A stretch of 50,175 nucleotides of DNA from Clostridiales bacterium (GCA_021205455.1 JAJPXL010000015.1:1-50175), one strand, 5' to 3'. Positions 1 through 50,175 are shown, counted from the first letter of the stretch. Numbers and translations: made by a program. The notes: generated from the letters alone by a model not told the origin.

Positions 1-640
1 CCGGGCTGGGCGGAATCATAAACAGCAGATAACCCTGGATGCCGGAATAGAGGCAGTTCTTGAAAAAAGCAGCCAGCAAATCGTCGCCGTTCAGGGTGCT
101 GAAAAAGGTGGAGCGGAAGGAGCTGCGCCGCAGGCAAAGGCACACCACTGTGCTGCCCGGTGACACATAGACAGCGTGCTTCGTCTCCGGCGCAAGGATG
201 CACAACTCCCCTGTCCGCAGCAGCTTCTTTTCATCGGCACATTCCATCTCCATGGAGCCGTCCAACACATAGTTGATTTCAAAAAAGTCGTGGGTGTGGG
301 GCGTGGTTGCCTCATAGCACAGCTTCATATGGGGCAGCACATCCCAGTCGGAAAAGCCCAGATACTCCTCACTGACAAAATTATAATATGCCTCCGGGTT
401 CTGAAGAATCGAGGAAACCTCCACCGAAGTCTGAGAACAGAGCTCATAAAGCTGATGGGGACGAGACACATCCCAGTCGGAAAATTGGGGGCACAGCGTG
501 GGCGCGGACAGCACACAGCCCTCCTGATCCAATACCTGCACTGCCTGAGGAAATGTGATATACTGTCCGGTCTGGTCATGGTAGCGCTTCAAGAACTCCT
601 GAATGGAGTGAAAGCTCAGGTATCTTTTCTGACTGCTCAT
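1..640 (-). CDS. AraC-type transcriptional regulator, cupin sensor half (partial, runs off the left edge)
   Basis: An open frame of 213 codons starts at the ATG at 640 and reaches the window edge without a stop, so the C-terminal part is missing. Around residues 115-160 it has the AraC N-terminal cupin pattern: PHTHDFFEINYVLDG followed by GELCILAPETKHAVYV. This domain normally senses a small ligand, and a double helix-turn-helix DNA-binding domain would follow outside the window. A GGAAAGGGGA ribosome binding site precedes the start, and a good promoter lies at 747-775. Family from the cupin pattern is fairly sure; the target genes are unknown. Confidence 0.75.
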   Translation of the reverse strand, partial: MSSQKRYLSFHSIQEFLKRYHDQTGQYITFPQAVQVLDQEGCVLSAPTLCPQFSDWDVSRPHQLYELCSQTSVEVSSILQNPEAYYNFVSEEYLGFSDWDVLPHMKLCYEATTPHTHDFFEINYVLDGSMEMECADEKKLLRTGELCILAPETKHAVYVSPGSTVVCLCLRRSSFRSTFFSTLNGDDLLAAFFKNCLYSGIQGYLLFMIPPSP

Positions 641-746
641 AGCTTCCCCTTTCCGGCGGCGCCCAAGGTGGAGTTTGGCCGGTTCCGAATTGCCGCTCTG
701 AATCTATCGCAATGCGGCAATATTCGTCGGTCCCTGTTTTATATGT

Positions 747-775
747 ATCATACCATAAAAAGTGCGGACTATCAA
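747..775 (-). promoter_or_regulatory. Sigma-A promoter for the AraC-type gene
   Basis: Read on the minus strand, TTGATA (770-775) and TATGAT (747-752) are separated by exactly 17 bases, about 110 bases upstream of the ATG at 640. Confidence 0.65.
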
Positions 776-899
776 TATCCCGCACGGCCAGAGTCTCCCG
801 CAAAATTTTCACGTTCCCTGAAGAACGAAACGAATAGGAATCGCCATGGTGAAACTGTCCATACGGATTTGTTTGTGCATCCGTCAAGCCCACTGGCGT

Positions 900-935
900 A
901 AAAAACTGCCGGCTCAGATGAGCTGGCAGTTTTTT
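900..935 (-). terminator. Bidirectional intrinsic terminator
   Basis: Stem AAAAAACTGCC / GGCAGTTTTTT with an inner GCTC/GAGC stem and loop AGAT. A-runs and T-runs on both sides allow it to work in either direction. It lies downstream of the minus-strand TetR remnant and upstream of the AraC promoter. Confidence 0.8.
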
Positions 936-1077
936 ACTTGACAGGGACACTTTCCGCGCGCCTGGGGCTTCAAGCCGGTATTCACCCTGGTACAATCTCT
1001 TTCATACACTGATGTTTGGCGTTAAAACATTTTTATGTGAATTTCTGCCCGCAGCACAGGGAATACCGGAAAACCTG

Positions 1078-1380
1078 CTAGCAGCTTTCGCCCGTTTCAG
1101 CGGGTTGGTGGAGCAGCTGGGTCAGGCAATCCTGGTAAAAGGTGATCTGCTGAATCTGGGCCAACACTTCCGCAATGTCGGCCACGCTTTCCAGGCAGCC
1201 GCTGGCCAGCCAGCTTTCACACACGCCCAGGTCTGCGCTGAACGCATAGAGGATGCGGTACTGTGAAACGGGGGAATCCAGCCTGCCGTGAGAGCCTGTG
1301 CTGTAGCTCTGCTCAAAGTTGTCCTGCATCACCTGGCACAGCCGCCTACGGAAGGAGACCCTCTGATGCTTCCCCAGCGA
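1078..1380 (-). pseudogene. Remnant of a TetR-type regulator (ligand-binding half only)
   Basis: A minus-strand frame ending at 1078 carries a stretch that resembles the C-terminal helices of TetR regulators: SQYRILYAFSADLGVCESWLASG followed by ESVADIAEVLAQI. The N-terminal helix-turn-helix that every TetR protein needs is absent. The upstream part of the frame is low-quality Arg/Gly-rich sequence with no obvious start or ribosome binding site. I read this as a truncated gene; the left limit is the stop codon and the right limit is approximate. It could also be a spurious frame, hence the low confidence. The terminator at 900-935 follows it. Confidence 0.35.
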
Positions 1381-1550
1381 TGCCCCCCTCCTTTCGCAGC
1401 CCCCACTGTTTATACGGCGGGGGCCGCCTTTTATCGGCGGAGCAGAACGCACAGCTGTACAAGCGAAAACAAGGTTTGCGCTCCATGTGGCTCCTGTTCC
1501 CTTTGGCTGCTCGATGGCTCACTGTAAATCGGCATTGTTTACGATAAAAG

Positions 1551-1600
1551 CGGAAGGCGGCACGCTCAAAGCAGGGCGGCCGCCTTCCGTTTCTGTTGTT
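1551..1600. terminator. Strong hairpin, terminator-like
   Basis: Perfect 11-bp stem CGGAAGGCGGC (1551-1561) / GCCGCCTTCCG (1579-1589), followed on the plus strand by TTTCTGTTGTTG. No gene ends nearby on the plus strand, so its client is unclear. The stretch 1381-1726 otherwise holds no gene I can support. Confidence 0.45.
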
Positions 1601-1673
1601 GCCAGGGTGCGTTTATCCAACGCCTAAAGCCTGCGTATCCTTCTCCATAGGGGAGCGTGTGCGTAACCAGCAA

Positions 1674-1705
1674 GGGCCCCCTGCGGCGAAAGCCGCAGGG
1701 GGCCC
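1674..1705 (-). terminator. Perfect 14-bp GC hairpin after the glycosidase operon
   Basis: GGGCCCCCTGCGGC (1674-1687) pairs perfectly with 1692-1705 across a GAAA loop. It begins about 22 bases after the last gene of the minus-strand operon. No clear T-run follows on either strand, so it may act as a 3' end stabiliser rather than a classic terminator. Confidence 0.55.
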
Positions 1706-1726
1706 GCTTATCCGCAAAGGATTTTG

Positions 1727-2149
1727 TCAGGCACGCGCCTCGTAGGAGAGATACGTCGAAACAACGTGGACAATGATGGTGAGGGCAATCACCGCAATCA
1801 CTGCGGGGAAGAGTGCCGTCAACGGCGACGCCGACATCTTGCTCATAATGCGGAACAGCCAGTTGATGCGCTCAAGCAGCATATTTGCAAGCGCCAGCGA
1901 GTAGCAAACCGTCTGGAGGAACCGCAATGCAGTCAGCACCATGGGCATTTCTTCCATCCTTGTGTGCAAAACCATGGTAACCGCTTGCAGCACAATGCCA
2001 ACCGCCAGGGTCACATACGTCAAAACGCCGCCGGAGGAATTCTCGCCATCGCGGGAGAGCACAGCGAACAGAATGATTGCAACAATCGCCAAAACCGCTG
2101 CGGCAGTGGAGACCTTCATCTCACTGCTTGTTTTTCTATTACCAGCCAC
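1727..2149 (-). CDS. Small membrane protein of the GH3 operon, unknown function
   Basis: A 140-residue protein with about four hydrophobic segments, for example VLAIVAIILFAVL near residue 20 and VIAVIALTIIVHVVSTYL near the C-terminus. It starts with GTG at 2149, two bases after the stop of the GH3 gene. Its ribosome binding site AAGGAGG lies inside the GH3 3' end, which implies translational coupling. I do not recognise a family. Its position suggests it helps to place or assemble the membrane-anchored glycosidase, but that is inference. Confidence 0.7.
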   Translation of the reverse strand: MAGNRKTSSEMKVSTAAAVLAIVAIILFAVLSRDGENSSGGVLTYVTLAVGIVLQAVTMVLHTRMEEMPMVLTALRFLQTVCYSLALANMLLERINWLFRIMSKMSASPLTALFPAVIAVIALTIIVHVVSTYLSYEARA

Positions 2150-2150
2150 T

Positions 2151-5100
2151 TTATTTTACCTCCTTCTTGTTCTTCCTCTCTGCCAGAAGGTAGAGCACTA
2201 CGAATGCAGCGGTGGCAACGCCAAACACCACATCCACAGCAATCAGCGCCGTCTGCCACCACGGCATGACGGAGACAAACTCTACGCTGGCAGAATAACC
2301 ATTGGCATCATTCGAGTTCGCCCAGAGGTACAACGCACGGTGCGCGCTTTCCCGGAGGGCTGTCGCCATGGCCGCGTCAGCGGCAATCGCCTCCTCCGTA
2401 AAGTAGGAGCTGTAATCCATGTTCCCGTCCCAGTAGAAGGAGCAGAAGGTATCCGTTCCGTTCACGACGCTTCGTGCAGCATACATCAGGTCGGTGGTTG
2501 CCATATCCGTCATATTGTAGGAGTACAGGCAGCCCCATTCGCCGCGCAGAATGTCATTGATGGCCTCCGAGCAGTACGCGCTCTGGATGACGCCGTAACG
2601 GGTGAAGCTGGTCATGAATCTGCGGGCGCCAGCCTTGACGAACGCACCTTCCGCACCGCGCAGCTGAATCTCACGCATTGCAGCCTCGTTGGCAAAGGTG
2701 GCAAGGCCGGAACGGTTCGTCTCCTGGTCATTGCCAAAGAAGTGCTTCGGCATGGCATAGCCGCCCTTGGATTCGATTCCGGCAGCCTCCGCTGCACCCA
2801 TAATATAGCTCAGGTTGCCGCACTCGGAATAGTACTCGCTGTTGCGGCCGCTGTATGCGGTGCGGTGGTTGTTCACGCCGATTTCCATGGCAGTGCAGTG
2901 GGTCCACAGGGTATCCTCACCAAAAATCTCGCCCATTCGGTACGCGAGATCCGGGCTGAATGTGGCGGCCAGCAGGCTCTGCTGCTGCATGGAGGAGCAG
3001 TTATAGTTCGCCAGATACGGGTCAGCCGCTTCCTCCTCCGTCATGTAGTAGGGCGTGCCGGTGGACTCATGATCCTCTTCCGTCATAAATCCAACCGCGT
3101 TGCCGGAGGGGCCTTCGTTACCGGTAAGTCCGGGGAAGCTGGCGTTGTACCCGGCGGTGTAGTTTGCGAGGCTGTCAGAGCTCATCATCGGGAAGGCCAG
3201 GTTCGCATAGTCGGAAAGGGACATCTGATTCAGAATCAGGTCGTAATCCTCGGAGTCGTAGTCGGTATTGCCGATCAGCATTGCCGCCGTGTAGTTGGTG
3301 TTGTCCGGGTTGCCATATTCAAAGTCGATGGTTTGCGTGGTGTCCACCGTATAGGTGTCGCCCTGCAGCTCCGCGAGCATATCCACCCCGTTGGGGCTGA
3401 CGCCGGTGGCCTCGATATTGTCATAGGTGATGGGATAGGTGGCTTCCCAGTCGCTGCGGCTCAGATAGGTGACCGTGCCAGGCTGGAAGCTGTTCAGGTC
3501 GGAGAAGTCCTCCAAACGGTTGGTGATCTCCGTGCCGTTCGCGCCCTCGTTCAGCAGCGTCGTCTCCTCGACTTCCATGGAAAGCGCGCCGCTCTCATTG
3601 ATTTCTGCGGCCTCGCCTGCGCAATCGGTCAGGCCGTCGGCTCCCATCGCCGCCAGCATATTGTTCACCGCTTCATGGGACCCGTTGCCGATGGAGAACC
3701 AGTAAGTGCCGGCCTCCAGGATATAGGTCTGGGCGTTCACATAATCATAGCTTGCCAGCAGCTCCTGGTCGACGTCGATGGTCAACGTCTCCGAGGCGCC
3801 GGGCTCCAGCTCTTCCGTCTTCGCGCAACCGATAAAGGTAAACGGCTTCTCCACAAGGTTTTCCTTGTCGTAGTCCGTGTAGGGGGACTGCATATAGAGC
3901 TGCACATTGTCCTTGCCGGCCACATCGCCGGTGTTGGTCACGGTAACGGTCGCGCGTATGCCGTCCTCAGTCTCCTCAATCGAGTCCAGCGTTTCCGAGA
4001 AGGTCGTATAGCTCAGGCCATAGCCGAAGGAATAGACCACCTCATCCGCATAGCTCCAGCCGCCCTCGGAGGCATAGGTGCCGACGGTGCTGTCCGCATT
4101 GCCCTGACCCAGAATCACGTCGGCATAGCGGGTTTCATAGTATTTATAGCCAACGTAAACGCCCTCGGCCTCTACAATGTAATTCTCTCCGTTTTCGTTA
4201 TCGATCTCATCCGCGTTGGTGAACTGGAAATCCCCGTAATTCATCATGGCGGGAGCGGAGTGGTTATCGGTGGCGTAAGTGTCCACCAGGCCGCCGGAAG
4301 GATTGCTGTTGCCCACCAGCAGGTCCGCAATGCCATAGCTGCCGTTGCAGCCAACCGCGCCAATCCACATAACGGCATCCACAGCCAGGTCGCCGGAGGT
4401 CAGCTCACCGATCTCCACCGGGTTGGAGGAGTTGATCAGCACGATCACCTTGTCAAAGTTCTCCTTCGCCATCAGGATAAGGTCGCGCTCCTCATTCTGA
4501 AGCTGCAGGGCGTCATGCTCCCCGTCGCCGATCAGGTTCTCAGCATCCGCAGAGTCCGGCAGGTCGCCGCCCTCGCCGATGTTGCGCTCAATGAAGATGA
4601 TGGCCGCATCGGAATAATCCGCAAAGCTGTCCGTCTGCGTTGACGTATATTCCTCCATCGGGACCTCTCCGATGATTACTTCGCCGGCCCCAGTGTAAGA
4701 ACCCAGATAGGAGGGCGTATAGGTATCCTTCAGCCCCTCGTAGAAGTCAATCATGGTGGGGTTCAGCTGCAATCCGCGGTCGGCGAACGCCTCCTCGAAG
4801 GAGACGATCTGGTCGTCATTGCCGATGGCCGCCGCGCCCTGTGCAATGTCGTACATCGGCTGATGGCTTGCCATCCCCAGCAGGGTGATTTTGCTGTCAG
4901 ACGCAAGGGGCAGCGCGTTGTTCTCGTTGCGCAGCAGCGCCGCGCCTTCTTCTGCGACCTGCTCATTGATTGCCTCACGGGCTTCCACAAGCTCCGTAAC
5001 GCTGCTGAACTCAGAGGTATAGTAGACGGTGTCCGTATCTTCGCCGGTGGAGACGGCTTTCACGGAAGACGTCCCCAACGCCTGGTTCACATAGGTGCCC

Positions 5101-5201
5101 AGGTTGGTGGCCAACAGGGTGGCCGCTATCATAATTGCGGTTGCTGCCATGAAGGTATTGGAAAGCCCTCGATACAGCTTATCGTGCTTCTTTTTACTCA
5201 T
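2151..5201 (-). CDS. Membrane-anchored glycoside hydrolase family 3 enzyme with swapped domain order
   Basis: 1016 residues. GH3 enzymes cleave beta-linked sugars such as beta-glucosides. The usual order is inverted here. After a transmembrane segment (about 16-35) comes the GH3 C-terminal-type domain (about 78-320; EEGAALLRNENNALPL, and GEGGDLP, where the acid/base Glu normally lies). A fibronectin-III-like domain follows (about 390-480; YSFGYGLSYTTF). The (beta/alpha)8 GH3 N-type domain comes last (about 690-960; KHFFGNDQETNR at 819-830, MTDM with the likely nucleophile D899). A second hydrophobic segment lies at about 982-1006. A similar domain swap is known in some rumen clostridial beta-glucosidases. 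GAGGGA precedes the ATG. The substrate cannot be told from sequence. Confidence 0.9.
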   Translation of the reverse strand: MSKKKHDKLYRGLSNTFMAATAIMIAATLLATNLGTYVNQALGTSSVKAVSTGEDTDTVYYTSEFSSVTELVEAREAINEQVAEEGAALLRNENNALPLASDSKITLLGMASHQPMYDIAQGAAAIGNDDQIVSFEEAFADRGLQLNPTMIDFYEGLKDTYTPSYLGSYTGAGEVIIGEVPMEEYTSTQTDSFADYSDAAIIFIERNIGEGGDLPDSADAENLIGDGEHDALQLQNEERDLILMAKENFDKVIVLINSSNPVEIGELTSGDLAVDAVMWIGAVGCNGSYGIADLLVGNSNPSGGLVDTYATDNHSAPAMMNYGDFQFTNADEIDNENGENYIVEAEGVYVGYKYYETRYADVILGQGNADSTVGTYASEGGWSYADEVVYSFGYGLSYTTFSETLDSIEETEDGIRATVTVTNTGDVAGKDNVQLYMQSPYTDYDKENLVEKPFTFIGCAKTEELEPGASETLTIDVDQELLASYDYVNAQTYILEAGTYWFSIGNGSHEAVNNMLAAMGADGLTDCAGEAAEINESGALSMEVEETTLLNEGANGTEITNRLEDFSDLNSFQPGTVTYLSRSDWEATYPITYDNIEATGVSPNGVDMLAELQGDTYTVDTTQTIDFEYGNPDNTNYTAAMLIGNTDYDSEDYDLILNQMSLSDYANLAFPMMSSDSLANYTAGYNASFPGLTGNEGPSGNAVGFMTEEDHESTGTPYYMTEEEAADPYLANYNCSSMQQQSLLAATFSPDLAYRMGEIFGEDTLWTHCTAMEIGVNNHRTAYSGRNSEYYSECGNLSYIMGAAEAAGIESKGGYAMPKHFFGNDQETNRSGLATFANEAAMREIQLRGAEGAFVKAGARRFMTSFTRYGVIQSAYCSEAINDILRGEWGCLYSYNMTDMATTDLMYAARSVVNGTDTFCSFYWDGNMDYSSYFTEEAIAADAAMATALRESAHRALYLWANSNDANGYSASVEFVSVMPWWQTALIAVDVVFGVATAAFVVLYLLAERKNKKEVK

Positions 5202-5210
5202 GATTCCCTC

Positions 5211-6248
5211 CTAGTCTACCTCAAACACCTGATCCAGGAATTCCTTCACAGGCGCCAGGTTTTCTGGTGTATAAAATTTGTCATCCGCGTGCTTGAAGTT
5301 CTTCATCTCACGGTAGGTCACGTTGTCGTCCCCAATCACGTCTCTCAGCGTCTCATAGAGCCGCTCGGACTGCACTTTGGGGACCGTAATGTCCACGCTG
5401 CCGTGCTCGATGTAAACCTGCAGGCTCGTGTCTTCCAGGTTCGCGGCGAAATAGGTCGGGCTGATGGCGTTCAGCTCCTCCTGGGTATAGGTTTCAATAT
5501 TGTCACCGAGGAACTGCGTGATAACAGAATCCTCGCTGTCAACATCGGCCATACCCATCAGCCTTGTCAGCCATCTCGGCACGCCGCAATCCTCAAAGTC
5601 TGTAATGCTCGTGTCAAAATCCAGTATGCCGTAAAAGTCTACCAGCGCGGAGACCTGTCCGGACACCGGCTGCGAGGCGTCCTCCCCGATGTAGGATACG
5701 TCAGAATAGAGGTCATCCCCCGTCAGTGCCGCCATACAGGCCAGATAGCCGCCCGCCGACTCGCCCCAGATGGCGAACCGGTCAGCGTCATAGCCATACT
5801 GCTCCGCGTTGGCGCGCAGGTAGCGAACTGCCGCCTTCACGTCGCTTAACGCCGCAGGGAACGTGGCCTCATCTGCCAGCCGATAGTTGATGGTCGCCAC
5901 CGCGTAACCGTTTGCCCGCATATACTGGTACATCAAAACCGCCTGGCGGGACTGGCTGTCATTTTCAACAAACCCGCCCCCATGTACCAATATGAGCAGG
6001 GGCATCTCCTCATCGGCGTCCGGTACATACAGATCCAGATACTCGGCATCCGATTCCTCCGCGTACTGAATATGCTCATAGCTCGTCCCCTCGAAGCCGG
6101 GATCCGGGATGTTCTTGTCGAACGCCGTGGCGTTCCGAATCAGCAGATTCGGCAGTCCGGTGCTTGTGACCAAAGAAACAATGATCCACACGAGGAGAAG
6201 AGCAACGACGGCGATACCCACTATCAGAGGAATGCGCTTCTTCTTCAT
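5211..6248 (-). CDS. Membrane-anchored alpha/beta-hydrolase esterase (HSL/Aes type)
   Basis: 345 residues from the ATG at 6248, which has AAGGAGG at good spacing; an upstream in-frame ATG at 6272 lacks this. An N-terminal transmembrane anchor (about 6-28) puts the enzyme outside the cell. The oxyanion motif HGGG (89-92), nucleophile GESAGG with S164, and the probable acid and base D286 and H320 complete the triad of the carboxylesterase / hormone-sensitive-lipase type. It ends 9 bases before the GH3 gene, so both share a transcript. An extracellular deacylase working with a beta-glycosidase, for example removing acyl groups from a glycoside, is a sensible but untested idea. Confidence 0.88.
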   Translation of the reverse strand: MKKKRIPLIVGIAVVALLLVWIIVSLVTSTGLPNLLIRNATAFDKNIPDPGFEGTSYEHIQYAEESDAEYLDLYVPDADEEMPLLILVHGGGFVENDSQSRQAVLMYQYMRANGYAVATINYRLADEATFPAALSDVKAAVRYLRANAEQYGYDADRFAIWGESAGGYLACMAALTGDDLYSDVSYIGEDASQPVSGQVSALVDFYGILDFDTSITDFEDCGVPRWLTRLMGMADVDSEDSVITQFLGDNIETYTQEELNAISPTYFAANLEDTSLQVYIEHGSVDITVPKVQSERLYETLRDVIGDDNVTYREMKNFKHADDKFYTPENLAPVKEFLDQVFEVD

Positions 6249-6436
6249 ACAAAACCTCCTTGTCTCGTTCACAAAATTTTTCCTTTACCTTGCTGTGATT
6301 TCTCATCCCTCCCTGTCTCAATCAGATTGCCCCTTCCCGGCGGGCGACCACAGGCATGAGGACGGGCGCTGCGCCAAACCGGAGGTTTCACACCTCCGCT
6401 TCACCACATACTGCCCATTCTGAACCGCCTGCTTCT

Positions 6437-6465
6437 TTTATATCAGAAACTTCAAGTTGTATCAA
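6437..6465 (-). promoter_or_regulatory. Sigma-A promoter of the esterase-GH3 operon
   Basis: On the minus strand TTGATA (6460-6465) and TATAAA (6437-6442) are 17 bases apart. The predicted leader is about 180 bases and contains a 7-bp hairpin (6380-6398) without a T-run. Confidence 0.7.
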
Positions 6466-6472
6466 GTACTTT

Positions 6473-6504
6473 GGCAGAATTTGCAAAATATAGGCAGAAT
6501 TTGC
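6473..6504 (-). promoter_or_regulatory. Direct-repeat operator upstream of the esterase-GH3 promoter (likely LytTR site)
   Basis: The 12-mer GCAAATTCTGCC (minus strand) occurs twice, at 6493-6504 and 6473-6484, with a 20-base period. The nearer copy ends 7 bases before the -35 box. Paired direct repeats about two helical turns apart just upstream of -35 are the usual layout for LytTR-domain activators. The only LytTR regulator in the window is encoded about 1.5 kb away. Confidence 0.6.
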
Positions 6505-6715
6505 TTCGGAGCATAAAAAAGCGCCCCCTGAATTGGGACACTTCGACAAATTAACAGCTTGGATTTCCCTGCGCAGGCAGCAGAATACCCAATAGGGTAC
6601 TCTGCACGGCCCGCCTTGTGGGGCGGGCTCCGAAGCCTGTCGGAACCTGCCTCCGGTCCGGAAACCGGCAACGGACAGAATCCCGCGCGCGACGAGATAA
6701 CAAGGGCGTGTTTCG

Positions 6716-8047
6716 TCATCCGGGGCTGACCTCATTCTGAACCGGCAGCATGATTTGGAGAATAAAGACGTGGTTCTCCGTGCTGACGCACATACTGCCT
6801 CCGTATTTTTCCGCCAGGTACCGAATGCTCTTCAATCCGTAGCCATGGTGCGTTGGGTCCTCCTTTGTCGTGCAGGGCAGCCCAGACTGAAACTGCAGCT
6901 CTCCCTGATAGAAGTTGTTGGTCTGAATGCTGATGATGCCATGGTGGCGCTGTATTGTCAGGCTGATGACACGCTTCTTCGGGTCCGGTATCTGGCTGAC
7001 ACCCTCGATGGCGTTATCAATGGCGTTGCCCAGTAGGGTATATAAGTCCGGCAGGGAAAGGAAGTCCAGGTTCACATCGTCCAGAGAACAGGTAAAGCTT
7101 ATCTCCCGCTTATCACACAGCAGACTTTTCTCCGATAAAATGGTGTTCAGCGCCTCGTTATCCGTGTGAACCAGCTGTTGATACTGATGGATGTTCTGCT
7201 CCGTTTCGTGAATCAGGCGCTGCCGCTCCGCCCCCTCCTCCATTTTCAGGGCATTGAGCGTGTACTTCAAATCATGGGCGCTGCGATTGACTACCTCAAC
7301 CAGTTCTTTGGACAGGGCGTAGTTCCGCTCGCCATCATGCAGCATTTGTTGAATCTCCGCCTGCTCCCTGCCGTATAGAATCATCTGAACAGAGGAGTAC
7401 TGAATCCCCAAAATCATGACGCAGGTGAGGATATCCAGCAACGCGCTTAACACCTCTATCTCCCTGTTAAAGAGGAACAGATGCTGATAGCCATAGGTGC
7501 AAAACATGAGGGCGGCCAGACAGGCAACGTAGAAAATAACATGACCAGGCGTGTCCTCTATGAGCTGCCCTCTGCACCGGCTGAGCTTCCGGGCAAACAG
7601 GCGGTGCAGGACAGAATAAAGCGCTGTGCAGGCCAACGCGCTGAGCAGGACATAGAGCCACAGCACCTCCGGCAGCCCCGGCCACAGACGCAGCGCGGCG
7701 ACCTCGTGTACCAGGACATAGACGATATGCTGCGCCGCATAGCCGGCAATGCACATATAAAGAGCGTCGCAGGTGGTGAGCTGGAAGCAAAAGCAGGAAT
7801 AAAGCATAATGAGGAGCGTTAAAAGAATAAACCAACATCCGATGATGATACTGGAAAATTCCTCGTGATAAATCATCCATCTCCTGACGGGCAGGAAAAA
7901 TAACGACAGAACGGAAAAGAGCAGCAGCCCTAAAATCTCCCGCCGCCAGCTCCCCTTCCGCTGGGCGAAGGGGAGCAGAAAAAGCACATCCGCGCTCATC
8001 AGCTCCCACACAAAGCGCAGCTCTTCAAAAACGTCCTGTGCCGTCAT
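6716..8047 (-). CDS. GHKL sensor histidine kinase (AgrC/HPK10-like)
   Basis: 443 residues. The first 200 or so hold about six membrane-spanning segments and no large outside domain, typical of peptide- or envelope-sensing kinases. The dimerisation helix reads VNRSAHDLKYTLNALK with the phospho-accepting His near residue 255. The ATPase part has the N-box GNAIDNAIEGV and the glycine-rich HHGYGLKSIRYLAEKYGG. The start overlaps the regulator's stop by four bases (ATGA), so the pair is co-translated. It should phosphorylate the LytTR regulator encoded just upstream. The signal is unknown; no AgrB/AgrD-type peptide genes are in the window. Confidence 0.92.
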   Translation of the reverse strand: MTAQDVFEELRFVWELMSADVLFLLPFAQRKGSWRREILGLLLFSVLSLFFLPVRRWMIYHEEFSSIIIGCWFILLTLLIMLYSCFCFQLTTCDALYMCIAGYAAQHIVYVLVHEVAALRLWPGLPEVLWLYVLLSALACTALYSVLHRLFARKLSRCRGQLIEDTPGHVIFYVACLAALMFCTYGYQHLFLFNREIEVLSALLDILTCVMILGIQYSSVQMILYGREQAEIQQMLHDGERNYALSKELVEVVNRSAHDLKYTLNALKMEEGAERQRLIHETEQNIHQYQQLVHTDNEALNTILSEKSLLCDKREISFTCSLDDVNLDFLSLPDLYTLLGNAIDNAIEGVSQIPDPKKRVISLTIQRHHGIISIQTNNFYQGELQFQSGLPCTTKEDPTHHGYGLKSIRYLAEKYGGSMCVSTENHVFILQIMLPVQNEVSPG

Positions 8048-8751
8048 GACTTCATCCCTCCCAGATAGCGTGTAAACTGCTCCAGAAACGCCTTCTTCCG
8101 GCTCCTGCTGAGTTTCAGCAGCGCAGCCCCCACCTGCACATCATCCCGCTGGATGGAGGACACATGGCGGAGGTTGACCAGGCAGCTGTTGTTGCACCGC
8201 GCAAAAGAGCAATCCCGAAGGCTGTTCTCCGCCTCGGTCAGGGTGCCCCGGACGCGGTATGTCTGTTCAAACGTGTGGTAGGTCAGATAGTGCAGCTCAG
8301 ACTCCACATAGAGGATCTCCCGCGGAATGATGCTGACGAAGCCCTCGGTCGTGCGCAGCGGCAGCCGCGATTCGCGGTTCCGCTCCACATAGCGGAGGGC
8401 CTTTCGCATTTTGAGGCAAAAATCCCCATAGGAGACCGGCTTCAGGACGTAGTCCACCGCATCCACCTCGTACCCGGCCAGCGCATATTGGGGCAGATTC
8501 GTGACGAACATGATGACCACATCGGGGTCTTTTGTCCGCAGCAGTCTGGCCGCATCGACCCCGTTCATGCCTGGCATATCAATGTCAAAAATCACCAAGT
8601 CAAACTGCCCGCTAGAGGCGGCGGAGAACGCGCCTGCGTTTTCAAAGCAAATCGGAGAAAGCGGTACCTGTGTCTCCGTGGTAAACCGTTCCAGGTATGC
8701 TACCATCTGGTCGGTATCCTTTCTGCTGTCATCCACAACTGCAACCTGCAT
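8044..8751 (-). CDS. LytTR-family response regulator
   Basis: 235 residues. Receiver domain at 1-120 with VAVVDD at the N-terminus, phospho-acceptor D56 in IFDIDMPGMNG and a conserved Lys in YVLKPV. LytTR DNA-binding domain at about 130-230, containing ILYVESELHYLTYHT and FARCNNSCLVNLRHVSSI. LytTR domains bind pairs of direct repeats as activators. The only such pair noticed nearby is at 6473-6504, in front of the esterase-GH3 promoter. The gene has its own promoter at 8809-8836 and is first in a two-gene operon with the kinase. Confidence 0.94.
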   Translation of the reverse strand: MQVAVVDDSRKDTDQMVAYLERFTTETQVPLSPICFENAGAFSAASSGQFDLVIFDIDMPGMNGVDAARLLRTKDPDVVIMFVTNLPQYALAGYEVDAVDYVLKPVSYGDFCLKMRKALRYVERNRESRLPLRTTEGFVSIIPREILYVESELHYLTYHTFEQTYRVRGTLTEAENSLRDCSFARCNNSCLVNLRHVSSIQRDDVQVGAALLKLSRSRKKAFLEQFTRYLGGMKS

Positions 8752-8808
8752 GATGCATTCCTTCTACTATCATAAAAAGATGAAAGCCGTATTTTATCGT
8801 TGCTAAAA

Positions 8809-8836
8809 ATTATAACACTTTTTTAAAATAGTTCAA
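8809..8836 (-). promoter_or_regulatory. Promoter of the LytTR two-component operon
   Basis: Minus strand TTGAAC (8831-8836), 16-base spacer, TATAAT (8809-8814), about 58 bases before the regulator ATG. The surroundings are markedly AT-rich. Confidence 0.65.
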
Positions 8837-8922
8837 GCAGTTTCCGCATATTTTGTTGATATTCCTGCACGCCCTGTCATCATTCCAGCACCTTTTTCAT
8901 GCCATGCTGCGCTTCGCATCCG

Positions 8923-8957
8923 GCGCAAAAACGGCCTCCACATGACGTGGAGGCCGT
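8923..8957 (-). terminator. Intrinsic terminator after the MFS gene
   Basis: An 11-bp stem (8931-8941 with 8947-8957) around a short loop, followed on the minus strand by GTTTTTGCG. It lies downstream of the transporter ending at 9050. Confidence 0.8.
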
Positions 8958-9049
8958 CCTTTTGCGGCTCTGCTGAACGTTTACCTGGGAGTTCCCTGCC
9001 TGGGAACGCGGATGCGCGCTGAAACGGAATGCGCGGGAGGGAACCGCGC

Positions 9050-10288
9050 TCAGTCATGGGTGCGGACGGACAGCAGGAAGAAAATCAGGCCGATGGGAAA
9101 CATGACGGAGAGCACGCCGACGCCGATGTTCTGAGAGCCGGAGAGCTGGGTCACCAGACCCACCAGCAAAGTGCCAGTAAAGGAGGCCCCTTTGCCGAAA
9201 ATGTCGTAGATGCCGAAGTATTCTCCCGACCTGTCCTGGGGGATGATCTTGGCGAAATAGGAGCGGGAGAGGGACTGAATGCTCCCCTGGAAGATACCGA
9301 CGACGACGGCCAGAATCCAGAACTGGTACAGATGGGTCATAAAGGCGGCGTATACCGTGACGGCGAAATAGGCCGCAATGCAGACAACAATCAGCCATTC
9401 CGACCGGACCCTGCGGGACAGCCTCCCGAAAATCAGCGCGGAGGGGAACGCCACGACCTGGGTGACCAGCAGGGCCACCAGCAGCCCTACGGTGTCCAGC
9501 CCCAGAGAGGTCCCATAGGAGGTCGCCATGTCAATGATGGTGTAGACGCCGTCGATGAAGAAGAAAAAGGCAACCAGGAACCACAGGGCTTTGGGGTTGG
9601 CCGTCAGCTCGCGGAAGATGCCTCCCAGGTTGCGGAGGCCCTCCCGGACAGGATGCGCTCCGGGCGCGGTGTAGTGCGTCTGCTGATAGACCCTGCACAG
9701 GGGGACCGTCCAGCCCAGCCACCACAGCGCCGTGATGCCGCAGCCCAGGGCGGCAGCGGCCACCATGGGGAGCACGCCCAGCATGGCGTACAGCACATAG
9801 ATGGCGACGGCGGCGATAAAGGGGACGCAGCTGCCGATGTAGCCCCAGGCGTAGCCCTTGGCGGACACCTCGTCCATCCGCTCCGCCGTGGTGACATCGC
9901 ACAGCATGGAGTCGTAAACCACCAGGCTCAGCTGATATGCGGTCTTGGACAGGGCGAACACCAGCAGGAACCAGAGCCAATGCACCGCAAAGCCCAGCAG
10001 CACACAGGACACCGCGCCGACCAGCACGCTCCCGGCAAACAGCCTGATTTTCACTCCGCGCAGGTCGGACAGGGCCCCCAGCATCGGGCCGAGAATGGCC
10101 ACCAGGATGGTGACCGCGCTGGTCGCATAGGCCCAGTAGGCCAGGTAATCGGTCTCGGAAACGCCGGCATCGCCGGCCAGCGTGTGGAAAAAGATGGGCA
10201 GGAGCGTCGCCGCCAGCATGGTGAACGCGGAATTGCCCACATCGTACCAAATCCACCTGCGCTCGACTGTGGTTGTCTCAAATTTCAT
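9050..10288 (-). CDS. MFS transporter of the UMF1/Atg22-like family
   Basis: 412 residues with about twelve membrane segments. The opening RRWIWYDVGNSAFTMLAATLLPIFF and the later DRSGEYFGIYDIFGKGASFTGT are characteristic of the UMF1 (Atg22-like) branch of the major facilitator superfamily, whose bacterial substrates are mostly unknown. It overlaps the 3' end of the phospholipase-like gene by 11 bases, so the two are one transcript, ended by the hairpin at 8931-8957. Confidence 0.88.
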   Translation of the reverse strand: MKFETTTVERRWIWYDVGNSAFTMLAATLLPIFFHTLAGDAGVSETDYLAYWAYATSAVTILVAILGPMLGALSDLRGVKIRLFAGSVLVGAVSCVLLGFAVHWLWFLLVFALSKTAYQLSLVVYDSMLCDVTTAERMDEVSAKGYAWGYIGSCVPFIAAVAIYVLYAMLGVLPMVAAAALGCGITALWWLGWTVPLCRVYQQTHYTAPGAHPVREGLRNLGGIFRELTANPKALWFLVAFFFFIDGVYTIIDMATSYGTSLGLDTVGLLVALLVTQVVAFPSALIFGRLSRRVRSEWLIVVCIAAYFAVTVYAAFMTHLYQFWILAVVVGIFQGSIQSLSRSYFAKIIPQDRSGEYFGIYDIFGKGASFTGTLLVGLVTQLSGSQNIGVGVLSVMFPIGLIFFLLSVRTHD

Positions 10289-11126
10289 AACAACGCTCCT
10301 CCTCTACAGATAATACGGGGAGTTCCCGCCAGCCGTCGGACGGCCCGAAGGTCTGCTCCAGCCCCTCCGGAAATGCGCCGCCCTGCAAAAAGGCCAGATA
10401 GGGGCCGATCAGCCCTGTATACTGCTCCAGCGCCCGATTCAGCAGCTTCTCCAGCCGGAGGTTGCTGTCCTCGCTCTCCGGCAGGGGGCGCTTCGCCATG
10501 ACCATCCTGTGCAGCTCCTCATACCGTCCGCTGAGCTTCAGCCCCACATCGACCACCGGCCGCCGCCAGCCCCGCCCGCTGAGCAGCCCACAAAAGAGCT
10601 TCATGGCGCGCAGCGTCCGCCTGATCTGTCGGGCCGTGATGTCCACAAAAAAGGGCGCGATCACAGCCGCATTTTCCGGGGACGGGACGATATGGGCTGT
10701 CACATCGGTGCGAAACACGTCCTTCCCGTCCTTTTGCATCAGGTAGCGGTCAAACTCGCTCTCGATTTCTCCATGGGTCAGCGCGGATACCGTGATCTTC
10801 TTTTCAATGTACCCGTGGCAGGCGCTGTCCAGCGCATAGTGGCAGAGGAAACCGGCCAGATAAGCCATCGCCCCCTCCCGGTTCTCCGCCGAAGCATAGA
10901 CGGCCTGGGCGGGATAGAAGAACGCGCTGGCCGGACGGTCGTGCATGGCGCCGCCGAGACGGCCGATCGGATTGCTTCTCAGCGGCTGATAATAAAACAG
11001 GATATCCGGCCCGTGGAGGCCGATGTCGTAGAGCTGCCGGTTTTTCCGGACGGCCTCAGCCGCCGCTTCCGGCAGGAGCAGCTCGGCCCTCCGGCCAAAA
11101 TGAAAGTGCGCATAAGTCGTCGGCAT
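10278..11126 (-). CDS. Zinc-dependent phospholipase C-like protein
   Basis: 282 residues. The N-terminus MPTTYAHFHFG, followed by LYDIGLHGPDILFYY and YLAGFLCHYALDSACHGYI, matches the zinc-dependent phospholipase C / S1-P1-like helical fold: several His and Asp residues are placed to bind metal (HFHFG, GPD, CHYALD, CHGYIE). No signal peptide is visible, so it may act inside the cell. GAGGTGA precedes the ATG. It overlaps the MFS gene downstream. Whether it cleaves a phospholipid is not known for this branch. Confidence 0.8.
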   Translation of the reverse strand: MPTTYAHFHFGRRAELLLPEAAAEAVRKNRQLYDIGLHGPDILFYYQPLRSNPIGRLGGAMHDRPASAFFYPAQAVYASAENREGAMAYLAGFLCHYALDSACHGYIEKKITVSALTHGEIESEFDRYLMQKDGKDVFRTDVTAHIVPSPENAAVIAPFFVDITARQIRRTLRAMKLFCGLLSGRGWRRPVVDVGLKLSGRYEELHRMVMAKRPLPESEDSNLRLEKLLNRALEQYTGLIGPYLAFLQGGAFPEGLEQTFGPSDGWRELPVLSVEEERCYEI

Positions 11127-11287
11127 TATATCACCTCATTTTTGTGTGCGCCCTGGGGGAGTTCAGCGCCCATTGATATTATCCGCCCCGGATGTAAAGT
11201 CCGAAACCAGGTATGTGTAAAAATCAGGCAAATTTATCCTTCTGCCTGCCTTTCCAACCGCAGGCTCCCTGCCCGTTCCCGCATTTT

Positions 11288-11339
11288 ACAAAAAAACAGC
11301 GCAGCTCCCTCCTCCAGTGGGAGGAACGGGCTGCGCTGT
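11288..11339 (-). terminator. Intrinsic terminator after the LCP gene
   Basis: A 10-bp stem (11296-11305 with 11330-11339) plus inner pairing, followed on the minus strand by a run of seven T. It begins 25 bases after the LCP stop. Between here and 11126 I see only a possible upstream region of the phospholipase-like gene. Confidence 0.85.
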
Positions 11340-11363
11340 CAGCAGCTTGAAGCTGTGGAATTG

Positions 11364-12467
11364 TTACTCTGCGGTCACGGCCGCGCTTTCGGCGGCCAGG
11401 TCGCCGGAGGAGGTACTGCCGTCGTCCTCGTCCGGGTCGCTGTAAAGCCAATCATAGAGGGTGCTGCGGACCTCATCCCAGTCGTTCATCACCAGCACAT
11501 CCATGCCGCGGATGGTGTGGCTGGTGTACATACCGGCCTGGGGAAGGCTGTAGGAGTTCAGACCGGCGTCCGCAATCATATAGGCCGAGGCGGCGATGCT
11601 GATGATTTGGGTGGAGGTCATATCGGTGGCCAGGTTGTCCGCAATGGCGTCATAGACCTGCAGCAGGGAGAGGATGCTCTCCCCCTTCATCTCCTCAAAG
11701 ACGGCGGTAATCAGCTTGCGCTGGCGGGCGGTGCGGTTAAAGTCGCTGTCGATTTTGCGGATGCGGGCATAGTCCAGCGCGGTCTCGCCGTCCAGGTGGT
11801 TCATACCCACCACCAAATCGGTGGAGACGCCGCCTCGCAGGTAGGCTTCATACTCTCCGTTCTCACCGCCGCTGAGGTAGTTGACCTCCGCCTCGGTCAG
11901 CTCAATGTCCACGCCGCCCAGGGTGTCAATGACATCTACAAAGCCGTTAAAGTCGATTTGTACGTTATAGTCAATTTGAATCCCGTAGTTCAGCTCAATG
12001 GTGGCGTCCAGCAGCTCGGTGCCGCCGTACCGATAGGCGGCGTTGATGCGGTTGTTCTGATAGTCGGGGATCTGAACGTAGGTGTCCCGCAGGAGGGAGA
12101 CCAGGGTGATCTGCTCCGTATTCGTGTTGATGCTCAGGATGATCATGCTGTCGGAGCGGCCGGTGTCATCCTCGGAGCGGGAGTCCACGCCGATCAGCAG
12201 GATGTTGCACACGCCGTCCACCTGTGTGACCACGTTGGCCTCGCCCCACTCCAGAATCTCTTCACTGATGGTATCCGAGCCGGCATCCTCATCCTCGCTG
12301 CTGTCCTCATCCCCCAGATATTGCTCTGCGTCCAGCTGGTTGATTTTGCTCAGCTCGTAGCCTACAAATGCCACCGCACCAATCACCAAAACCAGAATCA
12401 GCGCCAACAGAATCAACAGCACCCGCTTTAGGCTGCCACTTTTCTGTGGGTCATTTTTCTTTGCCAT
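11364..12467 (-). CDS. LytR-CpsA-Psr (LCP) family cell-wall polymer ligase
   Basis: 367 residues: short cytoplasmic tail, one membrane anchor (about 14-36), acidic stalk, then the LCP domain (about 75-310). Visible motifs are NILLIGVDSRSEDDTGRSDSMIILSI, VSLLRDTYVQIP, GGVDIEL, DGETALDYARIR and FNRTARQRKLI. LCP enzymes move undecaprenyl-linked polymers such as teichoic acid onto peptidoglycan at the outer face. It is divergent from three CDP-glycerol transferase-like genes, which fits a teichoic-acid role. Its promoter is at 12526-12554 and its terminator at 11288-11339. Confidence 0.94.
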   Translation of the reverse strand: MAKKNDPQKSGSLKRVLLILLALILVLVIGAVAFVGYELSKINQLDAEQYLGDEDSSEDEDAGSDTISEEILEWGEANVVTQVDGVCNILLIGVDSRSEDDTGRSDSMIILSINTNTEQITLVSLLRDTYVQIPDYQNNRINAAYRYGGTELLDATIELNYGIQIDYNVQIDFNGFVDVIDTLGGVDIELTEAEVNYLSGGENGEYEAYLRGGVSTDLVVGMNHLDGETALDYARIRKIDSDFNRTARQRKLITAVFEEMKGESILSLLQVYDAIADNLATDMTSTQIISIAASAYMIADAGLNSYSLPQAGMYTSHTIRGMDVLVMNDWDEVRSTLYDWLYSDPDEDDGSTSSGDLAAESAAVTAE

Positions 12468-12525
12468 GGCTCAGTATCCTTTCTCAAGCAAGACGGTCCC
12501 GCCCACTTTTCACAGATTCCTTCTC

Positions 12526-12554
12526 AGTTTACTACAGCCGGGATGGAAAATCAA
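12526..12554 (-). promoter_or_regulatory. Promoter of the LCP gene
   Basis: Minus strand TTGATT (12549-12554), 17-base spacer, TAAACT (12526-12531), about 60 bases before the ATG at 12467. It is back to back with the promoter at 12587. Confidence 0.6.
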
Positions 12555-12586
12555 GCTGGATTTCCAGCGTTTCCACACTTTTTCTG

Positions 12587-12616
12587 TTGACAAAACAGTC
12601 TGCCAGGGGCCATAAT
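12587..12616 (+). promoter_or_regulatory. Promoter of the glycerophosphotransferase operon
   Basis: TTGACA (12587-12592), 18-base spacer, CATAAT (12611-12616), with the first gene starting near 12649. Confidence 0.6.
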
Positions 12617-12648
12617 AACATCAATCGACAAGAAATGAGGGATTTGCC

Positions 12649-13782
12649 TTGCGCTTTTTTCTGTTTGTTGCACGCTGGGGCCTGCGCCTTCTGTACATAC
12701 CGCTCCTTCCGCTGAAACCCCGCAACAAGGTGGTCATGCTCTCCCGGGAATCTGACACGCCGCCGCTGGACTTCCGGCTGATTGAGAAGGAGCTATGCCG
12801 TCAGTCGCCGGAGACAGAGGTGGTTTATTTTTGCAAAAAAATGACGAAATCGGTGTCGATCATCTCCTACTGTCTGCTGATTTTCCGGTCGCTGTACCAC
12901 ATCGCCACGGCCAGCGTGGCCATTACGGACACCTACTGCATCCAGCTCAGCGTCCTGCCCAAAAAGAAGGGGCTGACGGTGATTCAAATCTGGCACGCCC
13001 TGGGGGCGGTCAAGAAGTTCAGCTATCAGTGTCTGGACACCCCTTACGGCCACAGCGCCGCCACGGCCAGGGCCATGTGTATGCACCAAAACTATGATTA
13101 CATCCTGTGCGCCAGCGAGGCCACCCGGGCCATCTACGCCCAGGGCTTCCGCGTCCCGCCGGAGCGGATTCTGGTGAAGGGTATGCCAAGGGTGGACTAC
13201 ATCCAGCGCCCTCATCACGGCCTGCGGGAACGGCTGGAGGCGGCGCGGCCCGATTTGGCGGGGAAGAAGGTACTCCTGTACCTGCCCACCTTCCGGGACG
13301 GGCTGGAGGAAGGGGTGGACGCCCTGGTGCGGGCCGCCGCGGGAGACCCAGAGGTCGCCCTGCTGGTGAAGCCCCATCCGCTGTCCAACCTCCGGCTGCC
13401 GGAGGAGACGAAGACGCTAGCCGGCTGGGGCACCTACGACCTGATGAAGGTGTGCGACGCCGTGATTACTGACTATTCGGCGTCCTCGCTGGAGGCCAGC
13501 CTGCTGGACAAGGAGATTTATTTTTACCTCTTTGACCATGACAGCTATCTGGAGAATCAGGGACTGAATGTGGACCCTCTCCACGAGCTGTCGAACGCCT
13601 GCGCAACCACGGCGGATGGGGTTCTGGCCCTGGCCAAGGGGGACAGCTACCCCTGGGAGGCCCTGCGGCGCTTCCGGGAGAAGTACATCGAAACGGCTGG
13701 GGACAACAACACCGAGCAGGTGACGGCCTTTATTTTGGAGCAGATCCCCACACCGCTGCGGCAAACGCCGGTGGGCGTGTGA
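12649..13782 (+). CDS. CDP-glycerol glycerophosphotransferase-like protein (short form)
   Basis: 377 residues. Belongs to the TagF/TagB-type glycerophosphotransferase fold that builds poly-glycerol-phosphate-like polymers. It has IQIWHALGAVKKFSY, YLPTFRDG, LLVKPHPL and ITDYSASSLEASLLDKEIYFYLFD. The conserved WHG motif is WHA here, so it is the most divergent of the three. It probably starts with TTG at 12649, six bases after GAGGGA; no ATG lies in frame upstream before a stop. An N-terminal hydrophobic stretch suggests membrane association. The next gene follows after three bases. Confidence 0.85.
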   Translation: MRFFLFVARWGLRLLYIPLLPLKPRNKVVMLSRESDTPPLDFRLIEKELCRQSPETEVVYFCKKMTKSVSIISYCLLIFRSLYHIATASVAITDTYCIQLSVLPKKKGLTVIQIWHALGAVKKFSYQCLDTPYGHSAATARAMCMHQNYDYILCASEATRAIYAQGFRVPPERILVKGMPRVDYIQRPHHGLRERLEAARPDLAGKKVLLYLPTFRDGLEEGVDALVRAAAGDPEVALLVKPHPLSNLRLPEETKTLAGWGTYDLMKVCDAVITDYSASSLEASLLDKEIYFYLFDHDSYLENQGLNVDPLHELSNACATTADGVLALAKGDSYPWEALRRFREKYIETAGDNNTEQVTAFILEQIPTPLRQTPVGV

Positions 13783-13785
13783 TGG

Positions 13786-15135
13786 GTGCAGGAGTGTGAT
13801 GGAACGGTGAAAAAGAGTGTCAGAAGCGCCTTGCAGCAGGCGTATCGCCAGGTGACGGGGCGGTTCCCGGTCACCCGGAAGCTGCTGCGGGCGGCGGTGT
13901 TCCAGGGGACAAAGCTGACCTACCGCCTGCGGACGGCCAGGGCGGTCACTGACCCAAAGCAGGTTGTGTTCTGCACCTTTTCCGGTCAGAGCTATTCGGA
14001 CAGCCCCAAGGCCATCTATGAGCGGATGCGCACCGACCCCCGCTTCCAGGACTGGGAGTTCATCTGGGTGTTCAAGGGGGCGGAGCGGTACCGAGGGGAA
14101 TATGGCGCGTCCGTGGGCTTCCCGGTGGAGGATACGCGCACCAGGGTGGTGGAATACTTCACCCCGGACTATGAGGCCGCCCTGGGGACGGCGAAATATT
14201 GGGTGTTCAACTACCGGGTGAACGAGTATATCTATCCCCGGGCCGACCAGGTCTATCTCGAATGCTGGCATGGTACGCCGCTGAAACGGCTGGGCCATGA
14301 CCTCTCCCTGGAGGGCAACGTGTACAACTCCCTGGAGGAGGTCTTTCGGAAGTTCGACCTGGACCGGGACAAGATGACCTACCTCCTGTCCCCCTCCCCT
14401 TTCGCCTCGGAAAAGTTTGCCTCCGCCTGGGATTTGCAGAAGCATCACCGGGAATCCGCCCTCCTGGAGGTGGGCTACCCCAGAAACGACTTCCTGGTGA
14501 ACGCCACCCCTCAGGACATAGCCGCCATCCGGGCGAGGCTGGGCCTGGACGCTCTGGAGGGTAAAAAGGTGATTCTTTACGCCCCCACCTGGCGGGACAA
14601 CCAGCGCAGCACCGATGAGGGCGGCTTCACTTATGAGCTTGGGTTGGACTTCCAGAAGCTGCGGCAGGCGCTGGGGGAGGAATACGTCGTCCTGTTCCGC
14701 GCCCACTACCTGGTGGCCAACCGGTTCGACTTTGCCAGCTTTGAAGGGTTTGTGTACGATGTCTCCGCCTATCCAGACATCAACCACCTGTACCTGGCGG
14801 CGGATTTGCTGATCACCGACTACTCATCCGTGTTCTTTGACTACGCCATTCTCCACAAGCCCATGCTCTTTTATATGTACGACCTGGAGGCCTACCGGGA
14901 CGAGATTCGGGGCTTCTACATGGGGCTGGAGGAGCTGCCCGGTGCCATCGTGGAGCGGGAGGAGGATTTGGCGCCCGCCATCCAGGAGGCCATGACGACC
15001 GACGCCTACGACGAAAAGTATCGCGCCTTCTGCGCGAAATTCGCCCCGCTGGAGGACGGTCACGCCGCTGACCGGGTCATTGACGCCCTGCTGGCGGCAG
15101 GGGCCCAAAGCAGAAACAGGGAGGGGACGCCATGA
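13786..15135 (+). CDS. CDP-glycerol glycerophosphotransferase family protein
   Basis: About 449 residues. Conserved catalytic motifs are ECWHGTPLKRLGHD, PRNDFLV, LYAPTWRDNQ, FRAHYLVAN and TDYSSVFFDYAI, as in TagF/TagB teichoic acid enzymes, which add glycerol-phosphate from CDP-glycerol at the inner membrane face. The start is uncertain: GTG at 13786, or GTG at 13807 (giving MKKSVRSALQQ), which has AGGAG 12 bases upstream. The stop overlaps the next gene's ATG by four bases. It is clearly a paralogue of the next gene. Confidence 0.92.
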   Translation: MQECDGTVKKSVRSALQQAYRQVTGRFPVTRKLLRAAVFQGTKLTYRLRTARAVTDPKQVVFCTFSGQSYSDSPKAIYERMRTDPRFQDWEFIWVFKGAERYRGEYGASVGFPVEDTRTRVVEYFTPDYEAALGTAKYWVFNYRVNEYIYPRADQVYLECWHGTPLKRLGHDLSLEGNVYNSLEEVFRKFDLDRDKMTYLLSPSPFASEKFASAWDLQKHHRESALLEVGYPRNDFLVNATPQDIAAIRARLGLDALEGKKVILYAPTWRDNQRSTDEGGFTYELGLDFQKLRQALGEEYVVLFRAHYLVANRFDFASFEGFVYDVSAYPDINHLYLAADLLITDYSSVFFDYAILHKPMLFYMYDLEAYRDEIRGFYMGLEELPGAIVEREEDLAPAIQEAMTTDAYDEKYRAFCAKFAPLEDGHAADRVIDALLAAGAQSRNREGTP

Positions 15136-16415
15136 GCGGACTGAAAAATAGCCTCTACGATTTGGTGGAGCGCTGGACGCCGGTGCGCCGGGCGGCTCGG
15201 GACGCTGTGACGGCGCTGCGCCGCCTCCAATTCCGGCAGCAGACCCGGGGCTGCAAGGTGGAGGACGACCTGGTGTTGTTCTGCACCTTTGGCGGGAAGA
15301 GCTACTCTGACAGCCCCAGGGCGGTGTATCAGGCCATGCTGTCCGACCATCGGTATGACGGCTATCGCTTCGTCTGGGCCTTTCAGCAGCCGGAGCGGTT
15401 CCCTCAGGTGGCAGCCATGCCCCGGACGGAGGTGGTGGCCTACGGCAGCCAGGCGTACAATCGCAAAATGGCGGAGGCCAAATACTGGGTGCTGAACTTT
15501 CGGGTGGCCGATTACATCTGGCCCAGGAAGGGCCAGGTGTACGTCCAGTGCTGGCACGGTACGCCCCTAAAGCGGCTGGGCTACGACATCCGGGAGGAGA
15601 GCAACGCCAACAGCATGAACAGCCTGGCGGAGATTCGCCAAAAGTACGACCTGGACGCCACCAAGCTGACTTACCTGCTGTCTCCGTCCCCCTTCGCCAC
15701 GGAGGTGTTCACCTCCGCCTGGAACTTGAAGGCCAGGAGCAAAGAGGGTGCTATCCTGGAGCTGGGCTATCCCCGGAACGATTTTCTGAAGAACTGCACC
15801 CCAGAGGAACTGGCCGCCATCCGCAGCCGTCTGGGGCTGACGGAGGAGGCGCTGCACGGGCGGAAGGTGCTGCTCTACGCCCCCACCTTCCGGGATAATC
15901 AGCATCAGGGCGGCGGCTACCGCTACACCCCCCAGGTGGATTTCCAACGCTTGCGGGAGGCGCTGGGGGAGGACTATGTGCTGCTGTTCCGGGCCCACTA
16001 CCTGGTGGCCAGCGCCTTTGACTTCTCGGAGTACGGGGACTTTATTCAAAACGTATCGGACTACCCCGACATCAACGACCTGTACCTGGTGGCGGACGCG
16101 CTGATCACCGACTACTCCTCCGTGTTCTTTGACTACGCCATCCTGGGCCGTCCGGAAATCTTCTATATGTACGATTTGGAGGACTACCGGGACACTATAC
16201 GGGGCTTCTACCTTGGCCTGGAGGAGCTGCCCGGCCCTATCGTCCAGACAGAGGAGGAACTGATTGCAGCCATCCGCAGCGCCTGGACGGACCGCAGCTA
16301 TGAGGCGCGGTACGCCCGCTTTACCCGCCGGTTCAACCCCCTGGAGGACGGTCAGGCGGCGAAGCGGCTGGCCCAGGCGGTGTTTCCCACGGAAAACGGG
16401 GGCAAACAGGGCTGA
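15132..16415 (+). CDS. CDP-glycerol glycerophosphotransferase family protein
   Basis: 427 residues, paralogue of the gene before it. Key motifs are QCWHGTPLKRLGYDI, GYPRNDFLKN, LYAPTFRDNQH, LLFRAHYLVAS, ITDYSSVFFDYAILGRPEIFYMYDL and the ending FNPLEDGQAAKR. It starts with an ATGA overlap, so the two are translated together. The polymer made cannot be told: no CDP-glycerol synthase (TagD) or flippase gene is in the window. Confidence 0.93.
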   Translation: MSGLKNSLYDLVERWTPVRRAARDAVTALRRLQFRQQTRGCKVEDDLVLFCTFGGKSYSDSPRAVYQAMLSDHRYDGYRFVWAFQQPERFPQVAAMPRTEVVAYGSQAYNRKMAEAKYWVLNFRVADYIWPRKGQVYVQCWHGTPLKRLGYDIREESNANSMNSLAEIRQKYDLDATKLTYLLSPSPFATEVFTSAWNLKARSKEGAILELGYPRNDFLKNCTPEELAAIRSRLGLTEEALHGRKVLLYAPTFRDNQHQGGGYRYTPQVDFQRLREALGEDYVLLFRAHYLVASAFDFSEYGDFIQNVSDYPDINDLYLVADALITDYSSVFFDYAILGRPEIFYMYDLEDYRDTIRGFYLGLEELPGPIVQTEEELIAAIRSAWTDRSYEARYARFTRRFNPLEDGQAAKRLAQAVFPTENGGKQG

Positions 16416-16502
16416 CAAAATGGGCAAAACTGCCAAAGCGGTGGTGAAAATCCGTCCTTTTCCCTGAAAAGAGACGAAATTTATACTGCGGAAAGAAATC
16501 CC

Positions 16503-16531
16503 TTGCATTGCGGCGGGGATTGTGCTAAAAT
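16503..16531 (+). promoter_or_regulatory. Promoter of the rimP-nusA-infB operon
   Basis: TTGCAT (16503-16508), 17-base spacer, TAAAAT (16526-16531) with an extended -10 TGC before it. The first gene starts 125 bases downstream. Confidence 0.7.
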
Positions 16532-16557
16532 AGTATCGTTAAGGTAGCGTCAATGAT

Positions 16558-16589
16558 AAGAGTGGAGTTTCGGCTCCGCTCTTTCTTTT
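16558..16589 (+). terminator. Terminator-like hairpin in the rimP leader (possible attenuator)
   Basis: A 10-bp stem with one G-U pair (16558-16567 with 16574-16583), loop TTTCGG, then TTCTTTT. It lies between the promoter and the start of rimP, so it can stop the operon early. A second hairpin, CCGCAGGC (16599-16606) / GCCTGCGG (16629-16636), follows just before rimP. Confidence 0.6.
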
Positions 16590-16655
16590 GAGATTTTTCC
16601 GCAGGCAGCGAGGGTCGCTCCGCTGGCAGCCTGCGGCGGCGAAGGGTAGGATACG

Positions 16656-17114
16656 ATGAAAAAAGTGACGGAACTGACCGCCGAGCTGGCGGCCCCCTTT
16701 GTAGCGGCGGCTGGCTGCACCCTGTGGGATGTGGAATACGTCCGGGAGGGCGGCACCTGGTACCTGCGGGTGTATATCGACTGCGAGGGCGGCGTGAATA
16801 TCGACCAGTGCGAGCAGGTCCACCGGCCCCTGGGGGATGCGCTGGACGAGGCCGACCCCATCGAGGGAAGCTACGTCCTGGAGGTCTGCTCCGCCGGGTG
16901 CGACCGGGCGCTGAAAAAGCCCCAGCACTTCGCCGCCTGCATGGGGCAGGAGGTGGAGGTGCGCCTCTATCGCCCCCTGAACGGCAGCAAGGAGTATCGG
17001 GGCACCCTGACCGGTTATGACCAGGGGGATGTAACCATCGAGACCCCTGAGGGTGAGGCCATGCGCTTTGCCAAGAAGGAGCTGGCGCTGGTGCGCCTTT
17101 ACGTTGACTTTTAA
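16656..17114 (+). CDS. rimP: Ribosome maturation factor RimP
   Basis: 152 residues, the usual length. RimP is needed for late assembly of the 30S subunit. The N-terminal alpha/beta domain has GCTLWDVEYVREGGTWYLRVYID and the motif YVLEVCSAGCDRALKKPQHF, which corresponds to the conserved LEVSSPGxxRPL. The C-terminal SH3-like barrel reads YRGTLTGYDQGDVTIE. It is first in the rimP-nusA-ylxR-L7Ae-infB operon. The leader hairpin at 16558-16589 may regulate the whole group. Confidence 0.95.
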   Translation: MKKVTELTAELAAPFVAAAGCTLWDVEYVREGGTWYLRVYIDCEGGVNIDQCEQVHRPLGDALDEADPIEGSYVLEVCSAGCDRALKKPQHFAACMGQEVEVRLYRPLNGSKEYRGTLTGYDQGDVTIETPEGEAMRFAKKELALVRLYVDF

Positions 17115-17147
17115 AGAGACCAAACTAGATAGGAGTGTAGCTGTGAC

Positions 17148-18410
17148 ATGGCAAAACGTGCAGTAAAAAAGGGCCCCACGCCGGAAGAGGATGCAAAGGA
17201 ATTCTTTGCGGCGCTGGATCAGATTGAAGAAGAACGCGGCATTCCCAAATCCTATATGCTGGAGAAGATCGAGCAGGCCCTGCTCACCGCTTATAAGCAT
17301 GACCACGACAAAATCACGGATAACGTCTCCGTGATTTTCGACGAGGAGAAGTCTGACATCCGCATGGTGGTACGCCGTGACGTGGTGGAGGAAGTGGACA
17401 ATCCGGACACGGAGATCTCCCTGGAGGACGCCCGCCAGCATTTGCCCTCCGTCCAACTGGGGGACGTGGTAAAGAAGGAAATCAAAATCAAGAACTTTGG
17501 CCGGGTGGCGGCCCAGACCGCCCGCCAGGTCATCGTCCAGGGCATCCGGGAGGCGGAGCGCAACATGGTCTTTGACGCCTTCAACGCCAAGGCCAAGGAG
17601 ATGCTCTCCGGCACCGTGTCCCGCACGGACCCCCGCACCGGCGCGCTGTATGTGCGGCTGAATGCAGGGAAGGAAAAGACCGACGCCCTCCTGTCCGCAA
17701 ATGAGCAGGTCAGGGGCGAGTACTACAAGGAAGGCGACCGCATCCGCGTCTATGTGGTGGAGGTGCGCCGCACCACCCGGGGCACCCAGGTGGTGATTTC
17801 CCGCACCCATGCGGGGCTGGTGAAGCGGCTCTTTGAGCTGGAGGTGCCGGAAATCTTCGACGGTGTGGTGGAGATCAAATCCATCGCCCGGGAGGCCGGC
17901 AGCCGCACCAAGATGGCCGTCTGGTCCAACGACCCGGAGGTCGACCCCATCGGGGCCTGCGTAGGCACCCGAGGCGCGCGGGTCAGTGCCATCGTGGAGG
18001 AGCTTCACGGCGAAAAGGTGGACATCATCAAGTATAACGAGGACATGAGCGCCTACATCGCCGCAGCCCTGGCCCCCGCATCGGTACTCAGCGTGACCAT
18101 GGTGGAGGAGAAGAGCTACCGCGTGGTGGTGCCCGATGACCAGCTGAGCCTCGCCATCGGCAAGGAGGGGCAGAACGCCCGCCTGGCCGCCCGACTCACC
18201 GGCTGCAAAATCGACATCAAGAGCCTCTCCGCCGCCCAAGAGGAGGAAGCACAGAAGGCAGCCCAGGCCGAGGCCGAGGCGGAGGAATCGCCACTACTGG
18301 ATGCGGAAACGGAGGCGCTGTTCTCCGATGAGGCCGAAGCCGCCGCAGACCAGGGCGATGACCTGTTCGCGCCGGAGGAGGACGCCCCGGCGGAGGAGCC
18401 CGAAGAATAA
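17148..18410 (+). CDS. nusA: Transcription termination/antitermination factor NusA
   Basis: 420 residues. NusA binds RNA polymerase and affects pausing, termination and antitermination. The N-terminal domain contains [21 protein letters not shown]. The S1 domain contains [19 protein letters not shown]1 has [28 protein letters not shown], and KH2 has [24 protein letters not shown]. It ends in an acidic Glu/Ala-rich tail (about 365-420) rather than the repeated domains of proteobacteria. It has a Lys/Arg-rich N-terminal extension of about ten residues. Confidence 0.97.
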
Positions 18411-18449
18411 CGCGCAGAGCGCTGCGCTGGAAGCGAGGAGGGAAACCTC

Positions 18450-18725
18450 ATGCCAAAGAAAATTCCCATGCGGCAGTGCGTCGGCTGCCGGGAGATGAAG
18501 CCCAAGCGGGAGCTGATTCGGGTGGTGAAAAGCCCGGAGGGGGAGCTCTCCCTGGATTTCCGGGGGAAGAAGCCCGGACGGGGCGCTTACGTCTGCCCGA
18601 ATCCGGCCTGTCTGAAAAAGGCGAAGAAGTCCAACGCCCTGGGCCGCGCCTTTGAGATGGCCATCCCCGCCGAGGTCTATGACGCGCTGGAGGCACAGAT
18701 GACCGAGAGGGACGCGGATGGATAG
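18450..18725 (+). CDS. rnpM: YlxR/RnpM family RNA-binding protein
   Basis: 91 residues of the DUF448 family. Motifs are [22 protein letters not shown] and [16 protein letters not shown]. Members bind RNA; in Bacillus subtilis YlxR (RnpM) has been linked to RNase P. It overlaps the next gene by eight bases. It stands in its usual position between nusA and the L7Ae-like gene. The ribosome binding site GAGGAGGG is strong. Confidence 0.94.
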
Positions 18726-19110
18726 CCGATTTCTGTCCCTGCTGGGGCTGTGCAAGCGGGCCGGGAAGCTGGCTGGCGGGGAGACGCTGGCGCTGGAGGC
18801 CATCGAGGCCCACAAGGCCCGCCTGGTGCTGGTGACGGAGGACTGCTCCCCCCGCTCCCTGCGGAAGCTGACCAACGCCTGCGGCGACCGGGTCCCTCTG
18901 ATGCAGGTGGCCCTCAGCCGGGCGGCGCTGGGCGGCGCCCTGGGCTGGGAGGCCTGCGCGGCTGTGGCCGTGGAGGATGCGGGCTTTGCCGCCAGGCTGG
19001 CCGGGTTTGTGGCCCAGGCTCAGCCGGAGTACGCGGCCCTGGCGGAGGCGGTTGCCGCCCGGCAGGAGAAGCTGCTCCGCAGAAAGAAAGAGAAGCCCCG
19101 GAAGAAGTGA
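18718..19110 (+). CDS. L7Ae-like RNA-binding protein (YlxQ family)
   Basis: 130 residues. L7Ae/L30e fold: FLSLLGLCKRAGKLAGGETLALEAIEAHKARLVLVTEDCSPRSLRKLTNAC. Such proteins bind kink-turns in RNA. YlxQ is regularly found between YlxR and IF-2 in Firmicutes, but its cellular job is not settled. The C-terminal tail is very basic (RRKKEKPRKK), which should add general RNA affinity. It starts inside the ylxR 3' end, so the two are co-translated. Confidence 0.92.
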   Translation: MDSRFLSLLGLCKRAGKLAGGETLALEAIEAHKARLVLVTEDCSPRSLRKLTNACGDRVPLMQVALSRAALGGALGWEACAAVAVEDAGFAARLAGFVAQAQPEYAALAEAVAARQEKLLRRKKEKPRKK

Positions 19111-19140
19111 CCCCCCTTCCCCAGGCTTTCCGATAGTACC

Positions 19141-19221
19141 AATCCCTTTGGGATTTCACACAATACCGCGGGCGCTGCCGCCATACCGGCAGCGGCGTCG
19201 GGCGGTATGGATTGTAGGAGG
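19141..19221 (+). promoter_or_regulatory. Structured leader before infB
   Basis: Two hairpins: a small one (AATCC / GGATT, 19141-19155) and a large one with outer arms 19161-19169 / 19202-19214 and inner arms CGCTGCCG (19173-19180) / CGGCAGCG (19187-19194). The large one ends just before the AGGAGG at 19216-19221. It may affect infB translation or mRNA processing. No T-run is present. Confidence 0.45.
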
Positions 19222-19235
19222 TGGCTGATTTAAGT

Positions 19236-21659
19236 ATGGATAACAAGTATAGGGTTCGCGAGGTAGCGAAGGATTTCACCCTGAACGGGAAGGCAATCGG
19301 CAACAAAGCGGTGACGGAGATTTTGACGAAGTACGCCGCCGCCCCCAGCAGCACCCAGGCGGTGCTGAGCGAGAGCGAGCTTGCCATTCTCTTTGACTAC
19401 CTGACGCTGAACAATCAAATTGACGATTTGGCGGAGGTGTTCGCAGAGGCGGCCCCGGCCAAACCCGCCCAGGAGGAGCAGGCCCAGAAGAAGCCGAAGA
19501 AGGCTGCTCCCTCCAAGGGCGACAAGCCGGAGGGCTCCTCCAAGAGCGCCGCAGCCGAGCAGCCCAAGGCGGCGAAAACGCCTGCCAAGGGGGGCAGTAA
19601 GCCCACGGCTCCGGCCAAACCGTCGGAAGCGCCGAAAACCCAGGACGGCAAGGCGCAGCCCGCCAGCCGTGTGCCCCAGAAGAAGGTGGTCAACACCCGC
19701 AACAATGTGGATGTGAACCTGGGCCGCTATGACGCCCACTTGGATGAGCTGGCCCCGGACCATGCCGACCGGATGGTCAGCGGCAAGCAGAAGATTTCCT
19801 CCAAGCGTTCCCAGCAGCAGCGCACGGGCAAGCAGTCCGCCAAGCGCCGCCAGGAGGAGCAGCAGCAGCGCCTGCGCAGGATGCAGCAGGAAGCCGCCCG
19901 GAAGGCCCCGGTGAAGGTGCAGATCCCCGATGAGATCACCGTGGGCGAGCTGGCCCTCCGGATGAAAAAGTCCGCCGCCGAGGTGGTGAAGAAGCTGATT
20001 TCCGAGGGCGTCATGGCCTCCGTCAGCGACACCATCGATTTCGACACCGCCGCCATCGTGGCCGAGGAGCTGGGCTGCAAGGTGGAGCATGAGGTGGTTG
20101 TCACCATCGAGGAGCGGCTCATTGACACCACCGAGGACGCCGAGGCCGACCTGGTGCCCCGCGCTCCGGTCATCGTAGTCATGGGCCACGTCGACCACGG
20201 CAAGACCTCCCTGCTGGACTATATCCGTTCCTCCAGCGTGGCCTCCGGCGAGGCGGGCGGCATCACCCAGGCCATCGGCGCGTATCAGGTGAAGGTGCAG
20301 GATAAGATGGTCACCTTCCTGGATACCCCCGGCCACGAGGCGTTCACCGCCATGCGGGCCCGGGGCGCTATGGTGACGGACATCGCCATCCTGGTGGTGG
20401 CCGGGAACGACGGCATCATGCCCCAGACCGTGGAGGCCATCAACCACGCCAAGGCGGCGGGGATTCCCATCGTCGTGGCCGTCAACAAGATGGACCTGCC
20501 CGGAGCCGATGCGGAAAAGGTGAAGCAGGAGCTGACCAAGTATGACCTGCTGGCCGAGGACTGGGGCGGCGACACCATTGTGGTGCCCATTTCCGCCAAG
20601 ACCGGCCAGGGCATTGACGAACTGCTGGAGAACGTGCTGCTGGTGGCCGAGATGCGGGAGCTGAAGGCGAACCCGAACCGCGCCGCCAAGGGCAGCGTCA
20701 TCGAGGCACGGCTGGATAAGGGCCGCGGCCCCATCGCCACCCTGCTGGTGCAGAACGGCACCCTGAAGGTGGGCGACGTCATCATCGCCGGAACGGCGGT
20801 GGGCCGCGTCCGCGCCATGACCGACTACCGGGGCCGCCGCCTGAAAACCGCCGGCCCCTCCGTGCCGGTGGAGATTACCGGTATGTCCGAGGTGCCCGGC
20901 GCAGGGGATGACTTCTACGCCGTGGCCGATGAGCGCATGGCCCGGGAGCTGGCCGAGCAGCGCAAGCAGGAGCAGAAGGCGGCAGCTGCCGCGCCTGTGG
21001 CCAAGAAGGTCAGCCTGGACGACCTGTTCGACCAGATCAGCGCCGGCGACGTGAAGGATTTGAACATCATCGTCAAGGCGGATGTCCAGGGCAGCGTGGA
21101 AGCGGTGAAGGAGAATCTGGAGAAGATTTCCAACGACGAGGTGCGGGTCCGCGTCATTCACGGCGGCGTAGGCGCCATCAACGAGAGCGACGTTATGCTG
21201 GCCTCCACCTCCAATGCCATCATTGTGGGCTTCAACGTCCGCCCGGAGCCGGTGGCCAAGAGCATGGCCGAGCGCAACAAGGTGGATATGCGGATGTACC
21301 GGGTCATTTACGAGTGCATCGAGGAAATCGAGGCCGCCATGAAGGGCCTGCTTGCCCCCAAGTACAAAGAGGTGGAGCTGGGCCGTGTGGAGGTCCGCCA
21401 GGTCTACAAAATCACCAACGTGGGCATGGTGGCCGGCTCCTATGTGCTGGAGGGCAAGGCCACCCGCTCCGCCAAGGTACGGCTGGTGCGGGACGGCGTC
21501 GTCATCTACGAGGGCGAGATTGCATCCCTCCAGCGCTTCAAGGACTCCGTCCGGGAGGTGGCCGCAGGTTACGAGTGCGGCATCACCCTGGAGAAGTTCA
21601 GCGACGTGAAGGTGGGCGACATCCTGGAATGCTATGAAATGCAGGAGATTCAGCAGTGA
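19236..21659 (+). CDS. infB: Translation initiation factor IF-2
   Basis: About 807 residues. IF-2 is the GTPase that brings initiator tRNA to the ribosome. The N-terminal part is a Lys/Ala/Pro-rich linker, followed by the IF2-N domain ([28 protein letters not shown]). The G domain has [20 protein letters not shown] and SAKTGQG. Later comes the IF2-type C-terminal region with [10 protein letters not shown] and [17 protein letters not shown] chose the ATG at 19236, giving [14 protein letters not shown] as in other IF-2 proteins. The GTG at 19221 lies directly on the AGGAGG and is unlikely. A strong terminator follows at 21686. Confidence 0.96.
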
Positions 21660-21685
21660 GCTGGTCTGCCTGCCTCCAACCGAGG

Positions 21686-21728
21686 CTTGCCTGCATCGGA
21701 GCGCTTTGCTCCGGTGCAGGCAGTTTTT
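21686..21728 (+). terminator. Intrinsic terminator after infB
   Basis: A long GC stem with TGCAGGC arms (about 21689-21721) around GCTTT, followed by AGTTTTTG. It closes the rimP-infB operon. Confidence 0.88.
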
Positions 21729-21777
21729 GTCGCTCCGCGCCCCGATGATTCCCGGCGCTGAACGGCGAAACCATGGA

Positions 21778-21806
21778 TTGTAAACCGGCCAAACCTGTGG
21801 TATACT
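21778..21806 (+). promoter_or_regulatory. Promoter of polA
   Basis: TTGTAA (21778-21783), 17-base spacer, TATACT (21801-21806) with TGG before the -10 (extended -10). It lies about 60 bases before the polA ATG. Confidence 0.6.
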
Positions 21807-21868
21807 TTATACTACCATCCAAGTTGACAGTTTTCTTTAATGAGTATCTTATTGGGGGATATAATAGT

Positions 21869-24532
21869 ATGAAACTGATGGCCATTGACGGCAACTCCAT
21901 TGTGAACCGCGCCTTTTACGGCGTGAAGCTGCTCTCCACCCGGGATGGGCGGTACACCAACGCCATTTACGGCTTCCTGACGATTTTATTAAAGCTGCTG
22001 GACGAGGAGCAGCCGGAGGGGCTGTGCGTCACCTTTGACCGGAAGGCCCCCACCTTCCGGCATACGGCCTATGAGGGGTACAAGGCCAACCGCCACCCCA
22101 TGCCGGAGGAGCTGGCTCAGCAGATGCCGGTGCTGAAAGAGGTGCTGGCGGCCATGAACATCCCCATGTACGAGCTGGACGGATGGGAGGCGGACGACCT
22201 GCTGGGCACCATCTCCCGCAAGTGCGAGGCTGCGGGGTGGGACTGCATCATCTCCACCGGCGACAAGGACTCCCTCCAGCTGGTGACCGACCACACAACG
22301 GTGAAGCTGGTCACCTCCCGCATGGGCCAGACAACCACCACCAACGTGACCCCCGAGGTGTTCCGGGCGCAGTACGGCTTTGACCCCATCCACATGATCG
22401 ACCTGAAGGCCCTGATGGGGGACTCCTCGGACAACTACCCCGGCGTGAAGGGCATTGGGGAAAAGACCGCCATGGGGCTGGTGCAGCAGTACGGCAGCGT
22501 GGAGGAACTCTATGCCCGCTTTGATGAGATTCCGCTGAAGCCCGCCCAGCGCAAGCGCCTGGACGAGGGGCGGGAGGACGCGAGGCTGAGCTACGACCTG
22601 GCCACCATCCGCACCGACGCCCCCATTGACTTTGCGCCGGAGCAGGCGAAGCGCCGCTGCTATGACAATGATAAACTGTACAGTCTGTTTTTGGACCTGG
22701 AGTTCTCCAAACTGATTGCCCGATTTGGGCTGACCCCGCCGGAGGCCTCTCCGGTGCAGGCCCAGGAGGAGCCGGAGGCTCGTGCGGAGGTGGTGGAGGT
22801 CACCACCGAGGCGCAGTTCCAGACCCTGCTGCCAAAATGGCAGGCGGCGGACTATGTGGTGGTGCTGCCCCAGGACGATTTGGCGGCCGTTCTCGTCGGC
22901 CTGGAGGGGGGTGAAGGCCAGTCCTGGCTGTACGACATCCGCTGGAACCGCTATGAGGGGGACTATAACGCCCTGCTCCGGGCGCTCTTCTCCAAAGAGG
23001 TGAAGAAGGCGGCCCACTGCGTCAAGGAGCTGTGCAATCAGCTGCTGCGGCAGGGGCTGCCGGCGGAGGGCTTCGTCTTTGACACGGCCCTGGGGGCCTA
23101 CCTGCTGGAGCCCACAGCGGGGAGCTACGACCTGCACCGCCTGGCCATGACCTATTTCAAGCGGGACATGGAATCCGGCCCACAGAAGAAGGCCGAGGAC
23201 GGGCTCCAGCCCCTGTCCGACGACCTGAAAGAGCAGACCGCCCGGTATGAGGACAGCGCCCTGATTGCCGCCCTTCGTGATGCGGAGGGGAAGAAGCTGG
23301 AGGAGTACGGCCTGACGAGCGTCCTGACCGACATCGAGCTGCCCCTCTGCCCGGTGCTGGCGGAGATGGAGCGGGCCGGTGTGCTGGTGGACAGGCAGGC
23401 GCTGGTGTCCTTTGGGGAGATGCTGCAAACCGGCATCGCCGCCGCTCAGTCCGCCATCTATGGCTACGCCGGGGAGGAGTTCAACATCAACTCCACCCAG
23501 CAGCTGGGTCACATCCTGTTTGACAAACTCCAGCTGCCCGCCTACAAAAAGACGAAGCGGGGCTACTCCACCTCCGCCGAGGTGCTGGAGAAGCTGGAGG
23601 GCCACCACCCCATCATCGGGGAGATTTTGGAGTACCGCCAGCTGACCAAGCTGAAATCCACCTATGTGGACGGGCTGACCAAGGTCATCGAGCCGGACGG
23701 CCGCATCCGCACCTCCTTCCAGAACACCGTCACCGCCACAGGGCGGCTGTCCTCGGTGGAGCCGAATTTGCAGAACATTCCCGTCCGCACCCCCCTGGGG
23801 GCGGAGATGCGGAAGATGTTCATCGCAGCCCCCGGCAACGTGCTGGTGGATGCGGACTACTCCCAAATCGAGCTGCGGCTGCTGGCCCACATCGCAGACG
23901 ACAAGGCCATGCAGGAGGGCTTCAACAGCCTGGGGGTGGACATCCACACCGCCACCGCCGCCCAGGTGTTCGGCGTGCCGCTGGAGGATGTGACCCGGGA
24001 GATGCGCTCCGCCGCCAAGGCGGTAAACTTCGGCATCGTCTACGGCATCTCCGCCTACTCCCTGGCCCAGGACCTTCACGTCACCGTGGCGGAGGCCAAG
24101 GACTATATGGAGCGGTACTTCGCCACCTACTCCGGCGTGCGGGCCTATCAGAAGGCGGTGGTGGAGCAGGCCAAGGCGGATGGATACGTCTCCACCCTGG
24201 CGGGGCGGCGGCGCTGGCTGCCGGAGCTGAAAAGCAGCAACTTCAACCTCCGCTCCTTCGGGGAGCGGGTGGCGCTGAATATGCCCATTCAGGGCACGGC
24301 GGCGGACATCATCAAGCTGGCCATGATCCGGGTGCAGGACCGGCTGAAAGCGGAGGGCTTACAGGGCCGATTGGTGTTGCAGGTCCACGACGAGCTGATC
24401 GTAGAGTGCCCGGAGGCGGAAGGCCAGCAGGTGGCCCAGCTGCTGGAGGAGGAGATGGAACAGGTCATCTCCCTGAAGGTGCCGCTGGTGGCCGAGGCCA
24501 AGGTGGGCCACAGCTGGGCGGACGCCCATTGA
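21869..24532 (+). CDS. polA: DNA polymerase I
   Basis: 887 residues from the ATG at 21869 (MKLMAIDGNSIVNRAFYG), preceded by GGGGG. It fills gaps after repair and primer removal. The 5'-3' exonuclease domain (about 1-290) has WEADDLLGT, STGDKDSLQLV and GDSSDNYPGVKGIGEKTA. The central 3'-5' exonuclease region lacks the acidic residues needed for proofreading, as in many Gram-positive PolA proteins. The polymerase has motif A VDADYSQIELRLLAH, motif B RSAAKAVNFGIVYG and motif C LQVHDELIVE. rimI and tsaD follow closely. Confidence 0.97.
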   Translation: MKLMAIDGNSIVNRAFYGVKLLSTRDGRYTNAIYGFLTILLKLLDEEQPEGLCVTFDRKAPTFRHTAYEGYKANRHPMPEELAQQMPVLKEVLAAMNIPMYELDGWEADDLLGTISRKCEAAGWDCIISTGDKDSLQLVTDHTTVKLVTSRMGQTTTTNVTPEVFRAQYGFDPIHMIDLKALMGDSSDNYPGVKGIGEKTAMGLVQQYGSVEELYARFDEIPLKPAQRKRLDEGREDARLSYDLATIRTDAPIDFAPEQAKRRCYDNDKLYSLFLDLEFSKLIARFGLTPPEASPVQAQEEPEARAEVVEVTTEAQFQTLLPKWQAADYVVVLPQDDLAAVLVGLEGGEGQSWLYDIRWNRYEGDYNALLRALFSKEVKKAAHCVKELCNQLLRQGLPAEGFVFDTALGAYLLEPTAGSYDLHRLAMTYFKRDMESGPQKKAEDGLQPLSDDLKEQTARYEDSALIAALRDAEGKKLEEYGLTSVLTDIELPLCPVLAEMERAGVLVDRQALVSFGEMLQTGIAAAQSAIYGYAGEEFNINSTQQLGHILFDKLQLPAYKKTKRGYSTSAEVLEKLEGHHPIIGEILEYRQLTKLKSTYVDGLTKVIEPDGRIRTSFQNTVTATGRLSSVEPNLQNIPVRTPLGAEMRKMFIAAPGNVLVDADYSQIELRLLAHIADDKAMQEGFNSLGVDIHTATAAQVFGVPLEDVTREMRSAAKAVNFGIVYGISAYSLAQDLHVTVAEAKDYMERYFATYSGVRAYQKAVVEQAKADGYVSTLAGRRRWLPELKSSNFNLRSFGERVALNMPIQGTAADIIKLAMIRVQDRLKAEGLQGRLVLQVHDELIVECPEAEGQQVAQLLEEEMEQVISLKVPLVAEAKVGHSWADAH

Positions 24533-24562
24533 GAAACGCAGACAGAATTGTGAGGAATCGCC

Positions 24563-25075
24563 ATGAATTTTGTACCATATAACGCCAGCATCGCCAAGCG
24601 GGAGCCGGTGGGCTACCGCCTGCTCCCCATGGACCGGGACACCGCAGAGCAGGTGGCCCAAATCGAGGCCCAGAACTTCTCCCACCCCTGGACGCTGGAG
24701 ATGCTGGAGGAGGAGCTGGAGAACCCCCTGTCCTCCTTCATCGTGGCCTACGGCAGCAACGATGTGGTGCTGGGCTACGCGGGGCTGACGGTGGTGTCCG
24801 GAGAGGGCTACATCAACAACATCGCCGTCCGGCAGGAATACCGGAAGCAGGGGGTGGCCTCGGCGCTGCTGGGGGTGTTCTTAAAGTTCGGCCGGGCGCA
24901 AAACCTGTCCTTCCTGACGCTGGAGGTGCGCCCGTCCAACGTCGCAGCCAAGAACCTTTACATGAAGCACGGCTTTGCCCAGGTGGGCCGCCGGAAGGAC
25001 TACTATGACGACCCGAAGGAGGACGCCCTCATTATGACGCTGGACTTTCGGGCGGAAGCGGAGGAACCGGTATGA
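24563..25075 (+). CDS. rimI: Ribosomal-protein-alanine N-acetyltransferase RimI
   Basis: 170 residues. GNAT fold with YINNIAVRQEYRKQGVASALL (acetyl-CoA pyrophosphate loop) and LTLEVRPSNVAAKNLYMKHGFAQVGRRKDYY, the RimI signature. It acetylates N-terminal alanine, classically of ribosomal protein S18. Its stop overlaps the tsaD start by four bases. The rimI-tsaD pair is common; tsaB and tsaE, often alongside, are not in this window. Confidence 0.93.
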   Translation: MNFVPYNASIAKREPVGYRLLPMDRDTAEQVAQIEAQNFSHPWTLEMLEEELENPLSSFIVAYGSNDVVLGYAGLTVVSGEGYINNIAVRQEYRKQGVASALLGVFLKFGRAQNLSFLTLEVRPSNVAAKNLYMKHGFAQVGRRKDYYDDPKEDALIMTLDFRAEAEEPV

Positions 25076-26103
25076 TACTCCTGGCCGTGGAATCCTCCTG
25101 TGACGAGACCGCCGTAGCGGTGGTGGAGGACGGGCGCAGGGTGCTATCCGATGCCATCGCCTCCCAGGTGGATATGCACACGATTTACGGCGGCGTAGTG
25201 CCGGAGATCGCCTCCCGCAAGCACCTGGAGGCCATCTACCAGCTGGCGGACCAGGCCCTTCTGGATGCGGGCATCACCCGGCGGGACATCGACGCTGTGG
25301 CCTGCACCTACGCCCCCGGCCTGATCGGGGCGGTGCTGGTGGGGGTGAACTTCGCCAAAAGCGCGGCCTACGGCCTGGGGGTGCCCCTGGTGCCGGTACA
25401 CCACGTCCGGGGACACATCGCCGCCAACTACATCACCCACCCCGACCTGGAGCCGCCCTTCCTGTGCCTCTGCGTCTCCGGGGGCAACACCCTGCTGGTG
25501 GATGTGCAGGACTATACGGAAATGCGCCTCCTGGGGGCCACCCGGGACGACGCGGCGGGGGAGTGCTTTGACAAGGTGGCCCGGGTGCTGGGCATCGGCT
25601 ATCCCGGCGGCGGCCCCATGGACCGGCTGAGCCAGGGGGGCGACCCCAAGCGGTACCGCCTCCCCCGCTCCAAGGTGGACGGCGCGCCGCTGGATATGTC
25701 CTTTTCCGGGCTGAAAACGGCGGCGCTGAACCTGATTCACAACGCCCAGCAGAAGGGGGAGGAACTGAACCTGCCCGACTTCGCCGCCAGCTTTGCCGCC
25801 GCCATTGCGGATGAGCTGGTGCCCCGCGCCATGCTGGCCTCAGAGGAGCTGGGCTACGGCAAGGTGGCCTGCGCCGGAGGCGTGGCCGCCAACTCCACCA
25901 TCCGCGCCCGGTTGGAGGAAGCCTGCGCCCAGCGGGGGGACAGGCTGTATCTGCCGAAGCTGTCCCTCTGCGGAGACAACGGGGCTATGATTGGTTGCCA
26001 AGGCTACTATGAGTTCCTGGCGGGCAATCTCGGAGACAGCAGCCTGAACGGCTACGCCAACCGGGACATCGGGCTGGACTGCCCGGCCCGGCGGAGAGGA
26101 TAG
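25072..26103 (+). CDS. tsaD: tRNA threonylcarbamoyladenosine synthase subunit TsaD
   Basis: 343 residues, full length. TsaD is the catalytic subunit that transfers threonylcarbamoyl to A37 of ANN-decoding tRNAs. ASKHA fold: ILAVESSCDETAVAVV at the N-terminus, metal-binding HHVRGH (about residues 107-112), CVSGGNTLLV, LGIGYPGGGPMDRL, FSGLKTA and the ending CGDNGAMIG. It is co-translated with rimI. Confidence 0.97.
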   Translation: MILLAVESSCDETAVAVVEDGRRVLSDAIASQVDMHTIYGGVVPEIASRKHLEAIYQLADQALLDAGITRRDIDAVACTYAPGLIGAVLVGVNFAKSAAYGLGVPLVPVHHVRGHIAANYITHPDLEPPFLCLCVSGGNTLLVDVQDYTEMRLLGATRDDAAGECFDKVARVLGIGYPGGGPMDRLSQGGDPKRYRLPRSKVDGAPLDMSFSGLKTAALNLIHNAQQKGEELNLPDFAASFAAAIADELVPRAMLASEELGYGKVACAGGVAANSTIRARLEEACAQRGDRLYLPKLSLCGDNGAMIGCQGYYEFLAGNLGDSSLNGYANRDIGLDCPARRRG

Positions 26104-26279
26104 AGCAGTATCTTGCAGAAATCGAGCAGTATATCACCCTTATTCATAGCGTATCCTGTGGCGGCAGCCGAACCTTCGTCAAACGCAACCGCCGGTTGAC
26201 AAAGTGCAAGGTCGGGATGGTGGCGGCGCAACCGCCCCATCTGCTACAATAATGCCATCAAATCAAGGAGGCATTTATC
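26104..26279. other. Intergenic stretch before the XRE regulator
   Basis: No gene seen. It holds a small palindrome CAACCGCCGGTTG (about 26187-26199) and, just before the next gene, an extended -10 TGCTACAAT. No obvious terminator for tsaD was found. Confidence 0.4.
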
Positions 26280-26924
26280 ATGAACCTGGCAGACAGAATT
26301 CAAACCTTACGGAAAGAGAAAGGCATTTCCCAGGAGGAGCTGGCGGAGCAGGCTGGGGTGTCCCGGCAGGCTGTGTCCAAATGGGAGAGCGGGCAGAGTA
26401 CGCCGGAGCTGGAAAAGCTCGTCCTGCTCAGCGACTACTTCGGCGTCACCACGGACTACCTGCTCAAAGGGACAGAACCCGTCCCCTCCGCCCCGGAGAA
26501 ACGGGCGGATGCGAGGATTTTCACCGTTATCGCCACGGCGTGCAACTTTGTGGGCCTGGTGACGGCGATCTGCATCTGGGTTGTCTGGCAGACAGAGGTG
26601 TCTGTGGCCGTTGGCTTCCTCCTGATGGCGGTGGGCTGCGCCGTCTTCGCTGTGGGGCAGTACATCGGGCAGCAGAAGCAGGACGCAAAGGAACTTTTTA
26701 CGCTGCTGAACGTGTGGCCGCTGACGCTGATGCCCATTTCCTGCGTGTTCAACATGATAGACGGGGTGCTGGGCGGTTCTTACTGGCAGCTGATGCCCAT
26801 TCCGGAGCTGAGCAATTCCCTCCTGAGCTACTGCCTGTGCTGGCTGCTGTACCTGGCCCTCTGCGCGGGAACGGATGTGACGGTATGGGGCAACCGGAAG
26901 GAGCGTCTTTCCCGGGAAAAGTAA
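26280..26924 (+). CDS. XRE-family regulator with membrane domain
   Basis: 214 residues. Residues 1-64 are a Cro/CI-type helix-turn-helix ([49 protein letters not shown]). From about residue 80 to the end there are about four hydrophobic segments (for example [19 protein letters not shown]), so the protein is a membrane-tethered DNA-binding protein. The ribosome binding site is AAGGAGG. It stands in front of a MATE exporter gene about 70 bases downstream, its most likely target. Confidence 0.88.
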
Positions 26925-26993
26925 TACAATATGCTGTAATAATCGGATGATACTTTAAACTTTTGTTGCGCATCGGGATGTGAAGAAGATACT

Positions 26994-28385
26994 ATGAAAG
27001 GCGATTTTACCCAGGGGAAGATGTGGAGGAACATTCTGGCCCAGGCGGTGCCGCTGACGGTGGCCCAGCTGGTGCAGGTGCTTTACAACATTGTGGACCG
27101 CATTTACATTGGCCACCTGCCGGAGGGCGGCGAGCTGGCCCTCACTGGCATCGGCATTTCCGCCCCCATTGTCACGCTTATCAGCGCCTTCACCCTGCTG
27201 TTCGGCCAGGGTGGAGCGCCCCTCTGCTCCATTGCGGAGGGCGCCGGGAATCAGGCGCGGGCCCAGCGCATCTTCGGTAACACCCTGTCCCTGCTGCTGG
27301 GGACTTCGGCGGCGGTGCTGGCGGTCTGCTTCATCTTTGAGCGGCAGATTTTGTTCCTGTTTGGGGCCAGCGAGGAGACCTACGCCTACGCCCATCAGTA
27401 CTTCTCCGTCTACATCCTTGGGACGGTGTGCGTCATGTTCAGCACCGGCATGAACGGCTTCATCAACCTGCAGGGCTATCCCAGGGTGGGGATGCTGACT
27501 ACCGTACTAGGTGCGGTCATCAACCTGGTGCTGGACCCGGTGTTCATCTTCGCGCTGAACCTGGGCATTACCGGCGCGGCGGTGGCCACGGTGCTGGCCC
27601 AGACGGTGTCCGCCCTGTGGGTGCTGCAATTCTTCCTGAGCAAAAGATCCCGGCTCCGCATCCGCCGGGCCGACCTGGCGGTGCAGCCCAGGATGGCCCG
27701 GGAGATTACCGCCCTGGGCCTGACCGGTTTTATGATGTCCGCCACCAACTCCCTGGTGCAAATCGTTTGCAACCAAATGCTGGGCGCTTACGGCGGCGAC
27801 CTGTACATCAGCGTCATGACCGTCCTGAACTCCGTCCGGGAGCTGTTCACTCTGCCGGTGCAGGGGCTGACCTCCGGGGCGCAGCCGGTGCTGGGCTACA
27901 ACTACGGCGCAAAGGATTACCGCCGGGTGCGCCAGGGCATCGCCTTTATGGCGGCACTGGGCTTCGGCTACACGCTGGTGGCCTGGCTGGCAATTCTGCT
28001 GCTGCCCCATGCCTTTGTGGGGCTGTTCACCACGGACAGTGCCCTGCTGGACGCTGGGACGGAGGCGATTCGGATTTACTTCTTCGCCTTCGTGTTCATG
28101 TCGCTGCAATTTTCCGCCCAGTCTACCTTCGTGGCCTTGGGGAAGGCGCACTCCGCCGTGTTCTTCTCCATCTTCCGGAAGGTGATTTTGGTGGTGCCGC
28201 TGACGCTGCTCCTGCCCCGCTGGCTGGGGGTCTATGGGGTGTTTGTGGCGGAGCCGATTTCCAACGTCATCGGCGGGCTGGCCTCCTTTATCACCATGCT
28301 GGTCACAGTCTGGCGGCCGCTGGGCCGCGCGCCGATGCCTTCTCTTGCGGAGAATCAAAAATCTACCTTTGAGAACCGGCTGTGA
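26994..28385 (+). CDS. MATE family multidrug exporter
   Basis: 463 residues with about twelve membrane helices. Typical MATE/MepA features are MWRNILAQAVPLTVAQLVQVLYNIVDRIYIGHLP, NGFINLQGYPRVGM, VINLVLDPVFIFALNLGITGAAVATVLAQ, and GAQPVLGYNYGAKDYRRVRQGI in the second half. It exports cationic or organic compounds using a sodium or proton gradient; the substrate is unknown. The upstream XRE regulator may control it. The next gene has its own promoter. Confidence 0.93.
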   Translation: MKGDFTQGKMWRNILAQAVPLTVAQLVQVLYNIVDRIYIGHLPEGGELALTGIGISAPIVTLISAFTLLFGQGGAPLCSIAEGAGNQARAQRIFGNTLSLLLGTSAAVLAVCFIFERQILFLFGASEETYAYAHQYFSVYILGTVCVMFSTGMNGFINLQGYPRVGMLTTVLGAVINLVLDPVFIFALNLGITGAAVATVLAQTVSALWVLQFFLSKRSRLRIRRADLAVQPRMAREITALGLTGFMMSATNSLVQIVCNQMLGAYGGDLYISVMTVLNSVRELFTLPVQGLTSGAQPVLGYNYGAKDYRRVRQGIAFMAALGFGYTLVAWLAILLLPHAFVGLFTTDSALLDAGTEAIRIYFFAFVFMSLQFSAQSTFVALGKAHSAVFFSIFRKVILVVPLTLLLPRWLGVYGVFVAEPISNVIGGLASFITMLVTVWRPLGRAPMPSLAENQKSTFENRL

Positions 28386-28402
28386 ATTTTTTCAAAATTG
28401 TA

Positions 28403-28462
28403 CTTGCATTTTTAGCAGAAAAGAGCAGTTTAAACGAAGTTCGCAGAAATCAAAAATGCAAG
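28403..28462 (+). repeat. Inverted repeat upstream of the amt promoter
   Basis: CTTGCATTTTT near 28404 is repeated inverted as AAAAATGCAAG just before the -35 box, about 38 bases apart, and CTTGCA recurs inside the promoter spacer. It could be an operator or a weak 3' end for the MATE gene. Confidence 0.4.
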
Positions 28463-28463
28463 C

Positions 28464-28493
28464 TTGACAGGACGAGCTTGCAAGTAGTATACT
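28464..28493 (+). promoter_or_regulatory. Promoter of the ammonium transporter gene
   Basis: TTGACA (28464-28469), 18-base spacer, TATACT (28488-28493). The start codon is about 157 bases downstream, leaving room for the leader terminator. Confidence 0.7.
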
Positions 28494-28502
28494 GGCACCA
28501 TC

Positions 28503-28557
28503 AGAAAGACAAGGACGTCAGAAGCCTCTGAACCGTCCCTGTCTTTCTCTTTTTTTG
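28503..28557 (+). terminator. Intrinsic terminator in the amt leader (attenuator)
   Basis: A 15-bp near-perfect stem (28503-28517 with 28534-28548) with an inner TCAG/CTGA hairpin and a T-run (28548-28557). It stands between promoter and gene, so transcription must read through it. A small TGCGG/CCGCA hairpin follows. Confidence 0.75.
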
Positions 28558-28649
28558 CGGGTTTCCGCAAGGTTTGGCAGCCACATTGTTCCAGATACTG
28601 CGGGGCAGTGTGTGCGAGGAATACGCTTTTTCATGAAAGGGAGAGTTAT

Positions 28650-30365
28650 ATGGATGCAGTATTTAACGTATGGTACCTGATTGGCGCCGCACTGGTGTTC
28701 TGGATGCAGGCCGGCTTCGCCATGGTGGAGGCAGGCTTCACCCGGGCCAAGAACTCCGGCAACATCATCATGAAGAACCTGATGGACTTCTGCATTGGTA
28801 CCGTCGTGTTCATTCTGATCGGGTTCAGCCTGCTGCTGGGCGAGGATGTGGCCGGCCTGATCGGCAAGCCCGGCTTTGACATTTTCACCGCTTACGAGAA
28901 CTTCAACTTCTCGGACTTCGTCTTTAACCTGGTGTTCTGCGCCACCACCGCCACCATCGTGTCCGGCGCTATGGCGGAGCGTACCAAGTTCCTGTCCTAT
29001 TGCATTTACTCCGCGGTCATCTCCGCGCTGATTTACCCCATCGAGGCCCACTGGATCTGGGGCGGCGGCTGGCTGGCCCAGCTGGGCTTCCATGACTTCG
29101 CCGGTTCCTGCGCCATCCACATGGTAGGCGGCATCTCCGCCCTCATCGGCGCAAAGATGCTCGGGCCTCGTATCGGCAAGTTCACCAAGCAGAAGGACGG
29201 CTCCATCAAGGTGGGCAGCTTCCCCGGACATAACCTGCCCCTGGGCGCGTTGGGCGTATTCATCCTGTGGCTGGGCTGGTACGGCTTCAACGGCGCTGCC
29301 GCCACCACGGTGGAGCAGCTGGGCTCCATCTTCCTGACCACCACCGTCGCCCCCGCTGTGGCAACGGTCACCTGTATGATTTTCACCTGGCTCAAGTACG
29401 GCAAGCCGGATGTCTCCATGTGCCTGAACGCCTCTCTGGCCGGCCTGGTGGGCATCACCGCCCCCTGCGATGTCACCGACTGCCTGGGCGCGGCCATCAT
29501 CGGCATCGTGTCCGGCCTGCTGGTGTGCTTCGGCGTGTGGCTGCTGGACTACAAGCTCCGCATTGACGACCCCGTGGGCGCTGTGGCGGTTCACTGCCTG
29601 AACGGCATCTGGGGCACCATCGCGGTGGGCCTGTTCGCCACCACCTCCGCCCCGGGCAATGACACCTTGGTGGGCCTGTTCTATGGCGGCGGCTTCGGCC
29701 TGTTGGGCATCCAGCTGCTGGGCGTGCTTTCCGTGGCGGCCTGGACGGCGGCGGCCATCACCCTGACCTTCTTCATCATCAACAAGACTGTGGGCCTCCG
29801 CGTCTCCGCAGAGGAGGAAGTCCAGGGCCTGGACCCCACCGAGCACGGCCTGACCAGCGCCTATGCGGACTTCGCCCCCATGCCCCACTATTCCGGCAGC
29901 GGGCTGCCCGTCACAGTCACCGGCGATGTGCCTGTAGAGGCCGCCGTACCTGTGGAGGTCAAGAGCACCATGCCTGTGTCGGAGGAAGCGGCTCCGGCAG
30001 GCGAGAAGATCACCAAGCTGGAAATCGTGGTCAAGCAGGAGCGGTTCCCCGCCCTGAAGGACGCCCTGATGGAGGCGGGCGTCACCGGCATGACGGTCAC
30101 CAACGTCCTGGGCTGCGGCGTCCAGAAGGGCCGCCCCGAGTACTACCGCGGCGTTGTGCATGAAGCGACCCTGCTGCCTCGTATGCAGGTGGAGGTGGTG
30201 GTCAGCACCATTCCGGTGGAGACCATTATCGACACCGCCAAGAAGGTGCTGTACACCGGCCACTACGGCGACGGCAAGATCTTCGTCTACAACGTGGAGA
30301 ACGTGGTCAAGATTCGTACCGGCGAGGAAGGCGTCAGCGCCTTGCAGGACGAAGAGCAGTATTGA
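28650..30365 (+). CDS. amt: Ammonium transporter with a fused C-terminal PII (GlnK-type) domain
   Basis: 571 residues from the ATG at 28650 (GGGAGAG upstream). Residues 1-410 are an Amt/MEP ammonium channel with eleven helices (FWMQAGFAMVEAGFTRAKN; the pore His in CAIHMVGG and in VAVHCLNGIWG). After a Pro/Val-rich linker, residues about 452-565 form a complete PII protein: KITKLEIVVKQERFPALKDAL, a T-loop with GRPEYYRG, and GDGKIFVYNVENVVKIRTGE. Normally GlnK is separate and blocks the channel when nitrogen is plentiful; here gate and channel are one chain. No separate glnK follows. Confidence 0.95.
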   Translation: MDAVFNVWYLIGAALVFWMQAGFAMVEAGFTRAKNSGNIIMKNLMDFCIGTVVFILIGFSLLLGEDVAGLIGKPGFDIFTAYENFNFSDFVFNLVFCATTATIVSGAMAERTKFLSYCIYSAVISALIYPIEAHWIWGGGWLAQLGFHDFAGSCAIHMVGGISALIGAKMLGPRIGKFTKQKDGSIKVGSFPGHNLPLGALGVFILWLGWYGFNGAAATTVEQLGSIFLTTTVAPAVATVTCMIFTWLKYGKPDVSMCLNASLAGLVGITAPCDVTDCLGAAIIGIVSGLLVCFGVWLLDYKLRIDDPVGAVAVHCLNGIWGTIAVGLFATTSAPGNDTLVGLFYGGGFGLLGIQLLGVLSVAAWTAAAITLTFFIINKTVGLRVSAEEEVQGLDPTEHGLTSAYADFAPMPHYSGSGLPVTVTGDVPVEAAVPVEVKSTMPVSEEAAPAGEKITKLEIVVKQERFPALKDALMEAGVTGMTVTNVLGCGVQKGRPEYYRGVVHEATLLPRMQVEVVVSTIPVETIIDTAKKVLYTGHYGDGKIFVYNVENVVKIRTGEEGVSALQDEEQY

Positions 30366-30416
30366 TTCCCTCCGCTGCCCCTGGCAGCCCGCAGCATAAC
30401 CCCTCAGCAAAAGAAT

Positions 30417-30450
30417 ACCAGACGAACGGGAGACCGTTCGTCTGGTTTCT
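30417..30450 (+). terminator. Intrinsic terminator after amt
   Basis: A 12-13-bp perfect stem (30417-30429 with 30434-30446) around a short loop, followed by TTCTTTG. Confidence 0.8.
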
Positions 30451-30475
30451 TTGCGTTTCCGGGAACGGGTAACGC

Positions 30476-30559
30476 ATGAAATGCTTTCCAGGCATTGGTA
30501 TCCAATAGAAATCAGGTATTTGATATTGAAGGGCTGTGGAACTATAATAGAAGCAGGAA
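30476..30559 (+). repeat. Promoter-module direct repeat, copy A (before lysR)
   Basis: About 84 bases nearly identical to 31536-31618. Both contain, in order, a short frame MKCFPGI..Q plus stop, the box ATCA-N6-TGAT (LysR type), TTGATA-17-TATAAT (here 30520-30525 and 30543-30548) and AGAAGCAGGAA. It drives the LysR gene. Confidence 0.8.
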
Positions 30560-30677
30560 AGAAAACGCGACAAACAGGGTAACACAGGCGGCGGACGCAA
30601 CCCTGAGCCGGAGGAATCAAGCCGGTAATAGAAGCTACATCATGCGTCCACAGCTTGTCAGAACAAGGAGGTATCCT

Positions 30678-31568
30678 ATGGAGATTCGCGTCCTTCGTTA
30701 TTTTCTCACAGTCGCCCGGGAAGGCGGCATCAGCCGGGCATCGGAACGCTTGCATATCACGCAGCCAACATTAAGCAGGCAGCTTGCGGCGCTGGAGGAT
30801 GAGGTTGGCGTTAAGCTGTTTGAGCGGGGTGCCAGGAAAATCACCCTGACGGAGGAAGGGATGCTGCTCCGCCGCAGGGCAGAGGAAATTCTTTCCCTCG
30901 TGGACAGGACGCAGAAAGAGCTGGTAAGCCAGGAGAACCTGATTGAGGGAAAGATTGTTATCGGCTGCGGAGAACTGTCGGCGGTAAGCCTTTTGCCTGA
31001 TATGATTGCCGCATTCCACGAGACGTATCCCCTGGTCACCTATGATATTTTTACGGCAAATGCGGATGTCGTGAAAGACCAGATGGAAAAGGGCATTGTT
31101 GATATCGGCGTTCTGCTGGAACCCATCGATATTGAGCGGTTTGATTTCCTGCGTCTGGAGCATCGGGAGCGCTGGGTGGCTCTGATGAAACCAGACGACC
31201 CCCTTGCCGCCAAAGCGGCGGTTTCCCCCGAAGACTTTAAGGGAAAACCGCTGATTCTGCCGGCGCGTGCCACTGTCCGCAACGAGGTATCCAACTGGTT
31301 TGGGAGCGCCTTTTCAGAGGCGCAGGTGCTGTTCACCAGCAATTTGGCGACAAACGGCGCGCTGATGGTGCAGGCTGGGCTTGGATATTCCATTCTCACA
31401 GAAGGGGCGATGCTGTTCTGGGATGAGAAGAAAATCGTGAGCCGTCCGCTTTGCCCGGAAATCTACTCGGACAGTGTATTCGCCTGGAAGCGGAGCCAGC
31501 CACTATCTGCGGCAGTGGAGCGGTTTGTGGAGCAGATGAAATGCTTTCCAGGCATAGCTGTCCAATGA
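30678..31568 (+). CDS. LysR-family transcriptional regulator
   Basis: 296 residues from the ATG at 30678, which has AAGGAGG; an upstream in-frame ATG is not needed. The helix-turn-helix (1-65) reads MEIRVLRYFLTVAREGGISRASERLHITQPTLSRQLAALEDEVGVKLFERG. The rest is the two-lobed ligand-binding domain. The last residues, MKCFPGIAVQ, are encoded by the duplicated promoter module. It likely regulates itself and the flavodoxin operon downstream, since both promoters carry the same ATCA-N6-TGAT box. Confidence 0.93.
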   Translation: MEIRVLRYFLTVAREGGISRASERLHITQPTLSRQLAALEDEVGVKLFERGARKITLTEEGMLLRRRAEEILSLVDRTQKELVSQENLIEGKIVIGCGELSAVSLLPDMIAAFHETYPLVTYDIFTANADVVKDQMEKGIVDIGVLLEPIDIERFDFLRLEHRERWVALMKPDDPLAAKAAVSPEDFKGKPLILPARATVRNEVSNWFGSAFSEAQVLFTSNLATNGALMVQAGLGYSILTEGAMLFWDEKKIVSRPLCPEIYSDSVFAWKRSQPLSAAVERFVEQMKCFPGIAVQ

Positions 31569-31618
31569 AATCAGGCATTTGATATTGAGGGGCTGGGGGA
31601 TTATAATAGAAGCAGGAA
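31536..31618 (+). repeat. Promoter-module direct repeat, copy B (end of lysR, before the flavodoxin operon)
   Basis: Second copy of the module at 30476-30559. TTGATA (31579-31584), 17-base spacer, TATAAT (31602-31607), with ATCA-N6-TGAT overlapping the -35 region. It drives the small protein, flavodoxin and following genes. Confidence 0.8.
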
Positions 31619-31668
31619 CGCCCGGAAGGCGGGCCGTTCCAAAATTGCATCTGACAGGAGGGATGTCC

Positions 31669-31860
31669 ATGACGATCACGGAGATTGAAACGATGCTGGA
31701 ATCCGAGGGGAAGACCCCGGAGGAAAAGCTGCACCTTTTGCAGCGGGTTCGGGCAACGCTGATGGAGGAGCTGCACGGCCAGCAGCAGCTGGTGGACCAG
31801 GTGGACTACCTGATTTATACGCTGCAACCGACGAAGAAAATAAGGAGGACCTTGATATGA
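31669..31860 (+). CDS. Small helical protein resembling the tail of a MerR regulator
   Basis: 63 residues from the ATG at 31669 (AGGAGG at 31657). The chain ITEIETMLESEGKTPEEKLHLLQRVRATLMEELHGQQQLVDQVDYLIYTL looks like the C-terminal dimerisation coil of MerR-family regulators, where a similar helix runs antiparallel against its partner. No DNA-binding half is present. It overlaps the flavodoxin start by four bases, so it is made together with it. It could be a decayed MerR or a free-standing partner that forms mixed dimers. Function unknown. Confidence 0.6.
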   Translation: MTITEIETMLESEGKTPEEKLHLLQRVRATLMEELHGQQQLVDQVDYLIYTLQPTKKIRRTLI

Positions 31861-32336
31861 CAGGCAAACCGTTAGTAGCATACTTTTCCGCCAGCGGCGT
31901 GACCGCAGGCGTGGCAAACAGACTGGCCCAGGCGGCGGACGCGGACCTGTACGAAATCAGGCCGGAGGCGCCCTACACGAGCGCCGACCTGGACTGGAGA
32001 AATCCGCGCTCCCGCAGCTCGGTCGAGATGAACGACCTGTCCAGCCGCCCGGCGCTGGCCGACCAGGACGCCAATATCGCCGAGTATGACACCATCTTTC
32101 TGGGCTTTCCCATCTGGTGGGGCGTCGCACCCACCATCATCAACACGTTCCTGGAGCGCTATGACTTCTCCGGAAAGAAAATCGTCCTCTTCGCCACCTC
32201 CGGCGGCAGCGGCTTTGGCCGGACGGCGGAGGTGCTGAAAGCGTCCGTCTCGCCGGATACGGTCATCGTCACCGGCAGGCTGCTGCCCGGCAATGCATCC
32301 GAGGCGAGCCTGAAGCAGTGGGTTCAGACGCTGTAA
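31857..32336 (+). CDS. Flavodoxin
   Basis: 159 residues. The FMN-phosphate loop reads AYFSASGVTAGVANRLAQA, and the flavin-stacking loop FLGFPIWWGVAPTIINTFLE carries two Trp. The C-terminal part LFATSGGSGFGRTAEVLK completes the Flavodoxin_4-type fold. It is a small one-electron carrier in the cytoplasm, probably partner of the redox or detoxification enzymes in this operon. Expression is expected from copy B of the LysR promoter module. Confidence 0.93.
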   Translation: MTGKPLVAYFSASGVTAGVANRLAQAADADLYEIRPEAPYTSADLDWRNPRSRSSVEMNDLSSRPALADQDANIAEYDTIFLGFPIWWGVAPTIINTFLERYDFSGKKIVLFATSGGSGFGRTAEVLKASVSPDTVIVTGRLLPGNASEASLKQWVQTL

Positions 32337-32374
32337 CGGGCGTGCTTTGGAACAGTTCAGAACGGAGGTTTACC

Positions 32375-33130
32375 ATGGAAAAAATCACACAGACCGCAGG
32401 GCGCAGCACCCTGGGCGACTTTGCGCCTGACTTCGCCCACTTCAATGATGACGTGCTGTTCGGCGAGAACTGGAACAACCGCGACATTGACCACAAGACC
32501 CGCTGCATCATCACCGTGGTGGCGCTGATGTCCTCCGGCATCACCGACTCCTCGCTGAAGTATCACCTGGAGAACGCGAAGCGGGCCGGGGTGACGAAGC
32601 GGGAAATCGCGGCCATCATCACCCACGCCGCCTTCTATGTGGGCTGGCCCAAGGCCTGGGCGGTGTTCTACCTGGCGAAGGAGGTGTGGGCGGAGGAGGC
32701 CCGGCCCGCCAGCGCGAAGGAGGCCCACGCCGCCGAGATGGTCTTCCCCATCGGCGCACCCAACGACGCCTTCGCGCAGTATTTTATCGGGCAGAGCTAC
32801 CTGGCCCCCGTGTCCACGGAACAGGTCGGGATTTGCAACGTGACCTTTGAGCCGGGCTGCCGCAACAACTGGCACGTCCACCACGCCGACCGGGGCGGCG
32901 GTCAGATTTTGATTTGCGTGGCCGGACGGGGCTACTACCAGGAGTGGGGCAAGGACGCCGTGGAGATGAAGCCCGGCGACTGCATCAATATCCCCGCCGG
33001 CGTGAAGCACTGGCACGGCGCCGCGCCGGACAGCTGGTTCTCCCACCTGGCGGTGGAGGTACCGGGAGCGCACACCTCCAACGAGTGGCTGGAGCCGGTG
33101 GACGACAGCCAGTACGGCAGTTTGCACTGA
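32375..33130 (+). CDS. Carboxymuconolactone decarboxylase-cupin fusion protein
   Basis: 251 residues from the ATG at 32375 (GGAGG upstream). Residues about 10-110 are an AhpD-like CMD domain (DHKTRCIITVVALMSSGITDSSLKYHLENAKRAGVTKREIAAIITHAAFYVGW). The peroxidatic Cys pair CxxC of AhpD is not present, so an alkyl hydroperoxidase function is unlikely. Residues about 140-250 form a cupin with metal-binding His (NNWHVHHADRGGGQ, PAGVKHWHG). It lies between the flavodoxin and hydrolase genes. Confidence 0.92.
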   Translation: MEKITQTAGRSTLGDFAPDFAHFNDDVLFGENWNNRDIDHKTRCIITVVALMSSGITDSSLKYHLENAKRAGVTKREIAAIITHAAFYVGWPKAWAVFYLAKEVWAEEARPASAKEAHAAEMVFPIGAPNDAFAQYFIGQSYLAPVSTEQVGICNVTFEPGCRNNWHVHHADRGGGQILICVAGRGYYQEWGKDAVEMKPGDCINIPAGVKHWHGAAPDSWFSHLAVEVPGAHTSNEWLEPVDDSQYGSLH

Positions 33131-33153
33131 GAACAGAAAGCGAGGTTATCCCT

Positions 33154-34128
33154 ATGGAAGAAAAGCTGAATCTGACAACGGAATGGGACAAGGTGTTCCC
33201 AAAGAGCGACAAGGTAAACCACCGAAAGGTGACCTTCCACAACCGCTACGGCATCACCCTGGCCGCCGACCTCTATGAGCCGAAGGGCGCAGAAGGGCGG
33301 CTCCCCGCCATCGCCGTCTGCGGCCCCTTCGGCGCGGTGAAGGAGCAGTCCTCCGGCCTGTACGCCCAGACCATGGCGGAGCGGGGCTTCCTGACCGTCG
33401 CCTTTGACCCCTCCTATACCGGCGAGAGCGGCGGCACGCCCCGCTATGTGGCCTCCCCGGACATCAACACCGAGGACTTCATGGCGGCGGTGGACTTCCT
33501 CTCTGTCCAGGACAACGTGGACCCGGAGCGAATCGCCATCATCGGCATCTGCGGCTGGGGCGGCATGGCCCTGAACGCGGCGGCGCTGGACACCCGCATC
33601 AAGGTGACCGTGGCCTCCACCATGTACGACATGGCCCGCGTCAACGCCAACGGCTACTTTGACAGCGAGGACAGCGAGGAGGCCCGCTGCGAAAAGCGCA
33701 AGGCCCTCTGCGCCCAGCGTATCGCCGACTACAGGAGCGGCACCTATGCCCTGGGCGGCGGCGTGGTGGACCCCCTGCCGGAGGACGCCCCCTTCTTCGT
33801 GAAGGACTATTACGACTACTACAAGACCCCGCGGGGCTATCACCCCCGCAGCCTGAACTCCAACGGGGGTTGGAACGTGACGGGCTGCCAGTCCTTCCTG
33901 AATATGCCCATCCTGCAATACAGCCAGGAGATCCGCTCCGCCGTCCTCGTGATTCACGGAGACAAGGCCCACTCCTGCTATTTCAGCCGTGACGCTTTTG
34001 CCAAGCTGACCGGCAGCAACAAGGAGCTGCTCCTCATCCCCGGCGCGGTGCATACCGACCTGTATGACAGGATGGATGTGATCCCGTTCGACAAAATCGA
34101 AGCCTTTATGAAGGAAAACATGAGGTAA
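33154..34128 (+). CDS. Alpha/beta hydrolase with a cysteine nucleophile motif (dienelactone-hydrolase-like)
   Basis: 324 residues from the ATG at 33154. Alpha/beta hydrolase fold: AIAVCGPFGAVKEQSSGLYAQTMAERGFLTVAFD, the nucleophile elbow GICGWGG, in which Cys replaces the usual Ser, VIHGDKAHSCYF near the acid position, and VHTDLYD with the probable catalytic His. Cys nucleophiles occur in dienelactone hydrolases. It is the last gene of the LysR cluster, closed by the terminator at 34155. The natural substrate is unknown. Confidence 0.88.
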   Translation: MEEKLNLTTEWDKVFPKSDKVNHRKVTFHNRYGITLAADLYEPKGAEGRLPAIAVCGPFGAVKEQSSGLYAQTMAERGFLTVAFDPSYTGESGGTPRYVASPDINTEDFMAAVDFLSVQDNVDPERIAIIGICGWGGMALNAAALDTRIKVTVASTMYDMARVNANGYFDSEDSEEARCEKRKALCAQRIADYRSGTYALGGGVVDPLPEDAPFFVKDYYDYYKTPRGYHPRSLNSNGGWNVTGCQSFLNMPILQYSQEIRSAVLVIHGDKAHSCYFSRDAFAKLTGSNKELLLIPGAVHTDLYDRMDVIPFDKIEAFMKENMR

Positions 34129-34154
34129 GGGCCGCCTCAGCCGCCCTCCGCATA

Positions 34155-34186
34155 CCGCCCGACCGCCTGCGGCCGGGCGGTTTTTT
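34155..34186 (+). terminator. Intrinsic terminator after the LysR cluster
   Basis: Stem CCGCCCG (34155-34161) / CGGGCGG (34174-34180) with inner pairing and a run of six T. Confidence 0.9.
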
Positions 34187-34261
34187 GCGCCCTGCGCCAG
34201 CCGCCGCCGAAAAAAAGTCGCTCCATCGGCGAAAAAAAGGAAAATGTTAAAGTTTAGAACG

Positions 34262-34290
34262 ATGACAGCGTTGGAAATATCCATTATACT
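34262..34290 (+). promoter_or_regulatory. Promoter of the Sel1-repeat operon
   Basis: ATGACA (34262-34267), 17-base spacer, TATACT (34285-34290), 60 bases before the first gene. The stretch 34190-34260 contains two copies of a CGGCGAAAAAAAG-like sequence. Confidence 0.55.
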
Positions 34291-34349
34291 AAGTTTCGTA
34301 TAGGCACAGCAAACCGAACCCCAATACAAGAGAGAAAGGAAAGGCGTAT

Positions 34350-35276
34350 ATGGAACTTATCATCCTGATCATCATCGTCGTCCTGATTTGGCGGCACTTC
34401 AAGAAGAAGCGCGCCAGACAGGAGGAAACGGAGCGGCAGAACGCTGCCGCAGCGGCCGCAGCCCAACAGGCAGCCGCACAGCAGGCAGCACAGCAGCAGG
34501 CCGCCGCACAACAAACAGCCGCCCAACAGGCAGCCGCCCAGAAGCAGGAACCGACCCCGCTGGAACTGACGGAGGAGCAGTCGGCGGAGGCAGACGCTTT
34601 CCTGGCGCAGGCCGCCAATCTGTTCCGGGAGGGCAAGCGGGAGGAATCCTACGCTCTGGCGGAAAAATTCGCCCTTGACGACAGCTGCCCCTACCAGGCC
34701 ATCGCCCAGGGCGTCTGCGGCGACTATTTCGACGTCCTCGGAGACAAGGAGCAGGCCGCCCAGTGGTACATCAAATCCGCCGAGGGCGGATGCGCCCAGT
34801 CCCAGTCAGAGCTGTCCGGCTACTATCAGAAGGGCACCGGCGTCCCCCAGGACACCGAGAAGGCGGTCTACTGGATGACGAAGGCCGCCGAAGGCGGTGA
34901 CAACAATGCCCAATATGCCCTGGCCAAGCGCTATGAGAACGGCCTCGGCGTCCCCAAGGACGACGCAAAGACCTTCTACTGGCTGGGCAAGGCCGCCAAT
35001 CAGGGCCAATCCTACGCACAGTACGAGTACGCCATGTACTTCGACGGCGAGCATAAGGGCGTGCCGAAGGACGATGAGAAGCGCCTCTTCTGGATCACCA
35101 AGGCGGCGGAGGGCGGCGTCGTAACCGCCCAGGGTCTGCTGGGAAGTATGTCCTACCTGGGCGAAGGCGCGCCCCAGGATACGGAAAAGGCCCTGTTCTG
35201 GCTGCAAAAGGCCTCCGACGGCGGCGATGCGGACGCTGCCAGCGTCCTGGAACTGATTCATTCTTTGGGAGGTTGA
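34350..35276 (+). CDS. Membrane-anchored Sel1-repeat protein
   Basis: 308 residues. An N-terminal membrane segment (ELIILIIIVVLIW, 2-14) is followed by basic residues, so the body is probably cytoplasmic. A low-complexity Ala/Gln stretch (about 32-65) follows, and then about five Sel1-like repeats with the motif GTGVPQDTEKAVYWMTKAAEGGDNNAQYALAKRYENGLGVPKDD. Sel1 repeats form solenoids that bind proteins. It heads a run of three closely spaced genes (gaps of 6 and 18 bases). The binding partner is unknown. Confidence 0.88.
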   Translation: MELIILIIIVVLIWRHFKKKRARQEETERQNAAAAAAAQQAAAQQAAQQQAAAQQTAAQQAAAQKQEPTPLELTEEQSAEADAFLAQAANLFREGKREESYALAEKFALDDSCPYQAIAQGVCGDYFDVLGDKEQAAQWYIKSAEGGCAQSQSELSGYYQKGTGVPQDTEKAVYWMTKAAEGGDNNAQYALAKRYENGLGVPKDDAKTFYWLGKAANQGQSYAQYEYAMYFDGEHKGVPKDDEKRLFWITKAAEGGVVTAQGLLGSMSYLGEGAPQDTEKALFWLQKASDGGDADAASVLELIHSLGG

Positions 35277-35282
35277 TGACAG

Positions 35283-36164
35283 ATGGAGACACTGATTCAA
35301 ATCGCCGGGAACCTGACCGGCGGCATCTTCGGCGGGCTGTACAGCCTGAACGAAGCCCTGTGCGACAAGGGGATGGCGATTCAGGACACGGCCACAGTCT
35401 ACCTGACAACCCACATTGACGATGGGGACATCCAGACCTTAGCCGCCGTAGGGGTCATGCTGCTGGCCTTCGGCGTGCTGGTGCTGGTGTTCCAGCCCTT
35501 CTACCGGGGCACGATCAGCCTGTTTGAGAACAACTACGCCGGGCAGGACTTCACCCGGGAACCTGCGAGGGGGGACGCCCGGTCCTTCTGGGGCGGCTGG
35601 CTGGCCTTCCTGCTCCTGGTGGAGGTGGGCTGGCTGCTGGGCTATCTGGAGTCCAGCGCCATGGCCACCGTCAGCGTACTGCTGCAGGTGGCGGCCCTGG
35701 CCGTGGTGGTGTATAAGGTGGTACGGCTGGTGCTGGACCTGACCCACGGGAAGGATGTGCTGCACCATCTGCTGGGCGTGCTGGGCACGGCGGTGTTCCT
35801 GGTGGCCTTCCCCTTCGTGTGGGGCATCTTCTACTATATCTTCCTGCTGACGGTGGGTGCGGTCATCGGCCTCTTGATCCTCTTCTCCGCCCTGGGCGGC
35901 GGCGGCAGCGGCGGCGGCGAGCCGGGCCCCAGCGAGGGCGGCTCTACAGGCGGCTCCTCGGCGGGAAGCGGCACCTACTCCCCCAGCGACCTGCCCAGTT
36001 ACATTACCATCGGCGGCACCTTGTATAGCCGCAGGAACGACTTCGGCTGGGGTGTGGAGTATGTGAACGAGAGCAACAGCAGCGACGTCGTCACCATCTC
36101 CAATGTATATAGCATGACCGGCAGCGAGGCCGACACCAACGTCGGTCACGTCTACTTCAATTAA
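35283..36164 (+). CDS. Polytopic membrane protein with a glycine-rich linker and a small C-terminal domain
   Basis: 293 residues. About five hydrophobic segments lie between residues 50 and 210 (for example LAAVGVMLLAFGVLVLVFQPFY and YYIFLLTVGAVIGLLILFSALG). A Gly/Ser-rich linker (about 205-235) leads to a short domain containing YITIGGTLYSRRNDFGWGVEYVNE. I do not recognise a family. It stands between two repeat proteins in one transcript, so it probably acts with them at the membrane. Confidence 0.75.
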   Translation: METLIQIAGNLTGGIFGGLYSLNEALCDKGMAIQDTATVYLTTHIDDGDIQTLAAVGVMLLAFGVLVLVFQPFYRGTISLFENNYAGQDFTREPARGDARSFWGGWLAFLLLVEVGWLLGYLESSAMATVSVLLQVAALAVVVYKVVRLVLDLTHGKDVLHHLLGVLGTAVFLVAFPFVWGIFYYIFLLTVGAVIGLLILFSALGGGGSGGGEPGPSEGGSTGGSSAGSGTYSPSDLPSYITIGGTLYSRRNDFGWGVEYVNESNSSDVVTISNVYSMTGSEADTNVGHVYFN

Positions 36165-36182
36165 CTGTCAGGAGGAATCGTC

Positions 36183-37208
36183 ATGGGATTATTCAGTAAG
36201 AAACCGAACGCGCCGGGGGACGCCTTTTGGGACGCCTATCAGAAGGCGGCAAAAAAAGAAAAACCGGAATTCTTCGCCGCCCTGGAGGAGGCGCTGCAGA
36301 ACTACCCCCAGGGCTGGCAGGGGTATTTCCTGCTGGGGCTGTACTACGACTGCGGCTGTCGGCTTCCCTTCGACCCCCAGAAGGCGGAGGATTGCTACAA
36401 GCGCGCCAGGGCCGGCGCATCCGGCGACGCCGAGGGCAGGAAGTGGCTGGACAACTTCTTCCAGTGGTACGATAAGCCTGCGTTTATGTTGAAGACGAAG
36501 CTGAGCGAGCAAACCCTGCGGATGCGGAAGATCGGCTTCGCGGCCTTCAACACCTTTGAGCATCATCAGAAGCTGCTGACTGCTCGTATAAAGAATGAAT
36601 ATGACAGTGAAATTTTTTTCAGGCTCTTTAACAGTTGCCTCTCTAATGCAACAAAGGTAGAGGGGTGGAGTTATGGAGAGTATGCGTGCAACGCAGAGGT
36701 TTTGGGGGAATTTTTCCTTGACGTGAATCTTGCGGAGATTCCGGATGACCTTGACATGGATAACGTGAACAAAGGGTTGGAGCATATGCTCAAGCGGGAA
36801 AAAAAGGAGTCAAAGCGTTTTGGCAAGGCGCTGGATGACGCCTATGATGCTTTGGCGGCCGGGCACCCGAAGGACGATGACAACTATGTGCCCCCTGAGG
36901 TCACCGGCTTCCCCGCCTATTTCCTCGCCATGGACAACTATGGCACAGGCATCTACGCCAGGCTCGGCAAGATAGAGCAAAATCTGAAAGTGTGCGCAGG
37001 TCGCCTGAGTTATGCTGCCACTCTTGGCAGCGCTTTCGCCATTGATGAGTATGCCAGACTGGCCCTGGAAAGTCCGACCAACTGGAACGCCATGAACCAG
37101 GAAGCGGACGGCAAGCTAAAGGAGAAGCTGACAAAATCGCTGAAGGAATGCGCCGAGGCGGGCGATGAGCTGGCCAAGGCCTACTGTGTCAAGGTCATGA
37201 TGCGCTGA
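36183..37208 (+). CDS. Soluble Sel1/TPR-like helical protein, unknown function
   Basis: 341 residues, no signal peptide or membrane segment. The N-terminal part (WQGYFLLGLYYDCGCRLPFDPQKAEDCYKRARAGASGDAEGRKWL) resembles Sel1/TPR helices, and the C-terminus (KSLKECAEAGDELAKAYCVKVMM) again looks Sel1-like. The middle third, about 36580-36800, is more AT-rich than its surroundings. A good AGGAG lies before the ATG. It is third in the operon, and a strong terminator follows at 37249. Confidence 0.78.
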   Translation: MGLFSKKPNAPGDAFWDAYQKAAKKEKPEFFAALEEALQNYPQGWQGYFLLGLYYDCGCRLPFDPQKAEDCYKRARAGASGDAEGRKWLDNFFQWYDKPAFMLKTKLSEQTLRMRKIGFAAFNTFEHHQKLLTARIKNEYDSEIFFRLFNSCLSNATKVEGWSYGEYACNAEVLGEFFLDVNLAEIPDDLDMDNVNKGLEHMLKREKKESKRFGKALDDAYDALAAGHPKDDDNYVPPEVTGFPAYFLAMDNYGTGIYARLGKIEQNLKVCAGRLSYAATLGSAFAIDEYARLALESPTNWNAMNQEADGKLKEKLTKSLKECAEAGDELAKAYCVKVMMR

Positions 37209-37246
37209 CCTCCTCGCCGGAGGGCAGCGGACGCCGCCTGAACGCG

Positions 37247-37313
37247 AAGCTTCCGCAGCAGCGGCCCGATGGATGACCGTCGGGCCGCTGTCTTGCCGCG
37301 GAAGCGATTTTTT
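37247..37313 (+). terminator. Intrinsic terminator after the Sel1-repeat operon
   Basis: Outer stem GCTTCCGC (37249-37256) / GCGGAAGC (37298-37305), inner 11-bp stem (37259-37269 with 37280-37290), then ATTTTTT. Confidence 0.88.
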
Positions 37314-37418
37314 GAAACTGTGAAAGTTCACAAGGATGACATCGCGTTTCCCTTGATGATGCTATAAGGTGGGTTTGTAGGAAACCGTGGTATCTGTCTG
37401 TGAACGCAAGGAGATGGA

Positions 37419-39124
37419 ATGGTTATGCTGAACGATGACGGCAAGCGCAAATTGATGCAGCTCGTGAAAACCTGCATCAGCCTTCACAGCGAGAAGCGCC
37501 CGGAGGTCGTGGAGCTGAACGCGCTCTATGAACAGTTCCGGAAGGCGGAGGGCGGACTGAGCAAGCGGGAGGCAGACACCCTGCTCTATCAGCGGATGTA
37601 CGGCGTGGCCCCACAGACGGACGGCGGCATCTCGAAGATTCGCTTCTGGCGGACCGGCCATCACGTCCCCTGCCGGCGGAGCGAGTGCGCCGCCTTCGGG
37701 CAGGCCCTCGGCCTGTCCGGCGAGGCGCTGATTCGGTTCCTCCAGACCTACTATGACCATTCCGACCGGGCCTGGGAGCCGCCCTTTTCCGATGAGGACG
37801 CCTATATCGAGGAGTACTGGCCGAGGGTGCGGTTCCTCCGCGCCCTGGGTGAGGAGTACATGAGCCGCCTCCATCCGGTTTGGATCTGGCATCTGAACAT
37901 TCCCTCCGCAGGCCGGAGCCGGTACTTGCGCCACGCCTATGTTCTGGACGCCAGCCATTATACGCCCAGCGCGGCGCAGAGCCTCCCGGAGCGGCACGTG
38001 GATACGGTGGCCTATGACGCGGAGTTCAACCGCCTGATGAGGCTCTCCGGGGAAATTCCCCGCAGGACCATGATTCGGCACCTGTTCCTGCTGACGAAGC
38101 CCTTCATCAGCAGGAAGCGGATGGACGAGCTGCTATGCCGCTTCGGCTATCTGCCCCTGACGGAGGAGCACACCACCGTGACCGGCGACCGGCTGGACCG
38201 GCTGATTATCGGGTTCCTCGCCCTGTATGAGGAGCAGTGCAGCGGGGGCGACCTGAGGGAATGCAGCCAGTGGCTGATAGAAGCATATCGGTACCTGGAC
38301 GCCTGCCTTGAGGGAACCGGGGAAAAATCCCTGCGGTTCCTGTACTTCAAGGGGCTGGGCGTCTCCCGCGGGACGGCGTCGGAGGCGGCAGGCGGGCAGC
38401 GCCGCAGGAAAGAGAGCAAAATTGAGGGGGAGCTGCTGGAATGGGAGCAGCTGCAAATTTCCCTCAGGAGAAAGTATGCGGACACGCCCCCGGGCTTCCG
38501 GGACGAAGCGCAGGCGGCGGCTGCCGAGGCGCGTATCCGTCAGAGGATGGCCCAGTACGAGGCGGGGCATTCCCTGCGCCTCGCCTCCTACTGCTTTCCC
38601 GAGGAGGAGGTCTCTGTGGGGCAAACGAATCTGCTGGAGGAGATTCACCGGAGGCTCACGGAGTCGCCCGAGCCGGTGGTGCTGTACGGCATCGGAGGGA
38701 TAGAGAAGAGCGCGCTGGCCAGAGCCTATATGCGCAGCTACGGCCATTTCTATGACGGGATGCTGGTGCTGCACGTCAGCACGGATATCTGCTCCGCCAT
38801 AACCGATGATTCCCAGGTGCAAATATCCAATATGCAGTATTCCAGGGAGGAATACGGGAGCCGCGAGAAATATTTTGAGTATAAGATGGGCGTCTTGCAG
38901 GAGATCGCGTCCCGCACCAGATTGCTCCTGGTGGTCAACGACCTGAACACCGAGCCGCGGGGGGGGTAGACTTTAAAGCGCTCTTTGCCCTGCCATGCTC
39001 GATTCTGGTGACCACGCAGGCGGAGCCTACCCTGTGGGGCATCGATTCGGGCATCCGGGTGGAGGACCTGCCACGGCAGTAGGCCCTCCTGGAGGATATC
39101 TTTGCCCGCTTCACGCTGCAAAAG
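37419..39124 (+). pseudogene. Decayed STAND/NB-ARC-type ATPase gene
   Basis: An intact frame of 516 codons runs from the ATG at 37419 (AAGGAG upstream) to a stop at 38967. The N-terminal 330 residues look helical and DNA-binding-like or unknown. From about residue 385 there is an NB-ARC/STAND nucleotide-binding domain. Its P-loop reads GIGGIEKSALARAY, where Glu replaces the invariant Gly. The frame breaks at a run of eight G (38959-38966). With one extra base it continues as VDFKALFALPCSILVTTQAE, then meets a further TAG at 39080 and runs into a terminator. The rest of the protein is missing. Confidence 0.75.
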
Positions 39125-39168
39125 AGCGCTATCTGACCTGCCTGATGGCAAATCAGATAGCGCTTTTA
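39121..39168 (+). terminator. Intrinsic terminator overlapping the end of the decayed STAND gene
   Basis: A perfect 12-bp stem AGCGCTATCTGA (39125-39136) / TCAGATAGCGCT (39153-39164) flanked by AAAAG and TTTTAAA. It can serve both strands, so it may also end the minus-strand SDR operon. Confidence 0.85.
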
Positions 39169-39242
39169 AACTTTGCATCACAAAAACGGTGTCAAACCGT
39201 GGTCCGCATTTTCTCAGCCAACCGGATTGCAGTCCAACACCT

Positions 39243-40067
39243 TTACGCTTTCTTTCTAAACCGCTTCCCGTTCGTGCTGCCGCCGTCGCACAGGACGTCT
39301 ACCCCCGCAAGGTAGCCGTTCCGCTCATCGGCCAGGGTGGCGATGGCGTAGCCCAACTCCTCCGGTTTGCCCATCCGCTTCTCACAGGCGTAGGCAAGCA
39401 TACTGCCGCCCTCCTCCGCCTCCAGGTTGCCCATGCCGGTGGCGACCAGGCCGGGGCTGATGGAGGCGACCCGAATGCCCCGCTCCCCGTAGGCAAACGC
39501 GGACTTCTGCGCGTACCAGACGGCAAAATTTTTGGATAGCGCATAGGCAAGCCCGCTGCGCTGGTACCCGTCCTTCATCAGGCCGGGCAGCCGGAGCATC
39601 TTCTTCAAAAACAGCGCTTCGTCCGTATCGGCCAGACGATAGGTCTTTTCGCTGGTGAGGAACCCCGGCAGGGCATAGGCCGAGTTGGAGGAGACGTCCA
39701 CGATCACGCTGCCCGCCTGCATCACCGCAGCAAACTCCTGGTTGACATAGACGGTGCCCAATGCGTTGATTCTCAGAATGGCTTCTGCCTGCGTCATGCT
39801 GGGGGAAACGCCTGCCGCATTGATGACGTTCGTCACCTTGCCCAGGGAAGCCGCATAGGCCGCCAGCGCCCGCACGCTTTCACGGTTTGAGGTGTCGCAG
39901 GTCTTCCCGTACGCCGTATAACCCAGCGTTACCAGCTCGGCCACCGCCTTTTGCAGCTTGGCCTCGGTGCGGCCTGACACCACGATGATTTTTTCCTTTG
40001 GCATGAACTTTGCGGCAGCCAGGCCCATGCCGCTGCCTCCGCCCGTGATAACGCAGACATCGCTCAT
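39243..40067 (-). CDS. Short-chain dehydrogenase/reductase
   Basis: 274 residues from the ATG at 40067. A Rossmann fold with TGGGSGMG (NAD(P)-binding), NAAGVSPSM, catalytic Ser in VSSNSAYALPG, and the YxxxK pair as YALSK; SPGLVATGM and CDGGSTNGKR near the end. All catalytic residues are in place, so it should be an active oxidoreductase of unknown substrate. Its start overlaps the stop of the 222-residue unknown protein by four bases, so the two are made together. Confidence 0.92.
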   Translation of the reverse strand: MSDVCVITGGGSGMGLAAAKFMPKEKIIVVSGRTEAKLQKAVAELVTLGYTAYGKTCDTSNRESVRALAAYAASLGKVTNVINAAGVSPSMTQAEAILRINALGTVYVNQEFAAVMQAGSVIVDVSSNSAYALPGFLTSEKTYRLADTDEALFLKKMLRLPGLMKDGYQRSGLAYALSKNFAVWYAQKSAFAYGERGIRVASISPGLVATGMGNLEAEEGGSMLAYACEKRMGKPEELGYAIATLADERNGYLAGVDVLCDGGSTNGKRFRKKA

Positions 40068-40732
40068 TCCTCCGCACCGTCCTTCCCAAACATCAGGCTG
40101 ATGCCGCCTGCAATGGCAATCAGAAGCGCCGGGTCTGCCACGCCGCTGACCCCCAGGGAAAGCCCTGCAATCGTGCTCAGGGCAAAGATCAGGTTGATGG
40201 ATTTCTCGCACCGCTCATAAAAGGTCTGCCCGGACAGCTCCGCCAATTCCTCCTCCGTCAGCAGGGCATCCTCATAGAGATGGACGGCGTTGTCGTGGAC
40301 GAGGCCGAGGAATTCGGCGTTGATTGCATAGTAGCCATGCGCGCGCAGCGTCGCCAGCGTGGCATCCATATCGGTGTTATGGAGGATTTCGTGAATCAGC
40401 GCATCATCCGACGCGGTTGCAATCACATCGTTAATCAGGTCAAAATGCTCCTTCGATGTGGTGATGCCATAGGCCGCCAGCTTCTGGCAGCAGCTGGCGT
40501 AGTCTTTATCCTCAAACATCTCCTGTACGGCGTCCCAGTGCTGCGACAGCGCGAGGTTCCGGTAGCTCTCCTCCAAGTCCTCATCGCTGAAGTCGGCGAT
40601 TCTGCCCTTGCTCAGAATGCTCCGCAGCTCCTCCTTGGACCCAGCTTTTGCCACCGCATCCACGAACGCCTTCCCGCCGGTAAAATACTCTGTGGTGTTG
40701 TCCTGCTTTTCGATTATAATGCTGTCTTTCAT
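40064..40732 (-). CDS. Unknown protein with Nif11-like helical repeats and a hydrophobic tail
   Basis: 222 residues, mostly helical and acidic. Segments such as FVDAVAKAGSKEELRSILSKG with DFSDEDLEE, and NTDMDATLATLRAHGYYAI, recall the Nif11 leader-type helices of clostridia and cyanobacteria. Near residue 158 comes LLTEEELAELSG, and then a Gly/Ala/Leu-rich tail (ALSTIAGLSLGVSG, ALLIAIAGGISLMFG) able to form a membrane hairpin. No modification enzyme or exporter is nearby. I give no function. It is coupled to the SDR gene downstream. Confidence 0.7.
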   Translation of the reverse strand: MKDSIIIEKQDNTTEYFTGGKAFVDAVAKAGSKEELRSILSKGRIADFSDEDLEESYRNLALSQHWDAVQEMFEDKDYASCCQKLAAYGITTSKEHFDLINDVIATASDDALIHEILHNTDMDATLATLRAHGYYAINAEFLGLVHDNAVHLYEDALLTEEELAELSGQTFYERCEKSINLIFALSTIAGLSLGVSGVADPALLIAIAGGISLMFGKDGAEE

Positions 40733-40793
40733 AGTTGGATTTTCTCCTCTCCAGGCTTTACTCGGCCTTGTGTATCATCCTCAGTCATCCTTG

Positions 40794-41810
40794 TCAGGCG
40801 ATATAGCCTCCCGCCACAAGCCAGTTTGCCTCGTCCCGCAGGGTGTCCTCATAGGGTCTGGTGTGATACCCCAGCTCCCGCTCGGCCTTGGAGTAGTCAA
40901 ACTGGTTATTCCTCGCCAGGTTGTAGACGGCGAAGTTGGTCATCATCGGCTTCTCACCGGTCTTTTCCGCCTTCTTCTCCATCTGCTCTGCCAACTTGTA
41001 GGCCATGCTGAGGGGGACATAGAAATAGGGCGTCTTGCAGCCGCTGGCGGCATGGAGCATATTGCACATCTCCTTCATGGTGACCTCCTCGTTGCCGAGG
41101 ATGTAGCATTCACCGGTGCGGCCTTTGTCCGCGGCGCTGACGCAGCCGTCTGCCAAGTCCCGCACATCACAGAGGTTGAAGGAGCCGCCCATGCCGATGG
41201 GCATCTGGCCGTTCATGATTTTAATCACCGTGCCGGTGGTCTCGCCGACGGCGTAATCCTTCGGGCCGAGGATGCCGCTGGGGTGCACCACGCAGGCATT
41301 CAGGCCGCGCTCCCGCACAGCGTCCAGAACGGCCTGGGTGGCCATTGCCTTGGATTTGCTGTACCAGCCGACGACCTGGTCGCTCTCCGCGTCGAAGTGG
41401 TCTACCTCCTTGATTTTCTGCCCCTTCGGCAGCTCCGGAATGGCGCCGGTGGAACTGACATAGACCATCTTCTGACATTCCGGATGCTTCAGGCATTGCT
41501 CAATCATGTTTTTGGTGCCGCCCACGTTGATGTCCAGGAGCTTCTGGCTGAAGTCGGCATTGGTCGTCACCATGCTGGCGCAATGGATGACGATGGTCTG
41601 CGTCCCCTCCGGGACGGTGAAGAACGCATCCAGCGATGCCATGTCGCAGAGGTTGCCCTCAATGATTTCTACCGCGTCGGGGACATACTTCACGGATTTG
41701 TCCCCGGGCAGCACCAGCGCCCGAACCTGGTCGCCGCGCTCCAGAAGCACGTCGCAGATATGGCTCCCCAGAAAACCGGCTGCACCGGTCAACAGATATA
41801 ATTGTTTCAT
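40794..41810 (-). CDS. NAD-dependent epimerase/dehydratase family protein
   Basis: About 338 residues. The extended SDR fold has TGAAGFLGSH (NAD-binding), the active-site Tyr in WYSKSK, HPSGILGPKDY, and DVRDLADGCV typical of dihydroflavonol-reductase-like and epimerase proteins. Two ATG codons lie side by side (41813 and 41810); the second is 8 bases from GGAG and is preferred. The substrate is unknown. Its stop is about 60 bases from the start of the 222-residue protein gene, so these may form one transcript. Confidence 0.92.
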   Translation of the reverse strand: MKQLYLLTGAAGFLGSHICDVLLERGDQVRALVLPGDKSVKYVPDAVEIIEGNLCDMASLDAFFTVPEGTQTIVIHCASMVTTNADFSQKLLDINVGGTKNMIEQCLKHPECQKMVYVSSTGAIPELPKGQKIKEVDHFDAESDQVVGWYSKSKAMATQAVLDAVRERGLNACVVHPSGILGPKDYAVGETTGTVIKIMNGQMPIGMGGSFNLCDVRDLADGCVSAADKGRTGECYILGNEEVTMKEMCNMLHAASGCKTPYFYVPLSMAYKLAEQMEKKAEKTGEKPMMTNFAVYNLARNNQFDYSKAERELGYHTRPYEDTLRDEANWLVAGGYIA

Positions 41811-41953
41811 CATGCTATCTCCTTCTTTACGGAATCGTAACGTTCCCTGGGCTCTCCCCCGGAACAGCTTCATTCTACGGTCGGAAGGTTGCATGAAAGT
41901 AAAAAAGAGTGGCAGAAATTGTGAACGGAGCAAAAAATGCAGGGCTTTTCTCC

Positions 41954-42988
41954 TCAGGTCAGCGGCAGGCAGACCGTGAAGGTGCTGCCCTCATTGGGCG
42001 CGCTCTGCACCTGCACGGTGCCGCCGCAAAGCGCGACGATGCGCGCCACAATGGAAAGGCCGATGCCGTTCCCTCGCACGGCGGAGACGGTGTCATGCTG
42101 ATAGTATTTTTCAAAGATGTGGGCCGCCGTCTCCTCGTCCATGCCGACGCCGCTGTCAGAGAAGGCGAGGACGAGTTCCTCCGCCGTCTGCTTGCCGGTG
42201 ACCATGATTTTGCCGTGTTCCGGCGTGAATTTGACCGCGTTGTTCAGCAGGTTGAGCCACACCTGCTCCATCAGCTCGGCGTTTCCGGTATAGCAGAGGT
42301 CGTCAATCTCCATCTCAAGCGAAATATCCTTCTGCTCCAGCTTGGGCAGCAGCAGGATGGCGCAGTGCCGGAGCTGCTCGGACAGGTCATAGCGCTCCTT
42401 CTCGGCGATGATTTCACAGGATTCCACCTTGGACAGCAGCAGCGTATTCTGGGCCAGGGTGGACAGCCGCAGCGATTCTTCCGAAATCACCTGCAAGTAC
42501 TGCATACGCTCCGGGCTTTCGATGCCCTCTCCTGTGTCCAGCAGATATTGGGAGAAACCGGCGATGGATGTGATGGGCGTTTTGAACTCGTGGGAAAACT
42601 CGTTGACAAAGCTCTGCATCTCCTGCTTCGTCTTTTTCAGCTCCGCCGTCATGCGGTTGAACCCCTGGTAGATGGAGGTATATTCTCCGGCGTTTCTGCA
42701 ATCCAGCTCTGTGTCCAAATCCCCGTCCGACACCGCTTGGATGCCGTCCAGCAGGGTACCCATTTTGCGGCGGATGGAGTGCAGGATGATGGCGGTACTC
42801 AGCCCCACGACCAGCACCATCAGCGGAATGATCGCCACCATGGAGAGCGCGTTCTCCTCCGTCATGCCGAGCCAGAATCTTGCGACTGCGCCGTAGGCCA
42901 TGACCGCACCGATTACAACAACACAGTCCACCGCGAAAATCCAACGGAACTGCACCAACCGGAAGCGGGGTCTGCTTTTACATATCAT
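41954..42988 (-). CDS. HAMP-type sensor histidine kinase
   Basis: 344 residues. Two membrane segments (about 18-37 and 49-70) with almost nothing between them outside the cell. A HAMP linker follows (about 70-120), then the phospho-accepting H133 in FVNEFSHEFKTPITSIAGF, and an ATPase domain with NLLNNAVKF, FSDSGVGM and GNGIGLSIV. The tiny outside loop suggests it senses the membrane or an inner partner, as in intramembrane-sensing kinases. It overlaps the regulator gene upstream by 11 bases. Confidence 0.94.
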   Translation of the reverse strand: MICKSRPRFRLVQFRWIFAVDCVVVIGAVMAYGAVARFWLGMTEENALSMVAIIPLMVLVVGLSTAIILHSIRRKMGTLLDGIQAVSDGDLDTELDCRNAGEYTSIYQGFNRMTAELKKTKQEMQSFVNEFSHEFKTPITSIAGFSQYLLDTGEGIESPERMQYLQVISEESLRLSTLAQNTLLLSKVESCEIIAEKERYDLSEQLRHCAILLLPKLEQKDISLEMEIDDLCYTGNAELMEQVWLNLLNNAVKFTPEHGKIMVTGKQTAEELVLAFSDSGVGMDEETAAHIFEKYYQHDTVSAVRGNGIGLSIVARIVALCGGTVQVQSAPNEGSTFTVCLPLT

Positions 42989-43673
42989 CTTGCGCGTCTC
43001 CCTTCTTGTGAATCACCGCCCTGTACCCCAGGCCGCGAATGGATGTCAGCTCAAACTCCGTACATTCCGAGCATTTGCTGCGCAGGCGGCTGATATAGGT
43101 CTTGATCGTGTCATATTCCGTCTCGGAGTCATAGCCCCAGACCTCGTCCATCAGCTGCTGCTTGGTGAACACAACGTTCGGGTAGGAGAGCAGCTTGTAG
43201 AGCAGCTGAAACTCCTTGTTGGTCAGCGGAATCGTCTTATCCCGATACCGGGCGGAAAAGGTGTCCTGCTCCATGGAAAACGCTCCGATGACGATGCGTT
43301 TCTCGTTTGCGATGCGGGCCCGGCGCAAAATGGCCTCGATTCGCCAAATCAGCTCCTCATAATCGATGGGCTTTGTCATATAATCATCCACACCGGCGGC
43401 AAAGCCCTCCTTTTTATGGGCGAAGGTGTTCATTGCCGTCAGCATGATTGCCGGCGTCATGTCTCCGGCCTCCCGAAGGGCGCGCATCAGCTCGTAGCCG
43501 TTCATCACGGGCATCTGGATATCCACAATCAGCAGGTCGATATGCTCATGGTCCAGGACATCCAACGCCTCCTGCCCATTGGCGGCTTCCACGATTCTAT
43601 ACCGCTGGCTGAGCTTGGTTTTCGTCAGCAGCCGCACCATCGCGTCATCCTCAACGACTAAAATTGTGACCAT
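42978..43673 (-). CDS. OmpR-family response regulator
   Basis: 231 residues. Receiver domain with VVEDD, phospho-acceptor D51 in LIVDIQMPVMNG, and KPIDYEEL. The winged-helix domain has LTNKEFQLLYKLLSYPNVVFTKQQLMDEVWGYD and IKTYISRLRSKC, ending SIRGLGYRAV. It is partner of the kinase encoded just downstream. A good extended -10 (TGGTATAAT, 43695-43700 on the minus strand) precedes it. Target genes are not evident in the window. Confidence 0.95.
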   Translation of the reverse strand: MVTILVVEDDAMVRLLTKTKLSQRYRIVEAANGQEALDVLDHEHIDLLIVDIQMPVMNGYELMRALREAGDMTPAIMLTAMNTFAHKKEGFAAGVDDYMTKPIDYEELIWRIEAILRRARIANEKRIVIGAFSMEQDTFSARYRDKTIPLTNKEFQLLYKLLSYPNVVFTKQQLMDEVWGYDSETEYDTIKTYISRLRSKCSECTEFELTSIRGLGYRAVIHKKGDAQDDM

Positions 43674-43694
43674 CTTCCCATCACCTCAAGACTC

Positions 43695-43703
43695 ATTATA
43701 CCA
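43695..43703 (-). promoter_or_regulatory. Extended -10 promoter of the OmpR-type operon
   Basis: TGGTATAAT on the minus strand, about 22 bases before the regulator ATG; no good -35 box, which is acceptable for an extended -10. Confidence 0.5.
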
Positions 43704-43778
43704 CAAATGCGGCTGAACGAGTGAAAAAAGTGCGCAGATAAGGCGGGCATATCCGTGGCTGCCCGGGTCAGCCTTCTC

Positions 43779-44312
43779 CTACAATTTGCTTTTCAGCAGC
43801 CCCAGCACGTCAGCGATTTTCTCCACCGGCTCAGGGTTTGCGCTGTTCAGCCAGTCATAGAGGACGGAAAAGGTGCCCTGAAAGACGAACTGACGGATAT
43901 ACTTCACATCTGTCTCCGAATAATAGCTCTCATCTATCATATTCTGAAAGATAACGCCGATGCTGGGGATGGCAAACAGGTGCGTGGAAAATTCCTGCAT
44001 GGGCACCGACCGCACCAGGAGGCAGAACAGCTCCCGCTGATCGTACAAATGCTGCAAAATCAGGGGCAGGGCATTGCAGCTTTGGGTGATGACCTGCTTC
44101 AATTCCTCGTCTAGCTGCCGGAGGAAGTCCATCTCGATTTCGTTCAGCAACTCCTCCTGGCTTCCATAATATTTATAGAATGTCGTTCGGTTGATCTGTG
44201 ACACCTTGCAAAGCTCGTAAACCGTGATTTGGCTCAGCGGTTTTTCCCTGAGCAGCTTGAGCAGCCCGGATTTCAGCATGGCCTTGCTGATTCGCACCCT
44301 CTGATTCTCCAT
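43779..44312 (-). CDS. TetR-family transcriptional regulator
   Basis: 177 residues. The helix-turn-helix (about 15-55) reads LKLLREKPLSQITVYELCKVSQINRTTFYKYYGSQEELLNEIE, the standard TetR recognition region. The C-terminal part is the ligand-binding, dimer-forming helices. It is divergent from the HXXEE operon with 176 bases between starts. That gap holds the promoter at 44411-44440 and several repeats that could be its operator, so it is likely the repressor of the HXXEE genes. Confidence 0.93.
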   Translation of the reverse strand: MENQRVRISKAMLKSGLLKLLREKPLSQITVYELCKVSQINRTTFYKYYGSQEELLNEIEMDFLRQLDEELKQVITQSCNALPLILQHLYDQRELFCLLVRSVPMQEFSTHLFAIPSIGVIFQNMIDESYYSETDVKYIRQFVFQGTFSVLYDWLNSANPEPVEKIADVLGLLKSKL

Positions 44313-44349
44313 CCTTCTGATTCACCTCGACAAATTTGTAAGAACTGTT

Positions 44350-44400
44350 GATTTTAACGCAAATGAACCCGTGTTTGTTGCCCACAAGGCATTTTAACGC
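44350..44400. repeat. Direct repeats ATTTTAACGC between tetR and the HXXEE operon
   Basis: ATTTTAACGC occurs at about 44350 and again at about 44391. TTGTTGCCCACAA between them is a short palindrome. These are candidate TetR operator elements. Confidence 0.4.
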
Positions 44401-44410
44401 CAACAGTCTG

Positions 44411-44440
44411 TTGACTTCAATCATCTTCGTCCATTATAAT
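44411..44440 (+). promoter_or_regulatory. Promoter of the HXXEE operon
   Basis: TTGACT (44411-44416), 18-base spacer, TATAAT (44435-44440), 49 bases before the first ATG. Confidence 0.65.
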
Positions 44441-44444
44441 AAAG

Positions 44445-44480
44445 CTACAGAGATTTGTCAACTATTCGCTCTGTAGGAGG
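44445..44480 (+). promoter_or_regulatory. Inverted repeat running into the ribosome binding site
   Basis: CTACAGAG (44445-44452) and CTCTGTAG (44469-44476) are perfect inverted copies 16 bases apart. The right arm shares its last two bases with AGGAGG (44475-44480). It is either a TetR operator after the -10 or an mRNA hairpin next to the ribosome binding site. Confidence 0.5.
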
Positions 44481-44488
44481 TTTATCAA

Positions 44489-45187
44489 ATGAAATTTTGG
44501 AGGCGGAACTGGTACCACATCGGCGGCATCCTCTTTGTGCTGCTGGCCTTCGGGATGGGGCTGTGGGGCTGCTATCATATGGATAAGCTCCGGGTCATCC
44601 TGATATTCAGCTGGATGGGGATGCTGATGCATCAGTTCGAGGAGTACGCTTTCCCGGGAGGGTTCCCGCTGATTTCCAACATGGCAGGGCTGGGGGAGAC
44701 GGAGCATCCGGAGCGCTACCCGCTGAACGCAAGGCAGAGCTTTGTGAGCAACGTCCTCTTCTGCTACCTGAGCTACATCATCCCCATCTGCTTCCCCAAC
44801 CTGGTTTGGATGGGCGCCAGCCAGGTGCTGGCCGGCGTGTGGCAGCTGCCGGGGCACGGCATCGCTATGAACGTGCGGCTGAAGAGCAAGTACAACCCCG
44901 GCCTGGCGTCCACGGCGGTTTTGCAGACGCCGGTGGCGATTTACTACATCTGGTACGTCTGCACCTATCTGCCGGAAAAGGCAGGGCAGCTCTGGTGGGG
45001 AATTCCCGGTTCCATTCTCATGCTGCTCCTGACCTTCATCGTCCCGATTCTGGTGATGAAGGACAAGGACTCCCCCTATCCCTTTGAGGAGCGGGGGCTG
45101 TATGGCTACAACAAGGAGCACGTAGCGGCGCTCTGGGAGGAGCGCAAGGCGGCAAAGGCCGCAAAGACTGCAAAGGAGGACAAATAA
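44489..45187 (+). CDS. HXXEE-family membrane protein, first of three
   Basis: 232 residues, about five or six membrane helices. It has the family signature HQFEE (H48, E51, E52) followed by FPGGFP, and a later conserved pair PGHGIAMN with YNPGL. The membrane-buried His and Glu residues suggest metal binding or catalysis, but the family's activity is unknown. It ends in a Lys/Ala tail. GTAGGAGG precedes the ATG, and the next gene follows two bases after the stop. Confidence 0.9.
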   Translation: MKFWRRNWYHIGGILFVLLAFGMGLWGCYHMDKLRVILIFSWMGMLMHQFEEYAFPGGFPLISNMAGLGETEHPERYPLNARQSFVSNVLFCYLSYIIPICFPNLVWMGASQVLAGVWQLPGHGIAMNVRLKSKYNPGLASTAVLQTPVAIYYIWYVCTYLPEKAGQLWWGIPGSILMLLLTFIVPILVMKDKDSPYPFEERGLYGYNKEHVAALWEERKAAKAAKTAKEDK

Positions 45188-45189
45188 CC

Positions 45190-45894
45190 ATGGTAAAAAA
45201 GCTGGACAAATGGTGCGACATCAACTGGATTATTTTTCTTTGCGTGACGGGCGTCGTCACCGGCGTGCTGTCCGCCGTCTTCTGGGACGAAATGCCCCTG
45301 GGGGCCCAGGGCGCGGTGTTTGTGGCAATGATCATGCCCTTCCATGTGCTGGAGGAGTGGAAGTTCCCCGGCGGCCTCCACATCTTCTATAACGTCCTGC
45401 TGGGGCCGAAGGAGAAGGAAAAGCAACAGCTGGACCGGTTCCCCATGAGCCGCCTGACGGACATGATCACCAACGTGGGGTTGCAGTGGATTCCTCTGTG
45501 CTATCTGGTGCTCAGCTTCTTCACCGGTCTGTCCAACGCCGCAGCCCTCTGCATGATGCTGCTGTGCTTCATCGAGGTGCTTGCTCACACCGGCGCCGGA
45601 ACGCTTACCTACTTCTGGCTGAGGAAGGACGGGAAGAAAACCATCTATCATCCCGGCATTGCCACCTCCTGGATGATGTTCCTGCCCGCGGGCGTCTACA
45701 TCGTCGCGCACCTGGAAAACGTCACCGGCAGCGACTGGCTTTGGGCAATCATCCTGTTCATCATTATGATGCTGATTTGCATTGTCCTGACGGAAACGCC
45801 GCTGAAAAAGTGGGTCTATAAGCAGGACAAGGACGTGTTCGCCTTCGCCGACGCCAAGTATTATGAGAAGTATCCCTCCTTCTGGAAGAAGTGA
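45190..45894 (+). CDS. HXXEE-family membrane protein, second of three (divergent)
   Basis: 234 residues. Signature HVLEE (H52, E55, E56) followed by WKFPGGLH; the second conserved pair is seen as LAHTGAGTL and IYHPGIAT. About six membrane helices. It is clearly related to its neighbours but more distant from them than they are from each other. It starts two bases after the previous stop and shares one transcript. Confidence 0.9.
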   Translation: MVKKLDKWCDINWIIFLCVTGVVTGVLSAVFWDEMPLGAQGAVFVAMIMPFHVLEEWKFPGGLHIFYNVLLGPKEKEKQQLDRFPMSRLTDMITNVGLQWIPLCYLVLSFFTGLSNAAALCMMLLCFIEVLAHTGAGTLTYFWLRKDGKKTIYHPGIATSWMMFLPAGVYIVAHLENVTGSDWLWAIILFIIMMLICIVLTETPLKKWVYKQDKDVFAFADAKYYEKYPSFWKK

Positions 45895-45909
45895 TTTGAG
45901 GTAGACGGT

Positions 45910-46602
45910 ATGAAATTCTGGAGACGATACTGGTATTGGATCGGCGGCGTTTTGTTTGTCCTCCTGGCTTTCCTGATGGGGCTGTGGGGCTGCGACCACC
46001 TGCCGAAGATCCAGGTGATTTTGATTTTCAGCTGGATGGCCATGCTGGTTCATCAGGTGGAGGAATACGGCTTCCCCGGCGGGATGCCGTCCATCACCAA
46101 CATGGCCGCTTTCCGGGAGAAGGAAGCGCCGGAGCGGTACCCCTTTAACGCGCAGCAGTGCTTTATCTGCAACGTGTTCCTGTGTTACGCCTTTTACATT
46201 CTGGCGATTTGCTTCCCCAATGTGATTTGGCTGGGAGCCTCTCAGGTGTTGTGCGTGCTGGTGCAGCTGGCGGCCCACGGCCTGCTCATCAACTTCTCGA
46301 TGAAGGAGTTTTATAACCCTGGCCTGGGTTCCACTGTGTTTTTACAGCTGCCTGTCGCCATCTATTATATCTGGTATGTCTGTACCACCATGCCGGAGAA
46401 GGCGTGGCAGCTCTGGATCGGCGTCCCCGGCGCGATCATTGCGATGCTCATTTGCTTCATCGCCCCCGTGCTGCTGATGCGCAGCCGGAAGAATCCCTAT
46501 CCCTTTGCCGAGGAAGAGATGTACGGCTATCATAAGGAAAAAGTGCTGGAAATCTGGCAGGACAGCAAACCTTCTATCCTGCAAAGGGTCGGTCTGAAGT
46601 AG
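45910..46602 (+). CDS. HXXEE-family membrane protein, third of three
   Basis: 230 residues. Signature HQVEE (H48, E51, E52) with YGFPGGMP, then LAAHGLLIN and YNPGLGS. The opening MKFWRRYWYWIGGVLFVLLAF nearly repeats that of the first gene, pointing to a local duplication with the divergent copy between them. It is 15 bases after the previous stop, and 21 bases before the EFR1 gene. Confidence 0.92.
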   Translation: MKFWRRYWYWIGGVLFVLLAFLMGLWGCDHLPKIQVILIFSWMAMLVHQVEEYGFPGGMPSITNMAAFREKEAPERYPFNAQQCFICNVFLCYAFYILAICFPNVIWLGASQVLCVLVQLAAHGLLINFSMKEFYNPGLGSTVFLQLPVAIYYIWYVCTTMPEKAWQLWIGVPGAIIAMLICFIAPVLLMRSRKNPYPFAEEEMYGYHKEKVLEIWQDSKPSILQRVGLK

Positions 46603-46623
46603 GAACACAACTGGAGGTGCAAA

Positions 46624-47436
46624 ATGGCTGAAAAAACCGTCATCTATTATTACTCCGGCTCCGGGAACAGCCTGTCTGTGGCGAAGCACATTGGCGAGAA
46701 GCTGGGGAATACGGATATTCTGTCAGTCTACACTCTGCGGGAGAATTCAGAGGTTCCACCGGACTATGCGAGAGTCGGCATTGTGACCGCCACCTGGTTT
46801 GTCCGCCCGCCGAGAATCGTGAGGGAAATGTGTGAAAAGCTGCGCATTTCCAGACAGCAAAAAGTCTTCATCATCGCCACCTGCGGCGGGTATGACGGCT
46901 ATGTCTGCATCGACCTGAAGGCCATTTTGCAGCCGAAGACGGACTTCCCGGTGCAGACCTTTATGCTCCCCATGCCGCCCAACCACATCGTCGGCTTCTC
47001 CCCCATGCCGGACGGAATCAACCGAATCTACCTGAACCATGAGGCGAAGTCCACCGGCAAAATCGCGGAGAAAATCCAATCGGGCGCACCGACCAGGAAC
47101 CGGAAGGGCATCAACCGCAAATTCCTCACCGGTGCCTCGAAATCCTTCAACAGCTGGCTGGGCGTGGACCGGGACAGCGTGGAGGGCGGCTTCTATGCCT
47201 CGGACGCCTGTACGAAGTGCGGCGTCTGTGAGAAGCTCTGCAAAAACGGGAACATCCACCTGACGGAGGACGGCGTCGTCTGGGGGCATGACTGCCAGCA
47301 GTGCATGGCCTGCATCATGTGGTGCCCGAATCAGGCCATTCGCCATCCCAACGTGCCGGAGAAGCGTCGGCGCTACCGGAACCCGAACGTCACGCTGAAG
47401 GATATGCTGCAATCGGAATTTCATGTGGGGGAATGA
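46624..47436 (+). CDS. EFR1 family flavodoxin-ferredoxin protein
   Basis: 270 residues. The N-terminal flavodoxin-like domain has YYYSGSGNSLSVAKHIGEKLG. The C-terminal ferredoxin domain has two cluster motifs, CTKCGVCEKLC and CQQCMACIMWCP, for two 4Fe-4S clusters. EFR1 proteins are common soluble electron carriers in clostridia. It probably passes electrons to the SDR or to the HXXEE proteins in this operon; the last is inference. Its stop overlaps an in-frame ATG of the next gene. Confidence 0.94.
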   Translation: MAEKTVIYYYSGSGNSLSVAKHIGEKLGNTDILSVYTLRENSEVPPDYARVGIVTATWFVRPPRIVREMCEKLRISRQQKVFIIATCGGYDGYVCIDLKAILQPKTDFPVQTFMLPMPPNHIVGFSPMPDGINRIYLNHEAKSTGKIAEKIQSGAPTRNRKGINRKFLTGASKSFNSWLGVDRDSVEGGFYASDACTKCGVCEKLCKNGNIHLTEDGVVWGHDCQQCMACIMWCPNQAIRHPNVPEKRRRYRNPNVTLKDMLQSEFHVGE

Positions 47437-47438
47437 GT

Positions 47439-48347
47439 ATGAGTTGGAACTTAGCGGATATACCGGGCCTTTCCGGCAAAGTGATGATCGTGACAGGCGC
47501 AAACAGCGGCCTGGGGTTTGAGACAACAAAGGAGCTGTCCCGTAAAGGTGCAAAGGTTGTGATGGCCTGCCGAAATCCGCAGAAAGCAGCTGCCGCCAGG
47601 CAAAAAATACAGGACGAGTATCCGGATGCGGATTTGGATACCATGCTTTTAGACCTTGCCAGCCAAAAAAGCGTTGCAGAGTTTGCAGATAACTTCATGC
47701 AGAATTACCATCGGCTCGATGTCCTCGTCAACAACGCCGGAATTATGGCGGCGCCGTATTCCGAAACCGTTGACGGGTTTGAAAACCACTTTGCAACGAA
47801 CTATCTCGGCCACTTTGCGCTGACCGGAAGGTTATTGGAACTGTTGGAGGCAACTCCCGGCGCAAGGGTCGTCAGCGTCAGCAGCCTTGCCTACTTTTTT
47901 GGAAATAAAATAGATTTTGACAATCTGTATTATGAGAATGGAAAGGGTTACGGCAGATGGAGGGCCTATGGGCGTTCCAAGATGGAAATGCTCCTGTTCG
48001 CCTACGAAATGCAGCGGCGTCTTACGCGCACCGGCAGGTCTACGCTTTCCCTTGCTGCACACCCCGGACTGGCGCAGACAAATATCATGCCGGCCCAGGC
48101 GAACAGTGCCTTCACAAAAAAGCTCTTAACGCAGGCTGCCAGCTTCCTTAAGCCAACCATCTATGGCGCAATGCCTCTGATCCGCGCAGCTACGGACAAG
48201 GAGGTCACGGGCGGCGAGTATTTCGGGCCGTCAAAGGACAGAATGCCGGATGTCGTCAAATCCAATAAAGCGTCCCACAATTTGGATACGGCAAAAAAGC
48301 TGTGGGAGGCTTCTGAAGAATTGACGGGCCTTCATTATTTGGATTAG
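47439..48347 (+). CDS. Short-chain dehydrogenase (retinol-dehydrogenase-like)
   Basis: 302 residues from the ATG at 47439, six bases after GGGGGA; an ATG at 47433 overlaps the previous stop but lies on the ribosome binding site. Motifs are TGANSGLG, NNAGIMAAP, catalytic Ser in VSVSSLAYFFG, and YGRSK as the YxxxK pair, with AHPGLAQTNI after it. This is the layout of retinol-dehydrogenase/WW-domain-oxidoreductase-like SDRs, which often act on lipid-like alcohols or ketones. It is last in the TetR-HXXEE cluster. The AT-content is slightly higher than its neighbours. Confidence 0.92.
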   Translation: MSWNLADIPGLSGKVMIVTGANSGLGFETTKELSRKGAKVVMACRNPQKAAAARQKIQDEYPDADLDTMLLDLASQKSVAEFADNFMQNYHRLDVLVNNAGIMAAPYSETVDGFENHFATNYLGHFALTGRLLELLEATPGARVVSVSSLAYFFGNKIDFDNLYYENGKGYGRWRAYGRSKMEMLLFAYEMQRRLTRTGRSTLSLAAHPGLAQTNIMPAQANSAFTKKLLTQAASFLKPTIYGAMPLIRAATDKEVTGGEYFGPSKDRMPDVVKSNKASHNLDTAKKLWEASEELTGLHYLD

Positions 48348-48440
48348 GCGTTGTTCCCGTTCGGGCAGCTTGGATTTCATAACGAGGCTCCCGCGGCGAA
48401 TAGAACCGCTGTCCGTACGGAAGGCGCAGGGCAGAGCCGG

Positions 48441-48929
48441 TCAAGGTGCGTCCTCCTGCGGCTCCGTTAAACTGTCCGCACACGCGCCTGGCTGGAAGTC
48501 TTTCAGCAGGTCATTTAACTCGTCCAGCAGGGTTCCCAGCGTCACCTGCTCCATGCTGCCTTTCATGGCGGTCACGGCGGCAAGCATATGGGGGTACAGG
48601 AGCTGATAGATGTTCTTCCCCACAGGGCAATCGCTGTCCGTTTTGTGGAGCTTGAACATCTCCTCCACGTCATTGGTCTCCACCGCCTGATAGACACCCC
48701 ACAGGGTGATGTCTTTCGGCTCCTTGGCGAGATGCACGCCGCCGTTCTTGCCGGCAGAGGCCGTCAGCAGGCCCTTTCTGGACAGGTCGAGGAATATGTT
48801 TCTGATTGTGACGGCGTTGGAGCCGGTGCTTTCCGCAACGAGGGTGCTTGTCACCCGACGTTTTGGCGACAGGACCGCCACATAGAGCAGCGCGTGAACC
48901 GCTGTTGGAAATTTCTTGCTGACACGCAT
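48441..48929 (-). CDS. Rrf2-family transcriptional regulator
   Basis: 162 residues from the ATG at 48929. The winged helix (about 5-65) reads FPTAVHALLYVAVLSPKRRVTSTLVAESTGSNAVTIRNIFLDLSRKGLLTASAGKNGGVHLAK. A single Cys lies at about 120 (DSDCPVG) and a further Cys in the tail, so a full Fe-S ligand set of IscR/NsrR type is not visible. It is divergent from the nitroreductase gene and likely binds the palindrome at 49030-49054. Confidence 0.92.
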   Translation of the reverse strand: MRVSKKFPTAVHALLYVAVLSPKRRVTSTLVAESTGSNAVTIRNIFLDLSRKGLLTASAGKNGGVHLAKEPKDITLWGVYQAVETNDVEEMFKLHKTDSDCPVGKNIYQLLYPHMLAAVTAMKGSMEQVTLGTLLDELNDLLKDFQPGACADSLTEPQEDAP

Positions 48930-48966
48930 ACAACCGCCTTCCCCTCTCAATATCAGTGCTGCTAAA

Positions 48967-48995
48967 AGTATAACAGATTTTTTCCGGAAAATCAA
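48967..48995 (-). promoter_or_regulatory. Promoter of the Rrf2 gene
   Basis: Minus strand TTGATT (48990-48995), 17-base spacer, TATACT (48967-48972), about 38 bases before the ATG. Confidence 0.65.
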
Positions 48996-49004
48996 TTGTA
49001 ACAC

Positions 49005-49054
49005 TTGACATTACGATTATCAGACGGTATAATGTAATCAATCGAATTACATTA
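49005..49054 (+). promoter_or_regulatory. Nitroreductase promoter with Rrf2-type operator
   Basis: TTGACA (49005-49010), 17-base spacer, TATAAT (49028-49033). A perfect 9-bp inverted repeat TAATGTAAT (49030-49038) / ATTACATTA (49046-49054) overlaps the -10 and the transcription start, as expected for a repressor site. Confidence 0.8.
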
Positions 49055-49068
49055 AGGAGGCACTCTTT

Positions 49069-49599
49069 ATGCAAACATTAGAAGCCATTGCGAAAAGGAA
49101 ATCAACGAGGGACTTTGACCCGAACCACGCCGTGCCGGATGAGGTGGTCGATACCATCGTAAAGGCGGGCTGCCAGGCCCCCATCGGCGGGAATCAGCGG
49201 GAGTCCCTGCACCTCACGGTATGCCGCAGCAAGGACATTCTCGATGAGATCAATCAGACCACTGCCGCCGCCATGAAAATGGAAAAGCGGGACTTCTTCT
49301 ATGGTGCGCCTGTTGTGGTTTTCGTCTCTGCCGCGCCCAAGCAGATGGCCCCCAGCGTGGAATATGCCAACGCTGCGTGCGTCATTGAGAATATGCTGAT
49401 CGCCGCGACGGACGCCGGAGTGGACAATATTTATCTCTGGGGCGCTGTGCAGGGCCTGGCTAAGAACGCGGCGCTGTGCGCCAAGCTGGGGATTCCGGAG
49501 GGCTTCCGGCCCGTTTCCGCCGCAGCGCTTGGCTACAGCCTCAGCGGAGCCCCGCAGCCGAGGGAATTATCCGTCTCGCTCAGCGTAAACTACATCTGA
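49069..49599 (+). CDS. Nitroreductase family protein
   Basis: 176 residues. FMN-dependent nitroreductase fold: IAKRKSTRDFDPNHAVPDEVVDTIVKAGCQAPIGGNQRESLHLTV, DAGVDNIYLWGAV and RPVSAAALGYSL. It reduces nitro groups, quinones or flavins using NAD(P)H in the cytoplasm. AAGGAGG precedes the ATG. The strong promoter and overlapping palindrome indicate tight control by the divergent Rrf2 regulator. A hairpin follows at 49614. Confidence 0.93.
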   Translation: MQTLEAIAKRKSTRDFDPNHAVPDEVVDTIVKAGCQAPIGGNQRESLHLTVCRSKDILDEINQTTAAAMKMEKRDFFYGAPVVVFVSAAPKQMAPSVEYANAACVIENMLIAATDAGVDNIYLWGAVQGLAKNAALCAKLGIPEGFRPVSAAALGYSLSGAPQPRELSVSLSVNYI

Positions 49600-49613
49600 T
49601 CAAATCAACCCGC

Positions 49614-49653
49614 AGCGCCCACCGAAAAGGATAGCCTTTCTCCGATGGGCGCT
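49614..49653 (+). terminator. Hairpin after the nitroreductase gene
   Basis: AGCGCCCA (49614-49621) / TGGGCGCT (49646-49653) with an inner AAAGG/CCTTT stem; only a weak T-run (GTTGCTATG) follows. Confidence 0.55.
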
Positions 49654-49708
49654 GTTGCTATGATATACGGGTAAACGTTCCCGCTCACAGAATAGGAGGT
49701 TGCAAACC

Positions 49709-50175
49709 ATGAAACAGGAATACAATCAGCTTAAGGAATACATGGAACAGAGCAGCAGAACCGTCGCCGTCACCGGCGCAGGCATCTCCTACCTCTACGG
49801 AATGCGCAGGCTGAAGCAGAGCGTTGGCAGGATGAACGCCGGGCGCATCTTCTCCGCCTCGTATGTCCGCAAAAACCCGGAGAAGTTTTATGCGGTCATG
49901 AAGGACGCCTTCCTGGACGCCACCTTTGTCAAGGGGCCGAGCACCGTCCATAAGCAGCTCGCGGAGCTGGAGCGCCAGGGGAAGCTCTACGGCATTGTCA
50001 CCCAGAATCTGGACTGCCTGCACACCGTCGCCGGCTCCCAAAATGTGGTGGAATTTCAGGGCAGCTTCCGGGACAATATCTGTATCGACTGCGGCACCCG
50101 CTGCTATGACTACCAGGTGTGGAACCAGGGCCATATGCCCCGCTGTGAGAAGTGCGGCGCGCCGCTGATGCCGAC
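49709..50175 (+). CDS. Sir2-family NAD-dependent protein, partial (runs off the right edge)
   Basis: 155 codons are visible from the ATG at 49709 (AGGAGG upstream). The NAD-binding motif VAVTGAGIS, then TQNLDCLHTVAGS, identify the sirtuin fold. The zinc ribbon begins CIDCGTRCYD and CEKCGAP. At the place of the catalytic His (normally HG after the hydrophobic strand) the sequence reads EFQGSF, so Gln replaces His. Sirtuins of the SirTM class with a similar change act as ADP-ribosyl transferases. Deacylase activity is therefore doubtful. The C-terminus is outside the window. Confidence 0.88.
   Translation, partial: MKQEYNQLKEYMEQSSRTVAVTGAGISYLYGMRRLKQSVGRMNAGRIFSASYVRKNPEKFYAVMKDAFLDATFVKGPSTVHKQLAELERQGKLYGIVTQNLDCLHTVAGSQNVVEFQGSFRDNICIDCGTRCYDYQVWNQGHMPRCEKCGAPLMP

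Follow-up and report, generated by a model that had tools for sequence, protein, structure and literature searches.

A TetR-associated array of three HXXEE membrane protein genes with EFR1 and SDR genes in a Clostridiales genome: a candidate inducible detoxification cassette

Organization of the gene cluster

The cluster occupies positions 43779 to 48347 of a 50,175-nucleotide stretch of DNA from a gut-associated Clostridiales bacterium, and this whole stretch is called the window here. Five co-directional genes encode three HXXEE membrane proteins (HxA, HxB and HxC), an EFR1 protein and an SDR, in this order and with gaps of 2-21 bp, and the first of them starts 176 bp from a divergent TetR gene. 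The genes and signals in and around the cluster are as follows.

40794-41813: HpnA-like NAD-dependent epimerase, upstream of the cluster
43779-44312, minus strand: TetR-family regulator (TetR_C_8; distantly DhaS-like), divergent from the operon; PF14278 35.5 bits, PF00440 23.2 bits
44401-44414, no strand assigned: palindrome CAACAGTCTGTTG(A), predicted to be the TetR operator; it overlaps the -35 box and is kept in the upstream alignment of loci with TetR
44411-44440, plus strand: sigma-70-type promoter, -35 box TTGACT at 44411-44416, 18-nt spacer, -10 box TATAAT at 44435-44440
44489-45187, plus strand: HxA, long-type HXXEE membrane protein (HQFEEY-FPGG) with six predicted TM helices; PF13787 61.6 bits
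45190-45894, plus strand: HxB, long-type HXXEE protein of a separate deep clade (HVLEEW-FPGG); PF13787 38.2 bits
45910-46602, plus strand: HxC, long-type HXXEE protein and sister paralogue of HxA (HQVEEY-FPGG); PF13787 61.4 bits
46624-47436, plus strand: EFR1, electron carrier with a flavodoxin-like domain and two [4Fe-4S] clusters; NF038196 186.3 bits, motifs intact
47439-48347, plus strand: SDR, retinol-dehydrogenase/POR-like (PRK06197) NAD(P)H carbonyl reductase; NF004846 336.3 bits
48441-49004, minus strand: Rrf2-family regulator, a frequent downstream neighbour kept in six related loci (L024, L030, L042, L056, L058 and L065); PF02082 93.6 bits
49069-49599, plus strand: nitroreductase, a frequent downstream neighbour, found close to the array in many relatives at 87-90% identity; PF00881 68.1 bits

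The six genes from TetR to SDR, which a sequence-only reading of this DNA had described, were all recovered at these coordinates. The matches of HxA, HxB and HxC span profile positions 4-114, 2-114 and 3-114 of PF13787, respectively, and all exceed its cut-off of 25 bits. EFR1 (cut-off 75 for NF038196) carries a complete SGSGN flavodoxin loop at residues 11-15 and CX2CX2CX3C motifs at 196-206 and 224-234, and SDR (cut-off 268 for NF004846) has both the nucleotide-binding motif TGANSGLG and the catalytic motif YGRSK. Both TetR domains were found, TetR_C_8 with 35.5 against 26.1 bits, and TetR_N with 23.2 against 24 in hmmscan and 25.5 (PF00440) in the genome search. Compared with two relatives, the HXXEE genes show dN/dS values of 0.03-0.065 (0.06 for HxA, 0.06 for HxB and 0.03-0.06 for HxC), and EFR1 and SDR values of about 0.1. 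Because these values are low, the five ORFs are taken as real genes; purifying selection is strong, and within the set it constrains the HXXEE proteins most.

Regulation by TetR

The intergenic promoter is close to consensus, and the upstream alignment shows it to be conserved. A palindrome, TCAACAGTCTGTTGA (in the window, CCAACAGTCTGTTGA), overlaps its -35 box and is kept across the aligned TetR-bearing loci, including those of Diplocloster agilis and Eisenbergiella tayi. A Helicobacter copy of the array (L053) has lost both the palindrome and TetR. In a pattern search of the bacterium's own genome, the palindrome of the window was the sole perfect match. From these observations, TetR is predicted to be a local repressor acting at the palindrome. 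The earlier proposal of TetR control is supported by the conserved operator. The divergent placement of the TetR gene recurs in nearly all related loci.

The partnership of TetR with HXXEE extends beyond this clade. Beyond the close relatives, about 16 of 23 long-type loci by our count have TetR adjoining HXXEE, against an expectation of about 1% derived from the 13 TetR genes in the 2.67 Mb of the bacterium's own genome. Divergent TetR-HXXEE pairs are also found on plasmids of lactic acid bacteria (pDMC-S1-B of Lactiplantibacillus plantarum and pLB1106-3 of Levilactobacillus brevis), and on pPpO211 of Paenibacillus polymyxa TetR lies immediately upstream of HXXEE. These plasmid pairs resemble the window in having TetR beside HXXEE in a mobile context; however, they carry a single HXXEE gene with EFR1 or SDR not nearby, whereas the window has three HXXEE genes and both partners. 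TetR is thus a family-wide partner of HXXEE, and the redox genes are clade-specific.

Distribution of the array and its redox partners

The array was found in 12 of the 32 genomes of the genus, a pattern of presence and absence that may partly reflect incomplete assemblies, the close relatives being MAGs. EFR1 adjoins the array in all 12 of these genomes; in one (G021), HxA and HxB are followed by EFR1, and a match to HxC is absent at that place. By contrast, only 3 of the 20 genomes without the array have EFR1 anywhere. The EFR1 gene is uncommon in general, with 23 copies among 79 genomes of the class, and the copy in the window is the only one in its own genome at E<=1e-20. The window EFR1 is like other members of its family (NF038196) in score, loop and both [4Fe-4S] motifs, but for the EFR1 copies sampled from the rest of the class, the short flanks examined contained no HXXEE gene. 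EFR1 as a universal partner of HXXEE was rejected on this ground.

Close relatives of HxA are rare across the family (5 of 200 genomes), and a scan of the genome collection with HxA yielded 43 loci. In the related loci with flanks, the TetR-HxA-HxB core is near-constant, and HxC, EFR1 and SDR are frequent, EFR1 usually coming next after the HXXEE genes. The slot after EFR1 is taken either by SDR (15 loci) or by AKR-4Fe4S (8 loci), an aldo/keto reductase that carries a 4Fe-4S domain at its C-terminus and is not homologous to SDR, and in our count never by both. This alternation points to carbonyl reduction. The SDR of the window thus differs in context from a generic PRK06197-type enzyme, which it matches above the cut-off with intact motifs, in that it sits in an HXXEE operon and is exchanged for AKR-4Fe4S in relatives. 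Nitroreductases of two types are common near related arrays. In another genus of the family (L061 and L133), the same parts appear in the rearranged order AKR-EFR1-TetR-HxB-HxB-HxC, and in L135 a flavodoxin half-protein is encoded 3 bp upstream of another HXXEE gene. The bacterium's own genome also has a fourth HXXEE gene, close to an AKR-4Fe4S gene on a different contig (C60).

Recurrent linkage of HXXEE, EFR1 and SDR, for which a genome survey had been suggested, was therefore found. The tie between the triple HXXEE genes and their electron-carrier and carbonyl-reductase partners is real within the clade, in which EFR1 and the SDR/AKR slot recur beside the arrays, although members of the genus do not represent independent events. 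Long-type HXXEE genes also occur with TetR while EFR1 is not nearby (L050, L057, L236, L241, L249 and P. polymyxa). The Helicobacter copy, in the Campylobacterota, is 77% identical and appears to be transferred. The patchy distribution, the plasmids and this Campylobacterota copy together indicate horizontal spread, as is seen for resistance genes. Among viral contigs, one HXXEE sequence, apparently frame-disrupted, was detected, and a search of phages found none.

Two classes of HXXEE proteins

The HXXEE family had been described as having no known activity. This does not hold for one branch, as MucF-type members are demonstrated deacylases: MucF, an annotated HXXEE protein of the muc cluster of Streptococcus mutans, deacylates reutericyclin at its N-acyl chain (PMC10161427, PMC9112991). 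The reaction was observed both in lysate of E. coli and in vivo, and MucF expressed in E. coli carried it out with the partner genes discussed here absent; 17 MucF homologues were assayed, and the published mucF gene is 0.5 kb in size (PMC10161427). In our collection, a Streptococcus-like genome (L234) has a muc-like cluster consisting of a condensation-adenylation-carrier NRPS, a KS-carrier-thioesterase protein, two TetR genes and an MFS gene, and its HXXEE protein (167 aa) was taken as MucF by cluster organization and length, not by the published sequence. A literature search on PF13787 returned no paper, and one on the EFR1 family nothing related.

The residues that give the family its name are conserved in deeper alignments, which had been regarded as a critical point for the sequence-only reading. 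H48, E51 and E52 are present in 38 of 38 diverse members and the downstream H123 in 40 of 40, including all three proteins of the window. A comparison of about 100 members nevertheless divides PF13787 into two classes. The MucF class (about 157-200 aa) has HxxEE, a second EE and HxxxH, and its E59, E60, H90 and H94 are invariant in a 13-sequence alignment including the HXXEE protein of the muc-like cluster. The window class (about 205-235 aa) has HxxEE[Y/W/F]xxPGG, Asn88 and Gln/Glu119-xxx-His123. Neither the second EE nor HxxxH occurs in any of 35 PGG-type sequences, whereas at least one of the two motifs is present in 56 of 64 non-PGG sequences. The tree also separates the two classes (support 100/99), and the window proteins do not group with MucF. 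Their identity to MucF is only about 15-19%, and when the two classes are compared profile against profile the probability is low (7.8%), yet both classes match PF13787 above its cut-off.

Judged by these alignments, the window class is a homologue of MucF that keeps half of its polar residue set. Likeness is seen in the shared Pfam family, the small polytopic membrane architecture, the invariant H-x-x-E-E, the downstream His, the Y-x-P-G motif and the TetR genes alongside. On the other hand, MucF is about 170 aa long against about 230 aa for the window proteins; its class has the second EE and HxxxH, against N and Q/ExxxH and an added PGG motif in the window class; and it is encoded by a single gene among NRPS/PKS muc genes rather than by an array of three with EFR1 and SDR. 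Direct transfer of the term deacylase from MucF to the window proteins was rejected, since both the second EE and HxxxH are missing from the latter.

Structure and pairing of the paralogues

The AlphaFold2 model of HxA is confident and consists of six helices (pLDDT 86.6, pTM 0.83). No relative of HXXEE with a solved structure was found by sequence, and the HxA fold had no match in PDB or BFVD; EXPERA/EBP and ceramidase-like folds, which were considered for HXXEE, gave no match and were rejected. By the helix boundaries of HxA, H48, E51, E52, N64, N88, H123 and the YNPG loop all lie towards one membrane face. The same face holds the N-terminus and most of the Lys and Arg residues (17 versus 3, with the C-terminal tail contributing ten), and this suggests that the polar site faces the cytoplasm. 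In this model the site would probably bind a metal. By speculative analogy with the HxxEH motif of inverted zincins, H48 and E52 could be ligands, E51 the base and H123 the third ligand.

HxA and HxC form a sister group (support 98/97), and HxB belongs to a separate deep clade (support 100/100) together with the fourth HXXEE of the bacterium's own genome. Tandem long-type pairs recur, and arrays in other lineages pair an EEY-type gene with an EEW- or EEF-type gene. The culturable relatives Eisenbergiella tayi and Diplocloster agilis have TetR with four HXXEE genes in tandem. In a Streptococcus-like genome (L241, 6263-7612), such a pair is read through as one 449-aa protein, and a close relative (L236) keeps the pair as two genes. 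This fusion was seen once, and recent loss of a stop codon could account for it. From the gene pairing and the fusion, EEY-type (A/C) and EEW-type (B) paralogues probably form a hetero-oligomer.

Possible functions of the cluster

Our preferred explanation is an inducible detoxification cassette. TetR, bound to the predicted operator over the -35 box, would keep the operon repressed until it is released by a small molecule, probably an amphiphilic one; the operator is supported by its conservation, and the ligand and derepression are putative. The three HXXEE proteins would be six-helix enzymes of the cytoplasmic membrane, in which the invariant H48-E51-E52 and H123 may make up a buried site close to the cytoplasmic face that probably binds a metal. 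By analogy with MucF, they would most likely hydrolyze an acyl bond (amide or ester) of a membrane-soluble antimicrobial or xenobiotic, and EEY-type (A/C) and EEW-type (B) paralogues would work together as a hetero-oligomer. EFR1, SDR (or AKR-4Fe4S) and the neighbouring nitroreductase may then act reductively on this compound, or on what is made from it, at carbonyl, enone or nitro groups. EFR1, the exchangeable carbonyl reductase and nitroreductases constitute a clade-specific reductive arm, of which the nitroreductase at 49069-49599 is a possible member. This explanation is favoured because the TetR-HXXEE core is stable and apparently inducible, is mobile with a patchy distribution and has a homologue in an antibiotic deacylase, and because TetR pairing is family-wide while the redox genes are clade-specific. 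Counted against hydrolysis are the lack of the second EE (E59/E60) and of the first His of HxxxH, in whose place stand Asn88 and Gln/Glu119, the low identity and profile-profile probability relative to MucF, and the fold without a PDB match. Taken as a whole, hydrolysis by the window class included, the explanation is tentatively held, at somewhat under an even chance. As to mechanism, putative membrane hydrolases acting with reductases, rather than a lipid pathway, are moderately supported.

The main rival of the detoxification cassette is a membrane redox enzyme, in which a redox-active metal held by H, E, E, Q/E and H in the long-type HXXEE is fed by EFR1 and reduces or desaturates a lipophilic substrate or lipid, with SDR or AKR acting on the same substrate. 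The loss of MucF-class residues fits such a changed chemistry. The adjacency of EFR1 to every array in the genus is beyond chance for so scarce a gene, and the retention of the same parts in the rearranged loci of another genus and the flavodoxin half-protein in L135 point in the same direction. However, MucF hydrolyzes its substrate in E. coli lysate without a partner (PMC10161427), and the arrays with TetR in which EFR1 is not nearby also count against a redox enzyme. An obligate redox role for HXXEE is not supported, since the same long-type genes occur with TetR alone in Streptococcus-like genomes, Paenibacillus, Diplocloster and Eisenbergiella. We therefore consider the redox enzyme unlikely, though a serious competitor. 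A more specific proposal along this line, that PGG-type HXXEE proteins constitute a second class of membrane metalloenzymes with a distinct chemistry, forming EEY/EEW hetero-oligomers and acting here as an EFR1-driven, TetR-induced reductase for a lipophilic toxin, is doubtful.

It is also conceivable that only TetR and HXXEE form a functional unit, and that EFR1, SDR/AKR and nitroreductase are co-travelling stress genes acting on other compounds. The redox genes are indeed variable and clade-specific beside the stable TetR-HXXEE core, and EFR1 and SDR evolve faster than HXXEE. However, the redox parts reappear, reordered, in another genus, the exchange between SDR and AKR preserves the slot, and the spacing between the window genes is tight, so that such a loose association seems rather improbable. 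The lipid-modifying pathway proposed by the sequence-only reading is the least probable of all, and we give it very little weight. The HXXEE proteins are membrane-located, the SDR falls in the retinol-dehydrogenase/POR-like subgroup, and the HpnA-like epimerase lies upstream; yet the distribution is patchy and transferred, and the neighbourhoods hold nothing lipid-specific, with no acyltransferase, desaturase or lipid-synthesis gene recurring with the array. The HpnA-like gene is retained in only one other locus (L030), and a steroid or hopanoid pathway, which it had brought to mind, was rejected for this reason.

Implications

PF13787 is still labelled as of unknown function, despite one of its branches being a demonstrated antibiotic deacylase. 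The locus described here defines a second branch, which differs in its residue set and comes with a predicted operator, reductive partners that recur, tandem pairs and one fusion; with these at hand the branch is directly testable. If the cassette detoxifies gut antimicrobials or drugs, gut Clostridia would possess in it a mobile trait of resistance or drug metabolism, and one that has passed into Helicobacter.

Surroundings of the Cassette and of Related HXXEE Genes

Upstream of the TetR gene, the cassette is flanked by the following genes:

40794-41813, HpnA-like/3-beta-HSD-type epimerase
41954-43673, histidine kinase/response regulator pair

This upstream flank is retained completely only in one related locus, L030. 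On the other side, SIR2-like and PARG-like genes lie downstream of the nitroreductase gene in relatives (L023, 12773-15967; L024, 6117-9611), and possibly constitute a separate ADP-ribose-related module. Some relatives additionally carry a YcgN-like cysteine-cluster protein downstream of the nitroreductase.

The genome of the window itself has a fourth HXXEE gene, which belongs to the HxB clade (G000:C60:14614-14973, corresponding to L134, 7838-8503). Two other proteins are encoded near it: an aldo/keto reductase that matches 4Fe-4S weakly, and an uncharacterised protein of 337 aa, relatives of which are found repeatedly next to stand-alone HXXEE genes (L138, L139). In genome G011, the flavodoxin-only half of EFR1 is encoded 3 bp upstream of an HXXEE gene, in divergent orientation (L135, 4884-5963). 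Locus L241 encodes a double HXXEE protein of 449 aa (6263-7612) with HxxEE in each half, and a TetR gene adjoins it; its relative L236 has two unfused HXXEE genes.

HXXEE Genes beside Mercury-Resistance and Efflux Genes and across Phyla

Genome G889, which is Streptococcus-like, has a MucF-class HXXEE gene ~200 bp or less from a mercury-resistance (mer) segment that shares 99% identity with Enterococcus faecium plasmids (L126, 5971-9341). On a Caballeronia plasmid, a HlyD/ABC/outer-membrane efflux operon immediately precedes a short HXXEE fragment (54% identity; L169, 4974-5285).

Helicobacter sp. 11S02596-1 possesses an HxA with 77% identity to the Clostridia protein (L053, 8001-8684). At this locus, both TetR and the operator are missing, and tad-type pilus/type II secretion genes lie nearby. 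The GC content of the gene equals that of its flanks. HxA in this Helicobacter is a transfer across phyla.
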